NCBI GenBank assembly: GCA_013388455.1
Contig: JACAFF010000040.1
Span: 129,990 to 181,718, forward strand
From: Nitrospirota bacterium
GTDB lineage: Bacteria; Nitrospirota; Thermodesulfovibrionia; Thermodesulfovibrionales; SM23-35
DNA: 51,729 nt
Direction of reading: 5' to 3'
Positions 1 to 51,729 of the stretch are shown one piece after another. The stretch's first letter is position 1; each line of letters starts with the position of its first letter. Below the pieces are notes generated by a model that saw only the letters and a program-made list of their open reading frames with translations, was not told where the DNA came from and searched no databases. The translations under genes were made by a program, and so were the position numbers.

Positions 1-47
1 AATTAAGCCTCTCTTTTATTAGTTGTTTCGTTCTCCTTTAAATAATA

Positions 48-53
48 TATAAT
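48..53 (+). promoter_or_regulatory. Possible -10 box of tRNA-Val
   Basis: A perfect TATAAT lies 20 nt upstream of the mature tRNA 5' end. The nearest -35-like hexamer is TTGTTT at 23-28, with a long 19-nt spacer. Only the -10 is convincing. Confidence 0.4.
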
Positions 54-73
54 AATTTATTCATTTCTCAGGT

Positions 74-148
74 GGGCGATTAGCTCAGTGGGAGAGCGCT
101 TCCTTCACACGGAAGAGGTCGCTGGTTCGAAACCAGCATCGCCTACCA
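74..148 (+). tRNA. tRNA-Val (anticodon CAC)
   Basis: The sequence folds as a full cloverleaf. The acceptor stem is 74-80 with 138-144 (one G-U pair). The anticodon stem is CTTCC/GGAAG around the loop TTCACAC, giving anticodon CAC (Val, GUG codons). The T arm is GCTGG/CCAGC with TTCGAAA in the loop. Discriminator A and an encoded CCA end at 148. A short open frame overlaps it, but that is only the tRNA read as protein. Confidence 0.96.
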
Positions 149-374
149 TAATATTTCTTATTCTTATTTTGTCGTCCAGCCTCTTTTTTAGTAGTTGGAA
201 TATAATTCTGATTTTTGAATATTTTTTCACACACCTTCATGGAAGTCGTTGGACGGGATCAGTGAATTAAGAACCAGAAGTCTCAAAAGAAGATTTTGAT
301 AGTAGTTGCAGAATAAGTTGTTTTGAGTGAGAATATAAGAAGAAAACATCAGAGATATCAATTAAGGAGAATAT

Positions 375-941
375 ATGGACCATGTAGAACTTTTCAAAAA
401 AGCTCAAATCCTTTTCCTTGATGAAAAATATGAAGAAAGCATTGAGATATTTACAAAAGCTATTGAAGCAGGGGCTAATCCTTATTTAGCCCATTTAAGC
501 CGTGGCGTTGTTTATCTAAAGTTGAAAGAAGTTGATAAAGCTCTCCATGACTTTGATGAGGCTATTAATGAAAATAGTCAAAGTGCAAGAGCATATTTCT
601 TTAGAGGTACTGTTTACATGATGAAAGATGAATTTGAAAAGGCTGTTTCAGATTTCTCAAAGGCAATAGAACTTAAGAGTGGGTATTTTATGGCAAGATT
701 CTCACGTGGGGTAGCATATGCAAGAATGAATAAGTTAGATGAAGCGTCAGCAGATATAAAGGCAGTTATGCCGGAAATGGAACTAAATATGCAAGGATTT
801 CTTGATACTCATGGGATTGTAAGAACAGAATTGTTTAAGGTAATGGAACAACTTTCAAGCGGCAGACCATTACTATCATTAAAATTAAGTGATAAAGAAA
901 TTAATACACTCGAAAAATGGCTTAAAGAGGAAGAGGCCTGA
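375..941 (+). CDS. Tetratricopeptide-repeat protein
   Basis: This 188-aa protein has no signal peptide and so is probably cytoplasmic. It is built mainly of 34-residue helical hairpins with TPR signatures. Recognisable units start near residues 4, 38, 72 and 106, with repeated patterns such as A..dF.kAIe and R.G..Y....ea. The C-terminal ~50 residues are charged helix without TPR signature. TPR arrays are protein-interaction scaffolds, and the partner cannot be told from the sequence. The start is well supported by AAGGAG 6 nt before the ATG. The next gene follows after 41 nt on the same strand, so the two may be co-transcribed. Confidence 0.85.
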   Translation: MDHVELFKKAQILFLDEKYEESIEIFTKAIEAGANPYLAHLSRGVVYLKLKEVDKALHDFDEAINENSQSARAYFFRGTVYMMKDEFEKAVSDFSKAIELKSGYFMARFSRGVAYARMNKLDEASADIKAVMPEMELNMQGFLDTHGIVRTELFKVMEQLSSGRPLLSLKLSDKEINTLEKWLKEEEA

Positions 942-982
942 AAAAATATTATTGTGGACTACTTATAAAGTTTTTGGATTAA

Positions 983-1312
983 ATGATACTTGAATTAAAC
1001 CCTATTCCCTGGGCTTTATTTCTTGAGAAATATCCTTCTGGAGAAATTTATCCTGTCAAAGATGTAATAGAAATTGACGGGCCTTTTTTCAATATTGCCA
1101 CACCGGATATCCGTCATTACTGTGAATCTGAATCATGTAATGGAGAACAGACCTTTAGATATAGTGGGCTGAAACAATCTGTCAATATTGGGAAAAAAGG
1201 CGATTACATTCTCAAATATACCTGTCAAAATTGTGAGGTATCAGAGACAATTTTAAAAGTTCATCTGCAAATAAGCAGCCTCTTTGGAACAAATAAGGCA
1301 ATGAAGTATTGA
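983..1312 (+). CDS. Small Cys-rich protein of unknown function, possibly 3'-truncated
   Basis: I do not recognise a named family with certainty. The 109-aa product carries one Cys pair in a C-x5-C arrangement (CESESC, residues ~47-52) and a second in a C-x2-C arrangement (CQNC, ~81-84). Together they could form one zinc-binding site. No signal peptide or membrane segment is visible. From memory, similar N-terminal sequences occur in longer proteins that continue past this point, so this copy may have lost its C-terminal part, but I could not check this. The ATG lacks a clear ribosome-binding site. It sits between the TPR gene and hisF on the same strand. Confidence 0.55.
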   Translation: MILELNPIPWALFLEKYPSGEIYPVKDVIEIDGPFFNIATPDIRHYCESESCNGEQTFRYSGLKQSVNIGKKGDYILKYTCQNCEVSETILKVHLQISSLFGTNKAMKY

Positions 1313-1405
1313 TGGTAATTTCAAAAGAAATAGTTAAATTGAATTTCATTTGTATTTCATATAAATTATTGAGTAAATATCAATTGTTCTCTGGAGGAAA
1401 AACTG

Positions 1406-2170
1406 ATGAATGTCATAAAGATAATGCCTTGTCTCGATATGAAAGACGGCAGGGTAGTTAAAGGAATTCATTTCGTAGATTTAAAAGATGCTGGTGATCC
1501 TGTAGAAAATGCTGTATTCTATGAAAAGGAAGGGGCAGATGAACTTGCAATGCTCGATATAGCAGCAACCGTAGAAAACCGTAAAACCAGGCTGGAATGG
1601 GTCAGGAATGTCTCATCAGTCATAAATATCCCGCTGACTGTAGGAGGTGGAATCTCAAGCCTTGAAGACATTGAACTCGTCCTTGATGCAGGTGCTGATA
1701 AAATCTCGATGAATAGTGCTGCTGTCAGAAATCCTGAGCTTGTCAGACAGGCATCAAAAGCATTCCGCTCAGAAAAAATCACTGTTGCTATAGATGCGAG
1801 AAGGAATAAGAAGATGCCCTCCGGATTTGAATTAGTTATATCAGGAGGAACAAAACCGGTTGGAAAAGACGCAATTGAATGGGCAAGGCAATGTCAGGAT
1901 CTGGGCGCTGGAGTGATACTTCCAACGAGCATGGATGGAGACGGCACTCAAACAGGATATGATATCGAGTTTACAAAGGCAATCTCTGATGCCGTTGAAC
2001 TTCCAGTAGTTGCATCAGGCGGAGCAGGGAAATTGGAACATTTTCTTGATGCTGTCAGGCTTGGAGGTGCAGATATATTGCTTGCTGCCTCAGTCTTCCA
2101 CTATAGGATATTCAGTATCAGACAAGTGAAGGAATATTTGCAAAAGAATGGGATACAGGTCAACCTTTAA
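1406..2170 (+). CDS. hisF: HisF, imidazole glycerol phosphate synthase cyclase subunit (or close paralogue)
   Basis: HisF is the (beta-alpha)8-barrel cyclase that, with the glutaminase HisH, converts PRFAR plus ammonia to imidazole glycerol phosphate and AICAR in histidine synthesis. The 254-aa length is typical. Both catalytic aspartates are present: Asp11 in PCLDMKDGRVVKG and Asp130 in VAIDARR. The phosphate-binding VGGGI (79-83) and SGGAG loops are also present. The usual LLTSMDRDGT stretch reads ILPTSMDGDGT here, so this may be a divergent HisF subgroup. No hisH or other his gene is adjacent, and hisD lies 30 kb away. The start is supported by GGAGG 8 nt upstream. Confidence 0.88.
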   Translation: MNVIKIMPCLDMKDGRVVKGIHFVDLKDAGDPVENAVFYEKEGADELAMLDIAATVENRKTRLEWVRNVSSVINIPLTVGGGISSLEDIELVLDAGADKISMNSAAVRNPELVRQASKAFRSEKITVAIDARRNKKMPSGFELVISGGTKPVGKDAIEWARQCQDLGAGVILPTSMDGDGTQTGYDIEFTKAISDAVELPVVASGGAGKLEHFLDAVRLGGADILLAASVFHYRIFSIRQVKEYLQKNGIQVNL

Positions 2171-2200
2171 AAAAAAATATGCAGCAGGAAGGAGATACAA

Positions 2201-3043
2201 ATGAGTGCATTACTTATAAGCTGTTTGATATTTTTTCTGACAGCAATAGCGCAGGCTGGTGAAATACAGGTAGCGGTTTCCGAGGTTAATGATAACAGGA
2301 CAACCGGTCAATACTTTGGGGGGCTTGAACTAAAATTAAAGGTTATCAGCGATATGATTTCAGATGCAAAAGGTCTAAAATTGCATATCAACAAAGCAGT
2401 TGATAATACAGGACGGAACTTAATAAAGGATGACAAAATGGATAAAGATTTTACTAAACCTGAAGAGAATATGCCAGGTCAGGCAGAACTCACAATCAAG
2501 CTGAAAAATCCTGCCAGAAAAGCAACCTCAATCAAGGAAATCAGTGGTGAAATTATAGTTTATATACCTAACAAAGATCCGAATTCCACTGCATACATTA
2601 AGGATTTCACGAATCAGGCAGGGAATCCTCTTCAGCATCAGACACTGAAAGCCGCTCAGGTCGAAATCACTGTACTGACTAAGAAGCAGTACGACGAAAT
2701 GAAGGCTGCAAAAGAAAAATCGGCAAAAGAGGAAGCATCTAAAATGGGTATTGCAGGTGAAATGGCACAGGCTCTTCTTTCGATGTTCGGCGATATATTC
2801 GAAGCGAGTGAAAACAGCATCATCCTTGATATAAAAGATGAAAAAAAGAAGGTGATAGCAATAGAGTTTGATGACGAAGCAGGACAGAAAATAAGCAGTT
2901 ATGGCACAATGACGATGGGAGATATAAAGGCATACGATTTTGATAAACCGATTCCAGCAAATGCACGGATAGTGGTTTTCCTGTCAACACCTAAATCATT
3001 CATTAGAGAGCCGATGAAGCTGACGAATATCGCTTTGCCATAA
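2201..3043 (+). CDS. Exported protein of unknown function
   Basis: The 280-aa product has a short N-terminal hydrophobic signal peptide (about residues 1-19) with a likely signal-peptidase I site after AQA. There is no lipobox, so it is probably periplasmic or secreted. The mature part is rich in Lys, Asp and Glu. It contains beta-rich segments on both sides of a helical, Ala/Lys-rich middle (~163-185, YDEMKAAKEKSAKEEASKM). I recognise no catalytic motif. AAGGAG 7 nt before the ATG supports the start. It lies 30 nt after hisF, but a metabolic link to HisF is not evident. A fragment of the window's dispersed repeat lies just downstream. Confidence 0.7.
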   Translation: MSALLISCLIFFLTAIAQAGEIQVAVSEVNDNRTTGQYFGGLELKLKVISDMISDAKGLKLHINKAVDNTGRNLIKDDKMDKDFTKPEENMPGQAELTIKLKNPARKATSIKEISGEIIVYIPNKDPNSTAYIKDFTNQAGNPLQHQTLKAAQVEITVLTKKQYDEMKAAKEKSAKEEASKMGIAGEMAQALLSMFGDIFEASENSIILDIKDEKKKVIAIEFDDEAGQKISSYGTMTMGDIKAYDFDKPIPANARIVVFLSTPKSFIREPMKLTNIALP

Positions 3044-3074
3044 AAATTTTAAATATTTATATCGGGACTCACAA

Positions 3075-3100
3075 AATCTGCATTATTTTATTGCATTTCT
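3075..3100. repeat. Fragment of the TTAA-bounded repeat (right-end core)
   Basis: The stretch matches the right-end core of the repeat found at 18825-19006 and 26247-26426: ATCTGCATTATT followed by TTGCATTT, with one base missing between the two blocks. No TTAA boundary or left end is present. It is short enough that chance or decay are both possible. Confidence 0.4.
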
Positions 3101-3171
3101 TGTTCACTAATGTCCATGAATATTATGTTTACTTTGTATAGCTGTTTGTTTCTTTAATGGACAGATTCTAT

Positions 3172-4047
3172 CTAATTATCAATCAGATTATGCTTAACAA
3201 AATGTCTTAAGTCTCTACCGATATCTTTTCTTTCGAGTGCATATTTAATCACAGCTTTTAGGTAATTCAAAGGATCGCCGGTGGTAAGCCATTCACCGTC
3301 CTGCACTTTTTTCGCCAGAAAAATGCCGCCTTTTTTGACGTAATAACGGATGGCATCAACGATCCAGAGCTCATTGTCCTTGCCGAGGGGTATCTTTCTT
3401 AAAATATCAATAATCTCCTGATTTAGAATCATCCGCCCGAAATCAGCTAACTGTGAAGGGGCTTCATCTATGGATGGTTTTTCAATAATATCCTCGATCT
3501 CAATCGTGCCTTCGCGCAATTTCACAATCCCGTACCGGGTTACCAGTTCTTTCGGAACTTCCTGCACTCCAATCATTAAATGACCACAGCTCATATAGTC
3601 TTCAACCATCTGTTTAGTAAATGATACTTTTGATTTAACGAGATCATCACCCCAAACATAAATAAAAGGTTCATTTTCTACAAGACTGGCAGCAGATAAT
3701 ACAGGCGTACCATTCCCATATGGCCCCTTCTGTCTTACATAGATGAAATTTGCCATATCAGAAATTCTCTTGATTTCTTCAAGTTGTTTTACTTTGCCAG
3801 CTTTTTTAAGCTCATTAGCTAATGCCCAGTTATGATCAAAATGGTCTTCTAATGGTTTCTTATCCCACTTCGTCACTAAAATAATATCTTCTATTCCTGC
3901 TTCTACTAATTCTTCCACAACCAATTGGATAATCGGCTTATCAACAATAGGCAACATCTCTTTTGGCATTGTCTTTGTGGCAGGCAGAAATCTTGTGCCG
4001 GAACCGGCAACAGCTACTACCGCTTTTTTAATCTTTTTTTCGAACAT
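3172..4047 (-). CDS. galU: GalU, UTP-glucose-1-phosphate uridylyltransferase
   Basis: GalU makes UDP-glucose from UTP and glucose-1-phosphate, feeding envelope polysaccharide and LPS synthesis. The 291-aa length fits the family. The N-terminal nucleotide-binding signature is clear: KKAVVAVAGSGTRFLP, then TKTMPKEMLPI. The first segment reads AVAGSG where many homologues have PAAGLG, but the glycines and Arg are kept. The WGDDLV segment and the EKP motif further on also fit. The start has no Shine-Dalgarno sequence. A TATAAT box ends 8 nt before the ATG, suggesting a leaderless transcript. The gene is read away from the downstream secreted-protein gene and lies 51 nt below tRNA-Thr on the same strand. 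Confidence 0.93.
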   Translation of the reverse strand: MFEKKIKKAVVAVAGSGTRFLPATKTMPKEMLPIVDKPIIQLVVEELVEAGIEDIILVTKWDKKPLEDHFDHNWALANELKKAGKVKQLEEIKRISDMANFIYVRQKGPYGNGTPVLSAASLVENEPFIYVWGDDLVKSKVSFTKQMVEDYMSCGHLMIGVQEVPKELVTRYGIVKLREGTIEIEDIIEKPSIDEAPSQLADFGRMILNQEIIDILRKIPLGKDNELWIVDAIRYYVKKGGIFLAKKVQDGEWLTTGDPLNYLKAVIKYALERKDIGRDLRHFVKHNLIDN

Positions 4048-4054
4048 AATTCAA

Positions 4055-4060
4055 ATTATA
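4055..4060 (-). promoter_or_regulatory. -10 box of galU, leaderless spacing
   Basis: On the minus strand TATAAT is followed by 7 nt and then the galU ATG. With usual -10 to +1 spacing, transcription would begin at or next to the ATG. No good -35 is seen. Confidence 0.5.
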
Positions 4061-4098
4061 TATTAAAAAATGCAGATGTTGTGAGAAAATTTATTTTT

Positions 4099-4173
4099 TG
4101 GAGCCGGTGGGGGGACTCGAACCCCCGACCAGCTGATTACGAATCAGCTGCTCTGCCGCTGAGCTACACCGGC
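4099..4173 (-). tRNA. tRNA-Thr (anticodon CGT)
   Basis: Reading the minus strand, the acceptor GCCGGTG (4173-4167) pairs with CACCGGC. The D arm is GCTC/GAGC. The anticodon stem GCTGA/TCAGC encloses TTCGTAA, giving anticodon CGT (Thr, ACG codons). The T arm is GGGGG/CCCCC. Discriminator T and CCA are encoded at 4102-4099. All arms are intact. Confidence 0.96.
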
Positions 4174-4236
4174 AAGTAAAATACTCAAGTATAAAATGCG
4201 TTATACCCCTGATTATTCATAAACCATGTTTATCAA

Positions 4237-4373
4237 GAGAGGACATAGTATTTTCATTCATTCTCGTCCCCCGACATGTGTCGGGCGACTCCGAGGTATT
4301 TTGCCTCTTGATTTTAATATACACACTGTTTGAATATCGGCAAAATAAATCCGCTCTAATACTATGTCCTGTC
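4237..4373. repeat. 137-bp element with 16-bp inverted ends
   Basis: The left end 4237-4252 (GAGAGGACATAGTATT) and the inverted right end 4358-4373 (GACAGGACATAGTATT) match at 15 of 16 positions. The interior holds a perfect CCCGACA/TGTCGGG hairpin around 4267-4284 and a GAGG/CCTC stem, and no coding frame. A further GGACATAG copy occurs near 4463. The layout is that of a miniature transposable element or IS remnant. The family is not recognised. The surrounding gene-free stretch 4174-4494 holds nothing else I can support. Confidence 0.55.
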
Positions 4374-4494
4374 TTTATCTTAAAATTTTTTATGAGTAAA
4401 ATGGGACCAGTGATTTAACATGCCAGAAAGCAATGGAGATGGCTCAATTTTTCAAAATATTCTGGACATAGCAATCAATCAGAAATCGCACACA

Positions 4495-5451
4495 TTAATA
4501 TCCGATATTAAAAGCAGATTCGTACATTTCCCCAGCTAATAGACCTTCTGTTAAAATTCCAAAACGTGGAGTAGAAACTCTTTTAGATCGTGCAAATGTT
4601 AAAAAAATACCTTCGTAGAAAACGCCGATGTCAGCTATAAAATCTTTTGAAGGACTGACATTTATATATGTACTACCTATTCTTTCACTAACCTGTATAT
4701 CAAAATAACTATTAGCCTCTGTTGTTTCAAAATCAATGTCTGTAACATCATAAACCCTGATGCCAAGATTACCTTTAAATATTTTGAGAGAATCCTCTCT
4801 TACTTCCCAGAAAACAAAGATTTGATATGGATCAACTATTATGGCTGTTATATAATTTTCACCATATTCTGTTGGCAGTTTCTCCCATAGAGAAGGAAGT
4901 GATATCGCTTTAATCTCTGCTTCTGTAATAGGTTTTTCAGATTTCTCAATTACAGGCTCAACTGTTATCGGCGGCTTTACTAAAATAGGCTCTTTTTTAA
5001 CTTTCTCAGGCTTTACCTTAACCTCCATCTTAATCTTTTCTGGTTTAACTTTAACAGGAATTCCAACTTTTTTTACCTCTTTTTTTGCTGAAATTTTCTC
5101 TTTTATTTTAGGCACAATTTTTTTCGGCTTTTTTTCTCTCTTCACTTTCTGAATGGCCTTAATCTCTTTTGCAGGTTTTGGAGGAGCTTTTTCAGAGGTT
5201 TTTCTTTTCAGAGGAATAACCTTCTTTTCAGTCTTTAAGACTTTATCCTTTATTTTTCTTTTTGCTGGTTTTTTCTCTGACTTAATGCGTATTTTCTTAG
5301 TTACAGACTTCTTTTTGGCTGTCTTCAGTTTCTTTTTTATATCTTTCTTTTTAACTACGCGTTTCTTCACTGCCTTGAGGGTTTTTGGAGGCTTTTTCTT
5401 ATCCTGTTTTTTCTTAGATTTCGTAGCCGTTTTATTTGCGCGCTTCTTCAT
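4495..5451 (-). CDS. Lysine-rich protein with C-terminal DUF4912 domain
   Basis: The product is 318 aa. Residues ~1-180 are a low-complexity, very basic tail made of Lys-Lys, Lys-Pro and Ala-Lys runs resembling histone H1 tails. The C-terminal ~130 residues match my memory of DUF4912: LPxxYGE (LPTEYGENY), then DPYQIFVFWEV, then a beta-rich region. The function of DUF4912 is unknown to me. The polybasic tail suggests binding to nucleic acid or another polyanion, which is inference. The start is placed at the ATG at 5451 and not the upstream ATG at 5469, because AAGGAGGG lies just before 5451 and inside the longer version. It lies between polA and tRNA-Thr. Confidence 0.75.
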   Translation of the reverse strand: MKKRANKTATKSKKKQDKKKPPKTLKAVKKRVVKKKDIKKKLKTAKKKSVTKKIRIKSEKKPAKRKIKDKVLKTEKKVIPLKRKTSEKAPPKPAKEIKAIQKVKREKKPKKIVPKIKEKISAKKEVKKVGIPVKVKPEKIKMEVKVKPEKVKKEPILVKPPITVEPVIEKSEKPITEAEIKAISLPSLWEKLPTEYGENYITAIIVDPYQIFVFWEVREDSLKIFKGNLGIRVYDVTDIDFETTEANSYFDIQVSERIGSTYINVSPSKDFIADIGVFYEGIFLTFARSKRVSTPRFGILTEGLLAGEMYESAFNIGY

Positions 5452-5521
5452 AAACCCTCCTTTTACCATAATATATTTTACTGCAAATAATCTATAAAGT
5501 TAAGTGAAGAATACCTTTAAC

Positions 5522-8161
5522 TCAATGCGCTTCTGCCCAATTTTTCCCGTAGTTAATATCTACTTTTATAGGCACCAAAAGTGTTGTAACTCCCTCCATT
5601 TCCATCCTAACAATATCTATAACAACTTCCAACTCTTCGGGCAATATTTCAAACAAAAGCTCATCATGAACCTGTAAAATCATTTTCGATTTCAAACCTT
5701 TTTCTCTAAATTTTTTCCATATCTTAATCATAGCAATCTTTATAATATCAGCAGCGGTACCCTGTATCGGAGAATTCATCGCGAGTCTCTCACCCTGCTG
5801 CCTGATAGTTGTATTCTTATTTCTGATTTCAGGTATTGCCCGCTTTCTTCCAAAAAGAGTTGTAACGAATCCCTTTTCTCTTGCTTCTGCAAAGGTTTTT
5901 TCAATATATGCCTTAACTCCAGGATGTTTGTTGAAATATTGTTCGATATAATTTTTTGCTTCATCTTTCGATATACTGAGAGTTTCTGATAGCCCAAAAG
6001 GGGAAATACCATAAATAACTCCAAAATTGACTGTCTTTGCTATTCGTCTGATATCAGATGTAACTTTGTCCACTGGTATATGAAAAATTTCTGAAGCTGT
6101 TTGAGAATGGATATCAAGGTTATTTCTGAATGCATTGATAAGACCCTCATCTTTACTTAAATGCGCAAGTATTCTTAACTCAACCTGTGAATAATCTGCT
6201 GAAAGAAGAAGATTATCTTTTTCTGGTATGAATGCTTCCCTTATCCGCCTTCCCCATTCACCTTTAACAGGGATGTTCTGGAGATTAGGATCACTGCTGC
6301 TCAGCCTTCCTGTTGCTGTTGCTGACTGATTGAATGATGTATGTATACGTCCTGTATCCGGATCTGTAAGCAAGGGCAGAACATCAATATATGTTGTCTT
6401 TAATTTATTTAAGCTCCGGTAATTCAAAATCTCTCTTGGAAGTTCGTGTGTAGTTGCAAGCTCCTCAAGTACCGCCATTTCAGTAGAGAAACCTGTTTTA
6501 GTCTTTTTCCCGGGCTGAAAACCGAGGTTTTGGAATAAAACCTGACTTAGCTGTTTTGGTGAATTGATATTGAATTCTTCACCTGCAAGAAAATAAATCC
6601 TCCTCTGTATTCCATCAATTTCTCGCTCAAGCTCTTTTGAGAGTTCTAAGAGTCTATCCGTATTAATTTTCACTCCTGCTGCTTCAATTTCCACAAGCAC
6701 AGGGATAAGTGGCATCTCGATGTTGAAGTAAACATCCTCAAGTCCCTCATCATGCAGTTTCTTAAAAAGAATTTCTTTTAATTCAAAAGAAAGATAAACA
6801 TCATCACATGCATAGGAAGCAGCCTCTTTAACCGGAACTTCTGCAAAATTACCTTTTTTATTAAGAACCTCGCTAAATGTCTTTTTTCTGTATGAAAGAT
6901 ATGTCAGGGCAACTTCTTCAAGACTATGGTTCTGCTTATTCGGATTTAGAAGATATGATGCAATCATGGTATCAAAGATTTGTCCATTCACCTGAATTCC
7001 ATTTTTTTTGAGAATCATCAAATCATATTTGATATCGTGCCCTATTTTCGCTATACCATCATTTTCAAACACTCCAGCAATCGCCTCAATCAGATCTTTT
7101 TTTTGTATCTGCTGAATTTCAGAATTAAGGTGTAAGACAGGAATATAGAAAGCTTTTCCTTTTTCCAGACATAGTGCTAAACCTATAAGGTTTGCTCTCA
7201 TAGGATTCATATCTGTCGTTTCAATGTCAAATGAAAGGGCATTTTGTATCGACGAAAGGGTATCCTTCATCCGCTCCTTTGAATATAATATTTCACAGGT
7301 CTCTTCATGCTCAGCAATAGAAGGAATAAACCTCAGAAGGCTGCTGAATTCAAGCTCTCTGAATATCTGAAGAAGTTTATGCCAATCAGGCTCTTTTCGT
7401 ATTAATTCATGGATTTCTATGTTGATAGGCACATAGGTATCAAGGGTTGCAAGTTTTTTGCTAAGGAGAGCTACGTCTGCATTCTGAGAAATAAGACTTC
7501 TTAACTTTTCCTTTTTGATTCTGTCTATTTGACTAATAAGTTCATCTATAGTTTCAAAGTCCATAAGGAGAGACTTTGCAGTCTTTTCTCCAATCCCCTT
7601 GATTCCTGGAATATTATCTATCGCATCACCTGTAAGGGCCATAAAATCTGGGATCCTTTCAGGGACTACTCCGAACCTTTCATAAATATATTTCTTATCA
7701 AGAACTCTATCCTTCATCGGGTCATATACCCTGATTCTATCATCTACGAGCTGGAGCATATCCTTATCCCCCGTTACTATAAAAACTTCGTTCCCCTGAG
7801 ATGCTGCTCTTTTTGAGATTGTCCCGAGAACATCATCTGCTTCATAGCCTGGTATTTCGATCATTGTTATATTGAAAGCAGAAATAATTTTCTTTATATA
7901 AGGAATTTGTTCTATCAGGTCATCAGGAGTTTCCGGCCTTTGTGCCTTATATTCTTCATATATCCTGTGCCGTTCTGTCGGAATGGGCGAATCAAAAGCA
8001 ACGAGAATCGCATCTGGACTCTTCTCCCTTATAATCTTTAATAGCATATTAGTGAAGCCAAAGATTGCATTAGTAGGAAGCCCTTTAGAGCTTGAAAGTT
8101 GTTTTATAGCATAATATGCTCGGTAGACGTAAGAGTTGCCATCAATCAGGTAAAGGTTCAC
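5522..8161 (-). CDS. polA: DNA polymerase I
   Basis: Pol I fills gaps and removes primers in replication and repair. The 879-aa protein has all three domains. The 5'-3' exonuclease/FEN domain is ~1-290 (LIDGNSYVYRAYYA; TGDKDMLQLV; GDAIDNIPGIKGIG). The 3'-5' exonuclease domain is ~295-480. The polymerase domain holds motif A (DYSQVELRI), motif B (RRIAKTVNFGVIYG) and motif C (VHDELLFE). The proofreading residues appear intact (SFDIETTD, GHDIKYD, YACDD), unlike Pol I enzymes that have lost them. The start is GTG with no Shine-Dalgarno sequence. A TATAAT ends 6 nt upstream, so the message is probably leaderless. It is divergent from tig with only 66 bp between them. Confidence 0.97.
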   Translation of the reverse strand: MNLYLIDGNSYVYRAYYAIKQLSSSKGLPTNAIFGFTNMLLKIIREKSPDAILVAFDSPIPTERHRIYEEYKAQRPETPDDLIEQIPYIKKIISAFNITMIEIPGYEADDVLGTISKRAASQGNEVFIVTGDKDMLQLVDDRIRVYDPMKDRVLDKKYIYERFGVVPERIPDFMALTGDAIDNIPGIKGIGEKTAKSLLMDFETIDELISQIDRIKKEKLRSLISQNADVALLSKKLATLDTYVPINIEIHELIRKEPDWHKLLQIFRELEFSSLLRFIPSIAEHEETCEILYSKERMKDTLSSIQNALSFDIETTDMNPMRANLIGLALCLEKGKAFYIPVLHLNSEIQQIQKKDLIEAIAGVFENDGIAKIGHDIKYDLMILKKNGIQVNGQIFDTMIASYLLNPNKQNHSLEEVALTYLSYRKKTFSEVLNKKGNFAEVPVKEAASYACDDVYLSFELKEILFKKLHDEGLEDVYFNIEMPLIPVLVEIEAAGVKINTDRLLELSKELEREIDGIQRRIYFLAGEEFNINSPKQLSQVLFQNLGFQPGKKTKTGFSTEMAVLEELATTHELPREILNYRSLNKLKTTYIDVLPLLTDPDTGRIHTSFNQSATATGRLSSSDPNLQNIPVKGEWGRRIREAFIPEKDNLLLSADYSQVELRILAHLSKDEGLINAFRNNLDIHSQTASEIFHIPVDKVTSDIRRIAKTVNFGVIYGISPFGLSETLSISKDEAKNYIEQYFNKHPGVKAYIEKTFAEAREKGFVTTLFGRKRAIPEIRNKNTTIRQQGERLAMNSPIQGTAADIIKIAMIKIWKKFREKGLKSKMILQVHDELLFEILPEELEVVIDIVRMEMEGVTTLLVPIKVDINYGKNWAEAH

Positions 8162-8166
8162 GGAAA

Positions 8167-8172
8167 ATTATA
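8167..8172 (-). promoter_or_regulatory. -10 box of polA, leaderless spacing
   Basis: A perfect TATAAT on the minus strand is followed by 5 nt and then the GTG start of polA. Transcription would begin at about the G of GTG. No clear -35 is seen. Confidence 0.45.
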
Positions 8173-8179
8173 CCTTAAA

Positions 8180-8209
8180 TTGACAAAGCTTTTATACGTA
8201 TTTTACAGT
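8180..8209 (+). promoter_or_regulatory. Probable sigma-70 promoter of tig-clpP-clpX
   Basis: A consensus -35 TTGACA (8180-8185) is followed after 18 nt by TACAGT (8204-8209), a 4/6 match to the -10 consensus. The predicted start leaves a leader of about 12 nt containing GAGGAGG before the tig ATG. Confidence 0.45.
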
Positions 8210-8227
8210 AAATATTGAGGAGGTTAC

Positions 8228-9568
8228 ATGCTGAAATCAGTTGAAGATATTAATACAACAAAAAAACGTCTAAAGATAGAAATTCCATCTGAAGTTATTG
8301 AAAGGGAGATAGCAAGCTCTGTAGAAAAACTCAGACAGAGAGTTAAAATTCCGGGTTTCAGGCCAGGGAAAGCACCGGTCAATCTTTTAGAAAAACGTTT
8401 CGGTAAGGAAATTGAATCAGAAGTTCTCGAAAAAATAATTCCTGAATATTACACCATGGCTTTAAGAGAAGCTGATTTAAGACCTATTGATTTTCCAGTT
8501 CTTGATGAAGAAGTTGATTTTCAGAGAAAAAGTCCTTTAAACCTTTCGTTCACTATAGAAGTACTTCCGAAAATAGAGAACCTCAACTATGAGAACATAG
8601 CGGTAAAGGACATCCCTGTGACAGTTGAAGAGTCAGATATAGAGGAAACAATTAAAAAATTGCAAGATAAGAAAGCTGTATTTGAAGTCGCTGAAAAAGA
8701 AATAGAGATAGATGACCTTGTTATATTCGATTATATTGATAGCGAACTGATCAGCGGTGAAAAAATACCATCAATCAAGGAAATTGTCACAAGTATGGGG
8801 AACGAAATTTTTCCACCTGATCTAATGGAAAAGGTAATAGGAAAGAAAAAAGGAGATATAATTGAGTTCCAGCATTCATTTGATAAAATGCATAACGTGA
8901 AGGAAATTGCTGGAAAAACTTTGAATATTAAAGTTGCGATCAAGGAGGTTAAAAAGAAGACGTTACCTGAAATCAATGATGATTTTGCAAAGGATATTGG
9001 CTACGAAAATTTAGAAGAGCTTAGAGAAAAATTAAAAGAAAATATTTATAGAATCAAGAAAAATTATGCAGAAAAAATACAGAAAGCTCAGATTGTTAAT
9101 AAACTTATTGAACAGCATAAATTTGACATACCAGAATCTATGTTAAAAAAAGAGATAGATACACTTTTGTTTGAGGCTAATAATATCAAGAAAGACACAA
9201 TAGAAGAAAATAAAGGAACAGATTCAGAAATCGTTGATTCCATAAAAGATACCGAGAGCGAGGAGGACAAGAAAAAGGATGCAGAAGAACTTCAATCAAA
9301 GATTCACGAGAAAGCTTCAAAGAATGTTCAGGCTGCGATCATACTTCAAATAATCGGGCAGAAAGAAGGGATTACGGTCAATGATGAAGAATTAGAGGAA
9401 CGGATCTCTGCTATTGCCACTAAACTTTCTGCTACGCCTGAAACAATAAAAAAATTATACATGTATCGTGAAGGTTCTCTGGAAAGTCTGAGAAATTCTA
9501 TTCTTGAAGAGAAAGTTCTGGATCTGATTTTATCAAAAGCAAAGATTGAGAAAGAGGAGAATGCATGA
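8228..9568 (+). CDS. tig: Trigger factor, ribosome-associated chaperone
   Basis: Trigger factor binds ribosomal protein L23 at the exit tunnel and shields nascent chains. The 446-aa protein has the N-terminal ribosome-binding domain with the signature GFRPGKAP (~44-51). A central PPIase-like domain (~155-240) and the helical C-terminal arms follow. An acidic and lysine-rich stretch at ~319-357 interrupts the C-terminal helical region and looks like a lineage-specific insertion. The start is backed by GAGGAGG. The stop overlaps the clpP start (ATGA), so the three genes tig, clpP and clpX are translationally linked. This is the common bacterial order. Confidence 0.96.
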
Positions 9569-10161
9569 GTATTATTCCGATTGTTATAGAACAAACAGGA
9601 CGAACTGAGAGGGCATATGATATCTACTCAAGACTTTTGAAGGACAGGATCGTTTTCATAGGCACTCCAATAGACGATTATGTTGCAAATATTGTTATAG
9701 CACAATTGTTATTCCTCCAGACAGAAGATCCCGAAAAAGATATACATTTATATATTAATTCACCTGGGGGCATAGTATCTTCAGGCTTAGCAATATACGA
9801 CACCATGCAATATGTCAAACCAGATATTGCAACTTATTGCATCGGACAGGCAGCCAGTATGGGAGCTCTTCTGCTATCTGCTGGAACAAAGGGAAAACGT
9901 TTTGCATTACCCCACTCACGAATCATGCTTCATCAACCAATGGGAGGTTTTCATGGTCAGGCAACTGATGTAGAGATTCATGCCCGTGAGATATTAAAGA
10001 TGAAAGAATTATTGAATAAAATTCTCTCCAGACATACAAACCAATCGCTCGAGAAAATACAGATGGATACAGATAGGGATTTCTTTATGTCAGGAGATGA
10101 GGCAAAAGAATACGGTATTGTCGATGAAGTTATAAGCAGTATTAAGGAGAAAAAAGACTGA
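9565..10161 (+). CDS. clpP: ClpP, ATP-dependent Clp protease proteolytic subunit
   Basis: ClpP forms the double-heptamer serine peptidase barrel fed by ClpX or similar unfoldases. The 198-aa length is standard. The catalytic triad is intact: Ser98 in GQAASMGA, His123 in MLHQPMGG, and Asp172 in DTDRDFF. The N-terminal [22 protein letters not shown] segment is typical of mature ClpP, so little or no propeptide is expected. It overlaps tig by 4 nt and clpX by 1 nt. Confidence 0.98.
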
Positions 10162-11402
10162 TGGCAAAAAAAGATGAAAACAATCTTAAATGTTCTTTTT
10201 GTGGCAAAGGACACGATGAGGTAAAAAAACTAATAGCAGGCCCATCGGTTTATATTTGCAATGAATGTGTAGAACTCTGTAATGAGATTATAGCAGATTC
10301 TTTGTATGAAGAAACAATAACTTCTTCTTTGCCAAAACTTCCCACACCTAAAGAGATTCATCAACTCCTGAATGATTACGTAATAGGACAGGAAACTGCA
10401 AAAAAGATACTTTCTGTAGCAGTTCATAATCATTATAAACGCATTTACATTCCTGTTGAATCAGACGTCGAATTACAGAAGAGCAATATTCTCCTGATTG
10501 GTCCTACCGGTACAGGCAAGACTTTGCTTGCTCAAACTCTGGCTAAGATACTTGAGGTGCCTTTTGCAATTGCTGATGCTACAACCCTTACAGAAGCAGG
10601 CTATGTTGGTGAGGATGTTGAAAACATCATACTCAAACTTCTTCAAGCATCTGAATATGACGTCGAAAAAGCACAGCGTGGCATAATCTACATCGATGAA
10701 ATTGATAAGATTAGCAGAAAATCAGAAAATCCTTCTATCACCCGTGATGTATCAGGTGAGGGTGTCCAACAGGCTCTGCTGAAATTAATCGAAGGGACTA
10801 TTGCAAATATACCTCCACAGGGAGGTAGAAAACATCCTCAACAGGAATTCACCCAGGTAGACACTACAAATATTCTGTTCATCTGCGGAGGTGCATTCAT
10901 TGGACTCGATTCTCTGATTGAACAAAGAATAGGACAAAAAGTAGTAGGCTTTGTCCCTGATTTGGGAAGAAATAAGAAGAAAAGTATTGGGGATGTGCTC
11001 AGGCTTGTTGAACCTGAAGATTTAATAAAATTCGGCCTTATTCCTGAATTCGTTGGAAGAATGCCTGTTATAGCAACATTAGACGAACTTGATGAGTCAG
11101 CACTTATTAAAATACTAACCGAACCGAAAAACGCACTGATAAAACAGTATCAAAAGCTTCTTGCACTTGATAATGTCAGACTTAAATTCACAGATGGTGC
11201 ACTATCTGCTATTGCAAAAAAGGCTACTCAAAGAAAGACAGGTGCACGAGGTTTAAGGGCTCTTCTTGAAGAGATTATGCTTGATGTTATGTATGAAATC
11301 CCTTCACAGAAAGGAATCAGGGATTGTCTGGTCACAGAAGAAACTGTATTGAATAATGAAAAACCGATCCTTACTTTTGAGCGTCAGGCTGAATCAGCAT
11401 AG
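10161..11402 (+). CDS. clpX: ClpX, Clp protease ATP-binding subunit
   Basis: ClpX is the AAA+ unfoldase that selects substrates and threads them into ClpP. The 413-aa protein has the N-terminal C4 zinc-binding domain ([11 protein letters not shown], then CNECVELC). Walker A GPTGTGKT starts at residue 114 and Walker B reads [10 protein letters not shown]. Sensor and arginine-finger regions ([20 protein letters not shown]) follow. The ClpP-docking loop (IGF-like) is represented by VVGF. The start overlaps the clpP stop by one base. A short copy of the window's TTAA-bounded repeat begins 45 nt after the stop and could act as a transcript end. Confidence 0.98.
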
Positions 11403-11447
11403 AAATTCTAAAACCAGCATTTCAAACTCTAAACTCTATATTTAGGT

Positions 11448-11534
11448 TTAACCCAAATAATGCAGACATTGCTCAAAAATTTCTTTAACTCGATGAATAC
11501 ATCTGCATTATTCTAATTGCATTTTTCGAGTTAA
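11448..11534. repeat. TTAA-bounded palindromic repeat, copy A (deleted form)
   Basis: This 87-bp copy carries the left end (TTAACCCAAATAATGCAGA, through TTTAACTCGATGAA) and the right end (ACATCTGCATTATTC through GAGTTAA). It lacks the ~95-bp centre found in copies B and C. The two ends are imperfect inverted repeats. The terminal TTAA at 11531-11534 supplies the TAA stop codon of the HD-GYP pseudogene on the minus strand. Confidence 0.85.
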
Positions 11535-12621
11535 GAAAAAGCTACCCCTATAGTACGGAGAAAATTTGTAACAAGGAGTGGGTTGAATTCTTTTCCAGCT
11601 GTTTCAAGTAATATACCCTCAATAGAAACTTTGTTTAAAGGTTTTCTGTGTGGAAGTTCTGCACTTAATGTGCAATAAAAATCTGAAATTGCAACTATCT
11701 GGCTAAATATATGCTGCTTTCTTTCCATCTTCCTCATTTCAGGATATCCAGACCCGTCATATTTCATATGATGCTCATAAGCAACAACAATTGCAATCTC
11801 AGGAACTCTCTTAAGCGATGCTAAAGAGCAGCACCATATTCAGGATGTTTCTTCATTAATCTCCATTCGGCCTCGTTGAGAGCATATTGCCTGATAAGGA
11901 GATCTGCAGGTAAAAGCGTCTTCCCGATATCGTGAAGGAGTGCGGCAAATCCTATATCATAGAGAAGTGCATTACCAAAACCAAGATATTCACCTTGAGC
12001 AATAGATAGCAGTGACACATTAAATGAGTGAATATAAAGGTCTTCAGCATCTCCATTGAGAGGGATAAGCGAATCAAGAATTTGCCCTATCAGGCGAACA
12101 TTTGCTATGATGCTTCCTATAACAGCATCTATAGTTGTCATGTTAATATTACTGTAAGTAGATATATCACGATATATACGTTTAACTTGAAGAATATCGT
12201 CCTTAAGGATCTTTTCTGAATATGGCACTTCACTAACAGAAGGCTTCTCGCTTTTTTTAACAGCTATATGTTCATAGGAATGAAAAAAATTGCCCGAAGA
12301 CGCAAGATCACCGAAAAACCTCTCAAGTTCATCAACACGTAAACCTTTACTTATAATTATTGTATCAACCCCCTTGCTTTTCAATTTTATATAAAATTTC
12401 TTTAGCTCCGGATAGCCCAGTGAGACCAGGACACCATTAATAAGCATGCTGTTGTCGTTATTCACAGTAATTTTTAAAAAATGCTCGATATGAAGTGATT
12501 TAATAATATCGACTGCTTCAGCCGCATAACTGGAAACAGCCTCCTGCTTATCTGGATGCAATCTGTAACTGGTCATTCCAGAAACAAAACAGGAAATTAT
12601 TCTCGATATCTCCTCTATCAT
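11531..12621 (-). pseudogene. HD-GYP domain protein, frameshifted and 3'-truncated
   Basis: HD-GYP proteins hydrolyse cyclic-di-GMP. The N-terminal part (12621-11821, 266 aa) has an uncharacterised ~100-residue domain and then LLHDIGK, the metal-binding HD motif. It ends at a TAG just after HPEYGAAL. The next frame continues at once with ASLKRVPEIAIVVAYEHH and DGSGYP, the rest of the HD-GYP signature. One missing T in a T-run near 11821-11824 explains the break. The C-terminus stops at FLRTIGVAFS, where the family normally goes on (…GxYPxGTxVxL…), because repeat copy A abuts and provides the TAA. It overlaps the upstream HEAT-like gene by 4 nt. A sequencing error could explain the frameshift but not the truncation. 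Confidence 0.8.
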
Positions 12622-15002
12622 ATTACAATCTCTTGTTTCCCTACTGGCAGACTATATCTATCTATTAGTTTTTTACATATTTCAATAACCTCCTTATTGT
12701 TAGAATGGATACCATATTCAACAAGCGGTACAATAGTTTTTGCGGGATAACTGTGGAGCGTTCTGAAGATTTCGATTTTCAGGCTATCAAACTCATTCTT
12801 ATGAAGCAAACTTTTTGATCTGCATATTTTAAGAAAATGGCTAATTGCATTGACATCGCCAATTCTGGCAAGTGCTCGGATAATATTCCTCTTTAATAAA
12901 AATTTCTTAGCGCGGATGTCCTTCTCCTCTAACAATCTTATAAGATGTGGCACAGCAGTTTTGATTCGGTATGTTTCTGAAAGCTTGACTGCAATCTTTT
13001 GCAAATGAAACACACCGCTTTTTAGAAATTTTATAACATAGACATCTGCTATAGGGTTCTGAAAGCTAAGAAGTGTCCTCAAAGCTTCAAGCCGAACAAT
13101 TGGCACATCGTGTTCTAAAAAATTTTTCACCTCAGGAGTATAACTATGACCGTGACACTCCCTTAAAAGATAGAGCATATTTCTTAAAACATACCATCGG
13201 CTGTCACGCAGATATTTAGCTATATGCTCGAGAACATCACTTTTAACAGAAGTCAGAATTGTAATCAGGAATCTTCTTGTGCTTGGGTTGGATTCCTCAG
13301 TAAGACCATCGAGCAAATATGGTATTAGAAAAGACCGCAGACTGCTGATAAGTCTTAATACGATATCTTTTTGTTTTCTGCCATATAAACGAAGTGCTTC
13401 TACCAATTTAGTGTTAATTTTATTTAAAGAAAAAATATTAATTATCATAGCTGATGCTTGAGCACTCCATTTGCCCTGCAACGAATATGCCTTCAGGGAA
13501 TTGTATATTTCTAATATCTTTTCGAAATCTCCTTTTTCCAGATATAACTCTATAAAGAACACGAACCTTTGCTCGAGTTTCCGATAGGCATAATCATCAA
13601 GTGAATTTGATTCAATAAGATTAATCATAACGTTGAATAAAGCATCTGTAATCGCTTCTTCATTGCATTCTGCAATAATAGAACTATAAGGTTCAGCTTC
13701 ATTAACCTCTTTCATTATTTTTGAGTAAAGGTTATTAAATATATCTCCATCCTGATATTGTGATAGGTGCGATTTATTGAAAAGATTTGCAATTTCCTGG
13801 GTTATCTCTATATCATGGATTACTGCTTTACCATTCGTTACAAAGTCATATATGAAATCACAAACTTCAAGTGTTCTGTGCGGAACAAAAGCAGGCTGTT
13901 CAGAAGAAATATCTTTCTCACTATTTGTTACTGGATGTGCATATGTTCCATGTGTCTCCTCTGGTGAGATGTCTGTCTTCTGATCCAAAGCAAGGGGTTC
14001 AGAGTTAAAAAAAGAAGCATAACGTTCCTCAAACGCTTGCCTAAGACTAGGCTTAAGCCTCGTGAAAAATAACCTGCACCGTTCAATCTCATCTTCTTTA
14101 CGAACATCAGAGGCTTTACTAAAGTAAGCATGGATAATCCTGTCCGTCACATCCAAATCCGGTGTTTTGAAAAGCATAGCATTAAGTAAATTCGCCATAT
14201 CAAGCGGTGGGATACCCTTTATTATATGCTGGTTTTCAGGGGAAATGTTATTTTCGATGAGAGATTCAACATACTCGGCATAATTTATATCTTCCGTTTT
14301 ATATGCATCATACTGCGTAATTGAATTTGTGTTAGAAAGAGAAGAATCTTCAGATATTTCAGACCAAGACTTTGTGCTTAGATAATCCTTAATTAATCCA
14401 ATATTTGCTGCATCATCTAAAGGAGATGCTCCATTGGGACGTGGTGAAAAAGAAGCATCCTCATGGCCTTTCTCCATATAAAACATCGTGCTAACATAAT
14501 CTTTGATAAATCCTTCATCATCAATACTATGTAGTGTTGCCAATCCAGCATCACCCATATGGGACTCTTCTGAATGAATACTTATTCCTGTTATATTTTT
14601 CTCAGAGATAGCATTAGATAGTTCCTCAAAATTTAGCTTCGTTGTTGAAATAATTTTATGAAAGCTGATTAATTCTCTTCTGGTAAGCTCCTTATTAAAT
14701 GATAATGCCTTAATATTCTTGCTTTTGAGCCAGGATGCAAAATTTTCAAAAACTAAGATATCGCCTTCCAGCATCATCCCGTCAGTCATTAGCCTCTTCT
14801 CGAGTATTTCTATACGTATGTTAGGTTTTCCTCTAAAAACTTTTTGTAAACAAATAAATGCATTCTTCAGAGAATCAGATATGAGAGGATGATTATAAGG
14901 ATATAATAGTGAATTTACATATGCTGCATAAAGATTGATTACCGCATCCGAAATAAACCTGATTTCCTGGGGATCTCTTGCCTTGTCTAATGATTCCTGC
15001 AC
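12618..15002 (-). CDS. HEAT-repeat-like signalling protein paired with HD-GYP gene
   Basis: The 794-aa product has no signal peptide. Residues ~14-115 form a domain that resembles the N-terminus of the following HD-GYP protein. Both have a Y..HP start, a central (I/L)xIx…DG/NG(V/M)(M/L)L stretch, and then LKSK.(I/V)…EL..F. Residues ~120-380 are low in conserved features. The last ~250 residues are alpha-helical HEAT-like repeats, for example VPIVRLEALRTLLSF and AVPHLIRLLEEKDIRAKK, with a spacing of ~35-40. Such solenoids bind proteins. The start is GTG with AGAGAGG upstream. The 4-nt ATGA overlap with the HD-GYP gene shows they were one translational unit. No exact family name is claimed. Confidence 0.7.
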   Translation of the reverse strand: MQESLDKARDPQEIRFISDAVINLYAAYVNSLLYPYNHPLISDSLKNAFICLQKVFRGKPNIRIEILEKRLMTDGMMLEGDILVFENFASWLKSKNIKALSFNKELTRRELISFHKIISTTKLNFEELSNAISEKNITGISIHSEESHMGDAGLATLHSIDDEGFIKDYVSTMFYMEKGHEDASFSPRPNGASPLDDAANIGLIKDYLSTKSWSEISEDSSLSNTNSITQYDAYKTEDINYAEYVESLIENNISPENQHIIKGIPPLDMANLLNAMLFKTPDLDVTDRIIHAYFSKASDVRKEDEIERCRLFFTRLKPSLRQAFEERYASFFNSEPLALDQKTDISPEETHGTYAHPVTNSEKDISSEQPAFVPHRTLEVCDFIYDFVTNGKAVIHDIEITQEIANLFNKSHLSQYQDGDIFNNLYSKIMKEVNEAEPYSSIIAECNEEAITDALFNVMINLIESNSLDDYAYRKLEQRFVFFIELYLEKGDFEKILEIYNSLKAYSLQGKWSAQASAMIINIFSLNKINTKLVEALRLYGRKQKDIVLRLISSLRSFLIPYLLDGLTEESNPSTRRFLITILTSVKSDVLEHIAKYLRDSRWYVLRNMLYLLRECHGHSYTPEVKNFLEHDVPIVRLEALRTLLSFQNPIADVYVIKFLKSGVFHLQKIAVKLSETYRIKTAVPHLIRLLEEKDIRAKKFLLKRNIIRALARIGDVNAISHFLKICRSKSLLHKNEFDSLKIEIFRTLHSYPAKTIVPLVEYGIHSNNKEVIEICKKLIDRYSLPVGKQEIVI

Positions 15003-15663
15003 TGCTGACCTCTCTGGGCAGTTGAAAATTTAAAAATTATCAAAACAAGGTTCTTCACGAACACTTCCTGATGCCCTGGGAAAAATCTCAAGCCAGTACC
15101 GGGACCCATAGTCATTGCCCACCAATAATAGTTAAACATAACTAATAGTTAAATATAATTTCAAGTCTTTTGACAAAGGGCATTTTGTCCTGCGCTAAGA
15201 ACCTTTCCGTTCTCGCTTCTTTCAAACATCGGCAAAGAATGTCCCTGCTATTTCCCTCTCAAAAAGGGTTTTCATTCGCTGGCTTTGTGATTACGTTCTT
15301 CCTCTTTATCTCTTTAAAAAGTTACAATTAAATAAAGCATTATTAACAGCAAATCGTAGAAATATATTATAGATATTATAGAATGTACCAATGGACGCAT
15401 GATTTTTTGCCACCGAAAAGGAAAGATACGACAGTGTAGGTTTTCTGGTTTTACCTGGTCTTGTAATGCATTCGTCCCACCCAGGCATTTCGCGAATAGT
15501 TAGTATTGATGGTTGAAACAAATCGTGGAAGATCGTATTAACCTTGAAGAAAAAATTCTCTCTGATTATAAACGAAAATTAAAGACAGTAAGCAAATAAT
15601 TCCTTAATAATTAACAATAATGTTTCGGCAGAATAACAAGATTCGTTAATAATGTGATTTTAC
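15003..15663. other. 661-bp gene-poor region with short repeats
   Basis: No supportable gene is seen. A two-unit 17-bp tandem repeat lies at 15126-15159 (TAATAGTTAAAyATAAy), followed by a small hairpin GACAAA/TTTGTC at 15172-15189. A 71-codon minus-strand frame at 15306-15521 lacks a ribosome-binding site and familiar motifs. A short plus-strand frame ending at 15595 is rich in charged residues and could be a gene remnant. I cannot assign either. Confidence 0.5.
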
Positions 15664-16119
15664 TTATAAACCTCTTATCTTGGTTCTACCCCTTTTAATA
15701 GCCTTCTCTATTGAAGTTTTAACTATTGCTTTTAAAGGTTCGTCATCAAGGGAGGTAATTGTCTGTTCTATGAAAGATAATTCCTCAGCGTTCAGAGATA
15801 AATCTTTTTGTCTCTTTTTTACTGCTACAGTATTTTCTTTAGGTGAAACTTTACCAAGCCTGAACCTTACAGTTCTTACACCATAAGAGTATAGTTTTTT
15901 GAGAATATCCTCTTTATAAAATTTTAGTTCCTGAAGCCAGACAGGGGAATCTACATTCAGCAGTAGTTCACCATTAGAAAATGTATAAGGTGACATATGA
16001 TGGGAAAGTGGTTCATTGAAAATAGTTTTCCACTTCTTTTTTATTTCAGCAAATTTTACACGCTCTTCAATGCCGATATTTTTTATAATAGGCCCAAGTA
16101 ACGAATCAGCCCTCTCCAC
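15664..16119 (-). CDS. DUF721 / DciA-like protein
   Basis: The 151-aa protein matches the DUF721 family, whose member DciA loads or assists the replicative helicase DnaB in bacteria without DnaC. Evidence is the N-terminal pattern LGPIIKNIGIEERV..AEIKKKWKTIF and SHHMSPYTFSNGELLLNV. WLQELKFYKEDILKKL follows, a characteristic RNA/DNA-binding KH-like fold segment. The C-terminal ~60 residues are helical and basic (RGRTKIRG). The start is GTG and overlaps the rpmB stop by one base (TAGTG), so it is probably translated by coupling. Confidence 0.8.
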   Translation of the reverse strand: MERADSLLGPIIKNIGIEERVKFAEIKKKWKTIFNEPLSHHMSPYTFSNGELLLNVDSPVWLQELKFYKEDILKKLYSYGVRTVRFRLGKVSPKENTVAVKKRQKDLSLNAEELSFIEQTITSLDDEPLKAIVKTSIEKAIKRGRTKIRGL

Positions 16120-16307
16120 TAAACCGCCTTTTTAACTGCTCCTGAGCGAAGGCATCTCGTGCAGATAGTTAGACACTTAACCCCTTTTTTAGTAATTATA
16201 CGCATTCTCTGTAGATTTGGCATAATTATTTTTTTTGTCTTGTTGTTAGCATGGCTTACATTATTACCAATCGTTTTCTGTTTTCCACATATAGCACAAA
16301 TTGCCAC
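16119..16307 (-). CDS. rpmB: 50S ribosomal protein L28
   Basis: L28 is a small zinc-ribbon-type protein of the large ribosomal subunit. The chosen 62-aa product starts at GTG 16307, giving M-AICAICGK, the canonical L28 N-terminus, with AAGGAGG 9 nt upstream. A longer open frame reaching 16373 is not supported, because the ribosome-binding site lies inside it. The family signature [12 protein letters not shown] and the PNLQRMRI segment are present. Two CxxC pairs (CAIC and CTRC) indicate a zinc-binding form. It is divergent from infB and followed directly by the DUF721 gene. Confidence 0.94.
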
Positions 16308-16438
16308 TTTTATTACCCTCCTTAGACTTTTATGAACAAATTTAGTATTTTCTGATTGTTGTAAAAATTGCAATAAAAAGGTTTATTATGATAACATGTA
16401 AAAATTAATGTTACAAGTATTCTACAAACAGGAGATGT

Positions 16439-18775
16439 ATGTCAAAGATAAGAATTTATGAACTTGCAAAAAAACTGGAAGTAACAAATAAACTTATTAT
16501 CGTTGAGCTTGCTAATCTTGGCATTGAAGGGAAAACGCATTCTTCAAGCATTGATTCTGAATTAGCCAAGAAAATAGAAGAGGTTCTTATTAAAAAATCT
16601 AAAACAAAAAGAGAGCTACCACCTGAACCTGAACCCGAAGAGGCTAAAAAAATAATTGAGAAACCTGTTATTCAAGAAAAACCGGTCGAACCTGAGATAA
16701 CTGTTGAAGTAAAAAAAACTGAAATAGAGGCGGAAAAAATTTCCCTGCCGGTTGAAGAAAAAAAACCTGAAACCAGAAAAACTGAAGCAAAAGTTCCTGT
16801 AGAAGAAGATGATTTAAAAATTCCTGACAGGTTTAAAAAAGAGATTGAGACAGAAAAGATTGAAAAATTTAAAACTAAACCAGGTATGCAAAGGGCTTTC
16901 CAGAGCATAAGAAAGATCGAACCTAAAAGATGGCACGAACAAAAACCTGTCAAAAGGATTAGTAGACATAAACCATATCAGACCGAAGAGCGAAAACCAC
17001 AGATGCAATTGGTAGTTCAAAGGAAAAAAACCTTAAAACTGCGAGAAGGCACGACTGTAAAAGAATTTGCAGAACTTATCAGCGTAAAACTGTCCGACAT
17101 TATAAAGAAATTCATGGAATTAGGATATATGCCTACAATTAATCAGCCTGTTGACACTGATGCTGCTCTTTTAGTTGCAGAGAGTTTCGGAGTAAAACTT
17201 GAGCTCGCACCTATAGAAGAAGACACAATCGATGAAGTTATTCCAGAAGATCAGAGCAAATTAGTTCCAAGACCTCCAGTTATAACAATTATGGGACATG
17301 TTGACCATGGAAAAACATCATTATTAGACGCAATACGAGAAACAAAGGTAACAGAAACAGAAGCAGGAGGTATAACTCAGCATATTGGGGCATATAAAGT
17401 AAAACTAAAGGATAAGGAGATAGTATTTCTTGATACCCCAGGTCATGAGGCTTTCACTGCTATGAGGGCAAGAGGGGCAAAAGTTACTGATATAGTTATT
17501 CTCGTAGTTGCTGCTGATGATGGTGTCATGCCACAGACTATCGAGGCTATCAATCATGCAAAAGCTGCAAATGTCCCGATCATTGTTGCCATTAACAAAA
17601 TTGATAAACCAGAAGCAAACCCTTCAAAAGTTAAAAATGAACTTGCTGAACATGGCATCATTCCTGAAGAATGGGGAGGACAGAACATCTTCGTTGAAGT
17701 CTCTGCAAAAAAGAAAATTGGTATTGAACATCTTCTTGAGATGATCCTGCTTCAGGCTGAGGTGATGGAACTCAAAGCAAATCCGGATAAATTTGCGAGA
17801 GGTACAATTATAGAAGCAAAGCTTGATAAAGGAAGAGGTCCTGTTGCAACTGTGCTTGTTCAATCAGGAACTCTAAAGGTATCAGACATTTTCATTGCAG
17901 GTATCCATGCTGGTAGGGTAAGAGCATTAATAGATGACAGTGGTAAACGTGTTTTAAAGGTCGGGCCTTCAACCCCGGTTGAAGTAATCGGATTTCCAGA
18001 TGTGCCGGATTCAGGGGATACTTTTACGGTTGTTGATGACGAAAAGAGGGCAAGACAGATAGCCCTTTCAAGACAGCAGAGACAAAAACTTGCAGAAATA
18101 GCAAAAACAAGAAAACTGACACTTGACGACCTCTATGCTAGGATAAAAGATGGTGAAATTAAGGACCTTAATATTATTATAAAAGGTGATGTGCAGGGTT
18201 CTGTAGAAGCAATCAAGGAAGCTGTTGAACACATTGCACACCCTCAGGTAAAGGTAAAGGTTATTCATTCATCTGTTGGAGGTATTACCGAATCAGATGT
18301 CATACTTGCTGCAGCATCAAACGCAATTGTTATAGGTTTCAATGTCAGGCCTGAACTGAAAGCTTATCATACAGCGGAAAAAGAGGGAGTTGATATAAGG
18401 CTTTACAATGTAATTTATGAGGCAATCGATGATGTGAAAAAAGCCCTCGAAGGTTTACTTGAACCTACGCTAAAGGAAAAAATACTTGGGAGGGCAGAAG
18501 TTCGCCAGATATTTAATATATCGAGACTTGGGACCGTTGCTGGTTGCTATGTTCTTGAAGGCATAATAAGCCGCGCAAGCGAAGGAATAAGGGTGATAAG
18601 GGATAATATAGTTATTTATGAAGGGAAAATAAGTTCACTCAAGAGATTCAAGGAAGATGTAAAAGAAGTGCAGTCAGGATATGAATGCGGCATTATGATA
18701 GAGAATTTTAATGATATAAAGGGTGGGGATATTTTAGAAAATTATATTATCGAAAAGATAGCAGCAAAACTTTAA
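16439..18775 (+). CDS. infB: Translation initiation factor IF-2
   Basis: IF-2 is the GTPase that places initiator tRNA on the 30S subunit and promotes subunit joining. The 778-aa protein has an N-terminal IF2_N module (~1-50) and a charged linker rich in Glu/Lys/Pro (~55-195). A second IF2_N module (~200-260) precedes the G domain. G1 GHVDHGKT begins at ~residue 286, followed by [12 protein letters not shown] and SAK. Domains II-IV follow, including [11 protein letters not shown] in domain III and the C-terminal fMet-tRNA-binding domain (AEVRQIF). AGGAG before the ATG supports the start. No nusA is adjacent upstream, unlike many genomes. The repeat copy B separates it from rbfA. Confidence 0.97.
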
Positions 18776-18824
18776 AACACAGTCGATAGTCAATGGTCAG
18801 TAGCTAATAATCGAATATACAAAA

Positions 18825-19006
18825 TTAACCCAAATAATGCAGATATTGCTCAAAAATTTCTTTAACTCGATGAAATTATTAAATTATTTTTATTTGTTAT
18901 ATGGATAAAAATATTCATAAAACTATTAGTTATAGGTAAACTAAGGTATCGAAAAATAAATTTTTTCATAACATCTGCATTATTCTAAATGCATTTTTTA
19001 GGTTAA
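18825..19006. repeat. TTAA-bounded palindromic repeat, copy B (full length)
   Basis: This 182-bp element starts TTAACCCAAATAATGCAGAT and ends in AGGTTAA. The outer ~50-60 bp on each side are imperfect inverted repeats: AATAATGCAGATRTT plus AAAAATTT.TTT..CGAT on the left, and their complement on the right. The right arm carries an extra AAATGCATTTAG block. The centre shares ATAAAAATATTC and GGTATCGAAAAATAAATTTT with copy C. No protein is encoded. It fills the gap between infB and rbfA. Confidence 0.9.
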
Positions 19007-19034
19007 TGACTGATGACTATTGACGAAGGCAAAT

Positions 19035-19394
19035 ATGCTTCCTTATAAACGCTCACAAAGAGTCAGCGATCTCTTAAGAGAAGAAATCGCAGATATAATC
19101 ACTTTTAAGTTGAAAGACCCAAGGCTTGGGTTTGTCACTGTCACTGGGGTTGATGTCACAGATGATATCAAGATAGCAATAGTTTATATAAGTGTTCTAA
19201 AGGATGATGAAAAAAAGATGACAGTGGATATCCTTAATGCTGCAAAGAATTTCATAAGAACAGAGCTCGGGAAAAGGCTCAGAATGAAATCTATTCCGAC
19301 TATTTCCTTCAAGCTCGATGTCTCCATAGAATATGGTAACAGGATTGAAAAGATACTCGATGAAATAAGGCATAAGAATGAAAGTTCCTCATAA
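19035..19394 (+). CDS. rbfA: Ribosome-binding factor A
   Basis: RbfA is a KH-fold protein needed for late 30S maturation and 16S 5'-end processing. The 119-aa product shows RSQRVSDLLREEIADIITFKLKDPRLGFVTVTGVDVTDD and, near the C-terminus, the conserved RTELGKRL..K.IP.ISFKLD. The start is set at the ATG at 19035 (MLPYKRSQRV) with GAAGG just upstream. An in-frame TTG at 19020 has no support. It overlaps the nrnA start by 17 nt, so both are probably one unit. Repeat copy B lies just upstream. Confidence 0.95.
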   Translation: MLPYKRSQRVSDLLREEIADIITFKLKDPRLGFVTVTGVDVTDDIKIAIVYISVLKDDEKKMTVDILNAAKNFIRTELGKRLRMKSIPTISFKLDVSIEYGNRIEKILDEIRHKNESSS

Positions 19395-20334
19395 CTTAAT
19401 ATCCTTTCTCAAAAAAGAAGATAATTTTCTAATAACAACGCATATTAATCCTGAACCGGATGCAATAGGTTCTTCTTTAGCCCTCTCAAAGGCACTTGAA
19501 TCTATAGGAAAAAAGACAGTCCTGTATCACAAGGATGGAGTTCCCGAAATATATACCTTTCTCCCTGGACAAGAGACTTTTATCAAAAAAAACAAGGAAA
19601 TCGATAATAATAATCTGTCTTTAATCCTGCTTGACTGCAATACTCTGGATAGGGCTGGCATAGAGAATACCGTATTCAAATATTCTGTTGTAATAGATCA
19701 TCATGAAACAGATAAGAACTTCGGCGATATAAAATGGATAGAGCCATATGCAGCAGCTACAGGCATAATGATATTTTATTTATTGAAAGAGATGGGAATT
19801 GCCTTAACAAAAGATATTGCTACAAATCTTTATGCTGCTATTGCTATTGATACCGGCACTTTTCGTTACAGTAATACGAATGCAGAAGTCTTAAGAGTTG
19901 CTGCTGAATTAGTCGAGGCAGGAGCAAGCCCATTTATCATTGCAAATAACCTTTATGAAACATGGTCAAAGCAAAGATTTGATCTTCTTATTATGTCTTT
20001 AAATACACTCGAAATAATTGATAAGATTGCTTTTATCTCAGTCACAAAAGAGATGTTTCAAAAAACAGGCACTTGCCCGGATGATACAGAAAACTTTACC
20101 AATTTCCCGAGAATGTTAAAGGATATTCATATTGCTGTATTATTCAGACAGGAAGGTGATGACTTATGGAAGATCAGTCTCCGTTCAAAAGGAGATATCA
20201 ATGTCGCAAAGATTGCATTGCATTTTCATGGCGGCGGGCATAAAAATGCTGCAGGATATAAGATAAGAGGTAATCTGAAAAGTATCAAAGAAAGCTTATT
20301 GCAACAAATTTATTCTCTTAAAAATAAAGAATAG
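19378..20334 (+). CDS. nrnA: DHH-family phosphoesterase, NrnA-like oligoribonuclease / pAp phosphatase
   Basis: NrnA enzymes degrade 2-5 nt RNAs and dephosphorylate pAp. The 318-aa protein has the N-terminal DHH domain with motif I THINPEPDAIGSS, a Asp-containing LLDCN, and the name-giving DHH in VIDHHETD. ATGIMI and IDTGTF follow. The DHHA1 domain ends in FHGGGHKNAAGY, the substrate-binding GGGH motif. In motif I the first acidic residue is Glu (PEPD) where many relatives have Asp. The infB-rbfA-nrnA order is widespread in bacteria. The start overlaps rbfA by 17 nt. Confidence 0.9.
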   Translation: MKVPHNLISFLKKEDNFLITTHINPEPDAIGSSLALSKALESIGKKTVLYHKDGVPEIYTFLPGQETFIKKNKEIDNNNLSLILLDCNTLDRAGIENTVFKYSVVIDHHETDKNFGDIKWIEPYAAATGIMIFYLLKEMGIALTKDIATNLYAAIAIDTGTFRYSNTNAEVLRVAAELVEAGASPFIIANNLYETWSKQRFDLLIMSLNTLEIIDKIAFISVTKEMFQKTGTCPDDTENFTNFPRMLKDIHIAVLFRQEGDDLWKISLRSKGDINVAKIALHFHGGGHKNAAGYKIRGNLKSIKESLLQQIYSLKNKE

Positions 20335-20349
20335 TTTTTTTACTATTTC
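20327..20349. terminator. Possible bidirectional terminator between nrnA and rpoD
   Basis: AGAATAGT, then TTTTTT, then ACTATTTCT forms a short AT-rich hairpin with a T-run across the convergent gene ends. The stem is weak, so this is tentative. Confidence 0.3.
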
Positions 20350-21767
20350 TGATGTAACATTTTAAGTTCCCTAATTCTTTTGGGATGTTTAAGTTTTCTC
20401 AAAGCATTCGCTTCTATCTGGCGAACCCTTTCACGGGTAATCGACAGATGTTTACCTACTTCTTCAAGAGTATGGTCTCTTTCAAATCCAATACCGAATC
20501 TCATTCTTAACACCTGCTCTTCTCTGGGCCTGAGCGTATGAAGAATTTCCAGCATCTTTTCAGATAGCATTGTTTTCTCAACATCTGAATAGGGAGATTC
20601 GCAATTATTGTCAGTTACAAAATCTCCAAGTGTCAAATCCTCCTCCCCGACCGGGGTCTGAAGAGTTATTGGTTCCTGTATAGCCTTGAATAAATTTTCA
20701 ACCTTTTTGTCAGGAATTCCCAGGCGTTCAGCGATTTCTGATATATTCGGCTCTCTTCCTAATTGGACAACAAGCTCTTTAGAAGCCTTTATAATCTTAT
20801 TATAAAGCTCAACCATATGGACAGGAAGCCTTATTGTTTTAGTTTGATCAATAAGCGCCCTTGTGATTGCCTGCCTAATCCACCATGTAGCATAAGTGCT
20901 GAACTTAAACCCTTTTTCATATTTAAACTTGTCTACAGCTCTTATGAGACCTATATTCCCTTCCTGTATAAGATCAAGCAGAGAAAGCCCTCTACCAATA
21001 TAATGTTTAGCTATATTTACAACAAGTCTTAGGTTATGGGTTATTAATGTGTCCTTGGCTCTTTTAATAATCTCTTTTGCTCTTGTGATTCTTTCATATC
21101 GTGCTCTCAGTTCATTAAGTTTAATCCCGGATTCGGATATAACCTGATGATAAATCTGTTTAACCTCTTGTGCAATCCCTTCAAGTTTTAATAGATTTCC
21201 ATTCTTTTTTTTTCTTTCGCATATAATTCTTTTTAAATTTTTAAAAGTTCCATACTTAGAAATCTTTTTGTCTGCAGTAATAACCTTTTCCATCATGGAT
21301 TCAATCCTCCTTAATGTCTCCATGATAGATTCTTCCATAATATCTTCATGATCATGAAAATCTTCATTCTGTTTTAAATCTTTTTTAATTTTTTCATAAA
21401 AAGGCATTGAAGTAACGAGTTGTTTTATAATAACTTTTCCTTCTTCTATTCTTTTAGCAAGCTCGGTTTCCTCATCTCTTGTAAGGACAGAAATATCGCC
21501 CATAGAATGAAAATAAGCCTGAACAAGGTCTTCTCCTTTCTCATATTGAACATATTGATCTTTATCTACTTCTTCCTTTTCTTCAATCTGTGACTCCTGT
21601 TCGTCAGTAATATTAACCCCCATATCCTGTAAAACATCTATCAGATCTTCAACATCACTGTGGGATGTAAACGCATCGGGGAATACGCTGTTAATTTCAC
21701 TATAAGATACCTTCCCTCGTCTTTTCCCAAGATCAATTATTTCTCCAAAAATATCCCATTCCTTCAT
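20343..21767 (-). CDS. rpoD: RNA polymerase primary sigma factor (sigma-70)
   Basis: This is the housekeeping sigma factor. The 474-aa protein has a region 1.1 (~1-60), region 1.2 ([11 protein letters not shown]…[16 protein letters not shown]) and a non-conserved insert (~110-215). Region 2 includes [34 protein letters not shown] and [16 protein letters not shown]. Region 3 follows, then region 4 with RMRFGIG and the helix-turn-helix [20 protein letters not shown]. These patterns fit a group 1 factor. No dnaG lies upstream, unlike the classic rpsU-dnaG-rpoD operon. A GGAAA lies before the ATG. The gene is convergent with nrnA. Confidence 0.96.
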
Positions 21768-22077
21768 AGGGTTAGTTTCCTTTTTTATAAGTCGAATTTA
21801 TTATCATTTTATATCACTTATTTAAAATAATTTATTATTTATTTAATAAAATATTAATGCACATTTTATGCCACCTATCTCCAATTTATAACCTGTTGAT
21901 TTTAAAGATATAAAAATGCTCAAAGAAAGGTAATCAAGAAAAATGGACGCTTTTTGTCAGTTTTATTTATGTAAAATGGTATCTAAATTATGTAATCTAT
22001 TTCACTGGGGAGGAAATTACCCTGATTAATTGTTCACTGCGAACTATGTGCCATAGGTTTAAAAATAATCTCGATTA
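21768..22077. other. 310-bp AT-rich spacer between clpB and rpoD
   Basis: The stretch lies downstream of clpB and upstream of rpoD, both on the minus strand, so it should hold the rpoD promoter. It is very AT-rich, with many -10-like hexamers and no convincing -35/-10 pair. I see no coding frame or strong hairpin. Confidence 0.5.
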
Positions 22078-24717
22078 CTATATTGTTGACACCTCCGCAG
22101 AAATCGCTTTTTTGAATACCAACCTCTCACCTTCAAAATCAACGAGCACTATATCACCATCCTGAAAAGTTCTGTTTAGAATCTTCATCGCAAGTGGATT
22201 TAGTATTTCTCTTTGCAGAGCCCTTTTCAGAGGTCTTGCACCATAAACAGGATCAAAGCCGATCTCTGCAAAATACTCTCTTGCACTATCGCTCAATGTT
22301 ATATCAATATTTTTCTCTTTGACATATTTCTTCATTCTATTAATCTGAATATCTACTATCTGCTTGAGGAGTTCTTTTGTCAATGGATTGAATATAATGA
22401 TTTCGTCAACTCTGTTCAGGAACTCAGGCCTAAAAAATGCCTTAAGGTCTTCATTTATACGTTCTTTCAATTCAACATTAGTAATAACCCAGTATGCATC
22501 AGGACGTTTCTCCCTTTCCTCGAGCATCTCCTGTATATGTGCACTTCCAATATTAGATGTCATTATCACTACTGTGTTTCTGAAATCAACTGTTCTTCCA
22601 TGACTATCGGTAAGTCTACCATCATCAAGTAGTTGCAATAGCAGATTAAATACCTCTGGATGTGCCTTTTCAACCTCATCAAATAATATTACAGAATAGG
22701 GTTTTCTTCTCACAGCTTCCGTAAGTTGTCCTCCTTCCTCATAGCCTACATATCCAGGAGGAGCACCTATAAGCCTCGATACTGTATGCCGTTCTTGATA
22801 TTCAGACATATCTATCCTTATTAATGCGTTTTCGTCATCAAAGAGAAATTCAGCAAGAGACTTTGCAAGTTCTGTTTTGCCAACACCTGTAGGACCAAGA
22901 AAAATAAAGGATCCAATGGGTCTATTTGGGTCCTGTATACCTGCTCGGGCTCTCCTTATTGCATTGGATACTGCCTCAATTGCCTCATCCTGACCAACAA
23001 CCCTTTGTCTCAGACGTTCATCCATATGAAGTAACTTCTGAACTTCACCTTCGAGCATTCTACTTACAGGGATTCCTGTCCATTTTGAAACAACTTCTGC
23101 GACATCTTCCTCATCTACTTCTTCTTTTAGCATCTTCCTCTTCTTCTGTGCTTCCAGAAGTTTCCTGTTTTCCTCTTCAAGAGCCTTATTGAGACTAAGT
23201 AATTTGCCATATCTTAATTCAGACGCCTTTGTCAGGTCTCCTTCACGTTCTGCTCTCTCTGATTCTATCTTTGTCTTCTCAATCTGTTCTTTATAATCAC
23301 GAATTTTAGCGATAATTTCTTTCTCACTCATCCATTGTGCTCTGAGTTCATCTCGCCTAGTCTGAAGATCAGCCATTTCCTTGTTTATCTTCTCAAGTTT
23401 ATCCTTTGAGTCTTTTGAATCTTCACGCATTACAGCCTGTTTTTCTATTTCAAACTGTCTTAGTTTCCTTTCTATCTCGTCAAGTTCTACCGGCATACTG
23501 TCTATTTCCATTCTTAATTTAGAAGCAGCTTCATCAATAAGATCTATTGCTTTATCAGGCAAAAATCTGTCAGTTATATACCTGTTAGAAAGAATTGCTG
23601 CTGAAACAAGAGCTGAATCTTTTATTTTTACACCATGATGAACCTCGTATCTCTCTTTTAATCCACGTAAAATCGAGATGGTATCTTCAACGCCCGGTTC
23701 TCTAATAAGAATTGGCTGGAATCTTCTTTCGAGAGCAGGGTCTTTTTCAATGTGTTTTCTATATTCATCAACAGTTGTTGCCCCAACACACCGAAGATCA
23801 CCACGGGCAAGGGCTGGTTTTAGCATATTTGATGCGTCAATTGCGCCTTCTGCAGCACCTGCTCCAACCAGTGTATGAAGCTCATCAATAAAAACTATAA
23901 CTTTTCCCTCAGACTGTTCAATATCCTTTAGTACTGCTTTCAAGCGTTCCTCAAACTCACCTCTAAATTTTGTTCCTGCAACAATGGCCCCCATGTCGAG
24001 CGCAACAACTTTTTTATCCTTTAGCGTTTCTGGCACATCACCTGCAACAATCCTCTGAGCCAGTCCTTCAGCGATAGCTGTCTTCCCAACACCTGGTTCA
24101 CCTATTAATACAGGATTGTTTTTTGTCCTCCTTGAAAGAACCTGTATAATTCGTCGTATTTCGTCATCCCGTCCTATGACTGGATCTAATTTACCTTTTC
24201 TTGCAAGTTCTGTAAGGTCTCGGCTATACCGTTTGAGTGCCTGATATTTCTCTTCCGGATTAGGATCAGTAACACGTTGTGCACCCCTTATTTCTCTTAG
24301 AACAGAAAGCACTTTATCAGAACTAACCCCATATTTTTTCAATATATCAGAACATGGGCCATCTATATCTATTAAAGAAATTAGAAGGTGTTCTACACTT
24401 ATATATTCATCTTGCAAGTGCTTTGCACTCTGCTCAGCCTTCTCGAATACCAACTTCAATCTTGGAGATATATAAATCTGCCCTAAAGGTGTTGCACCTA
24501 TAACCTTCGGAAATCTGTCAATTATCTCCTCAACATCTTTCTGAATAGCAGTATTGTTTTTTCCGAGTTTTGTGAGTATCTGCGTGGCTACACCTTCATC
24601 ATCATTCATAAGTGCCCAGAGCAAGTGTTCTGCATCAATTTGTTGATTTCCTTTACGCTCTGCTAGTTTTTGAGCTTCTTGTATAGCTTCCTGACTTTTT
24701 ATAGTAAATTTATCCAT
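22078..24717 (-). CDS. clpB: ClpB, ATP-dependent disaggregase
   Basis: ClpB is the hexameric AAA+ disaggregase that works with DnaK/DnaJ after heat or other stress. The 879-aa protein has an N-terminal Clp_N double repeat (~1-150). Walker A of the first ATPase starts at residue 206 (GEPGVGKT). A coiled-coil middle domain (~410-530) and a second Walker A at residue 608 (GPTGVGKT) follow. The Walker B regions are [10 protein letters not shown] and [14 protein letters not shown]. The middle domain marks it as ClpB and not ClpA or ClpC. AAGGAGG precedes the ATG. It is last in the dnaJ-hspR-clpB unit, 12 nt after hspR, and so should be under HspR control. Confidence 0.97.
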
Positions 24718-24729
24718 TAGAAATCCTCC

Positions 24730-25080
24730 TTAATCCTCAAAAAAAATCCTTTTCCATCTTTCAATAAAATCCCTTTTGATATCTTCCTCGAGGAAATTCA
24801 TCATCTCTTCCATCTCTTTTTGAAAAGCTTCCAGCCTGCTTTTCATTCTCAGTATTATCTCAACGCCTGACCTGTTAACTCCGAGTTCTCGTGTGAGACG
24901 AAGTATCATTGCTATCTTTTCCACATCTTCCTGAGAATATAGTCTTGTTCTCTTTGTCCTGTGTGGAGTAATAAGTCCCTCTCGCTCATATAATCTGAGA
25001 GTTTGAGGATGTACACCGAGCATCCTCGATACAACACTTATCATATATAAAGGTTGCTTTTTATCCGTTGAATCAATCAT
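24730..25080 (-). CDS. hspR: HspR, MerR-family heat-shock repressor
   Basis: HspR represses chaperone operons by binding inverted HAIR elements and releases them on stress, usually sensed through DnaK. The 116-aa protein has an N-terminal winged helix typical of Mer[32 protein letters not shown] and [12 protein letters not shown] helical dimerisation tail follows. Its place between dnaJ and clpB is the usual HspR context. It overlaps the dnaJ stop by 4 nt (ATGA). A HAIR-like site lies over the dnaJ promoter, consistent with autoregulation. Confidence 0.93.
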
Positions 25081-26168
25081 TTATGGAACAACGCCTTTCT
25101 TGGATCTTCTTTATATAATGTCTCAATAATCTTTATGGAATCACGTTCTTTATTACTGATATTTTTAGGAACAGCTATCTTAATATCAACATATTGATTT
25201 CCTCTCATGCCAGTCTTTGGTGAAGGGAATCCTTTCCCAGAAAGTTTGAATCGCTGGCCACCCTGGGTCCCAGGCGGGAGGGTCATCGCTGATGTCCCAT
25301 CAAGCGTTGGTATCTCAATCTTTGCTCCAAGAGCAGCCTCTCCAAAAGTTACAGGTAATTCAAGGTATATGTCATCTCCTTTTCTCTTAAATATTGGATG
25401 GGGACGCACTGTTATTTCAATCAACAAGTCCCCTGGAGGTCCACCAGCGGTCCCTGCACCTCCCATACCCCTTACCTTAACCCGTGATCCTGTATCAGCA
25501 CCTCGTGGAATCTTCACCTTAACTGTCTCCGCTTGCAGAACTTTCCCGCTACCTCTACATGAAGAACAGACTTTTGTAATTTTTCTACCTGTGCCACCAC
25601 AAACTGTGCATGGCTGGGACATCCTGAAAAATCCTTTTGAGGTCTTAGTGCTCCCTGTTCCTTTGCAAGCATCGCAAACCTGAGAAGATTCTGCACCAGA
25701 ACCCTTACATGTTTGACACGGGACTTCTCTGTTATAAGAAATAGTCTTTGTAACTCCAGAAAATGCCTCTTCAAGTGTTAGCTCAAGGCCGATAATCATA
25801 TCGGGGCCTTTCATGTATTGATTTTCAGGTCTACCCTTAGCACCAAAAAGATCCGTAAATATATCACCAAAACCACTAAAATCGAATGTGTCTCTGAAAT
25901 CATATGTTCTGAATCCTTCAAACCCCGGCCCTCCTGCTGAAAAAGCCGAACTCCCAAACTGGTCATATTCAGCCTTTTTCTTTGGGTCACTCAGAACCCC
26001 ATAAGCTTCATTTATTTCTTTGAACTTCTGTTCAGCCACTTTATCACCTGGATTAAGGTCAGGGTGATATTTACGCGCAAGTTTCCTGAATGCCTTTTTA
26101 ATCTCATCCTGTGAGGCATTTTTACTTACACCAAGTATTTCGTAGAAATCCTTTGTTCCCGAAGCCAT
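25077..26168 (-). CDS. dnaJ: DnaJ, Hsp40 co-chaperone
   Basis: DnaJ delivers clients to DnaK and stimulates its ATPase. The 363-aa protein has the J domain (residues ~7-70, with HPD in [10 protein letters not shown]), a Gly/Phe-rich linker, and the full zinc-finger domain. The zinc finger has four CxxCxGxG motifs ([32 protein letters not shown]). The C-terminal substrate-binding beta domains follow. It is therefore a true type I DnaJ and not CbpA. No dnaK or grpE is adjacent. The ATG has no Shine-Dalgarno sequence and lies only 12 nt after the -10 box. It is first in the dnaJ-hspR-clpB operon. Confidence 0.96.
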
Positions 26169-26180
26169 AATAATATTAAT

Positions 26181-26209
26181 ATAATATCTTTTGAGTAAGT
26201 CTTTGTCAA
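26181..26209 (-). promoter_or_regulatory. Sigma-70 promoter of dnaJ-hspR-clpB
   Basis: On the minus strand a consensus -35 TTGACA (26209-26204) is followed by exactly 17 nt and TATTAT (26186-26181). The predicted transcription start lies only about 6 nt before the dnaJ ATG. It is the best promoter match in the window. Confidence 0.75.
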
Positions 26210-26210
26210 G
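26190..26210. promoter_or_regulatory. HAIR-like operator for HspR
   Basis: TTTGAGT-N7-TGTCAAG matches the known HAIR consensus CTTGAGT-N7-ACTCAAG at 11 of 14 half-site positions with the exact 7-nt spacer. It covers the -35 and most of the spacer of the dnaJ promoter, so a bound repressor would block RNA polymerase. The encoded HspR one gene downstream is the expected ligand. Confidence 0.7.
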
Positions 26211-26246
26211 AATTTTATTATGAAATTATAAACATATAGAATTCAA

Positions 26247-26426
26247 TTAACCCAAATAATGCAGATGTTGCTCAAAAATTTCTTTAACTCGATATGATTA
26301 TTAAATTATCAATATTCGTCTAATGAATAAAAATATTCGTAAAACCATCAATTATAGGTGCAATAAGGTATCGAAAAATAAATTTTCTAACAACATCTGC
26401 ATTGTTCAATTGCATTATCGGGTTAA
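26247..26426. repeat. TTAA-bounded palindromic repeat, copy C (full length)
   Basis: This 180-bp element starts TTAACCCAAATAATGCAGAT and ends CGGGTTAA, with the same long imperfect inverted arms as copy B. The left ~47 bp are nearly identical to copies A and B, and the centre shares GGTATCGAAAAATAAATTTT with copy B. It lies in the divergent gap between dnaJ and the hybrid kinase, 37 bp beyond the HAIR-like site. Confidence 0.9.
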
Positions 26427-26480
26427 AAATTATTTAATTTATATATCATATGCTTAAATGGCACTATGATTGCTAATATC

Positions 26481-26510
26481 TTGTATATTAATTTAAAAAA
26501 AAGATATTAT
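26481..26510 (+). promoter_or_regulatory. Possible promoter of hybrid kinase gene
   Basis: TTGTAT (26481-26486) is followed by 18 nt and TATTAT (26505-26510). The leader would be about 12 nt. No ribosome-binding site is seen before the ATG at 26529. Confidence 0.35.
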
Positions 26511-26528
26511 TAAAATAATAGAAAATTA

Positions 26529-29387
26529 ATGAAAGATTATTTAACACGGAAATTTGCTTATTCACCGCTTCAGTTGTTGATAACTGCTATATTTTTATTA
26601 TTTGTTGTCGAAGCTTTTATCATGTTTTTCTTTAATCTTATACCACCATTGCCATTAGCACTTGAAGTAATAATTGATGCCTCTATCCTGACCTTAATAA
26701 GTTCGTTAATCCTTTATTTTTCTCTCTATCGGCCTATGAATCTACATATTAAGGAACGTTATATAGCTGAGGAAAAAACAAATTTAGCTTATCAGGAACT
26801 GAATCAGGTATTCCAGGTAGCAGCAGATGGCATTCGTATTATTGACAGAAACTTTAATGTGCTCAGGATGAATGACACATTTGCTACCCTCGCCGGAATT
26901 GATAAAAATGAAGCGATAAGTAAAAAATGTTATGAAATGTTTCCTGGTTCCATCTGTAATACAGAAATGTGTTCTTTGAAACGTATCCTCAATGGTGAAG
27001 ATCGGATTGAATTTGAATCAATCAGAGAACGTAATGACGGCACATTAATTCCATGTATTATTACAGCAACTTCTTTTAGAAACCCTGATGGAAAGCTTAT
27101 TGGTATTGTCGAGGATTTTAAAGATATTACAGATAGAATACAGTCAGAAAAATTCCTAAGAGAAAAAGAAGAAAAACTCGATGCCATGTTGAGGTCTATT
27201 GGTGATCACATGAGCATGCTCGATAGAGATTTAAATATTATATGGGCTAATGATATTGCAAAAAAAATCTTCGGGGATGACATAATTGGGAAAAAGTGTT
27301 ATACAGCATATCATAAAAGGGATAAACCCTGTGAACCCTATCCATGCCTCACTCTGAAAGCTTTTGCTGATGGAAAAGTGCATGAACATGAAACCACAGT
27401 AATAGATCAAAACGGAAATATTCGTAACTACCATTGCACTGCAAATGTAGCTTTACGTGATAAAGATGGCAATCCAACAACAGTGATTGAAGTTTCAAAA
27501 GATATTACAGAAAGAAAAAAAGCTGAGGAGGCACTGAGAATATCAGAAGAAGAAAAGAAAATTATCTTAGACTCTATGTCAGAACGATTAAGCTATCGTG
27601 ACCTTGATATGAAGATTATTTGGGCAAATAGGTCTTTTATCAAATCTTCTGGATTATCCACTGACGAAGTAATAGGGCGCCATTGTTATGAGATTCTGCA
27701 TAAACGAAGTGAACCCTGCTCTGAGTGTCCTATTCATACCAAAATAATCCAAACCGGAGAATCTCAGGAAGCAGAACAAAAAACAGCTGACGGTAAAATC
27801 TGGTCTGTAAGAGGACATCCTGTAAAGGATATCTCGGGAAATATTATAGGCACATTAGAAATAAGTTCTGATATTACAGAACGAAAAAAGGCAGAGAGGA
27901 AAATTGACCAGCTTAAAAAACAAATAGAATTTATCCTTGGAGCTACTAAAACAGGACTCGATATCATTGATTCTGAGTTCAATATTATTTATATAGATCC
28001 TGAGTGGCAAAAGATATATGGTGATTATAAGGGCAGGAAATGTTACGAGTATTTTATGGATCGCAAAGACGTTTGCCCTAACTGTGGAATTCCCAAGGCT
28101 TTTAAAACAAAGGCTATAACCATTACCGAGGAAATTTTAGTAAAAGAGGGTAATAGACCAATACAGGTGATTACAATGCCTTTTCAGGATGAGGAGGGTA
28201 GATGGATGGTTGCTGAGGTCAATGTTGATATCTCTGAACGCAAAAAATTGGAAGAAGAACGTCTCCGTAGTCAGAAACTCGAGTCACTGGGTATATTAGC
28301 AGGTGGGATCGCACATGATTTTAATAATATCTTAACAGCTATAGTCGGCAATATAACATTTGCAAAAATACTTCTAAATGAAGATAATGAAGTGTCCAAA
28401 GCCCTTGCAATGGCTGAAAAAGCATCAAAGCGGGCAAAGGATTTAACACAACAATTACTCACTTTTTCGCGAGGGGGGGAACCGATCAAAAAGCCCATTT
28501 CCATCTCCGAGCTTTTGAAGGATACTGCCCTTTTTGTATTAAGTGGTTCTTCTGTAAAATGTGAATTTTTCATTGATGATAATCTTCTCCCTGTTGAGGC
28601 TGACGAGGGACAGATAAGTCAGGTAATAAATAATCTATTAATTAATGCAATGCAATCAATGCCACAGGGAGGAACAATTAGAGTTTATGCTCAAAATGTC
28701 ACAATAAAAGAGGAAGAAATATCATCCCTGAAAGAGGGAAAATATGTAAAAATAATAATACAGGATGAAGGCCATGGCATATCAGAAGATTATATTACAA
28801 AAATTTTTGATCCTTATTTCACAACTAAACAGAAGGGAAGCGGATTAGGACTTACTACAGCTTTTTATATAATTAAAAAGCATGATGGAGACATAGATGT
28901 AAGCTCAAAACTTGGAGTCGGTTCAACCTTCACAATATATCTACCGACTTCAGAAAAATCTAATCTTATAACAAAAGAAAAGATGGAAACGCCCACTACT
29001 GGTAAAGGAAAAATTCTTGTTATGGATGATGAAGAAATACTCAGAGAATTCACCTCTCGCATACTGACCCGTATAGGTTATGAGGTTGAAACAGTAAGTG
29101 ATGGCACCGAAGCAATTGAACTCTATAAAAAGGCAAAGGATTCAGGAAAACCCTTTGATGTTGTTTTACTTGATCTAACTATACCTGGAGGCATGGGAGG
29201 TAAAGAAACAATAAGGAAACTTCTTGAAATTGATCCTCATATTAAAGCTATTGTCTCCAGTGGTTATTCAAACGACCCTATTATGTCCAGATATAAAGAA
29301 TTCGGGTTTAAAAACATCGTCTCAAAACCCTATACAATGAGTGAACTCAGTAAAGCTCTGCAAGATGTTCTCAAAAAAAACTTCTGA
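26529..29387 (+). CDS. Membrane hybrid histidine kinase with four Cys-containing PAS domains
   Basis: The 952-aa protein begins with two hydrophobic segments (~15-38 and ~42-66) that anchor it in the inner membrane. Four PAS domains follow (~88-205, ~215-335, ~340-460, ~468-575), most ending in a DITER/DISER linker. Each PAS holds a C-Y motif followed 12-16 residues later by a Cys pair such as CSECP or CPNCG. The kinase core has phospho-accepting His596 in GGIAHDFNN. The ATPase domain has DEGHGIS and GSGLGLT. A C-terminal receiver domain has Asp882 in VVLLDLTIPG. The ligand is unknown. The repeated Cys pairs suggest metal, haem or redox sensing, which is inference. No output gene is obvious apart from the adjacent HD protein. 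Confidence 0.88.
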   Translation: MKDYLTRKFAYSPLQLLITAIFLLFVVEAFIMFFFNLIPPLPLALEVIIDASILTLISSLILYFSLYRPMNLHIKERYIAEEKTNLAYQELNQVFQVAADGIRIIDRNFNVLRMNDTFATLAGIDKNEAISKKCYEMFPGSICNTEMCSLKRILNGEDRIEFESIRERNDGTLIPCIITATSFRNPDGKLIGIVEDFKDITDRIQSEKFLREKEEKLDAMLRSIGDHMSMLDRDLNIIWANDIAKKIFGDDIIGKKCYTAYHKRDKPCEPYPCLTLKAFADGKVHEHETTVIDQNGNIRNYHCTANVALRDKDGNPTTVIEVSKDITERKKAEEALRISEEEKKIILDSMSERLSYRDLDMKIIWANRSFIKSSGLSTDEVIGRHCYEILHKRSEPCSECPIHTKIIQTGESQEAEQKTADGKIWSVRGHPVKDISGNIIGTLEISSDITERKKAERKIDQLKKQIEFILGATKTGLDIIDSEFNIIYIDPEWQKIYGDYKGRKCYEYFMDRKDVCPNCGIPKAFKTKAITITEEILVKEGNRPIQVITMPFQDEEGRWMVAEVNVDISERKKLEEERLRSQKLESLGILAGGIAHDFNNILTAIVGNITFAKILLNEDNEVSKALAMAEKASKRAKDLTQQLLTFSRGGEPIKKPISISELLKDTALFVLSGSSVKCEFFIDDNLLPVEADEGQISQVINNLLINAMQSMPQGGTIRVYAQNVTIKEEEISSLKEGKYVKIIIQDEGHGISEDYITKIFDPYFTTKQKGSGLGLTTAFYIIKKHDGDIDVSSKLGVGSTFTIYLPTSEKSNLITKEKMETPTTGKGKILVMDDEEILREFTSRILTRIGYEVETVSDGTEAIELYKKAKDSGKPFDVVLLDLTIPGGMGGKETIRKLLEIDPHIKAIVSSGYSNDPIMSRYKEFGFKNIVSKPYTMSELSKALQDVLKKNF

Positions 29388-29426
29388 AAATCTACTTATA
29401 AATTATCTTTCTTGCATGCATCCATT

Positions 29427-29972
29427 ATGGAGCCAGTAAAAATAATCGAAAAATACTATGACAAACTTTCGAAAGCATACAATATTTTGATTTGTCACAG
29501 TAAAATGGTTACAACAAAAGCCTTAAGAGTTGCTGAAAGGGTTCGCCATCTGAATCCTGATTTTTCTTTTATTTATGAGGCAGCGATGATCCACGATATC
29601 GGAATTTTTTTGACAAATGCCCCGCAGTTAGGATGTCATGGCAATAAACCATATATATGTCACGGATATTTAGGCAGAGAACTTATTGAAAAAGAGGGAT
29701 TTCCTATTCATGCCCTTGTTTGTGAAAGACATGTTGGCGTGGGGATTTCTATTGAAGATATTGAAAAAAAATATTTACCCCTTCCTAAAAGAGACATGAT
29801 TCCTGTATCCCTTGAAGAACAGATTATCTGCTTTGCTGACAAATTTTTCTCCAAAAACGCTGATATTTTATATAAAGAAAAAACAGTCGTAATGATAAAA
29901 AAATCCATTGCAAAGTTTGGTGATGAGAAACTGAAACAGTTTAACAACTGGCTGGAGATATTCGGCGGTTAA
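29427..29972 (+). CDS. HD-domain phosphohydrolase
   Basis: The 181-aa cytoplasmic protein carries an HD-type metal site. His from LICHSKMV, the HD of AAMIHDIGIFLT, the downstream His of ICHGYLG and the Asp of CFADKFFSK fit the H…HD…D pattern of HD hydrolases. Substrates in this superfamily include nucleotides and cyclic dinucleotides, and none can be assigned. From memory it resembles small HDIG proteins annotated as phosphohydrolases. The ATG at 29427 is preferred. An in-frame TTG at 29412 would add five residues, and neither has a clear ribosome-binding site. It follows the hybrid kinase by 39 nt and overlaps the end of convergent truA. Confidence 0.78.
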   Translation: MEPVKIIEKYYDKLSKAYNILICHSKMVTTKALRVAERVRHLNPDFSFIYEAAMIHDIGIFLTNAPQLGCHGNKPYICHGYLGRELIEKEGFPIHALVCERHVGVGISIEDIEKKYLPLPKRDMIPVSLEEQIICFADKFFSKNADILYKEKTVVMIKKSIAKFGDEKLKQFNNWLEIFGG

Positions 29973-30736
29973 TAGATAATCTTTTCTAAAAAAAGTCCAT
30001 TTGGAGGGGCTGTTGGCCCTGCAAATTTCCTGTTACCCATTGCAAGAATTTCCTTCATACTTTTTTCTGAAATCCTACCTTTACCTATCTCAACAATTGT
30101 TCCTACAATATTCCTGACCATGTGTCTAAGGAAACCATCTGCCTCAATTCTTATCTTCATAAAATTACCTCTAAAAGACATGGTCAGGAAATCAATTTTC
30201 TCAAGTTTATATATGCCTAAAGAGAATATTTCTCTTATAGGATTTTTTATGCTGCTACCAGTCCCCATAAAAGATGAAAAATCGTGTTTTCCAACAATTT
30301 CTTGAGCAGCTATCTCCATCTTTTTTAAATCAAGAGATTGCTGAACCATCCATACATATTTATAAAGGAAAGCCGAAGATTCTCTCTGGTTTGAAATAAT
30401 AAAAAAATAACTTTTCTTAACTGCATTTTTTCGTGGATGAAACGAATCTTCAACAATTGATGCATCGAGAATCCTTATATCATGAGGGAGAACTGCATTC
30501 AAGGCTTTCTTTATTATCTCTGGTTTAAGCTCAGACCTTGTCCTGAACACTGCGATCTGCCCGAGTGCATGCACCCCAGCATCTGTTCTACTCGCTCCGA
30601 TAACTCTTGATGATTCACCTGTAATCATTAATACTCTGTTCTCAATAATGCCCTGTATCGTCTCCCCCTTTTTTTGAATCTGCCATCCCTGATATGATGT
30701 GCCATCATATTCGATAAGAAGCTTTATTTTTCTCAT
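29969..30736 (-). CDS. truA: tRNA pseudouridine(38-40) synthase TruA
   Basis: TruA converts uridines 38-40 of the tRNA anticodon arm to pseudouridine. The 255-aa protein has the catalytic Asp52 in GASRTDAGVHALGQ, the N-terminal YDGTSYQGWQ and the C-terminal FLRHMVRNIVGT signature. All are typical of the family. There is no Shine-Dalgarno sequence. A TGaTATATT extended -10 box ends 8 nt before the ATG, so the transcript is likely leaderless. The gene is convergent with the HD protein and overlaps its stop. Confidence 0.96.
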   Translation of the reverse strand: MRKIKLLIEYDGTSYQGWQIQKKGETIQGIIENRVLMITGESSRVIGASRTDAGVHALGQIAVFRTRSELKPEIIKKALNAVLPHDIRILDASIVEDSFHPRKNAVKKSYFFIISNQRESSAFLYKYVWMVQQSLDLKKMEIAAQEIVGKHDFSSFMGTGSSIKNPIREIFSLGIYKLEKIDFLTMSFRGNFMKIRIEADGFLRHMVRNIVGTIVEIGKGRISEKSMKEILAMGNRKFAGPTAPPNGLFLEKIIY

Positions 30737-30743
30737 GACTAAG

Positions 30744-30749
30744 AATATA
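30744..30749 (-). promoter_or_regulatory. Extended -10 box of truA, leaderless spacing
   Basis: TATATT preceded by TG-n on the minus strand, 7 nt before the truA ATG. Confidence 0.45.
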
Positions 30750-30787
30750 TCATACTTATTCTGATAAAATAACTATTAGGGATAAAC

Positions 30788-31867
30788 ATGATTGATATTA
30801 ACAGGCTCAAAGAACAGATAAAAAGAAATTGCAATATTTCAGATGCTAAACACTGGGGTTTTTATTCAATATGCGGACTACTGCTCAGGCTAAGAGAATT
30901 ATATCGCTCTGAGCATGAGGTAGGTCTCTGGGAAAAACTTCCTCAAAAAGAGGTTGGGGAATGGATCTTTAACAGAGAAATTCTCTGGAAACAGCTTGAG
31001 AATGAAGAATATGGAGATATAACTATAAAAAATAATACCTATAAGCCTTTTGACATCGAAAATATTAATACAGAATTAAAGAACGAAGGGTTACTTTACG
31101 GAGCAGGGTTAGGTATAAATCTAAAGCCATCCTTTTTTCTTGCAGAAATTATGTCTCAAGAAAAGATTGGGGGATATGAATGTTATATAACAGGACATGA
31201 ATATGCAAGAGATCTTTCTAATTACCCGGCTATGTTACAGGATAAAACTATTTTTGTACGGATAGATCCATTAAAACAACTTCTCTGGCAACGTTTTGAA
31301 GAATTAAGGTGCAAAAATACAAAAAGTGCTCTAACTTACGCTTTCTCAAGATATGGAATTTCATCTGAGGATTTACCTTCAGCGGATACAGAAAGACAGA
31401 TTTCTCAAATAGCTACTTCTGAAGCAGAAACTTTTATTCATCATGAAATCGGAGAAGCATTTGAAGAAGAAATAATCGGAAGTGAATGGAAAGAATTTCT
31501 CACCTATTTCCCACATACAAAAGCAGAAATATTCGTTCGTTCACTTAAAGACATGTTATCTGATACTTCTGACAATGGTATGCTTAAATACATTATTGCG
31601 AACCAGAAAGAGGGCTCACTTGGTTTCTACATCGTTTTTCTAACTGGCATGCGTAAAGTTCTTTTCCCCGAAATTATCGATGCTTTCAACATCTTTACTG
31701 AAAAATGTGATTGGTCATATATTGATAAAGCCAGAAAACTTGGATATAAAAAGGCTATGAGTTATGTTGAAAGACTATTATCTAAAAATCAAATATATAA
31801 GAATGAAAAAGATTTAATTGCGAAGTATATAGAAGATTCTATACTAAAAAAAGATTTCTCTTTATGA
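30788..31867 (+). CDS. Conserved protein of unknown function
   Basis: The 359-aa product lacks signal peptide and membrane segments. Its opening (DAKHWGFYSICGLLLRLRELYRSE) recalls, from memory only, an uncharacterised family labelled after Sfum_1244. A motif FIHHEIGEAFEEE (~residues 217-229) places two His and several Glu in a helix, as in metal-binding proteins, but no catalytic role is proven. The start is weakly supported by AGGGA 6 nt upstream. It stands between divergent truA and hisD. I cannot name a function. Confidence 0.7.
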   Translation: MIDINRLKEQIKRNCNISDAKHWGFYSICGLLLRLRELYRSEHEVGLWEKLPQKEVGEWIFNREILWKQLENEEYGDITIKNNTYKPFDIENINTELKNEGLLYGAGLGINLKPSFFLAEIMSQEKIGGYECYITGHEYARDLSNYPAMLQDKTIFVRIDPLKQLLWQRFEELRCKNTKSALTYAFSRYGISSEDLPSADTERQISQIATSEAETFIHHEIGEAFEEEIIGSEWKEFLTYFPHTKAEIFVRSLKDMLSDTSDNGMLKYIIANQKEGSLGFYIVFLTGMRKVLFPEIIDAFNIFTEKCDWSYIDKARKLGYKKAMSYVERLLSKNQIYKNEKDLIAKYIEDSILKKDFSL

Positions 31868-31912
31868 TAGTAAAAACCTAAATCCAGTAATAATTATACT
31901 TTTTGGCTGTGA

Positions 31913-31918
31913 TATAAT
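31913..31918 (+). promoter_or_regulatory. Extended -10 box of hisD, leaderless spacing
   Basis: TG-A-TATAAT, a perfect extended -10, ends 8 nt before the hisD ATG. No good -35 is present, which extended -10 promoters often do not need. Confidence 0.5.
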
Positions 31919-31926
31919 TCTTATCT

Positions 31927-33204
31927 ATGAGAAAAATAAAAAAAGCAAAAGAGCTTAAAGCTTTCCTTAGGATTCTCAGCGAACGTGCATCTGGTGTGAA
32001 TAAGGAAATCGAGCAAAAAGTAAAAACTATACTCGATGATGTAAAGATAAATGGGGATAACGCTGTTTTAAAATACACAAAAGCTTTCGATTCACCGCAT
32101 ATCAAAACAATAAAACTTTCTTTTAATGAAATATCGAAATCTGCCTTTGAAGCAGATACACGTGTAGTAAATGCTCTTAAACTATCTGCAAAAAGGATAC
32201 GTGCATTTCATGAAAAACAGATGGAAAAATCGTGGTCGTTTTCTGAAGGGAAAACCATACTCGGGCAAATAATCAGACCAATAGAGAGAGTGGGGATATA
32301 TATACCAGGTGGCAGAGCATCTTATCCATCTTCTGTTCTGATGAATGTTATACCTGCTCAGGTTGCAGGAGTGAAGGAAATAGCCATCTGTGTTCCAGCT
32401 CCTGGAGGAGAGATAAATCCTCATGTTATGGCTGCTATAAAATTACTCGGTATAAAAGAAGTTTACAGAATAGGCGGGGCACAGGCAATAGGCGCTATGG
32501 CTTACGGGACAAAAACGATCAGAAAAGTTGACAAGATTGTAGGTCCGGGAAATATTTATGTTGCAACAGCAAAGAAATTGGTCTTCGGCGAAGTTGATAT
32601 CGATATGATTGCAGGACCAAGTGAAATTCTTATAATCGCTGATAAATCTGCAAACCCGGCATTTATTGCAGCTGACCTTCTCAGTCAGGCAGAACATGAT
32701 GAACATGCATCATCCATTCTAATAACTTATTCTGAAAAACTTGCAGACGCTGTTAATGCAGAAATTATATCACAATTGAATGCCTTAAAAAGAAAAGATA
32801 TTGCAAAAAAGTCTCTTGAGATGTATGGAGCTATTATAATTACAAAAAACATAAATGAAGCTTTAAATCTATCTAATTCTATCGCTCCCGAACATCTTGA
32901 AATAATGACAGCAAAACCTGAGAGAGTTCTTCCCATGGTAAGAAATGCTGGAGCGATATTCCTCGGCAATTGGACTCCTGAGGCATTAGGGGATTATTCT
33001 GCAGGCCCTAATCACACCCTTCCTACTGGTGGTTCATCACGATTTTTCTCACCACTTGGAGTATACGATTTTATAAAACGAACAAGTCTACTCAGGTTTT
33101 CAAAAAAGGCATTTAAAAATCTATCAGAAACAGTCAAGACAATAGCTGAAGCAGAAGGCTTGGAGGCACACTGGAAAAGCATATGGATAAGAGAGTTTTT
33201 TTAA
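31927..33204 (+). CDS. hisD: Histidinol dehydrogenase
   Basis: HisD oxidises L-histidinol to L-histidine in two NAD-dependent steps. The 425-aa protein shows the barrel motifs VGIYIPGGRA and YRIGGAQAIGA. The signature DMIAGPSEILI is followed by SQAEHDEHA, which holds the zinc-binding Gln and His. EHLEI and GDYSAGPNHTLPT, with the catalytic and zinc-binding His residues, also fit. The start has no Shine-Dalgarno sequence and an extended -10 just upstream. No other his gene adjoins it, so the pathway is scattered in this genome. Downstream lies a stretch of broken genes. Confidence 0.96.
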   Translation: MRKIKKAKELKAFLRILSERASGVNKEIEQKVKTILDDVKINGDNAVLKYTKAFDSPHIKTIKLSFNEISKSAFEADTRVVNALKLSAKRIRAFHEKQMEKSWSFSEGKTILGQIIRPIERVGIYIPGGRASYPSSVLMNVIPAQVAGVKEIAICVPAPGGEINPHVMAAIKLLGIKEVYRIGGAQAIGAMAYGTKTIRKVDKIVGPGNIYVATAKKLVFGEVDIDMIAGPSEILIIADKSANPAFIAADLLSQAEHDEHASSILITYSEKLADAVNAEIISQLNALKRKDIAKKSLEMYGAIIITKNINEALNLSNSIAPEHLEIMTAKPERVLPMVRNAGAIFLGNWTPEALGDYSAGPNHTLPTGGSSRFFSPLGVYDFIKRTSLLRFSKKAFKNLSETVKTIAEAEGLEAHWKSIWIREFF

Positions 33205-33556
33205 AAATGATCGCAGCTTACAAACAGCAAAAAAAGAAAATGGCTTCTATCTATTGCGTGAAGTCAGCAGTCATTCAATATATACAAACAACGACAAGAC
33301 AATCCCGATAAAAAGACATACCACAATTGACAGAATAACAGCTAACGAGTTATGTAAGTAGGCTGGACTCAAGCCGAAGTTTTAGTGACTTATTTCTCAC
33401 GGCAATACCAGAATGTGAATTAATACGGTGAATACGGTGATCCCCAGAAAAATCATAGACAATAGTGATGTAAAGCTTTCTACCTTAATAAAAACGCAAA
33501 AGCATTCTTACAGGAGCAGTTTAAGCTCTGGAGTTATCAGTATTTCTGGGAAGGAA

Positions 33557-33596
33557 CACCCCGCCTTTCAGGCACCCCTCTACAAGAGGGGAATTA
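33557..33596 (-). repeat. Palindromic GC-rich insert, copy 1
   Basis: A CCCCTCTACAAGAGGGG hairpin is flanked by CACCCCGCC. It is the inverse-oriented counterpart of the element at 33684-33730. It is much more GC-rich than its surroundings and resembles small mobile palindromes found dispersed in bacterial genomes. Confidence 0.55.
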
Positions 33597-33683
33597 TCAA
33601 GGCAGTGGTTTTTCAAGTATTACGAACTTGAGCAATACGAAGAAACGCTGGCGAATTGTAAATATGAAGACGGAGATTTATTT

Positions 33684-33730
33684 TATTCCCCTTTAATAAA
33701 GGGGTGGACTGCCGAAGGCAGGACGGCGTA
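33684..33730 (+). repeat. Palindromic GC-rich insert, copy 2
   Basis: TTCCCCTTTAATAAAGGGG, then TGGACTGCCGAAGGCAGGACGG, gives two adjacent hairpins. It shares ATTCCCCT…AGGGGTG with copy 1 in opposite orientation. The reading frame of the surrounding remnant passes through it without a stop. Confidence 0.55.
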
Positions 33731-34649
33731 TTTACCCTTTGATTTTCAGAAGAACGCACTTAAAATGCTCTATGTAGTAGATAATAAAATCTCTTTTGCC
33801 CATTTTATCAATAGGATAAGTTTCTGGATGGCGACTGGCTCGGGCAAGACGCTGATTATTTGGACCAATTCAAAAATCATATTTCTGAAAGGATTTTTGC
33901 CGAAGAAAAAGACCCCCAAAAATATCCTATTAGCCGCGATGATTTTGATATAACTTCAAAATTTTATGAATTTTTGGGCGATAAAGTCGCTTTGGTTAAA
34001 TATGATTGCGAAGTGAAGGTTTTGACTAAAGCGAAAGAAACTCACTCTTTGAGCCGGAGTTAATTCTTAACCGGATTTTTGATTACCTTGGGGTTAAAAG
34101 CAAGGAGTTTGAGAAGTTTAAGAAGTTAGAAAATGAAATCGTGCATTTCAAAAAGGTTAGCTTTAGCGATGGTGAAAAATACGAAGGATTCTGGAAGCAA
34201 TTGAGAAGGTAAAAACTATCCACAAAAATTTACTAAAGAGAAAGAAATTGATGAAAAGTTTGAAAAAACAAATAACGGATTTACTATATACACAAAACTA
34301 TTGCTTAAGCCAAAACGAGGTATAGTTGAAGTTTTGGATGATTACAAAAAAGATACTGGTTTGACAATTTTGATGATTTCAGAAGTAAGATATAACTGTG
34401 GAAGATAACTGGTATCTATATGATCTTTTAACAGGCGAAATGATCAGGAACAAGACAAAGATACTCGATTAAATTGCATGCCCTTCTGAAGAGATAAGAG
34501 TTATACCTGATTTTTTTGAAAAGGTCTATGAAATAAATGCTGAAATAGTCCGTGATATAGAAGAAACGTATAAAGAGGCTTCAGAAGCTGAGGGAAGTTT
34601 GGAGGAATTATAAGAATAATCATTATTTCATAGCTATGTTTTCAGTAAG

Positions 34650-35105
34650 CTAAAGTTTCTTTATCCTTTTTATAAGTTCTGTCGTTGAGAATCCTTTAGT
34701 GTAAGGAAGGCTGTAAGTTTCTTTTGCAATGTCAGATCCTATGATTTCTTCTTCCTTCCAGTCCCCACCTTTTACAAGGACATCAGGCTTGATTAATTTA
34801 ATTAATTCATATGGAGTAGATTCATCAAAAACAGTCACGTAATCTATCATATCAAGAGAGGCCAAAACTTCTGCCCTATCGTTTTGGCGATTAACAGGTC
34901 TGCCTGGTTTAATATAAGAAATAGAACTGTCTGAATTCAGACCTACTATAAGTATATCGCCGAGTCTCTTTGCTTCTTTTAGGTATCGGATATGTCCAAC
35001 ATGGATGATATCAAAACACCCGTTAGTGAAAACAATTTTTTTCCCTTGCGTTTTTAATCTCTCAACAGATTCACTCAGTTCATCCCATGTGACTATTTTC
35101 CCCAT
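34650..35105 (-). CDS. rfaE2: D-glycero-beta-D-manno-heptose 1-phosphate adenylyltransferase
   Basis: This enzyme activates heptose-1-phosphate with ATP to ADP-heptose for the LPS inner core. The 151-aa protein is the stand-alone form of the C-terminal half of HldE. It has the cytidylyltransferase-fold signature FTNGCFDIIHVGHIRYL, GLNSDSS, and the C-terminal GFSTTELIKRI. Its presence implies a Gram-negative envelope. It overlaps the nudix gene by 13 nt and so is translated with it. No heptose kinase gene (rfaE1) is next to it in this window. Confidence 0.92.
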   Translation of the reverse strand: MGKIVTWDELSESVERLKTQGKKIVFTNGCFDIIHVGHIRYLKEAKRLGDILIVGLNSDSSISYIKPGRPVNRQNDRAEVLASLDMIDYVTVFDESTPYELIKLIKPDVLVKGGDWKEEEIIGSDIAKETYSLPYTKGFSTTELIKRIKKL

Positions 35106-35521
35106 AGCAATTTCTTTTTTGCTTTCTCCAATATTTCTCTCTCGCTCTTATAACCAGCCTTTTTTATAGCTTCATCAACAGAAAACCATGACACGCTATC
35201 CACCTCAAAGTCATGTTTTGATATATCCCCTCCTTGATATTCCATCAGGAAAAAATATACTGTTTTTTTACATTTAACATTTTCTTCTTTTATAAAAAAC
35301 CAGTAACTGATCTTACCTAATTCCCCCACAATTTTCCCCTTCAATCCTGTCTCTTCTTCAACTTCTCTGACTGCTGTTATTTCAGGGGTCTCATCGCTGT
35401 TTATGATTCCTTTTGGAAGACACCAAATCTTTCCTCCTTTAACTGAAACCATAGCAACCTCTAAATTTTTGTTATGTCTCCTGAAAAGGACCCCACCTGA
35501 TGATACCTGTGTTTTGAACAT
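35093..35521 (-). CDS. NUDIX hydrolase
   Basis: The 142-aa protein has a complete nudix box at ~residues 38-60. It begins GIINSDET and ends REVEEETGL, so the Gx5Ex7REUxEExGU spacing is kept. These enzymes cleave nucleoside diphosphates linked to another moiety, and the actual substrate (dinucleoside polyphosphate, NADH, damaged nucleotide or sugar nucleotide) cannot be told. The N-terminal SSGGVLFRR is common in the Ap4A-hydrolase-like group, which is suggestive only. It lies 11 nt after rseP and overlaps rfaE2 by 13 nt. Confidence 0.88.
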   Translation of the reverse strand: MFKTQVSSGGVLFRRHNKNLEVAMVSVKGGKIWCLPKGIINSDETPEITAVREVEEETGLKGKIVGELGKISYWFFIKEENVKCKKTVYFFLMEYQGGDISKHDFEVDSVSWFSVDEAIKKAGYKSEREILEKAKKKLLWGK

Positions 35522-35532
35522 AGGAAATTATA

Positions 35533-36603
35533 TCAAGGAAAAGGTTTCCCAGTAATTAACCTCATAATATCATTATAAATTACAAAAGCCATAAGGGTTA
35601 GTAAAAATGCAAGGCCGATTTTCTGGCTGATTGAAATAATCTTCTCATTAATGGGTTTACCTCTTATTGCCTCAATCCCGAGAAAAAGTATATGACCTCC
35701 ATCTAATATAGGAATCGGCAGAAGATTCAATATGCCAAGATTAATATTTATAATTGCCATAAAAAGGAAAAAATTCATGAACCCTTTTGAAGCCTGCTCT
35801 CCTGCCATCTGGACAATAAGAATTGGGCCCCCAATAGTATCCATAGGAATTACTCTTTGAATCAGTTTGATTATTGATACAACTGTTAACACTGATATCT
35901 CCACTGTCCTTACAATGCTTTCATGTATTGCACTGATAAATGTGTCCTTTTTGATAAATGTATTACCTGATGGTTTGATACCAACTAACCCAATCTCTTT
36001 TTCTTCTCCGAAAATGTCTTTTACTTTCTTTTTTTCCGGGGTTATTTCTATATAAAAAACTCTTGTATCCCTGTTGACCGCAAATTTAAGCTTTTTCCCA
36101 GGACTTTTATGGATAACATCTGTCATTTCATCCCATCTCTGTATAACAATTCCTTCAATTTCCGTTATTCTGTCACCCTTTATAAGTCCTGCCTTTTCAG
36201 CTGGTGTATCTGATAAAACTTCCCCTACCTCTGGAATTAATGTCGGAACTCCTTTTAAAAAAATAAAGAAAAAGATCAAAACAGCAAATAGAATATTAAA
36301 TAAAGGCCCTGAAAAAACGATAACAAAACGCTTCCAAACAGGCTGATTATTGTAAGCAAAAGGTTTTTCATCTTCTGCAAGTTCTTCACCCGGTGTTTCT
36401 CCTGACATTTTGACATATCCACCAAGTGGTATTGCAGAAATCAGATAATCTGTATCGCCAATTTTTTTTCCTATAACCTTTGGGCCAAATCCAAGAGAGA
36501 ACTTCAGAACTTTTACTCGCATTAATTTTGCAAACAGGAAATGTCCTAATTCATGAATAAAAATGATTATACCAAGAAGAATTATTGCTGATAAAAAGGT
36601 CAT
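35533..36603 (-). CDS. rseP: RseP-like site-2 intramembrane metalloprotease
   Basis: Site-2 proteases cut transmembrane segments of anti-sigma factors and leftover signal peptides in the inner membrane. The 356-aa protein has the zinc motif HELGH (His17, Glu18, His21) in the first membrane helix. A membrane segment lies near ~100-120, one PDZ domain (~120-200) has EVLSDTPAEKAGLIKGD, and the third zinc ligand region is NLLPIPILDGGH. One PDZ and not two makes it shorter than E. coli RseP. It is 11 nt after dxr, in the common uppS-cdsA-dxr-rseP order. Confidence 0.94.
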   Translation of the reverse strand: MTFLSAIILLGIIIFIHELGHFLFAKLMRVKVLKFSLGFGPKVIGKKIGDTDYLISAIPLGGYVKMSGETPGEELAEDEKPFAYNNQPVWKRFVIVFSGPLFNILFAVLIFFFIFLKGVPTLIPEVGEVLSDTPAEKAGLIKGDRITEIEGIVIQRWDEMTDVIHKSPGKKLKFAVNRDTRVFYIEITPEKKKVKDIFGEEKEIGLVGIKPSGNTFIKKDTFISAIHESIVRTVEISVLTVVSIIKLIQRVIPMDTIGGPILIVQMAGEQASKGFMNFFLFMAIININLGILNLLPIPILDGGHILFLGIEAIRGKPINEKIISISQKIGLAFLLTLMAFVIYNDIMRLITGKPFP

Positions 36604-36614
36604 ATTCTTATTTC

Positions 36615-37778
36615 CTAAGTTTTTATTCTATTTACAACTTCCTTTGCTTTATCTCTTGCCCATCTGTCAGCTTCTAATACCCGAGAAAGTTCATTCGCAG
36701 CCGTGACAACATGCTTGCTCATAGTCTTTTTTATTACAAAGGGTATATCTTTAAATCTTATTTCACGATTGAGGAATGAATTAACAGCAACCTCATTAGC
36801 AGCATTAAGAACAGCAGGCATTGTGCCTCCAGCCTTCAAAGCCAAATATGCATATGAAAGACACGGAAAGCATTTTGTGTCTGGTTTTGTAAATTCAAGT
36901 TTTCCTATCTTAGAGAGCTCAAGCCCTGGCAGGATACCGGAAATTCTGTCTGGATAGGTTAGTGCATATGAAATAGGGCCCCTCATATCAGGATATGAAA
37001 GCTGAGCTATTGAACTTCCATCATAAAATTCGACGAGCGAATGCACTATGCTCTGCGGATGCACAACTACATCGATAGAAGATGGGGGCAGGCCAAAGAG
37101 ATAATGAGCTTCAATAACCTCAAAACCTTTGTTCATGAGTGTTGCAGAATCTATAGTTATTTTTTTACCCATTTTCCATCTCGGGTGTTTGAGTGCTTCC
37201 TCAGGTGTAATCTTATTCATTTCACTTGAAACCATACCGGCAAAAGGGCCTCCAGATGCTGTCAGAATAATTCTTTTTATCTCTGTTTTTTTATGACCTT
37301 CCATACACTGAAAAATTGCACTATGCTCACTATCAACAGGAAGTATTTTTGCTTTATACTTTTTTGATTCTTCAGTCACAATTTCACCGGCTACTACAAG
37401 TGTCTCTTTATTAGCAAGGCCGATCGTTTTTCCTGAACGTATAGCTGCCAGTGTGGGCATAAGCCCAGCTGCACCTACAATTGCGGACAGAACAAAATCA
37501 GAATTCTCATGGGCAGCAGCCTTTTCTATGCCATTTGCTCCTGATAGTATATCGAATGATAACTTCCTGCCAAATCTCTTCTGCAATTTTCTGGCAGACT
37601 CTTCATTTGAAACAGCCACTAATTCAGGAGCAAAAGACTTTATCTGCTTTTCAAGAAGATCTATATTATTCCAGGCTGTTAAAACCACAACCCTGAATCT
37701 GTCTCTATTACGTGAAACAATTTCAAGTGCATTTCTGCCGATTGAACCTGTTGATCCAAGAATGGTTAAACGTTTCAT
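36615..37778 (-). CDS. dxr: 1-deoxy-D-xylulose 5-phosphate reductoisomerase
   Basis: Dxr makes MEP from DXP, the committed step of the non-mevalonate isoprenoid pathway. The 387-aa protein opens with the NADPH-binding GSTGSIGRNALEI. It carries the metal-binding PVDSEHSAIFQC, the flexible-loop LTASGGPF, MNKGFEVIEAH and the HPQSIVHS motif. All are diagnostic. It overlaps cdsA by 4 nt. Together with UppS in the same cluster it supplies and uses isoprenoid precursors for the envelope. Confidence 0.97.
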   Translation of the reverse strand: MKRLTILGSTGSIGRNALEIVSRNRDRFRVVVLTAWNNIDLLEKQIKSFAPELVAVSNEESARKLQKRFGRKLSFDILSGANGIEKAAAHENSDFVLSAIVGAAGLMPTLAAIRSGKTIGLANKETLVVAGEIVTEESKKYKAKILPVDSEHSAIFQCMEGHKKTEIKRIILTASGGPFAGMVSSEMNKITPEEALKHPRWKMGKKITIDSATLMNKGFEVIEAHYLFGLPPSSIDVVVHPQSIVHSLVEFYDGSSIAQLSYPDMRGPISYALTYPDRISGILPGLELSKIGKLEFTKPDTKCFPCLSYAYLALKAGGTMPAVLNAANEVAVNSFLNREIRFKDIPFVIKKTMSKHVVTAANELSRVLEADRWARDKAKEVVNRIKT

Positions 37779-38575
37779 ATTTGATGCCTTGTAATACCCA
37801 TTATAGTCAACATCCAGTAAAGAACAGGGCCACTAAATAGTGCACCGTCAATTTTATCAAGTACTCCACCATGTCCGGGTATGAGAACACCGGAGTCTTT
37901 TACACCTGCATTACGTTTGAACATTGATTCTACAAGATCACCTATAACAGAAATTATTCCAATAACTATCCCAACAACTATTGCAGTCGAAAGAGTTAAG
38001 GTTTTCACTAAAGTAGTCTTAAGGAGAATAGCTCCTGCTATCCCGCCAATTACTGAGCCTACAGAGCCTGCAACAGTCTTATTCGGACTGACTTCAATAT
38101 AAAGTTTTTTCTTTCCAATTCCCCTACCAATATAATATGCCATTGAATCTGATGCCCAAACAGTTGCATATAGAAAGATAATCCACTCTGGACCAATCTT
38201 ACGTATGTATGTCTGGAAAATAAATAATCCAGGGATATACAGTAAACCAATAAGAGGAGGAGAAATATCTGATACAGAGGAAAATGGGTCTCTCTTAACA
38301 AAAAGCCGTATCGTGATAAGCACAATTACAGATAATATTATTATGTCGGGGATAAAATCTTCTGAAAAATACGAAACTACAAGTATTGATATGCCGGATA
38401 CGAGACATGCTTTTTTTAAAATTCCTTTTACACGAAACATAGAATAAAATTCTGACAATGCTAGAAAAGATACAATCAGCAAAAGAAGCACATAATATTC
38501 AATTGGAAGATACATGATATAAAGATAAATAAAAGGAAGTAAAATGAGGGCAACAACTAATCTCTTATAATGCAT
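37775..38575 (-). CDS. cdsA: Phosphatidate cytidylyltransferase
   Basis: CdsA makes CDP-diacylglycerol from CTP and phosphatidic acid, the branch point of phospholipid synthesis. The 266-aa protein has about seven or eight hydrophobic segments. It has the family signature near the C-terminus, with SPNKTVAGSVGS, then DLVESMFKRNAGVKDSG and PGHGGVLDKIDG. The Asp residues there bind metal and CTP. It overlaps uppS by 11 nt and dxr by 4 nt, so the three are translated as one unit. Confidence 0.95.
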   Translation of the reverse strand: MHYKRLVVALILLPFIYLYIMYLPIEYYVLLLLIVSFLALSEFYSMFRVKGILKKACLVSGISILVVSYFSEDFIPDIIILSVIVLITIRLFVKRDPFSSVSDISPPLIGLLYIPGLFIFQTYIRKIGPEWIIFLYATVWASDSMAYYIGRGIGKKKLYIEVSPNKTVAGSVGSVIGGIAGAILLKTTLVKTLTLSTAIVVGIVIGIISVIGDLVESMFKRNAGVKDSGVLIPGHGGVLDKIDGALFSGPVLYWMLTIMGITRHQI

Positions 38576-39284
38576 CTGCCCTCACTATGATACTACCGAA
38601 TCTTCTTTCTCTTCTCTGATAATCCTGCATTGCAATCAGGAATTCATCTTTTGTGAAATCAGGCCATAGCGTATCAGTAAAATAAAGTTCTGAATATGCA
38701 GCCTGCCAGATTAAAAAATTACTGAGACGCATTTCACCGCTTGTCCTTATAATAAAGTCTGGAGCAGAAAGACCAGCGGTGTCGAGATGAGAATTTAAAA
38801 TCTCTTCTGTAAGGTTTTCAGGTTTTATTCCGTCAGAGAATATTTTCTTTACTGCCCTGACAATCTCATCCCTGCCACTATAACTGAGAGCAGTAACAAG
38901 TATCATACCTTTATTTGAAGCAGTTTGTTGTTCAGCATGCTCTATTATTTTCTGTATATGTCCTGGTAATCTCTTTGTATCACCAATAGTTTTAAAAACA
39001 ATACCCTTACTTATTAATAAATCAAGTTCTCTTTTTAAATAAGATTCAAGCAACCTCATTAATGTTGCTACTTCAGTCGAAGGCCTTTGCCAGTTCTCTA
39101 TAGAAAAAGCATAAAGCGTCAATATTTTGATTCCGATTTCTTCAGCAATCTCTATTACCTCTTTCGTTCTTTCTACCCCACGCCTATGGCCCTCAATTCT
39201 TGGAAGCCCACGCTGCTCTGCCCATCTTCCATTGCCATCCATTATAATTCCAACATGTTTTGGTATCCGACCATGTAATAGCAT
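38565..39284 (-). CDS. uppS: Undecaprenyl diphosphate synthase
   Basis: UppS condenses isopentenyl diphosphate units onto farnesyl diphosphate to make the C55 carrier for peptidoglycan and O-antigen. The 239-aa protein has the catalytic IIMDGNGRWAEQRGLPRIEG (Asp in MDGNGRW), GHRRG, FSIENWQRP and the C-terminal RTSGEMRLSNFLIWQAAYSE signature. AAGGGG precedes the ATG. It lies 4 nt after the exported FG-GAP-like protein gene and overlaps cdsA by 11 nt. Confidence 0.97.
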   Translation of the reverse strand: MLLHGRIPKHVGIIMDGNGRWAEQRGLPRIEGHRRGVERTKEVIEIAEEIGIKILTLYAFSIENWQRPSTEVATLMRLLESYLKRELDLLISKGIVFKTIGDTKRLPGHIQKIIEHAEQQTASNKGMILVTALSYSGRDEIVRAVKKIFSDGIKPENLTEEILNSHLDTAGLSAPDFIIRTSGEMRLSNFLIWQAAYSELYFTDTLWPDFTKDEFLIAMQDYQRRERRFGSIIVRADAL

Positions 39285-39288
39285 CTAT

Positions 39289-41097
39289 TTAAATCCCCTT
39301 CATCGAATAAATAGTTAAAACCTTCCCGAATGGATTTTCCCCCTTTAGTATCTTTGTCGGTCTAAGCCCCAACATCGGGCTATTCAGGACAATAACTTTG
39401 TTACCATCAATTATAAAGTCGTGAATATTTCCATTTATATTTTTTATTAAAACACCTTCTTCCATTAAAAGTCCATTCCAACTCAAAGTTCTTATCTGCG
39501 AACCCCTGTAACCTATCCCTTTGACCATTTCTAATAACGGAATTCTTTTGATAAAAAGAATTTTATTATTTTTTAAAAAAAGTCTGTCTTTTACTGACCA
39601 TTCACCCCTATCAACCATAATTGTTGGGGATGATTTATTAAATGTCTTGAGGAAACCGCCTGTATTAGTTTTACTTCTCCATAGTTTCACATTATCTGTA
39701 TTATAAAGATTCAGAAATCCCTTTTCATCGTATGAGAACAATAGTTTTCCAGCTCGCAGATCATTAATATATAAGAAATCATAAATATTAACACCCTCAG
39801 GTAGCTTTAAATTATCGCCCTTTTTATAATCATCCTCATAGATTATCCTGAAAACATTCCCTTCATACCCCTCAGCTAATGAATATTTCTGAGCAACAAG
39901 TTCATTTCCGACCTTTCTAAAGAATGTATTTTCATTCTTGTAAAGTAAAACAAATTCATTCTCTCGTAATTCGTATATAAAAGACACTATACTACCTTTT
40001 CCTCGAGCATCTTCAGACATGCTCGCATCTATACTTTTTGTGTCAAGGCTGTTACTCTGCATCTTTGTGATAATTATCTCGTCTTTACCATTTCTATTTA
40101 GATCAAGGGTGTCGAGCCATATAATATTATCAGAGGAACTACCTTTTATAGTCATTCCGTCTAAAGCAGGTTGAAGATCGACTCTCAGCGTAAATATTAG
40201 AATATCTCTATCGGTGCTAACGACAAGCTCTTTTTGTCCATTTCCGTCTATATCTCCTTCTGCTATCATAAATGCATCAATCGGCATATCAATATCAATC
40301 TTTGATTTTTCTTCACTAAGTTTAAAGTATTTATCACCAATACTGAGTTCACCTAAAAATTCACTGCCTATTGGTGAACTAATTTCAGAAAATTGAACAC
40401 TATCAGATGTCCAGAAAAGCTTCTGCTGAAGAATCGCTTCATTATCAAATTCTTTCATGGATAAAAAAAGAACAACATCGGCACCGAGTTCCTTTGCCTT
40501 TTTAATAATCTTTTCAATCTCATATGTCTCAATATCCGTATCTATCAAACGAAATCTATTAGTGTCTTTTAATGTTTTATAATAGATATCAGCTATATAC
40601 CAATCTATATCAGGGGACTGATAAAAAAGCATATCAACCTGCATCGCAGATATGCGAACCCTGTCTCCTACTTTTACATCACCATTAATAATCTCACATG
40701 ATGATTTATCCTCATATACTTCTTTGACCTCCAACTTTCCGATAAAGGACTCCATAAAGCCCAATGGTTCTTTTGTAACAGGGTGTTTAAATGGAGCTTC
40801 TTCTCTAAAAATACTGAATCTCATTCCGGCCTTTACAGAATCCTTTCGACCAAGATCAATGATAGCCTCTTTGCCTTCGACAACCATTAATGTTCCTGTC
40901 AGGGGTTTAAAATAGGAAACCGCTTCATCCCTCATCTTTAAGAATGGATTATCAGTTGCATAAACAGTTAAAAATGAAAAGTGAATAGTAAAAAGTACTA
41001 TTAAAAAAAAGAGCCCTGAAAGATTTCTGACCATTGCCCTTTTACTTTTACTTCTAAATTCTGCCATCTGCTGCCTGATTTCTGTATTCTTGCACAT
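39289..41097 (-). CDS. Exported protein with FG-GAP/VCBS-like repeats
   Basis: The 602-aa product has a basic N-terminus followed by a hydrophobic signal segment (VRNLSGLFFLIVLFTIHFSF). The signal segment ends in VYATDN, so the mature part is outside the cytoplasm. An N-terminal segment (~50-140 of the mature part) resembles a small beta domain with KDSVKAGMRF. Two stretches, GDIDGNGQKELVV and LDLNRNGKDEIII, are FG-GAP/VCBS-type calcium-binding loops. The role is unknown. The start is set at ATG 41097 with GGAAGG upstream. A GTG at 41121 and an ATG at 41034 are other options. The tight link to uppS suggests an envelope function. Confidence 0.72.
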   Translation of the reverse strand: MCKNTEIRQQMAEFRSKSKRAMVRNLSGLFFLIVLFTIHFSFLTVYATDNPFLKMRDEAVSYFKPLTGTLMVVEGKEAIIDLGRKDSVKAGMRFSIFREEAPFKHPVTKEPLGFMESFIGKLEVKEVYEDKSSCEIINGDVKVGDRVRISAMQVDMLFYQSPDIDWYIADIYYKTLKDTNRFRLIDTDIETYEIEKIIKKAKELGADVVLFLSMKEFDNEAILQQKLFWTSDSVQFSEISSPIGSEFLGELSIGDKYFKLSEEKSKIDIDMPIDAFMIAEGDIDGNGQKELVVSTDRDILIFTLRVDLQPALDGMTIKGSSSDNIIWLDTLDLNRNGKDEIIITKMQSNSLDTKSIDASMSEDARGKGSIVSFIYELRENEFVLLYKNENTFFRKVGNELVAQKYSLAEGYEGNVFRIIYEDDYKKGDNLKLPEGVNIYDFLYINDLRAGKLLFSYDEKGFLNLYNTDNVKLWRSKTNTGGFLKTFNKSSPTIMVDRGEWSVKDRLFLKNNKILFIKRIPLLEMVKGIGYRGSQIRTLSWNGLLMEEGVLIKNINGNIHDFIIDGNKVIVLNSPMLGLRPTKILKGENPFGKVLTIYSMKGI

Positions 41098-41209
41098 CTT
41101 TACCTTCCTATTGATAGTCACTCTATGAGTAATTTATTTTGCACGGCCTCAATATTATACTCAACACGAATTATTTCGATCTTCGAATCTTCAATAAAAG
41201 AATATATTT

Positions 41210-41620
41210 TCAAACTTTTCCAACATCTTTTGCAAGGCGATCAAGGATACCATTCAAAAAGGGTGCAGCTTCTGATGATGAAAATTTCTTTGCAATCTCC
41301 AGAGCTTCATTAATTGTAACAGCAGACGGGATATCTTTTCTGTAAAGTATTTCAAAGGCTGCAAATCTCAATATGGCTCTATCAACCACAGCCATTCTCT
41401 CTAAAATCCAGTTTTCAGTTGCACTTTCTATCTTTCTATTTATTTCATCAAGATGCATCAATGTCCCCTTCACAAGCTCTTCAGTGAATTGCCTGATATC
41501 CATGTCCTCTTTCTTATCTGACCAGAAATCTTCGAAGTCTTTGCCGTTTATCTTTTTTTCTGTAAAATCCAACTGAAACAGCATTTGAAGAGCGTATTCA
41601 CGAGACTTACGTCTTTTCAT
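41210..41620 (-). CDS. nusB: Transcription antitermination factor NusB
   Basis: NusB binds boxA RNA with S10 (NusE) and supports rRNA antitermination. The 136-aa protein has the N-terminal RKSREYALQMLFQLDF. It also has the helical core with VDRAILRFAAFEILYRKDIPSAVTINEALEIAKKFSS and the C-terminal FLNGILDRLAKDV. All fit the family. It follows ribH by 84 nt, the common ribH-nusB order. There is no Shine-Dalgarno sequence. A weak -10-like TATTTT ends 8 nt before the ATG, so it may also have its own leaderless transcript. Confidence 0.95.
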   Translation of the reverse strand: MKRRKSREYALQMLFQLDFTEKKINGKDFEDFWSDKKEDMDIRQFTEELVKGTLMHLDEINRKIESATENWILERMAVVDRAILRFAAFEILYRKDIPSAVTINEALEIAKKFSSSEAAPFLNGILDRLAKDVGKV

Positions 41621-41704
41621 AAAACATAAAATAGTGGATAGTGGGTAGTGAATAGTTTAATCTTTTTATATATTTAAATTTACTCGTAACTTGTATCTCA
41701 TAAC

Positions 41705-42166
41705 TCATAACTTTTTCAGCAGTTGTGCCATTTCAATGGCTGTTATTGCTGCGTCCCATCCTTTATTCCCGCTCTTTGTGCCTGCTCTTTCAACAGCCTG
41801 CTCAATGGTATCAGATGTTATAATTCCGAAAGCTATTGGCACTCCTGTCTCGATAGATGCTGATGCAATCCCTTTTGAAACTTCTGCGGCGATATATTCA
41901 AAATGGGGGGTAGCACCTCTGATAATTGTTCCAAGACATATTATAGCGTTGTATACGCCTTTCAAAGCCATTTTCTTAGCTATCATTGGAATTTCAAAAG
42001 AACCCGGAACCTTTATGACATCAATATCATCTTCTTTTGCTCCATGTCTTATAAGTGCATCCTTTGCACCATCAAAAAGCTTGCTCGTTATAAACTCATT
42101 GAATCTGCTGACCACTATCCCGAACTTCAATCCCTTTGCCTGAAGCTCTCCTTCAAGAATCTTCAT
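41705..42166 (-). CDS. ribH: 6,7-dimethyl-8-ribityllumazine synthase
   Basis: RibH condenses the ribityl pyrimidinedione with 3,4-dihydroxy-2-butanone 4-phosphate to give lumazine, and forms icosahedral or pentameric shells. The 153-aa protein has [10 protein letters not shown], the VPGSFEIP loop, [23 protein letters not shown] (with the active-site His) and [17 protein letters not shown] lies before the ATG. It sits in the order ribE-ribBA-ribH-nusB on the minus strand. Confidence 0.97.
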
Positions 42167-42207
42167 AAATCCTCCTATTATATAGAACGATTTTTTCTTT
42201 ATAAAAG

Positions 42208-43422
42208 CTAAACACTATCCAGCATATGCCCTAATTTCTTCTTTTTCGTTTTGAGATAAACTATGTTTCTTTCATTGGGTTTTGTCTCTATTGGCACTCT
42301 TTCAACTACCTTCAAACCATATCCTTCTAATCCTACAATCTTCTTCGGATTATTCGTCATCAATCTCATCTTCCTTACACCAATATCCACAAGTATCTGA
42401 GCACCTATTCCATAATCCCTGAGATCCGGTTTGAAGCCGAGTTTTATGTTAGCTTCCACTGTATCAAGTCCTTTATCCTGTAAATCATATGCCTTCAACT
42501 TATTAATAATACCGATGCCTCTACCTTCCTGCTTCATATAGAGAATAACCCCTTTACCTTCTTTCTTAATCATTTCCATAGCTTTTCTCAGTTGTTCTCC
42601 ACAGTCACATCGCTCTGATGAAAAAACATCTCCGGTTAGACATTGTGAGTGTACCCTCACAAGAACTTCATCTTCTGGCTTTATTTCCCCTTTCACCAGT
42701 GCGAGATGTATAGCGTTATCAATATCATTTGTATAAGCTATAACATTGAATTCTCCACCGTATTTTGTTGGTAGTTTTACAGACACAAGCCTCTTAACAA
42801 ATAATTCTGTTCTCATCCTGTATTTGATGATATCCTTAACAGTAACTATTTTTAGATTATGTTTCTTTGCAAATTCCATCAGTTCGGGAACTCGTGCCAT
42901 TGTGCCATCGTCATTCATAATCTCACAGATAACCCCTGCAGGGGTTAATCGAGCCATTTTTGCTAAATCAACAGACCCCTCTGTTTGTCCTGCTCTCTGC
43001 AATACACCTCCTGGGCGCGCTTTTAAAGGAAAGATATGTCCGGGTCTTGCAAGATCATCGGGTTTTGTTCTGGGGTCTATAGCAGTCAATATTGTTTTTG
43101 CCCTATCAGCGGCTGAAATCCCAGTTGTTACACCTCTTTTCGCTTCTATCGATACTGTAAAGGCGGTTCCGAAAGGAGAAGTGTTGTCATCTGTCATAAG
43201 TGGAAGTTTTAATTCCTCTACACGTTCAGGGGTCAAGGAGAGACAAATAAGACCTCTGCCGTATTTTGCCATGAAATTGATTGCTTCTGGTGTAACTTTC
43301 TCTGCTGCCATACAAAGATCACCTTCATTTTCACGATCCTCATCATCAACCAGAATAACCATTTTCCCCTTTTCTATATCTTCAATAGCTTCATCTATTG
43401 TATTAAATCTATACCTTTCCAT
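42208..43422 (-). CDS. ribBA: RibBA, DHBP synthase / GTP cyclohydrolase II
   Basis: This bifunctional enzyme supplies both precursors of riboflavin. The 404-aa protein has an N-terminal DHBP synthase domain (~1-200) with [21 protein letters not shown] and [11 protein letters not shown]. The C-terminal GTP cyclohydrolase II (~205-404) has [24 protein letters not shown], whose Cys residues bind zinc, and [19 protein letters not shown]. Both domains look active. AAGGAG and GAGG lie upstream of the ATG. It lies 29 nt after ribE and 41 nt before ribH. Confidence 0.97.
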
Positions 43423-43451
43423 CTTGAAATCCTCAAACTCCTTTTAAAAAA

Positions 43452-44093
43452 TCAGATAAAACCACCCTCTTTAAGGGTATTCATAAAAATCAATTCTCTA
43501 TCCACCTGTCTGTTTAGAAATTTTGCCACATATTTCCCCAGAATATCCGCTTCAATATTTACAGTATCACCAGGAGCCTTGAATCCCAGAGTTGTAAGTT
43601 TTGCAGTATGAGGAATGATTATCAGAGTAAAACTATTCTTAAAAACATCTACTACAGTAAGACTTATTCCATCAACCGCTACTGACCCCTTTTCCACAAT
43701 AAAATTCATCATATGTTGAGGGACTTCGATCTCTATTTTAAGCATATCACCAATCTTGACTTTTGACCTGATAGTGCCAACAGTGTCAACGTGGCCTGTT
43801 ACAAAATGGCCACCAATCTTAGAATCAGGAGTAAGTGAAGGCTCTATATTAACTAAATCACCTGCTGAGAGGCTTCCAAGATTTGTGCTATTCAGAGTTT
43901 CTTCAGAAAGGTCAAAAGAAAGTTCCTGATTATGCAAATTAATGACTGTTAGACAGACCCCATTTATAGATATACTATCACCCACTTTTGCTGATAATGT
44001 AACTTCTTTTGCTTTTAGTGATAAAACTGATTTGCCAGCAAACTTTTTTAGATATTTCACTTCTCCCATTTCGACAATAATACCTGTAAACAT
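43452..44093 (-). CDS. ribE: Riboflavin synthase, alpha subunit
   Basis: Riboflavin synthase dismutates two lumazines to riboflavin. The 213-aa protein is a tandem duplication of two lumazine-binding barrels. MFTGIIVEMGEV starts the first with SINGVCLTVI, and FVTGHVDTVG with VAVDGISLTVVDV begins the second. The C-terminal helix LGKYVAKFLNRQ trimerises the protein. AGAGGAG is 6 nt before the ATG. No FMN riboswitch is recognisable upstream, where lepB and a small membrane protein gene abut. The rib genes are therefore probably read from a promoter further upstream. Confidence 0.96.
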   Translation of the reverse strand: MFTGIIVEMGEVKYLKKFAGKSVLSLKAKEVTLSAKVGDSISINGVCLTVINLHNQELSFDLSEETLNSTNLGSLSAGDLVNIEPSLTPDSKIGGHFVTGHVDTVGTIRSKVKIGDMLKIEIEVPQHMMNFIVEKGSVAVDGISLTVVDVFKNSFTLIIIPHTAKLTTLGFKAPGDTVNIEADILGKYVAKFLNRQVDRELIFMNTLKEGGFI

Positions 44094-44094
44094 T

Positions 44095-44442
44095 TTACTC
44101 CTCTACATCAATCTTGAAATTAAATGTTTTCTGATATAAACCGAGATAATCAACTGTCTCTGACCAGGAAGTTCTTATACGAACGGTTTTTTCTGTCTTT
44201 GTAACAGTTATCTTGTCTTCAGATAAAGGTATCTTGAGCTCATGTGCTCTTTCAAGAACCTGTTCCTTAGCTCTATCCACCTCGCCAATAGTAATTCTTG
44301 CAATCTCTTTAGCATCAGATTTCAAGGCAGAATATTTGTAATATGGTTTACCGAACACAATACCTGCATAAACCAGCAATATAAGTATAATAAGTGTCAG
44401 AATAAATTTAATAAAACCTTTTTCATTATTTAAATCTTTCAT
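44095..44442 (-). CDS. Small single-pass membrane protein, DUF4845-like
   Basis: The 115-aa product has one N-terminal transmembrane helix (~10-30, KFILTLIILILLVYAGIVFG) and an extracytoplasmic helical/beta domain of ~80 residues. Its position right after lepB and its size resemble the DUF4845 proteins seen next to lepB in other bacteria. This is a context argument, not a sequence-family proof. It overlaps the lepB stop by 4 nt. The end is one base before the ribE start region, so it is part of the same unit. Confidence 0.62.
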   Translation of the reverse strand: MKDLNNEKGFIKFILTLIILILLVYAGIVFGKPYYKYSALKSDAKEIARITIGEVDRAKEQVLERAHELKIPLSEDKITVTKTEKTVRIRTSWSETVDYLGLYQKTFNFKIDVEE

Positions 44443-45047
44443 CCTATTAACCTCCCTATTCTGTTATATCTTAGCCAATTATTTGGGTCCCATGACCAGT
44501 AAATAATAAGAGCTTTACCCCTTATATCTTTTAAATCTACAAACCCCCAGTATCGACTGTCATAGCTCTGGTCACGGTTATCACCCATAACAAAAACCTT
44601 CCCTTCTGGAACAACTAAAGGGCCAAAATTGTCTCTCGGATCAAATCCATTGGGCTTCACATATTTATCATAATGGTATGCATAGGGTTCTATAACACGT
44701 TGTCCATTTAAATAAAGTGCCTTATCTTTTTCTTCTATAACGTCACCTTCGATAGCAACAACTCTTTTAATAAAATCCTTTTTTGGATTTTCAGGATATT
44801 TAAAAACTATTATATCTCCTCTATGTGGTTTTCTGAATATAAGAATCTTCTTATCGGTAAATGGTATTTCTATACCATAAATAAATTTATTTACAAGGAT
44901 ATGATCACCTATCAACAGTGTTGGAATCATTGAACCAGAAGGGATTTTAAATGCCTGAACAACAAATGTCCGTATTATGAGTGCAAGAATCAGTGCTGTT
45001 ATTATCGCTTCTAAATATTCTCTGAAAATTTTCTTCTTACTCTTCAT
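44439..45047 (-). CDS. lepB: Signal peptidase I
   Basis: LepB cleaves signal peptides of exported proteins at the periplasmic face. The 202-aa protein has an N-terminal membrane anchor (~13-33). The catalytic Ser39 is in IPSGSMIPTL and the Lys94 general base is in FIKRVVAIEGD. The GDNRDQSYDSRYWGFV box is present. It overlaps the ROK kinase stop by 4 nt, so translation is coupled. The C-terminal RLIG end is normal for the shorter bacterial enzymes. Confidence 0.96.
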   Translation of the reverse strand: MKSKKKIFREYLEAIITALILALIIRTFVVQAFKIPSGSMIPTLLIGDHILVNKFIYGIEIPFTDKKILIFRKPHRGDIIVFKYPENPKKDFIKRVVAIEGDVIEEKDKALYLNGQRVIEPYAYHYDKYVKPNGFDPRDNFGPLVVPEGKVFVMGDNRDQSYDSRYWGFVDLKDIRGKALIIYWSWDPNNWLRYNRIGRLIG

Positions 45048-45967
45048 GCTGTCACCTGAAATGCCAGACCAGCGGCACCTATTATCCCTGCATCATCCAT
45101 TAGTGAAGCTGGAATTATTTCTACCACCTCAAACAATGGTTTAAAAGCTCTTCTGGATGCCTCTCTTATTGCTTCTCGAATATAAATCTCCCATGCTCCA
45201 ATAAGACCTCCTGTAAGGATTATTGCACCAGGACTCATAAGATTAATAATATTTGCGATTCCGATCCCAAGATGTTTCCCAGCATTTTTCAGAATTTCTC
45301 TGGATAGAGAGTCTCCGTCAAGTGCTGCTTTATAAATATCCTCTGCTGTAAGTTTATAAAAATTACCATTACAATATTCCCTCAAAATACTCTCCCTGCC
45401 CTCTTCGAGGGCAGATATCGCCTTTGAAAGTATAGCTGTTGCAGATGCATACATCTCAAGACAGCCGTAATTCCCGCAGTTACATTTTTCACCATCAGTA
45501 ATTATAGTCATATGTCCAACCTCTGCTGAGATTTTCATTAAACGCCTTTCATATATAGCACCCCCGCCTATACCTGTTCCGAGGGTGAAAAGAAAAAAGT
45601 CTCTAAAATCTTTTCCAGCCCCAACCCACATTTCACCAAATGCAGCAGCATTTGCATCATTCTCTATAATGACTGGCACTTCAAATTTTGTTCTCAATTC
45701 ATCAACAAAATTTAACTTTTCTGCAACCTGAAGATTTGGTGAAATTAATACTTTATTATTTTTTTTATGTATAAGACCCGCAACACCAATGCCAATTCCA
45801 GCCACCTGATCTGATATAAGACTATCAACTACCTTAATCAAAGAATCAAGAATCTCTTCAGAGGTCAGCAGCTTCACTTTTTCTATGATTGATCCATCTC
45901 TTGAGATCAAACCTGCTCTCATATTTGTACCACCAATGTCTATTCCTATTGTATATTTTTTTCCCAT
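45044..45967 (-). CDS. ROK-family sugar kinase, glucokinase-like
   Basis: ROK proteins include glucokinases, N-acetylhexosamine kinases and transcription repressors. The 307-aa protein begins directly with the ATP-binding GIDIGGTNMRAGL and has no helix-turn-helix, so it is a kinase. It has a sugar-binding ENDANAAAFGE, a GTGIGGG phosphate loop and the zinc-binding ROK signature VGHMTI…CNCGNYGCLE. Glucose is the likeliest substrate, but mannose or GlcNAc/ManNAc remain possible. It lies 4 nt after the ferredoxin gene and overlaps lepB. Confidence 0.86.
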   Translation of the reverse strand: MGKKYTIGIDIGGTNMRAGLISRDGSIIEKVKLLTSEEILDSLIKVVDSLISDQVAGIGIGVAGLIHKKNNKVLISPNLQVAEKLNFVDELRTKFEVPVIIENDANAAAFGEMWVGAGKDFRDFFLFTLGTGIGGGAIYERRLMKISAEVGHMTIITDGEKCNCGNYGCLEMYASATAILSKAISALEEGRESILREYCNGNFYKLTAEDIYKAALDGDSLSREILKNAGKHLGIGIANIINLMSPGAIILTGGLIGAWEIYIREAIREASRRAFKPLFEVVEIIPASLMDDAGIIGAAGLAFQVTA

Positions 45968-45971
45968 TTCT

Positions 45972-46190
45972 CTATATATTCTCTTCCCTATATACTTCTA
46001 TTGCTATCTCTGGACACATCTGAGCACACATGCAACACCCTGTGCAATTTTCTTCATTTTCAACAGAAGCAGGAAAAAAACCTTTCGTATTGAAAGTCTC
46101 CTCTATAACTATAACATCTGAAGGGCATACATCTACGCAATAGCTACACCCTTTACAGAGTTCTTTATCTATTATAATTTTACCTTTCAT
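45972..46190 (-). CDS. 2[4Fe-4S] ferredoxin-type protein
   Basis: The 72-aa product carries two classic cluster motifs, CKGCSYCVDVCP and CTGCCMCAQMCP, so it should bind two [4Fe-4S] clusters. Its spacing and the IDKELCKGC start are like the delta subunit of 2-oxoacid:ferredoxin oxidoreductases. None of the catalytic subunits is in this window, so it may be a free electron carrier. The start is set at ATG 46190, overlapping recN by 11 nt. A longer frame upstream begins inside recN and has no support. Confidence 0.82.
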   Translation of the reverse strand: MKGKIIIDKELCKGCSYCVDVCPSDVIVIEETFNTKGFFPASVENEENCTGCCMCAQMCPEIAIEVYREENI

Positions 46191-47832
46191 ATAGAATAGC
46201 CCTCTCAAGTAGTTCTTTTGCGTGTTTGAGTGAAACATCCGTTATAGTACCACCAAGCATACGAGCTATTTCCTTCATCCTCTCATTATCTTTTAGTTCC
46301 TTCACTTCTACGTAAACCTTTTCTCCCTTCTGTTTTTTCTCGGTCTTGAGATGAAAATCGCCAACTGAGGCTATCTGCGGGAGATGTGTTGTGCACAGCA
46401 CCTGGTGTTTGCTCGATAGTGCTTTAAGTTTCCGAGCAACACTATGGGCTGTTTTTCCGCCAATCCCTGCGTCGACTTCATCAAAAATCAATACCGGTAT
46501 ACTGTCAAAATCTGAGAGAATACTCTTCAAAGCGAGCATTACTCTTGAGAGCTCTCCACCAGAAGCAATTTTCGCAAGTGGTTTAGGAGGCTCTCCTAAA
46601 TTAGCAGTAAATTTAAATTCTACCCTATCAATGCCATGAGGAGCAAGAGATTCTTCTTTAAGATCAACTAAAAATTGTGCATCACTAAAGGCGAGTTCTT
46701 TAAATTCTTTCTCTATCAAATCTTTCATCATTAAAGCAGTTTTTTGTCTTTTACCGGAAAGAGAACGTGCTGCATTTATAAGCATTTCCTCTTTTATTTT
46801 CAGTTCAGACTCTAATGCTTCAACTCTTTCATCAATAATTTCAAGGGATTTAAGTTCTTTTTCTGCACTTTCTTTGTAATTAATTATATTCATCATTCCT
46901 TCACCATATTTTTTTTCAAGCTTTTTAATTAAATCAAGTCTGTTCTCAACTTCCTCAAGTCTTGCTGGTTCAAGATCGTATCTGTTTTTATAACGTCTAA
47001 GCATATTAGAAGCATCCTCTATCAATGGGTTTGCCTCTTCAAGCATGCTAAGAATATCATTTGCATTCTGGTCTATTGCTGCGATTTCTTTTACCTTTGA
47101 TATGATTACAGAAAGCTTCTCAATACATGAATCATCATCTCCATAAATCATTGAATATGCAGTTTCAGCCAGTTCATTCAATTTACTCAGATTCGACAGA
47201 ATAGCTTTTTCCTCCAGAAGTTTCTCCTTTTCATCAATTTTCAATGAAGCAGAATCAATTTCCTGAATCTGAAATCTCAGAAGGTCAATCCTTTGTGCTC
47301 TATCTTTCAACTTCTGTTTTAAATCAGTTACCTCTTCCTTCAATAATGAAACCTCTGTATAAAGAGCACTGATTCTCTCTCTGTCATCTTTGAGTCTGCC
47401 GAAAGCATCAAGAAACTCTCTATGCATATCAAGAGAAAGAAGGCTCTGATGTTCATGCTGTCCATGAATATCCACAAGTTTTTTTCCAATTTCAGCAAGA
47501 CTCTGCATGCTAACCATTATATCATTTATATATGCTTTACTCTTTCCAGACGCAGAAATGTAACGTCTCAGGATAAGCCCTTCAGAAATGTCCAATCCAA
47601 TATCAGGCATTCGAATTCCGTCTATTTCGAAGTAAGCCTGGATAATCGCCTCTTTTTCACCAGATCTGACCAAATCTGATTGGGCTCTACTGCCAAGAGC
47701 AAGACTTAGAGCATCAACTAAAATTGACTTTCCGGCTCCAGTTTCACCTGTCAGAACATTTAATCCTGCTTCAAATCTAAGTCGTAAGTCATCAATAATT
47801 GCTAAATTTTTGATTCTGAGCTCTTTCAGCAT
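46180..47832 (-). CDS. recN: DNA repair protein RecN
   Basis: RecN is an SMC-like ATPase that acts early in double-strand-break repair. The 550-aa protein has the N-terminal LRIKNLAIIDDLRLRFEAGLNVLTGETGAGKS with Walker A GETGAGKS. A long coiled coil (~150-390) with a central break follows. The C-terminal half has the ABC signature ASGGELSRVMLAL and Walker B PVLIFDEVDAGIGG. All landmarks are intact. There is no clear Shine-Dalgarno sequence before the ATG. The downstream ferredoxin overlaps its end. Confidence 0.96.
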   Translation of the reverse strand: MLKELRIKNLAIIDDLRLRFEAGLNVLTGETGAGKSILVDALSLALGSRAQSDLVRSGEKEAIIQAYFEIDGIRMPDIGLDISEGLILRRYISASGKSKAYINDIMVSMQSLAEIGKKLVDIHGQHEHQSLLSLDMHREFLDAFGRLKDDRERISALYTEVSLLKEEVTDLKQKLKDRAQRIDLLRFQIQEIDSASLKIDEKEKLLEEKAILSNLSKLNELAETAYSMIYGDDDSCIEKLSVIISKVKEIAAIDQNANDILSMLEEANPLIEDASNMLRRYKNRYDLEPARLEEVENRLDLIKKLEKKYGEGMMNIINYKESAEKELKSLEIIDERVEALESELKIKEEMLINAARSLSGKRQKTALMMKDLIEKEFKELAFSDAQFLVDLKEESLAPHGIDRVEFKFTANLGEPPKPLAKIASGGELSRVMLALKSILSDFDSIPVLIFDEVDAGIGGKTAHSVARKLKALSSKHQVLCTTHLPQIASVGDFHLKTEKKQKGEKVYVEVKELKDNERMKEIARMLGGTITDVSLKHAKELLERAILYER

Positions 47833-47999
47833 TCATTGAGGGTAAAAAAATCAAATCCAGCAATAAGAGTGCCTCTGCAGCCCCTAACTTGAATCGGGGA
47901 ATTCAATCTCGTATCTTGAAGCAAGATTGCTCTGCACCTCGAAAGCATTCGTGGACTAACATTAGGTTCACTCATATTATATCTGGATCTGGATAATAA

Positions 48000-48290
48000 T
48001 TAATCATATGATGAATATCGTATTATAAATCCTTTCTGGTCACCAACGTATGGCTCCCACGTTACATCAATATGCGAAACCCTTGCCCCTGGAGGACCTT
48101 TATAACAGGATTGAATAGCTTTTTCAATAAGCATCTTTTCACCCTCAAAGAGTGCCTCAACCCTGCCATCTCTGAGATTTCTTACCCAACCATTTAGTCC
48201 AAGGCTACTGGCAATATCTCTTGTAAAGGCTCTATAAAAAACCCCTTGTACTCTTCCATCAATGAACAAGTGCGCCCTTGCCTCATTCAT
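48000..48290 (-). CDS. acyP: Acylphosphatase
   Basis: Acylphosphatases hydrolyse carboxyl-phosphate bonds such as those of acetyl- or carbamoyl-phosphate. The 96-aa protein has the signature GRVQGVFYRAFTRDIAS, with the phosphate-binding Arg, and GLNGWVRNLRDGRVEALFEG, with the catalytic Asn. Both are present. No Shine-Dalgarno sequence is seen. A TGaTATAAT extended -10 ends 12 nt before the ATG, so the leader is only a few nucleotides. The 167 bp between it and recN hold no gene. Confidence 0.95.
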   Translation of the reverse strand: MNEARAHLFIDGRVQGVFYRAFTRDIASSLGLNGWVRNLRDGRVEALFEGEKMLIEKAIQSCYKGPPGARVSHIDVTWEPYVGDQKGFIIRYSSYD

Positions 48291-48301
48291 GTTACAAAGA
48301 A

Positions 48302-48307
48302 ATTATA
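48302..48307 (-). promoter_or_regulatory. Extended -10 box of acyP
   Basis: TG-A-TATAAT on the minus strand with 11 nt between it and the acyP ATG. Confidence 0.45.
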
Positions 48308-48377
48308 TCATATTTGTCATGTGTTACTCATCTGTGAGACAGAATATGTATTATTCTGTATATAGTTGGATTTACGG

Positions 48378-48412
48378 TTAACCCGAAAAATGCAATTAGA
48401 ATAATGCATATG
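48378..48412 (-). repeat. Fragment of TTAA-bounded repeat (right end)
   Basis: A 35-bp copy of the right end, in inverse orientation, begins TTAACCCGAAAAATGCAATT and ends AATAATGCATATG. It matches copy A's right end at all but two positions. It overlaps the 3' end of the beta-propeller gene and contains its stop codon. Confidence 0.75.
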
Positions 48413-49445
48413 ACCATACTACCTTTTCTTGCTTTGGATCCCACTCTATTACACGCCCCTTTACTGGCTCAGAGACAATGATATTGCCATTTTCAAGCAG
48501 GACAGCCGTATGTGGACAGCTTGGAGATTGCGATTTCGCACCTTGTTTCCGTAGTTCAGTGGCACCCGTTTTCCATTTCGTCAAACCTTTTTCATCGACA
48601 GCAATCAAGAGGTTCCAGTTGCGCATACTTATCAATGTAAGCCCATCATTAAGCCGCTGGACTGAGTTTACATGTACCCAGTCATTGGCGTCTTTGCTTC
48701 GAATATCCTTATATTTGCTATTGGCATACTCGGTTTTTGCATACCATTTCCAGACTATCTCTCCCTTAGGATTCACTTCAAATACTTGAGGGTCTTTATA
48801 TGGAAATTCTGAAGCTTTTTCCGAACTCGCGCTTGCAATCAATGTATTGCCGTTTTGGAGCCTGTCAATATCGTGATCAACCAGTTTATTCTTGTATGAC
48901 CAGACTACCTTATGGTAACGGTTGATTTCGTAAATACCGTCATGGGCGCTAAGAACGAGTACATTATCGTTAGGCAACAATTCTACATCGCCTAAAAGCT
49001 TGGCATTCGGAAGCGAATGTTGCCATACAACTTTACCTTCAAGATTAGCTTCGACTATGCATTTACGATTACTGTCAGCAAATACTATATTGCCAGGCCA
49101 TGCTCGTTTCTTATCATATTTCTTAATAATCAAATCAGGGTAAGTTTGTTTCTCATTATTTTCAATATTTATATTCTTAGATTTGCGCGTTTTTCGAAAG
49201 TTTTGACTCTCTTCTTTGCTCACATATCTATCTCCGTCAGTATTCATAGCAGTAAACATTTTATTCAGTCCTTCGAATTCATGTTTGGATATTTTGTCAT
49301 CGCCATTTTTATCCATTCTAGCAACCCGTTGTGGCTGGGCATATAATGTTATAACTGCAACCAGAAGGTATCCTAATATGAATAAGCACATAGTAAAACT
49401 AAAAACCTTACGTATCATTTGAATAACAATATTAGTCAATTTCAT
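48396..49445 (-). pseudogene. Exported EF-hand / PQQ-like beta-propeller protein, 3'-truncated
   Basis: The 349-aa frame starts with a signal or anchor segment (~12-36). Two EF-hand loops follow, DKNGDDKISKHE and NTDGDRYVSKEE (~45-80). Then comes a beta-propeller of repeated blades (VVWQHSLPNA, NGNTLIASA, GEIVWKW, NGNIIVSEP) as in arylsulfotransferase-like/PQQ-repeat proteins. It ends abruptly at EKVVWSYALF in the middle of a blade. The last three residues and the stop are encoded by the repeat fragment at 48378-48412, so the true C-terminus appears to be lost. GAGGAGG supports the start. A shorter functional protein cannot be excluded. Confidence 0.65.
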
Positions 49446-49913
49446 TTTTACCTCCTCAATCTTAATATAGTATTGTCAAAAGTTTTTTCTCAAAAAGACT
49501 TAAAACACTTAATTATCAATGCATTGTTTATTTTTTGCTTGCCTCCCTTCTTGTCCCTCGCCAGCGGGGAATACTATAAAGATCCTTTGTTCCCCGCCAA
49601 AGGGGGATACTGTAAAGATATCTTTTGTTAGGGGATAATATTGTAACCTCCCTCTTAGTTTGTTTTCATATCCCGTACTTTTTCCCATGAAACTTTTGAT
49701 ATTACCCTTAATATTTTATTTCGCCGCTATGAATAGCGGCGATGGTATATCATGACCTAAAAGGGGGGCTGCGGTTGGCGGAAATGCACGAAGGGCATTT
49801 CTTGCGAAGCCGATGACCGCTTATCGGTTGCGGATAAAAGAAGTTGCCGAAGGCAATTGAGGGAAATCTTTGATTTCCCTTTTATCCGCTGTTATATGAA
49901 GTCGGTTCCTTCC
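49446..49913. other. 468-bp gene-free region with tandem repeats and strong hairpins
   Basis: No gene is seen. It holds a tandem pair at 49555-49630, a perfect hairpin at 49721-49742 (TCGCCGCTAT/ATAGCGGCGA), a hairpin at 49771-49820 (GCGGT…GAAATGC/GCATTTC…ACCGC), and the nested element at 49815-49927. The hairpins are more GC-rich than their surroundings. Confidence 0.65.
49555..49630. repeat. Two-unit imperfect tandem repeat (~38 bp each)
   Basis: Unit 1 (49555-49591) and unit 2 (49592-49630) share the pattern CGCCA..GGGG.ATACT.TAAAGAT…TTTGTT. They resemble the short GC-clustered repeats near 33.6 kb only in composition. Confidence 0.7.
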
Positions 49914-49927
49914 CTATATAAGCGGTC
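49815..49927. repeat. Nested inverted-repeat structure with three-way junction
   Basis: An outer perfect 10-bp stem, GACCGCTTAT (49815-49824) with ATAAGCGGTC (49918-49927), encloses an 11-bp stem GCGGATAAAAG/CTTTTATCCGC (49830-49840 with 49879-49889). Inside are two arms, TTGCC/GGCAA (49844-49856) and GGGAAATC/GATTTCCC (49861-49879, one base shared). It overlaps the end of the lipoprotein gene. It could be a structured RNA, a terminator or a mobile hairpin. Confidence 0.6.
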
Positions 49928-50437
49928 CTTTCAAAATCCGAATATCATCAATCCATGCAGTCCCTCTACCATTGATAACCAGATTAAGTTTCACATTGTC
50001 TGGATTCTCTCCTTTTTTCAGAAAGAACAGTGTTTCCTCTGTTGTCCAATCCGTGGTGCCAGTTAGGGGTGTCTGTAATCCTCGGGAGAAAAACTCGCCT
50101 TTGCCAGAAAAATGGCACCACATCTCAAATATACTTGACCTTCTACATCTTTTGTGCGAACCTTAGCTTGGTAAATTAGACGCGCATCCTCAATGTCTAT
50201 ATCGTCTGTCTCAAATAACCGTACCACTATGGGTTCACTCGCTGTAATTTTCAATGAGCCATTGCCGTCACTTGAAATTTCCTTATCAATCTGTACCCCA
50301 GACTGCGTGATGAGTCCCTCAAGGTTTTCAATGGGAAACCTTTTTAGCTCACTTACTTGTTTTGATTGTTTAGAACAACCGACTAAGGCAAAAACCATCG
50401 CCACACATATACATAAAGCCAATTTTCTCATATCCAT
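49914..50437 (-). pseudogene. Lipoprotein with frameshift, unknown function
   Basis: The upstream frame (50437-~50125) encodes MDMRKLALCICVAMVFALVGCSK, a lipoprotein signal with lipobox LVGC. About 80 residues follow before it changes to a nonsense tail after GQVYL. A second frame (~50123-49914) continues with MWCHFSGKGEFFS…DNVKLNLVINGRGTAWIDDIRILKGPL. Its end pattern G.AWIDDI.I is typical of jelly-roll carbohydrate-binding modules. One missing G near 50125 restores a single ~173-aa protein. AAGGAGG supports the start. A sequencing error would make it intact. It is flanked by hairpin-rich DNA. Confidence 0.7.
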
Positions 50438-50514
50438 GCTTCTTGCCTCCTTTCTTGTATTATTTTGGGTGAGTGCCGTAAGGCACGAACCTTTTATGCT
50501 GTGTTAGGCGAAGT

Positions 50515-51081
50515 TCAATGAAGTATAAAGTCAATATCCAATACGGATATTTCTCCGTCGCCATCTATATCTCCCTTAGTCAGAGTTTGGGCACATACAT
50601 GACAATTGTAAATTGTTTTCAAATATTTCTTCTCCAATAATGGTGGAATGAGATCATAAAATTTTCTTTCATTTGGATACTTTTCCTTGAAGAATTCATA
50701 GAGCCCCTTCGTACCTTTTGAAGAATTACACTGTCTACATGCCCACACTTGGTTATGAATACCTTGGATTTTGTCGCATGTTCTACATTCAAGTTTAATT
50801 TGCAAAGACCTTGGAACAATATGTTCTTTCTGAATATCACTTTCAGCCCCACAGTATATACACTTCTTTTCAGAATCAACCAACTGCCAGTCTTCATGAG
50901 TAATTTCTGACCATGATTTAGTGCCATTTTTCAATTCAAGGAACGTCTTTTTTATAAAACCATAATATCGTTGTTTCTTTGCTTCCTTTCCGTCAGATGT
51001 AGAAAAGGCTCTCCTAGCGATAATTTTTGCATATTGGTAATATATGAGGTTTCGGATTGTCTTTACATCTTTATCAGGCAT
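50515..51081 (-). CDS. HNH endonuclease with C-terminal EF-hand/dockerin-like loop
   Basis: The 188-aa protein has an HNH core at ~73-130. It has CIYCGAES, KEHIVPRS (the catalytic His), a second CRTC pair, and WACRQCNSSKGTKG, the last holding the Asn and zinc-binding Cys pair. The N-terminal ~60 residues are helical and basic. The last ~20 residues form a perfect EF-hand calcium loop, DIDGDGEISVLD, like a single dockerin repeat, preceded by CHVCAQTL. HNH proteins nick or cut DNA, and the role of the calcium loop is unknown. AGAGG lies before the ATG. It is oriented like the lipoprotein and separated from it by a small hairpin. Confidence 0.75.
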   Translation of the reverse strand: MPDKDVKTIRNLIYYQYAKIIARRAFSTSDGKEAKKQRYYGFIKKTFLELKNGTKSWSEITHEDWQLVDSEKKCIYCGAESDIQKEHIVPRSLQIKLECRTCDKIQGIHNQVWACRQCNSSKGTKGLYEFFKEKYPNERKFYDLIPPLLEKKYLKTIYNCHVCAQTLTKGDIDGDGEISVLDIDFILH

Positions 51082-51150
51082 TTTTCAAAAACCTCTTTTA
51101 TCATTTGAATTTCGCTTATCTCCTTCACAGACGACAATGTCGCCTTTTCT

Positions 51151-51613
51151 TCAATTTTGGAAGTATAGACGACTATGTCGGATATCCCTGATATCCCTCC
51201 CTATGTACTCCTTTCTTTTAATTATTTGATCCAACGGATTTTTAATCCTTGCGAAGTCTCTTGTACTTATATGTGTATATATTTCAGTGGTTTTTGAACT
51301 CTTGTGACCTAATAGTTCTTGAATATATCTTAGGTCTATTCCATTCTCTAAAAGATGTGTTGCGAATGAATGCTTGAGACTATGGATGGTTACATCTTTC
51401 CTTATCCCTGCCCGATTACAAGACATCTCAAATACACTTTGAGCAGTCCTTATGGTAATATTTCTTTCGCTATTTGGCTCAGGGAACAACCATTTCACCG
51501 GCTTATATTCTCTCCAATATTTCACTCAAGGTCTTTAAAGCAGAATAAACAAGTATTAGAATTGCCTTGTGCTTCAAATTATCCACTGAATCAAGTATTT
51601 TTGCAACTTCTTG
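51151..51613 (-). pseudogene. Broken tyrosine recombinase (integrase)
   Basis: The open frame from GTG 51525 to 51151 (124 aa) is the C-terminal catalytic half of a Xer/phage-type integrase. It has [18 protein letters not shown], the LLGHKSS box, and IYTHIS with the nucleophilic Tyr. The HxxR position reads HSLK, so Lys replaces the usual Arg. A TGA lies directly before the GTG. In another frame further upstream (~51613-51526) QEVAKILDSVDNLKHKAIL and [10 protein letters not shown] continue the same protein. There a segment between YSA and LKTL is missing and one extra A shifts the frame. The N-terminal domain is gone, replaced by an IS. Confidence 0.75.
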
Positions 51614-51729
51614 TATAAGTTAAAGACTTTTGCGACATTTCTCCATTTTCAATCAAATACTCTACAGGGCTTTTTAATCCCAAAGACTTATGTGGTCTCT
51701 GAGTATTATAAAAGATCATATAATCAGCA
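51591..51729 (-). mobile_element. 3' end of a DDE transposase gene (IS481/IS3-type), cut by window edge
   Basis: The last 45 codons of a transposase run off the window end. They contain YNTQRPHKSLGLKSPVEYL, the hallmark C-terminal segment of integrase-core (rve) transposases. A TGA follows at 51593-51591. The last residues read into sequence that is homologous to the integrase in another frame, so the IS end lies near 51614-51650. The family (IS481 or IS3) is judged from the motif only. Confidence 0.8.

Follow-up and report, generated by a model that had tools for sequence, protein, structure and literature searches.

A small HNH-family protein encoded in the window (the whole 51,729-nucleotide stretch of Nitrospirota DNA that was analyzed) carries at its C terminus what is, as judged from its sequence, a genuine EF-hand-type loop and a putative metal site. 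The preliminary description of this DNA had singled out the combination of such a loop with an HNH protein, and the combination proved to be genuine, conserved, and unusual. On balance, we consider it probable that the protein is a cytoplasmic HNH endonuclease, likely to contain zinc, that serves as an accessory of restriction and repair loci and has a tail acting as a structural metal clip.

Results

An HNH core and a C-terminal EF-hand-type loop

Translation of positions 50515 to 51081 on the minus strand gives a protein of 188 amino acids that ends in ...TLTKGDIDGDGEISVLDIDFILH* and has no apparent signal peptide. The span given in the preliminary description, 50515-50640, holds only the last 42 residues of this protein. 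The features of the gene and its product are as follows, with the basis of each assignment in parentheses.

50515..51081, minus strand: HNH-family protein, 188 aa (ORF and translation; homologues in many phyla)
50722..50862, minus strand: HNH core with zinc knuckle, residues 74-120 (near-invariant residues in relatives; Pfam matches below cutoff; Foldseek)
50776..50787, minus strand: C99-x2-C102, first half of a putative second zinc site, in a clade-specific insertion (Cys conservation)
50590..50643, minus strand: helix 147-164 with C160-x2-C163, putative second half of the second zinc site (AlphaFold; Cys conservation)
50536..50571, minus strand: EF-hand or Dx[DN]xDG loop, residues 171-182, DIDGDGEISVLD (pattern test; ligand conservation; pN/pS)
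50521..50544, minus strand: predicted C-terminal helix, residues 180-187 (AlphaFold, pLDDT about 89)

The HNH signature of the window protein reads CxxC...EHIVP...HN...CxxCN. In the alignment, the H87/N110/N119 triad and the C74/C77/C115/C118 knuckle are conserved in nearly all relatives, and the triad is kept in all clades, with one sequence (L085, H87R) as the sole exception. The window protein scores below the Pfam cutoffs for HNH_5 (23.0 bits versus 27.5) and HNH (18.5 bits versus 21.4). The family profile matched the solved structures of a Geobacter HNH nickase (4h9d, 9e-6) and AcCas9 (1e-5), and the top Foldseek matches were Cas9 HNH domains (E value of about 1e-3). Matches in the structure libraries covered the HNH core only, with Z near 5 or less and the tail not placed. 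The HNH identity assigned in the preliminary description is borne out by the conserved triad and knuckle and by the 4h9d match; from its H/N/N residues and profile match, we assign the protein to the HNH endonuclease superfamily.

Of the MPD clade members shown in the alignment, all 11 whose loop is intact and 4 whose loop is degenerate carry C99-x2-C102, which is absent from the Omnitrophota and Cys-tail clades. Together with C160/C163, this pair forms a second CxxC-CxxC set that marks the clade of the window protein and suggests a second zinc site adjoining the loop.

Loop positions 1, 3, 5, and 12 are D171, D173, D175, and D182, position 6 is G176, and position 8 is I178, which agrees with the ligand assignment made at the outset. 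The C terminus, DIDGDGEISVLDI, matches the PROSITE PS00018-type EF-hand pattern at residues 171-183. This is the only match in the protein, in which no paired EF-hand motif was found. When the protein was shuffled, 15 of 20,000 shuffles matched this pattern and 4 of 20,000 matched a stricter EF-hand pattern.

Among the reading frames of at least 60 aa in the window, one other PS00018-type match was found, at about position 49313 on the minus strand, in a propeller gene. This gene (48396-49445, minus strand) encodes an ASST-type propeller with an apparent N-terminal signal or anchor and two EF-hand-like loops before the propeller. The preliminary description had drawn attention to these EF-hands alongside the HNH tail; they are indeed present, but no link to the HNH gene was found, and the propeller is apparently exported.

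An AlphaFold model made from 26 input sequences had a pLDDT of 83.5 overall and about 88-91 over the last 40 residues. It orders the tail as helix 147-164, loop, and helix 180-187, with about six residues between the end of the first helix and D171. As modeled, the EF-hand is noncanonical in that the E-side helix stops about six residues before loop position 1.

Distribution and evolution of the tail

A genome scan with a three-sequence profile yielded 29 loci, and searches of two additional phyla, with ∼390 genomes each, added more. Loops of the D[IL][DN]xDG type occur in full-length relatives from the Neomarinimicrobiota, Planctomycetota, Ignavibacteriota, Spirochaetota, Omnitrophota, and Elusimicrobiota, so that with the window genome counted in, at least seven phyla bear the loop. 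A loop-bearing relative from the Neomarinimicrobiota has 86% identity, and an Omnitrophota subfamily in which the loop is also present is 39-44% identical to the window protein. The loop is intact (ligands 1, 3, 5, and 12) in 16 of 38 rows of the alignment, comprising 11 of 17 in the MPD clade and 5 of 6 in the Omnitrophota clade. Position 12 is Asp, never Glu, in every intact loop. In a comparison of nine members of the window's clade with intact loops, the tail had a pN/pS of 0.31 and the core one of 0.25; these values are rough because many pairs were saturated at synonymous sites. By this measure, the tail appears to evolve under purifying selection.

The preliminary description had set its proposal against a tail that was absent from all homologues and had arisen by a recent frame change; the tail was found in homologues from many phyla. 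That chance or a recent frame change made the tail in this genome only has next to no probability. The locus does border relict mobile elements (an integrase remnant and an IS3-type end), as might be expected of such an origin, but the 16 loop-bearing rows, their spread over phyla, and the purifying selection refute it. We also considered and rejected a recent origin of the tail by fusion with, or copying from, another gene of this genome, where the tail has no second match.

Relatives in phages were not found in viral_contigs scans or by tblastn of a phage collection at the sensitivities used. A plasmid search returned one relative, which is haloarchaeal and tail-less.

On a tree built from the core alone (38 rows, rooted at the midpoint only), loop presence undergoes five changes of state. 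Losses are placed in a Treponema/Bacteroidota/Fervidobacterium contig group (GTLDSNCGGKxLSVLDLD) and in L077, L085, and L072, the last of which has a long extension instead of the tail. The loop thus appears to have been lost several times and would be dispensable in some settings. In the degenerate group from restriction-modification (RM) operons, ligands 1, 3, and 5 are gone, whereas the HNH triad and the terminal VLDLD remain. In L085, a decayed copy, the loop and the catalytic His are both gone; the HNH triad is intact in the other loop-less members.

A Cys-rich tail marks one sister clade of 13 rows (support 100/100). This tail contains five Cys and ends in LTCFCLES, and the last Cys of its CFC aligns with loop position 12 (D182). 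The AlphaFold model of a Cys-tail sister is likewise predicted to end in a short helix. Because the Cys tail lies at the same place, with its last Cys at position 12 and a short terminal helix again predicted, one structural metal site may have been exchanged for another.

Several copies of the gene are rearranged. L025 (1348-1644) and L029 (4001-4306) are in-frame, internally deleted copies of 98 and 101 aa with different junctions; both keep the N terminus and the tail without the HNH core. These deleted copies could possibly be regulators or, as easily, decayed genes. At L040 (2842-4111), two N-terminal HNH-gene fragments lie on either side of an apparent RES-domain toxin-like gene, and the second of them runs into a tail fragment in a different frame.

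Gene neighborhoods and possible mobility

Judging from its gene neighbors, the HNH family is probably an accessory of restriction and DNA-repair loci. In L022, the gene lies in a type I restriction operon, hsdM-ORF6N-HNH-hsdS-Abi_C-hsdR; the loop has been lost from this type I RM group, whose operon partner is the clearest. In L090, HNH is the third gene of a Mod-Res-HNH operon and overlaps Res by 20 bases, the type III assignment of Mod and Res having been made by reading the sequences; Pfam gave no match for a truncated Res. Other HNH genes adjoin an MvaI/BcnI endonuclease remnant and an N6/N4 methylase (L012) or an OLD-like nuclease (L015) or follow an ORF6N gene (L076) or a DUF1016 gene (L083). 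In two Omnitrophota genomes (L086, 4384-5548, and L087, 4721-5885), the EF-tailed HNH gene overlaps Ogg, an 8-oxoguanine glycosylase gene, and an HhH-GPD (Nth-like) repair gene comes next, in a pyrimidine-biosynthesis-like gene row. The window HNH gene is flanked by an integrase remnant and a lipoprotein-like ORF, with no restriction or repair partner in the window.

Also in L090 (5016-7346), an HNH domain is fused to a long extension of nearly 600 residues, which had no Pfam match in the part tested.

Two short features lie at the borders of the window gene:

51082..51112, minus strand: conserved leader GAAATTCAAATGAT...AAGAGG...ATG, ribosome-binding region (blastn to L012 and L036)
50503..50509, minus strand: GCCTAAC, attC-like core site just past the stop codon (homology to L012 ends adjacent, at 50510)

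The blastn homology to L012 and L036 extends to 51112-51118, and in L036 (3880-4000), the leader is directly preceded by GTTAGGC, an attC-like core site. The attC fold at the 3′ side of the HNH gene was not significant (z = −0.9). The attC-like sites at the borders of its conserved DNA suggest that the HNH gene may have moved as an integron-type cassette.

The integrase remnant (51151-51525, minus strand), upstream of the HNH gene, is the C-terminal part of a tyrosine recombinase that matches positions 237-314 of the TIGR02249 integron integrase model. Its upstream part is missing, and an apparent IS3-type transposase end lies between the remnant and the contig end. The lipoprotein-like ORF (49914-50437, minus strand) is apparently frameshifted into two overlapping frames. 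A strong single-strand hairpin (z = −6.9) is found at about 49829-49920, and a nearby stretch of 88 bases (49630-49717) has complete or partial copies at three further sites in the genome.

Discussion

Role of the loop

We propose that a small HNH endonuclease moves from one bacterium to another as an accessory to restriction and DNA-repair loci and that its C-terminal Dx[DN]xDG loop would be permanently occupied by a single divalent cation, either Ca2+ or Mg2+. This ion would fasten the short terminal helix onto helix 147-164 and the CxxC region, and the clipped helix would stabilize the fold, acting as neither a docking module nor a calcium sensor. The presence and identity of a bound metal, a structural role for it, and DNA cleavage by the protein are points that we infer. 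A structural clip fits best because the loop is single, position 12 is Asp throughout, Cys is exchanged in at the same site, and the losses mostly spare the HNH residues. A single unpaired loop may be a weak metal binder. Dockerins bind Ca2+ with Asp at position 12, so both Mg2+ and Ca2+ are possible ligands of the loop.

The calcium control suggested in the preliminary description would have the loop empty at resting cytosolic Ca2+ and filled when Ca2+ rises, for example, upon envelope damage or phage entry, so that the terminal helix moves and the HNH site is switched on or off. An EF-type loop in an apparently cytoplasmic protein, its restriction and defense contexts, and the selection acting on the loop are consistent with a switch of this kind. 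Yet the motif is single and unpaired, its repeated loss has mostly left the HNH triad intact, and a Cys-rich tail can replace it. Moreover, all intact members have Asp at position 12, and Asp rather than Glu at this EF-hand position is reported to lower Ca2+ affinity and to shift selectivity to Mg2+ (PMC7465447). Calcium control is therefore less likely than a structural role, and we regard such a switch as quite unlikely. A widespread restriction or repair accessory nuclease gated by intracellular Ca2+ or Mg2+ through a single C-terminal EF loop appears to us similarly improbable.

Docking, in which the loop and terminal helix would form a half-dockerin-like patch that binds HsdS, Res, the ORF6N protein, or Ogg, draws on the DNA-acting partners encoded by close or overlapping genes and on an F-hand sequence that dockerins also use. 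These partners vary by locus, however, none is encoded in the window, and the type I RM group, where the operon partner is clearest, is without the loop. The dockerin-type docking raised in the preliminary description is contradicted by the single repeat where two would be needed, by a Pfam Dockerin_1 match that covers 14 of 57 model positions and scores 12.1 bits against a cutoff of 22.9, and by the genome itself (99.4% complete), in which Cohesin had no match at an E value of ≤1; the genome also contains no dockerins above the cutoff. We consider docking very unlikely. The acidic loop might instead bind no metal and serve as a helix cap and linker or in a charge role, its likeness to an EF-hand being convergent. 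The retention of VLD[IL]D in sequences that lack ligands 1, 3, and 5 would suit this explanation, as would the weak binding that single EF loops can show. But these three ligands are kept together in 16 rows of two clades and lost together in the degenerate group, and a chance PS00018 match is rare; a loop without metal thus seems unlikely. As for the choice between the structural clip and a switch, a loop that is kept across phyla, lost repeatedly, and swapped for a Cys tail offers a natural series in which to pursue it.

Comparison with known systems

The best profile and fold matches of the window protein are HNH endonucleases with a CxxC...CxxC knuckle (HNH_5/HNH, 4h9d, and the HNH domains of Cas9 and IscB), with which it has the HNH core and the H/N/N residues in common. 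It differs from them in having a helical region at its N terminus, an insertion with a second CxxC pair, and the C-terminal EF-type loop. HNH proteins of the PtuB (Septu) type matched weakly in a profile search (E value of 1e-4); the match spans the HNH core without reaching the tail, and no PtuA gene was found next to the HNH gene of the window. The repeated occurrence of the gene within restriction operons of types I and III, together with its overlap with Ogg, points, on the evidence of gene order, to an unstudied accessory nuclease of restriction and repair.

With type I dockerins, the window protein shares the loop and F-helix sequence (GDIDGDGEISVLDIDFIL). Type I dockerins have two repeats, whereas the window protein has one, is apparently cytoplasmic, and comes from a genome without a cohesin. 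Text searches of open-access papers turned up no HNH protein with an EF-hand or dockerin, which is weak evidence of novelty.

Rigden and colleagues (PMC3123361) surveyed calcium-loop proteins that have this same Dx[DN]xDG linear motif, and the loop is known to have been inserted into unrelated folds in the course of evolution. The word "nuclease" is absent from the main text of that survey. Most Dx[DN]xDG loops belong to extracellular proteins. Inside cells, only EF-hands and calcium blades are numerous, and other intracellular contexts are few (PMC3123361). A loop of this kind on an apparently cytoplasmic HNH family extends these sparse intracellular contexts.
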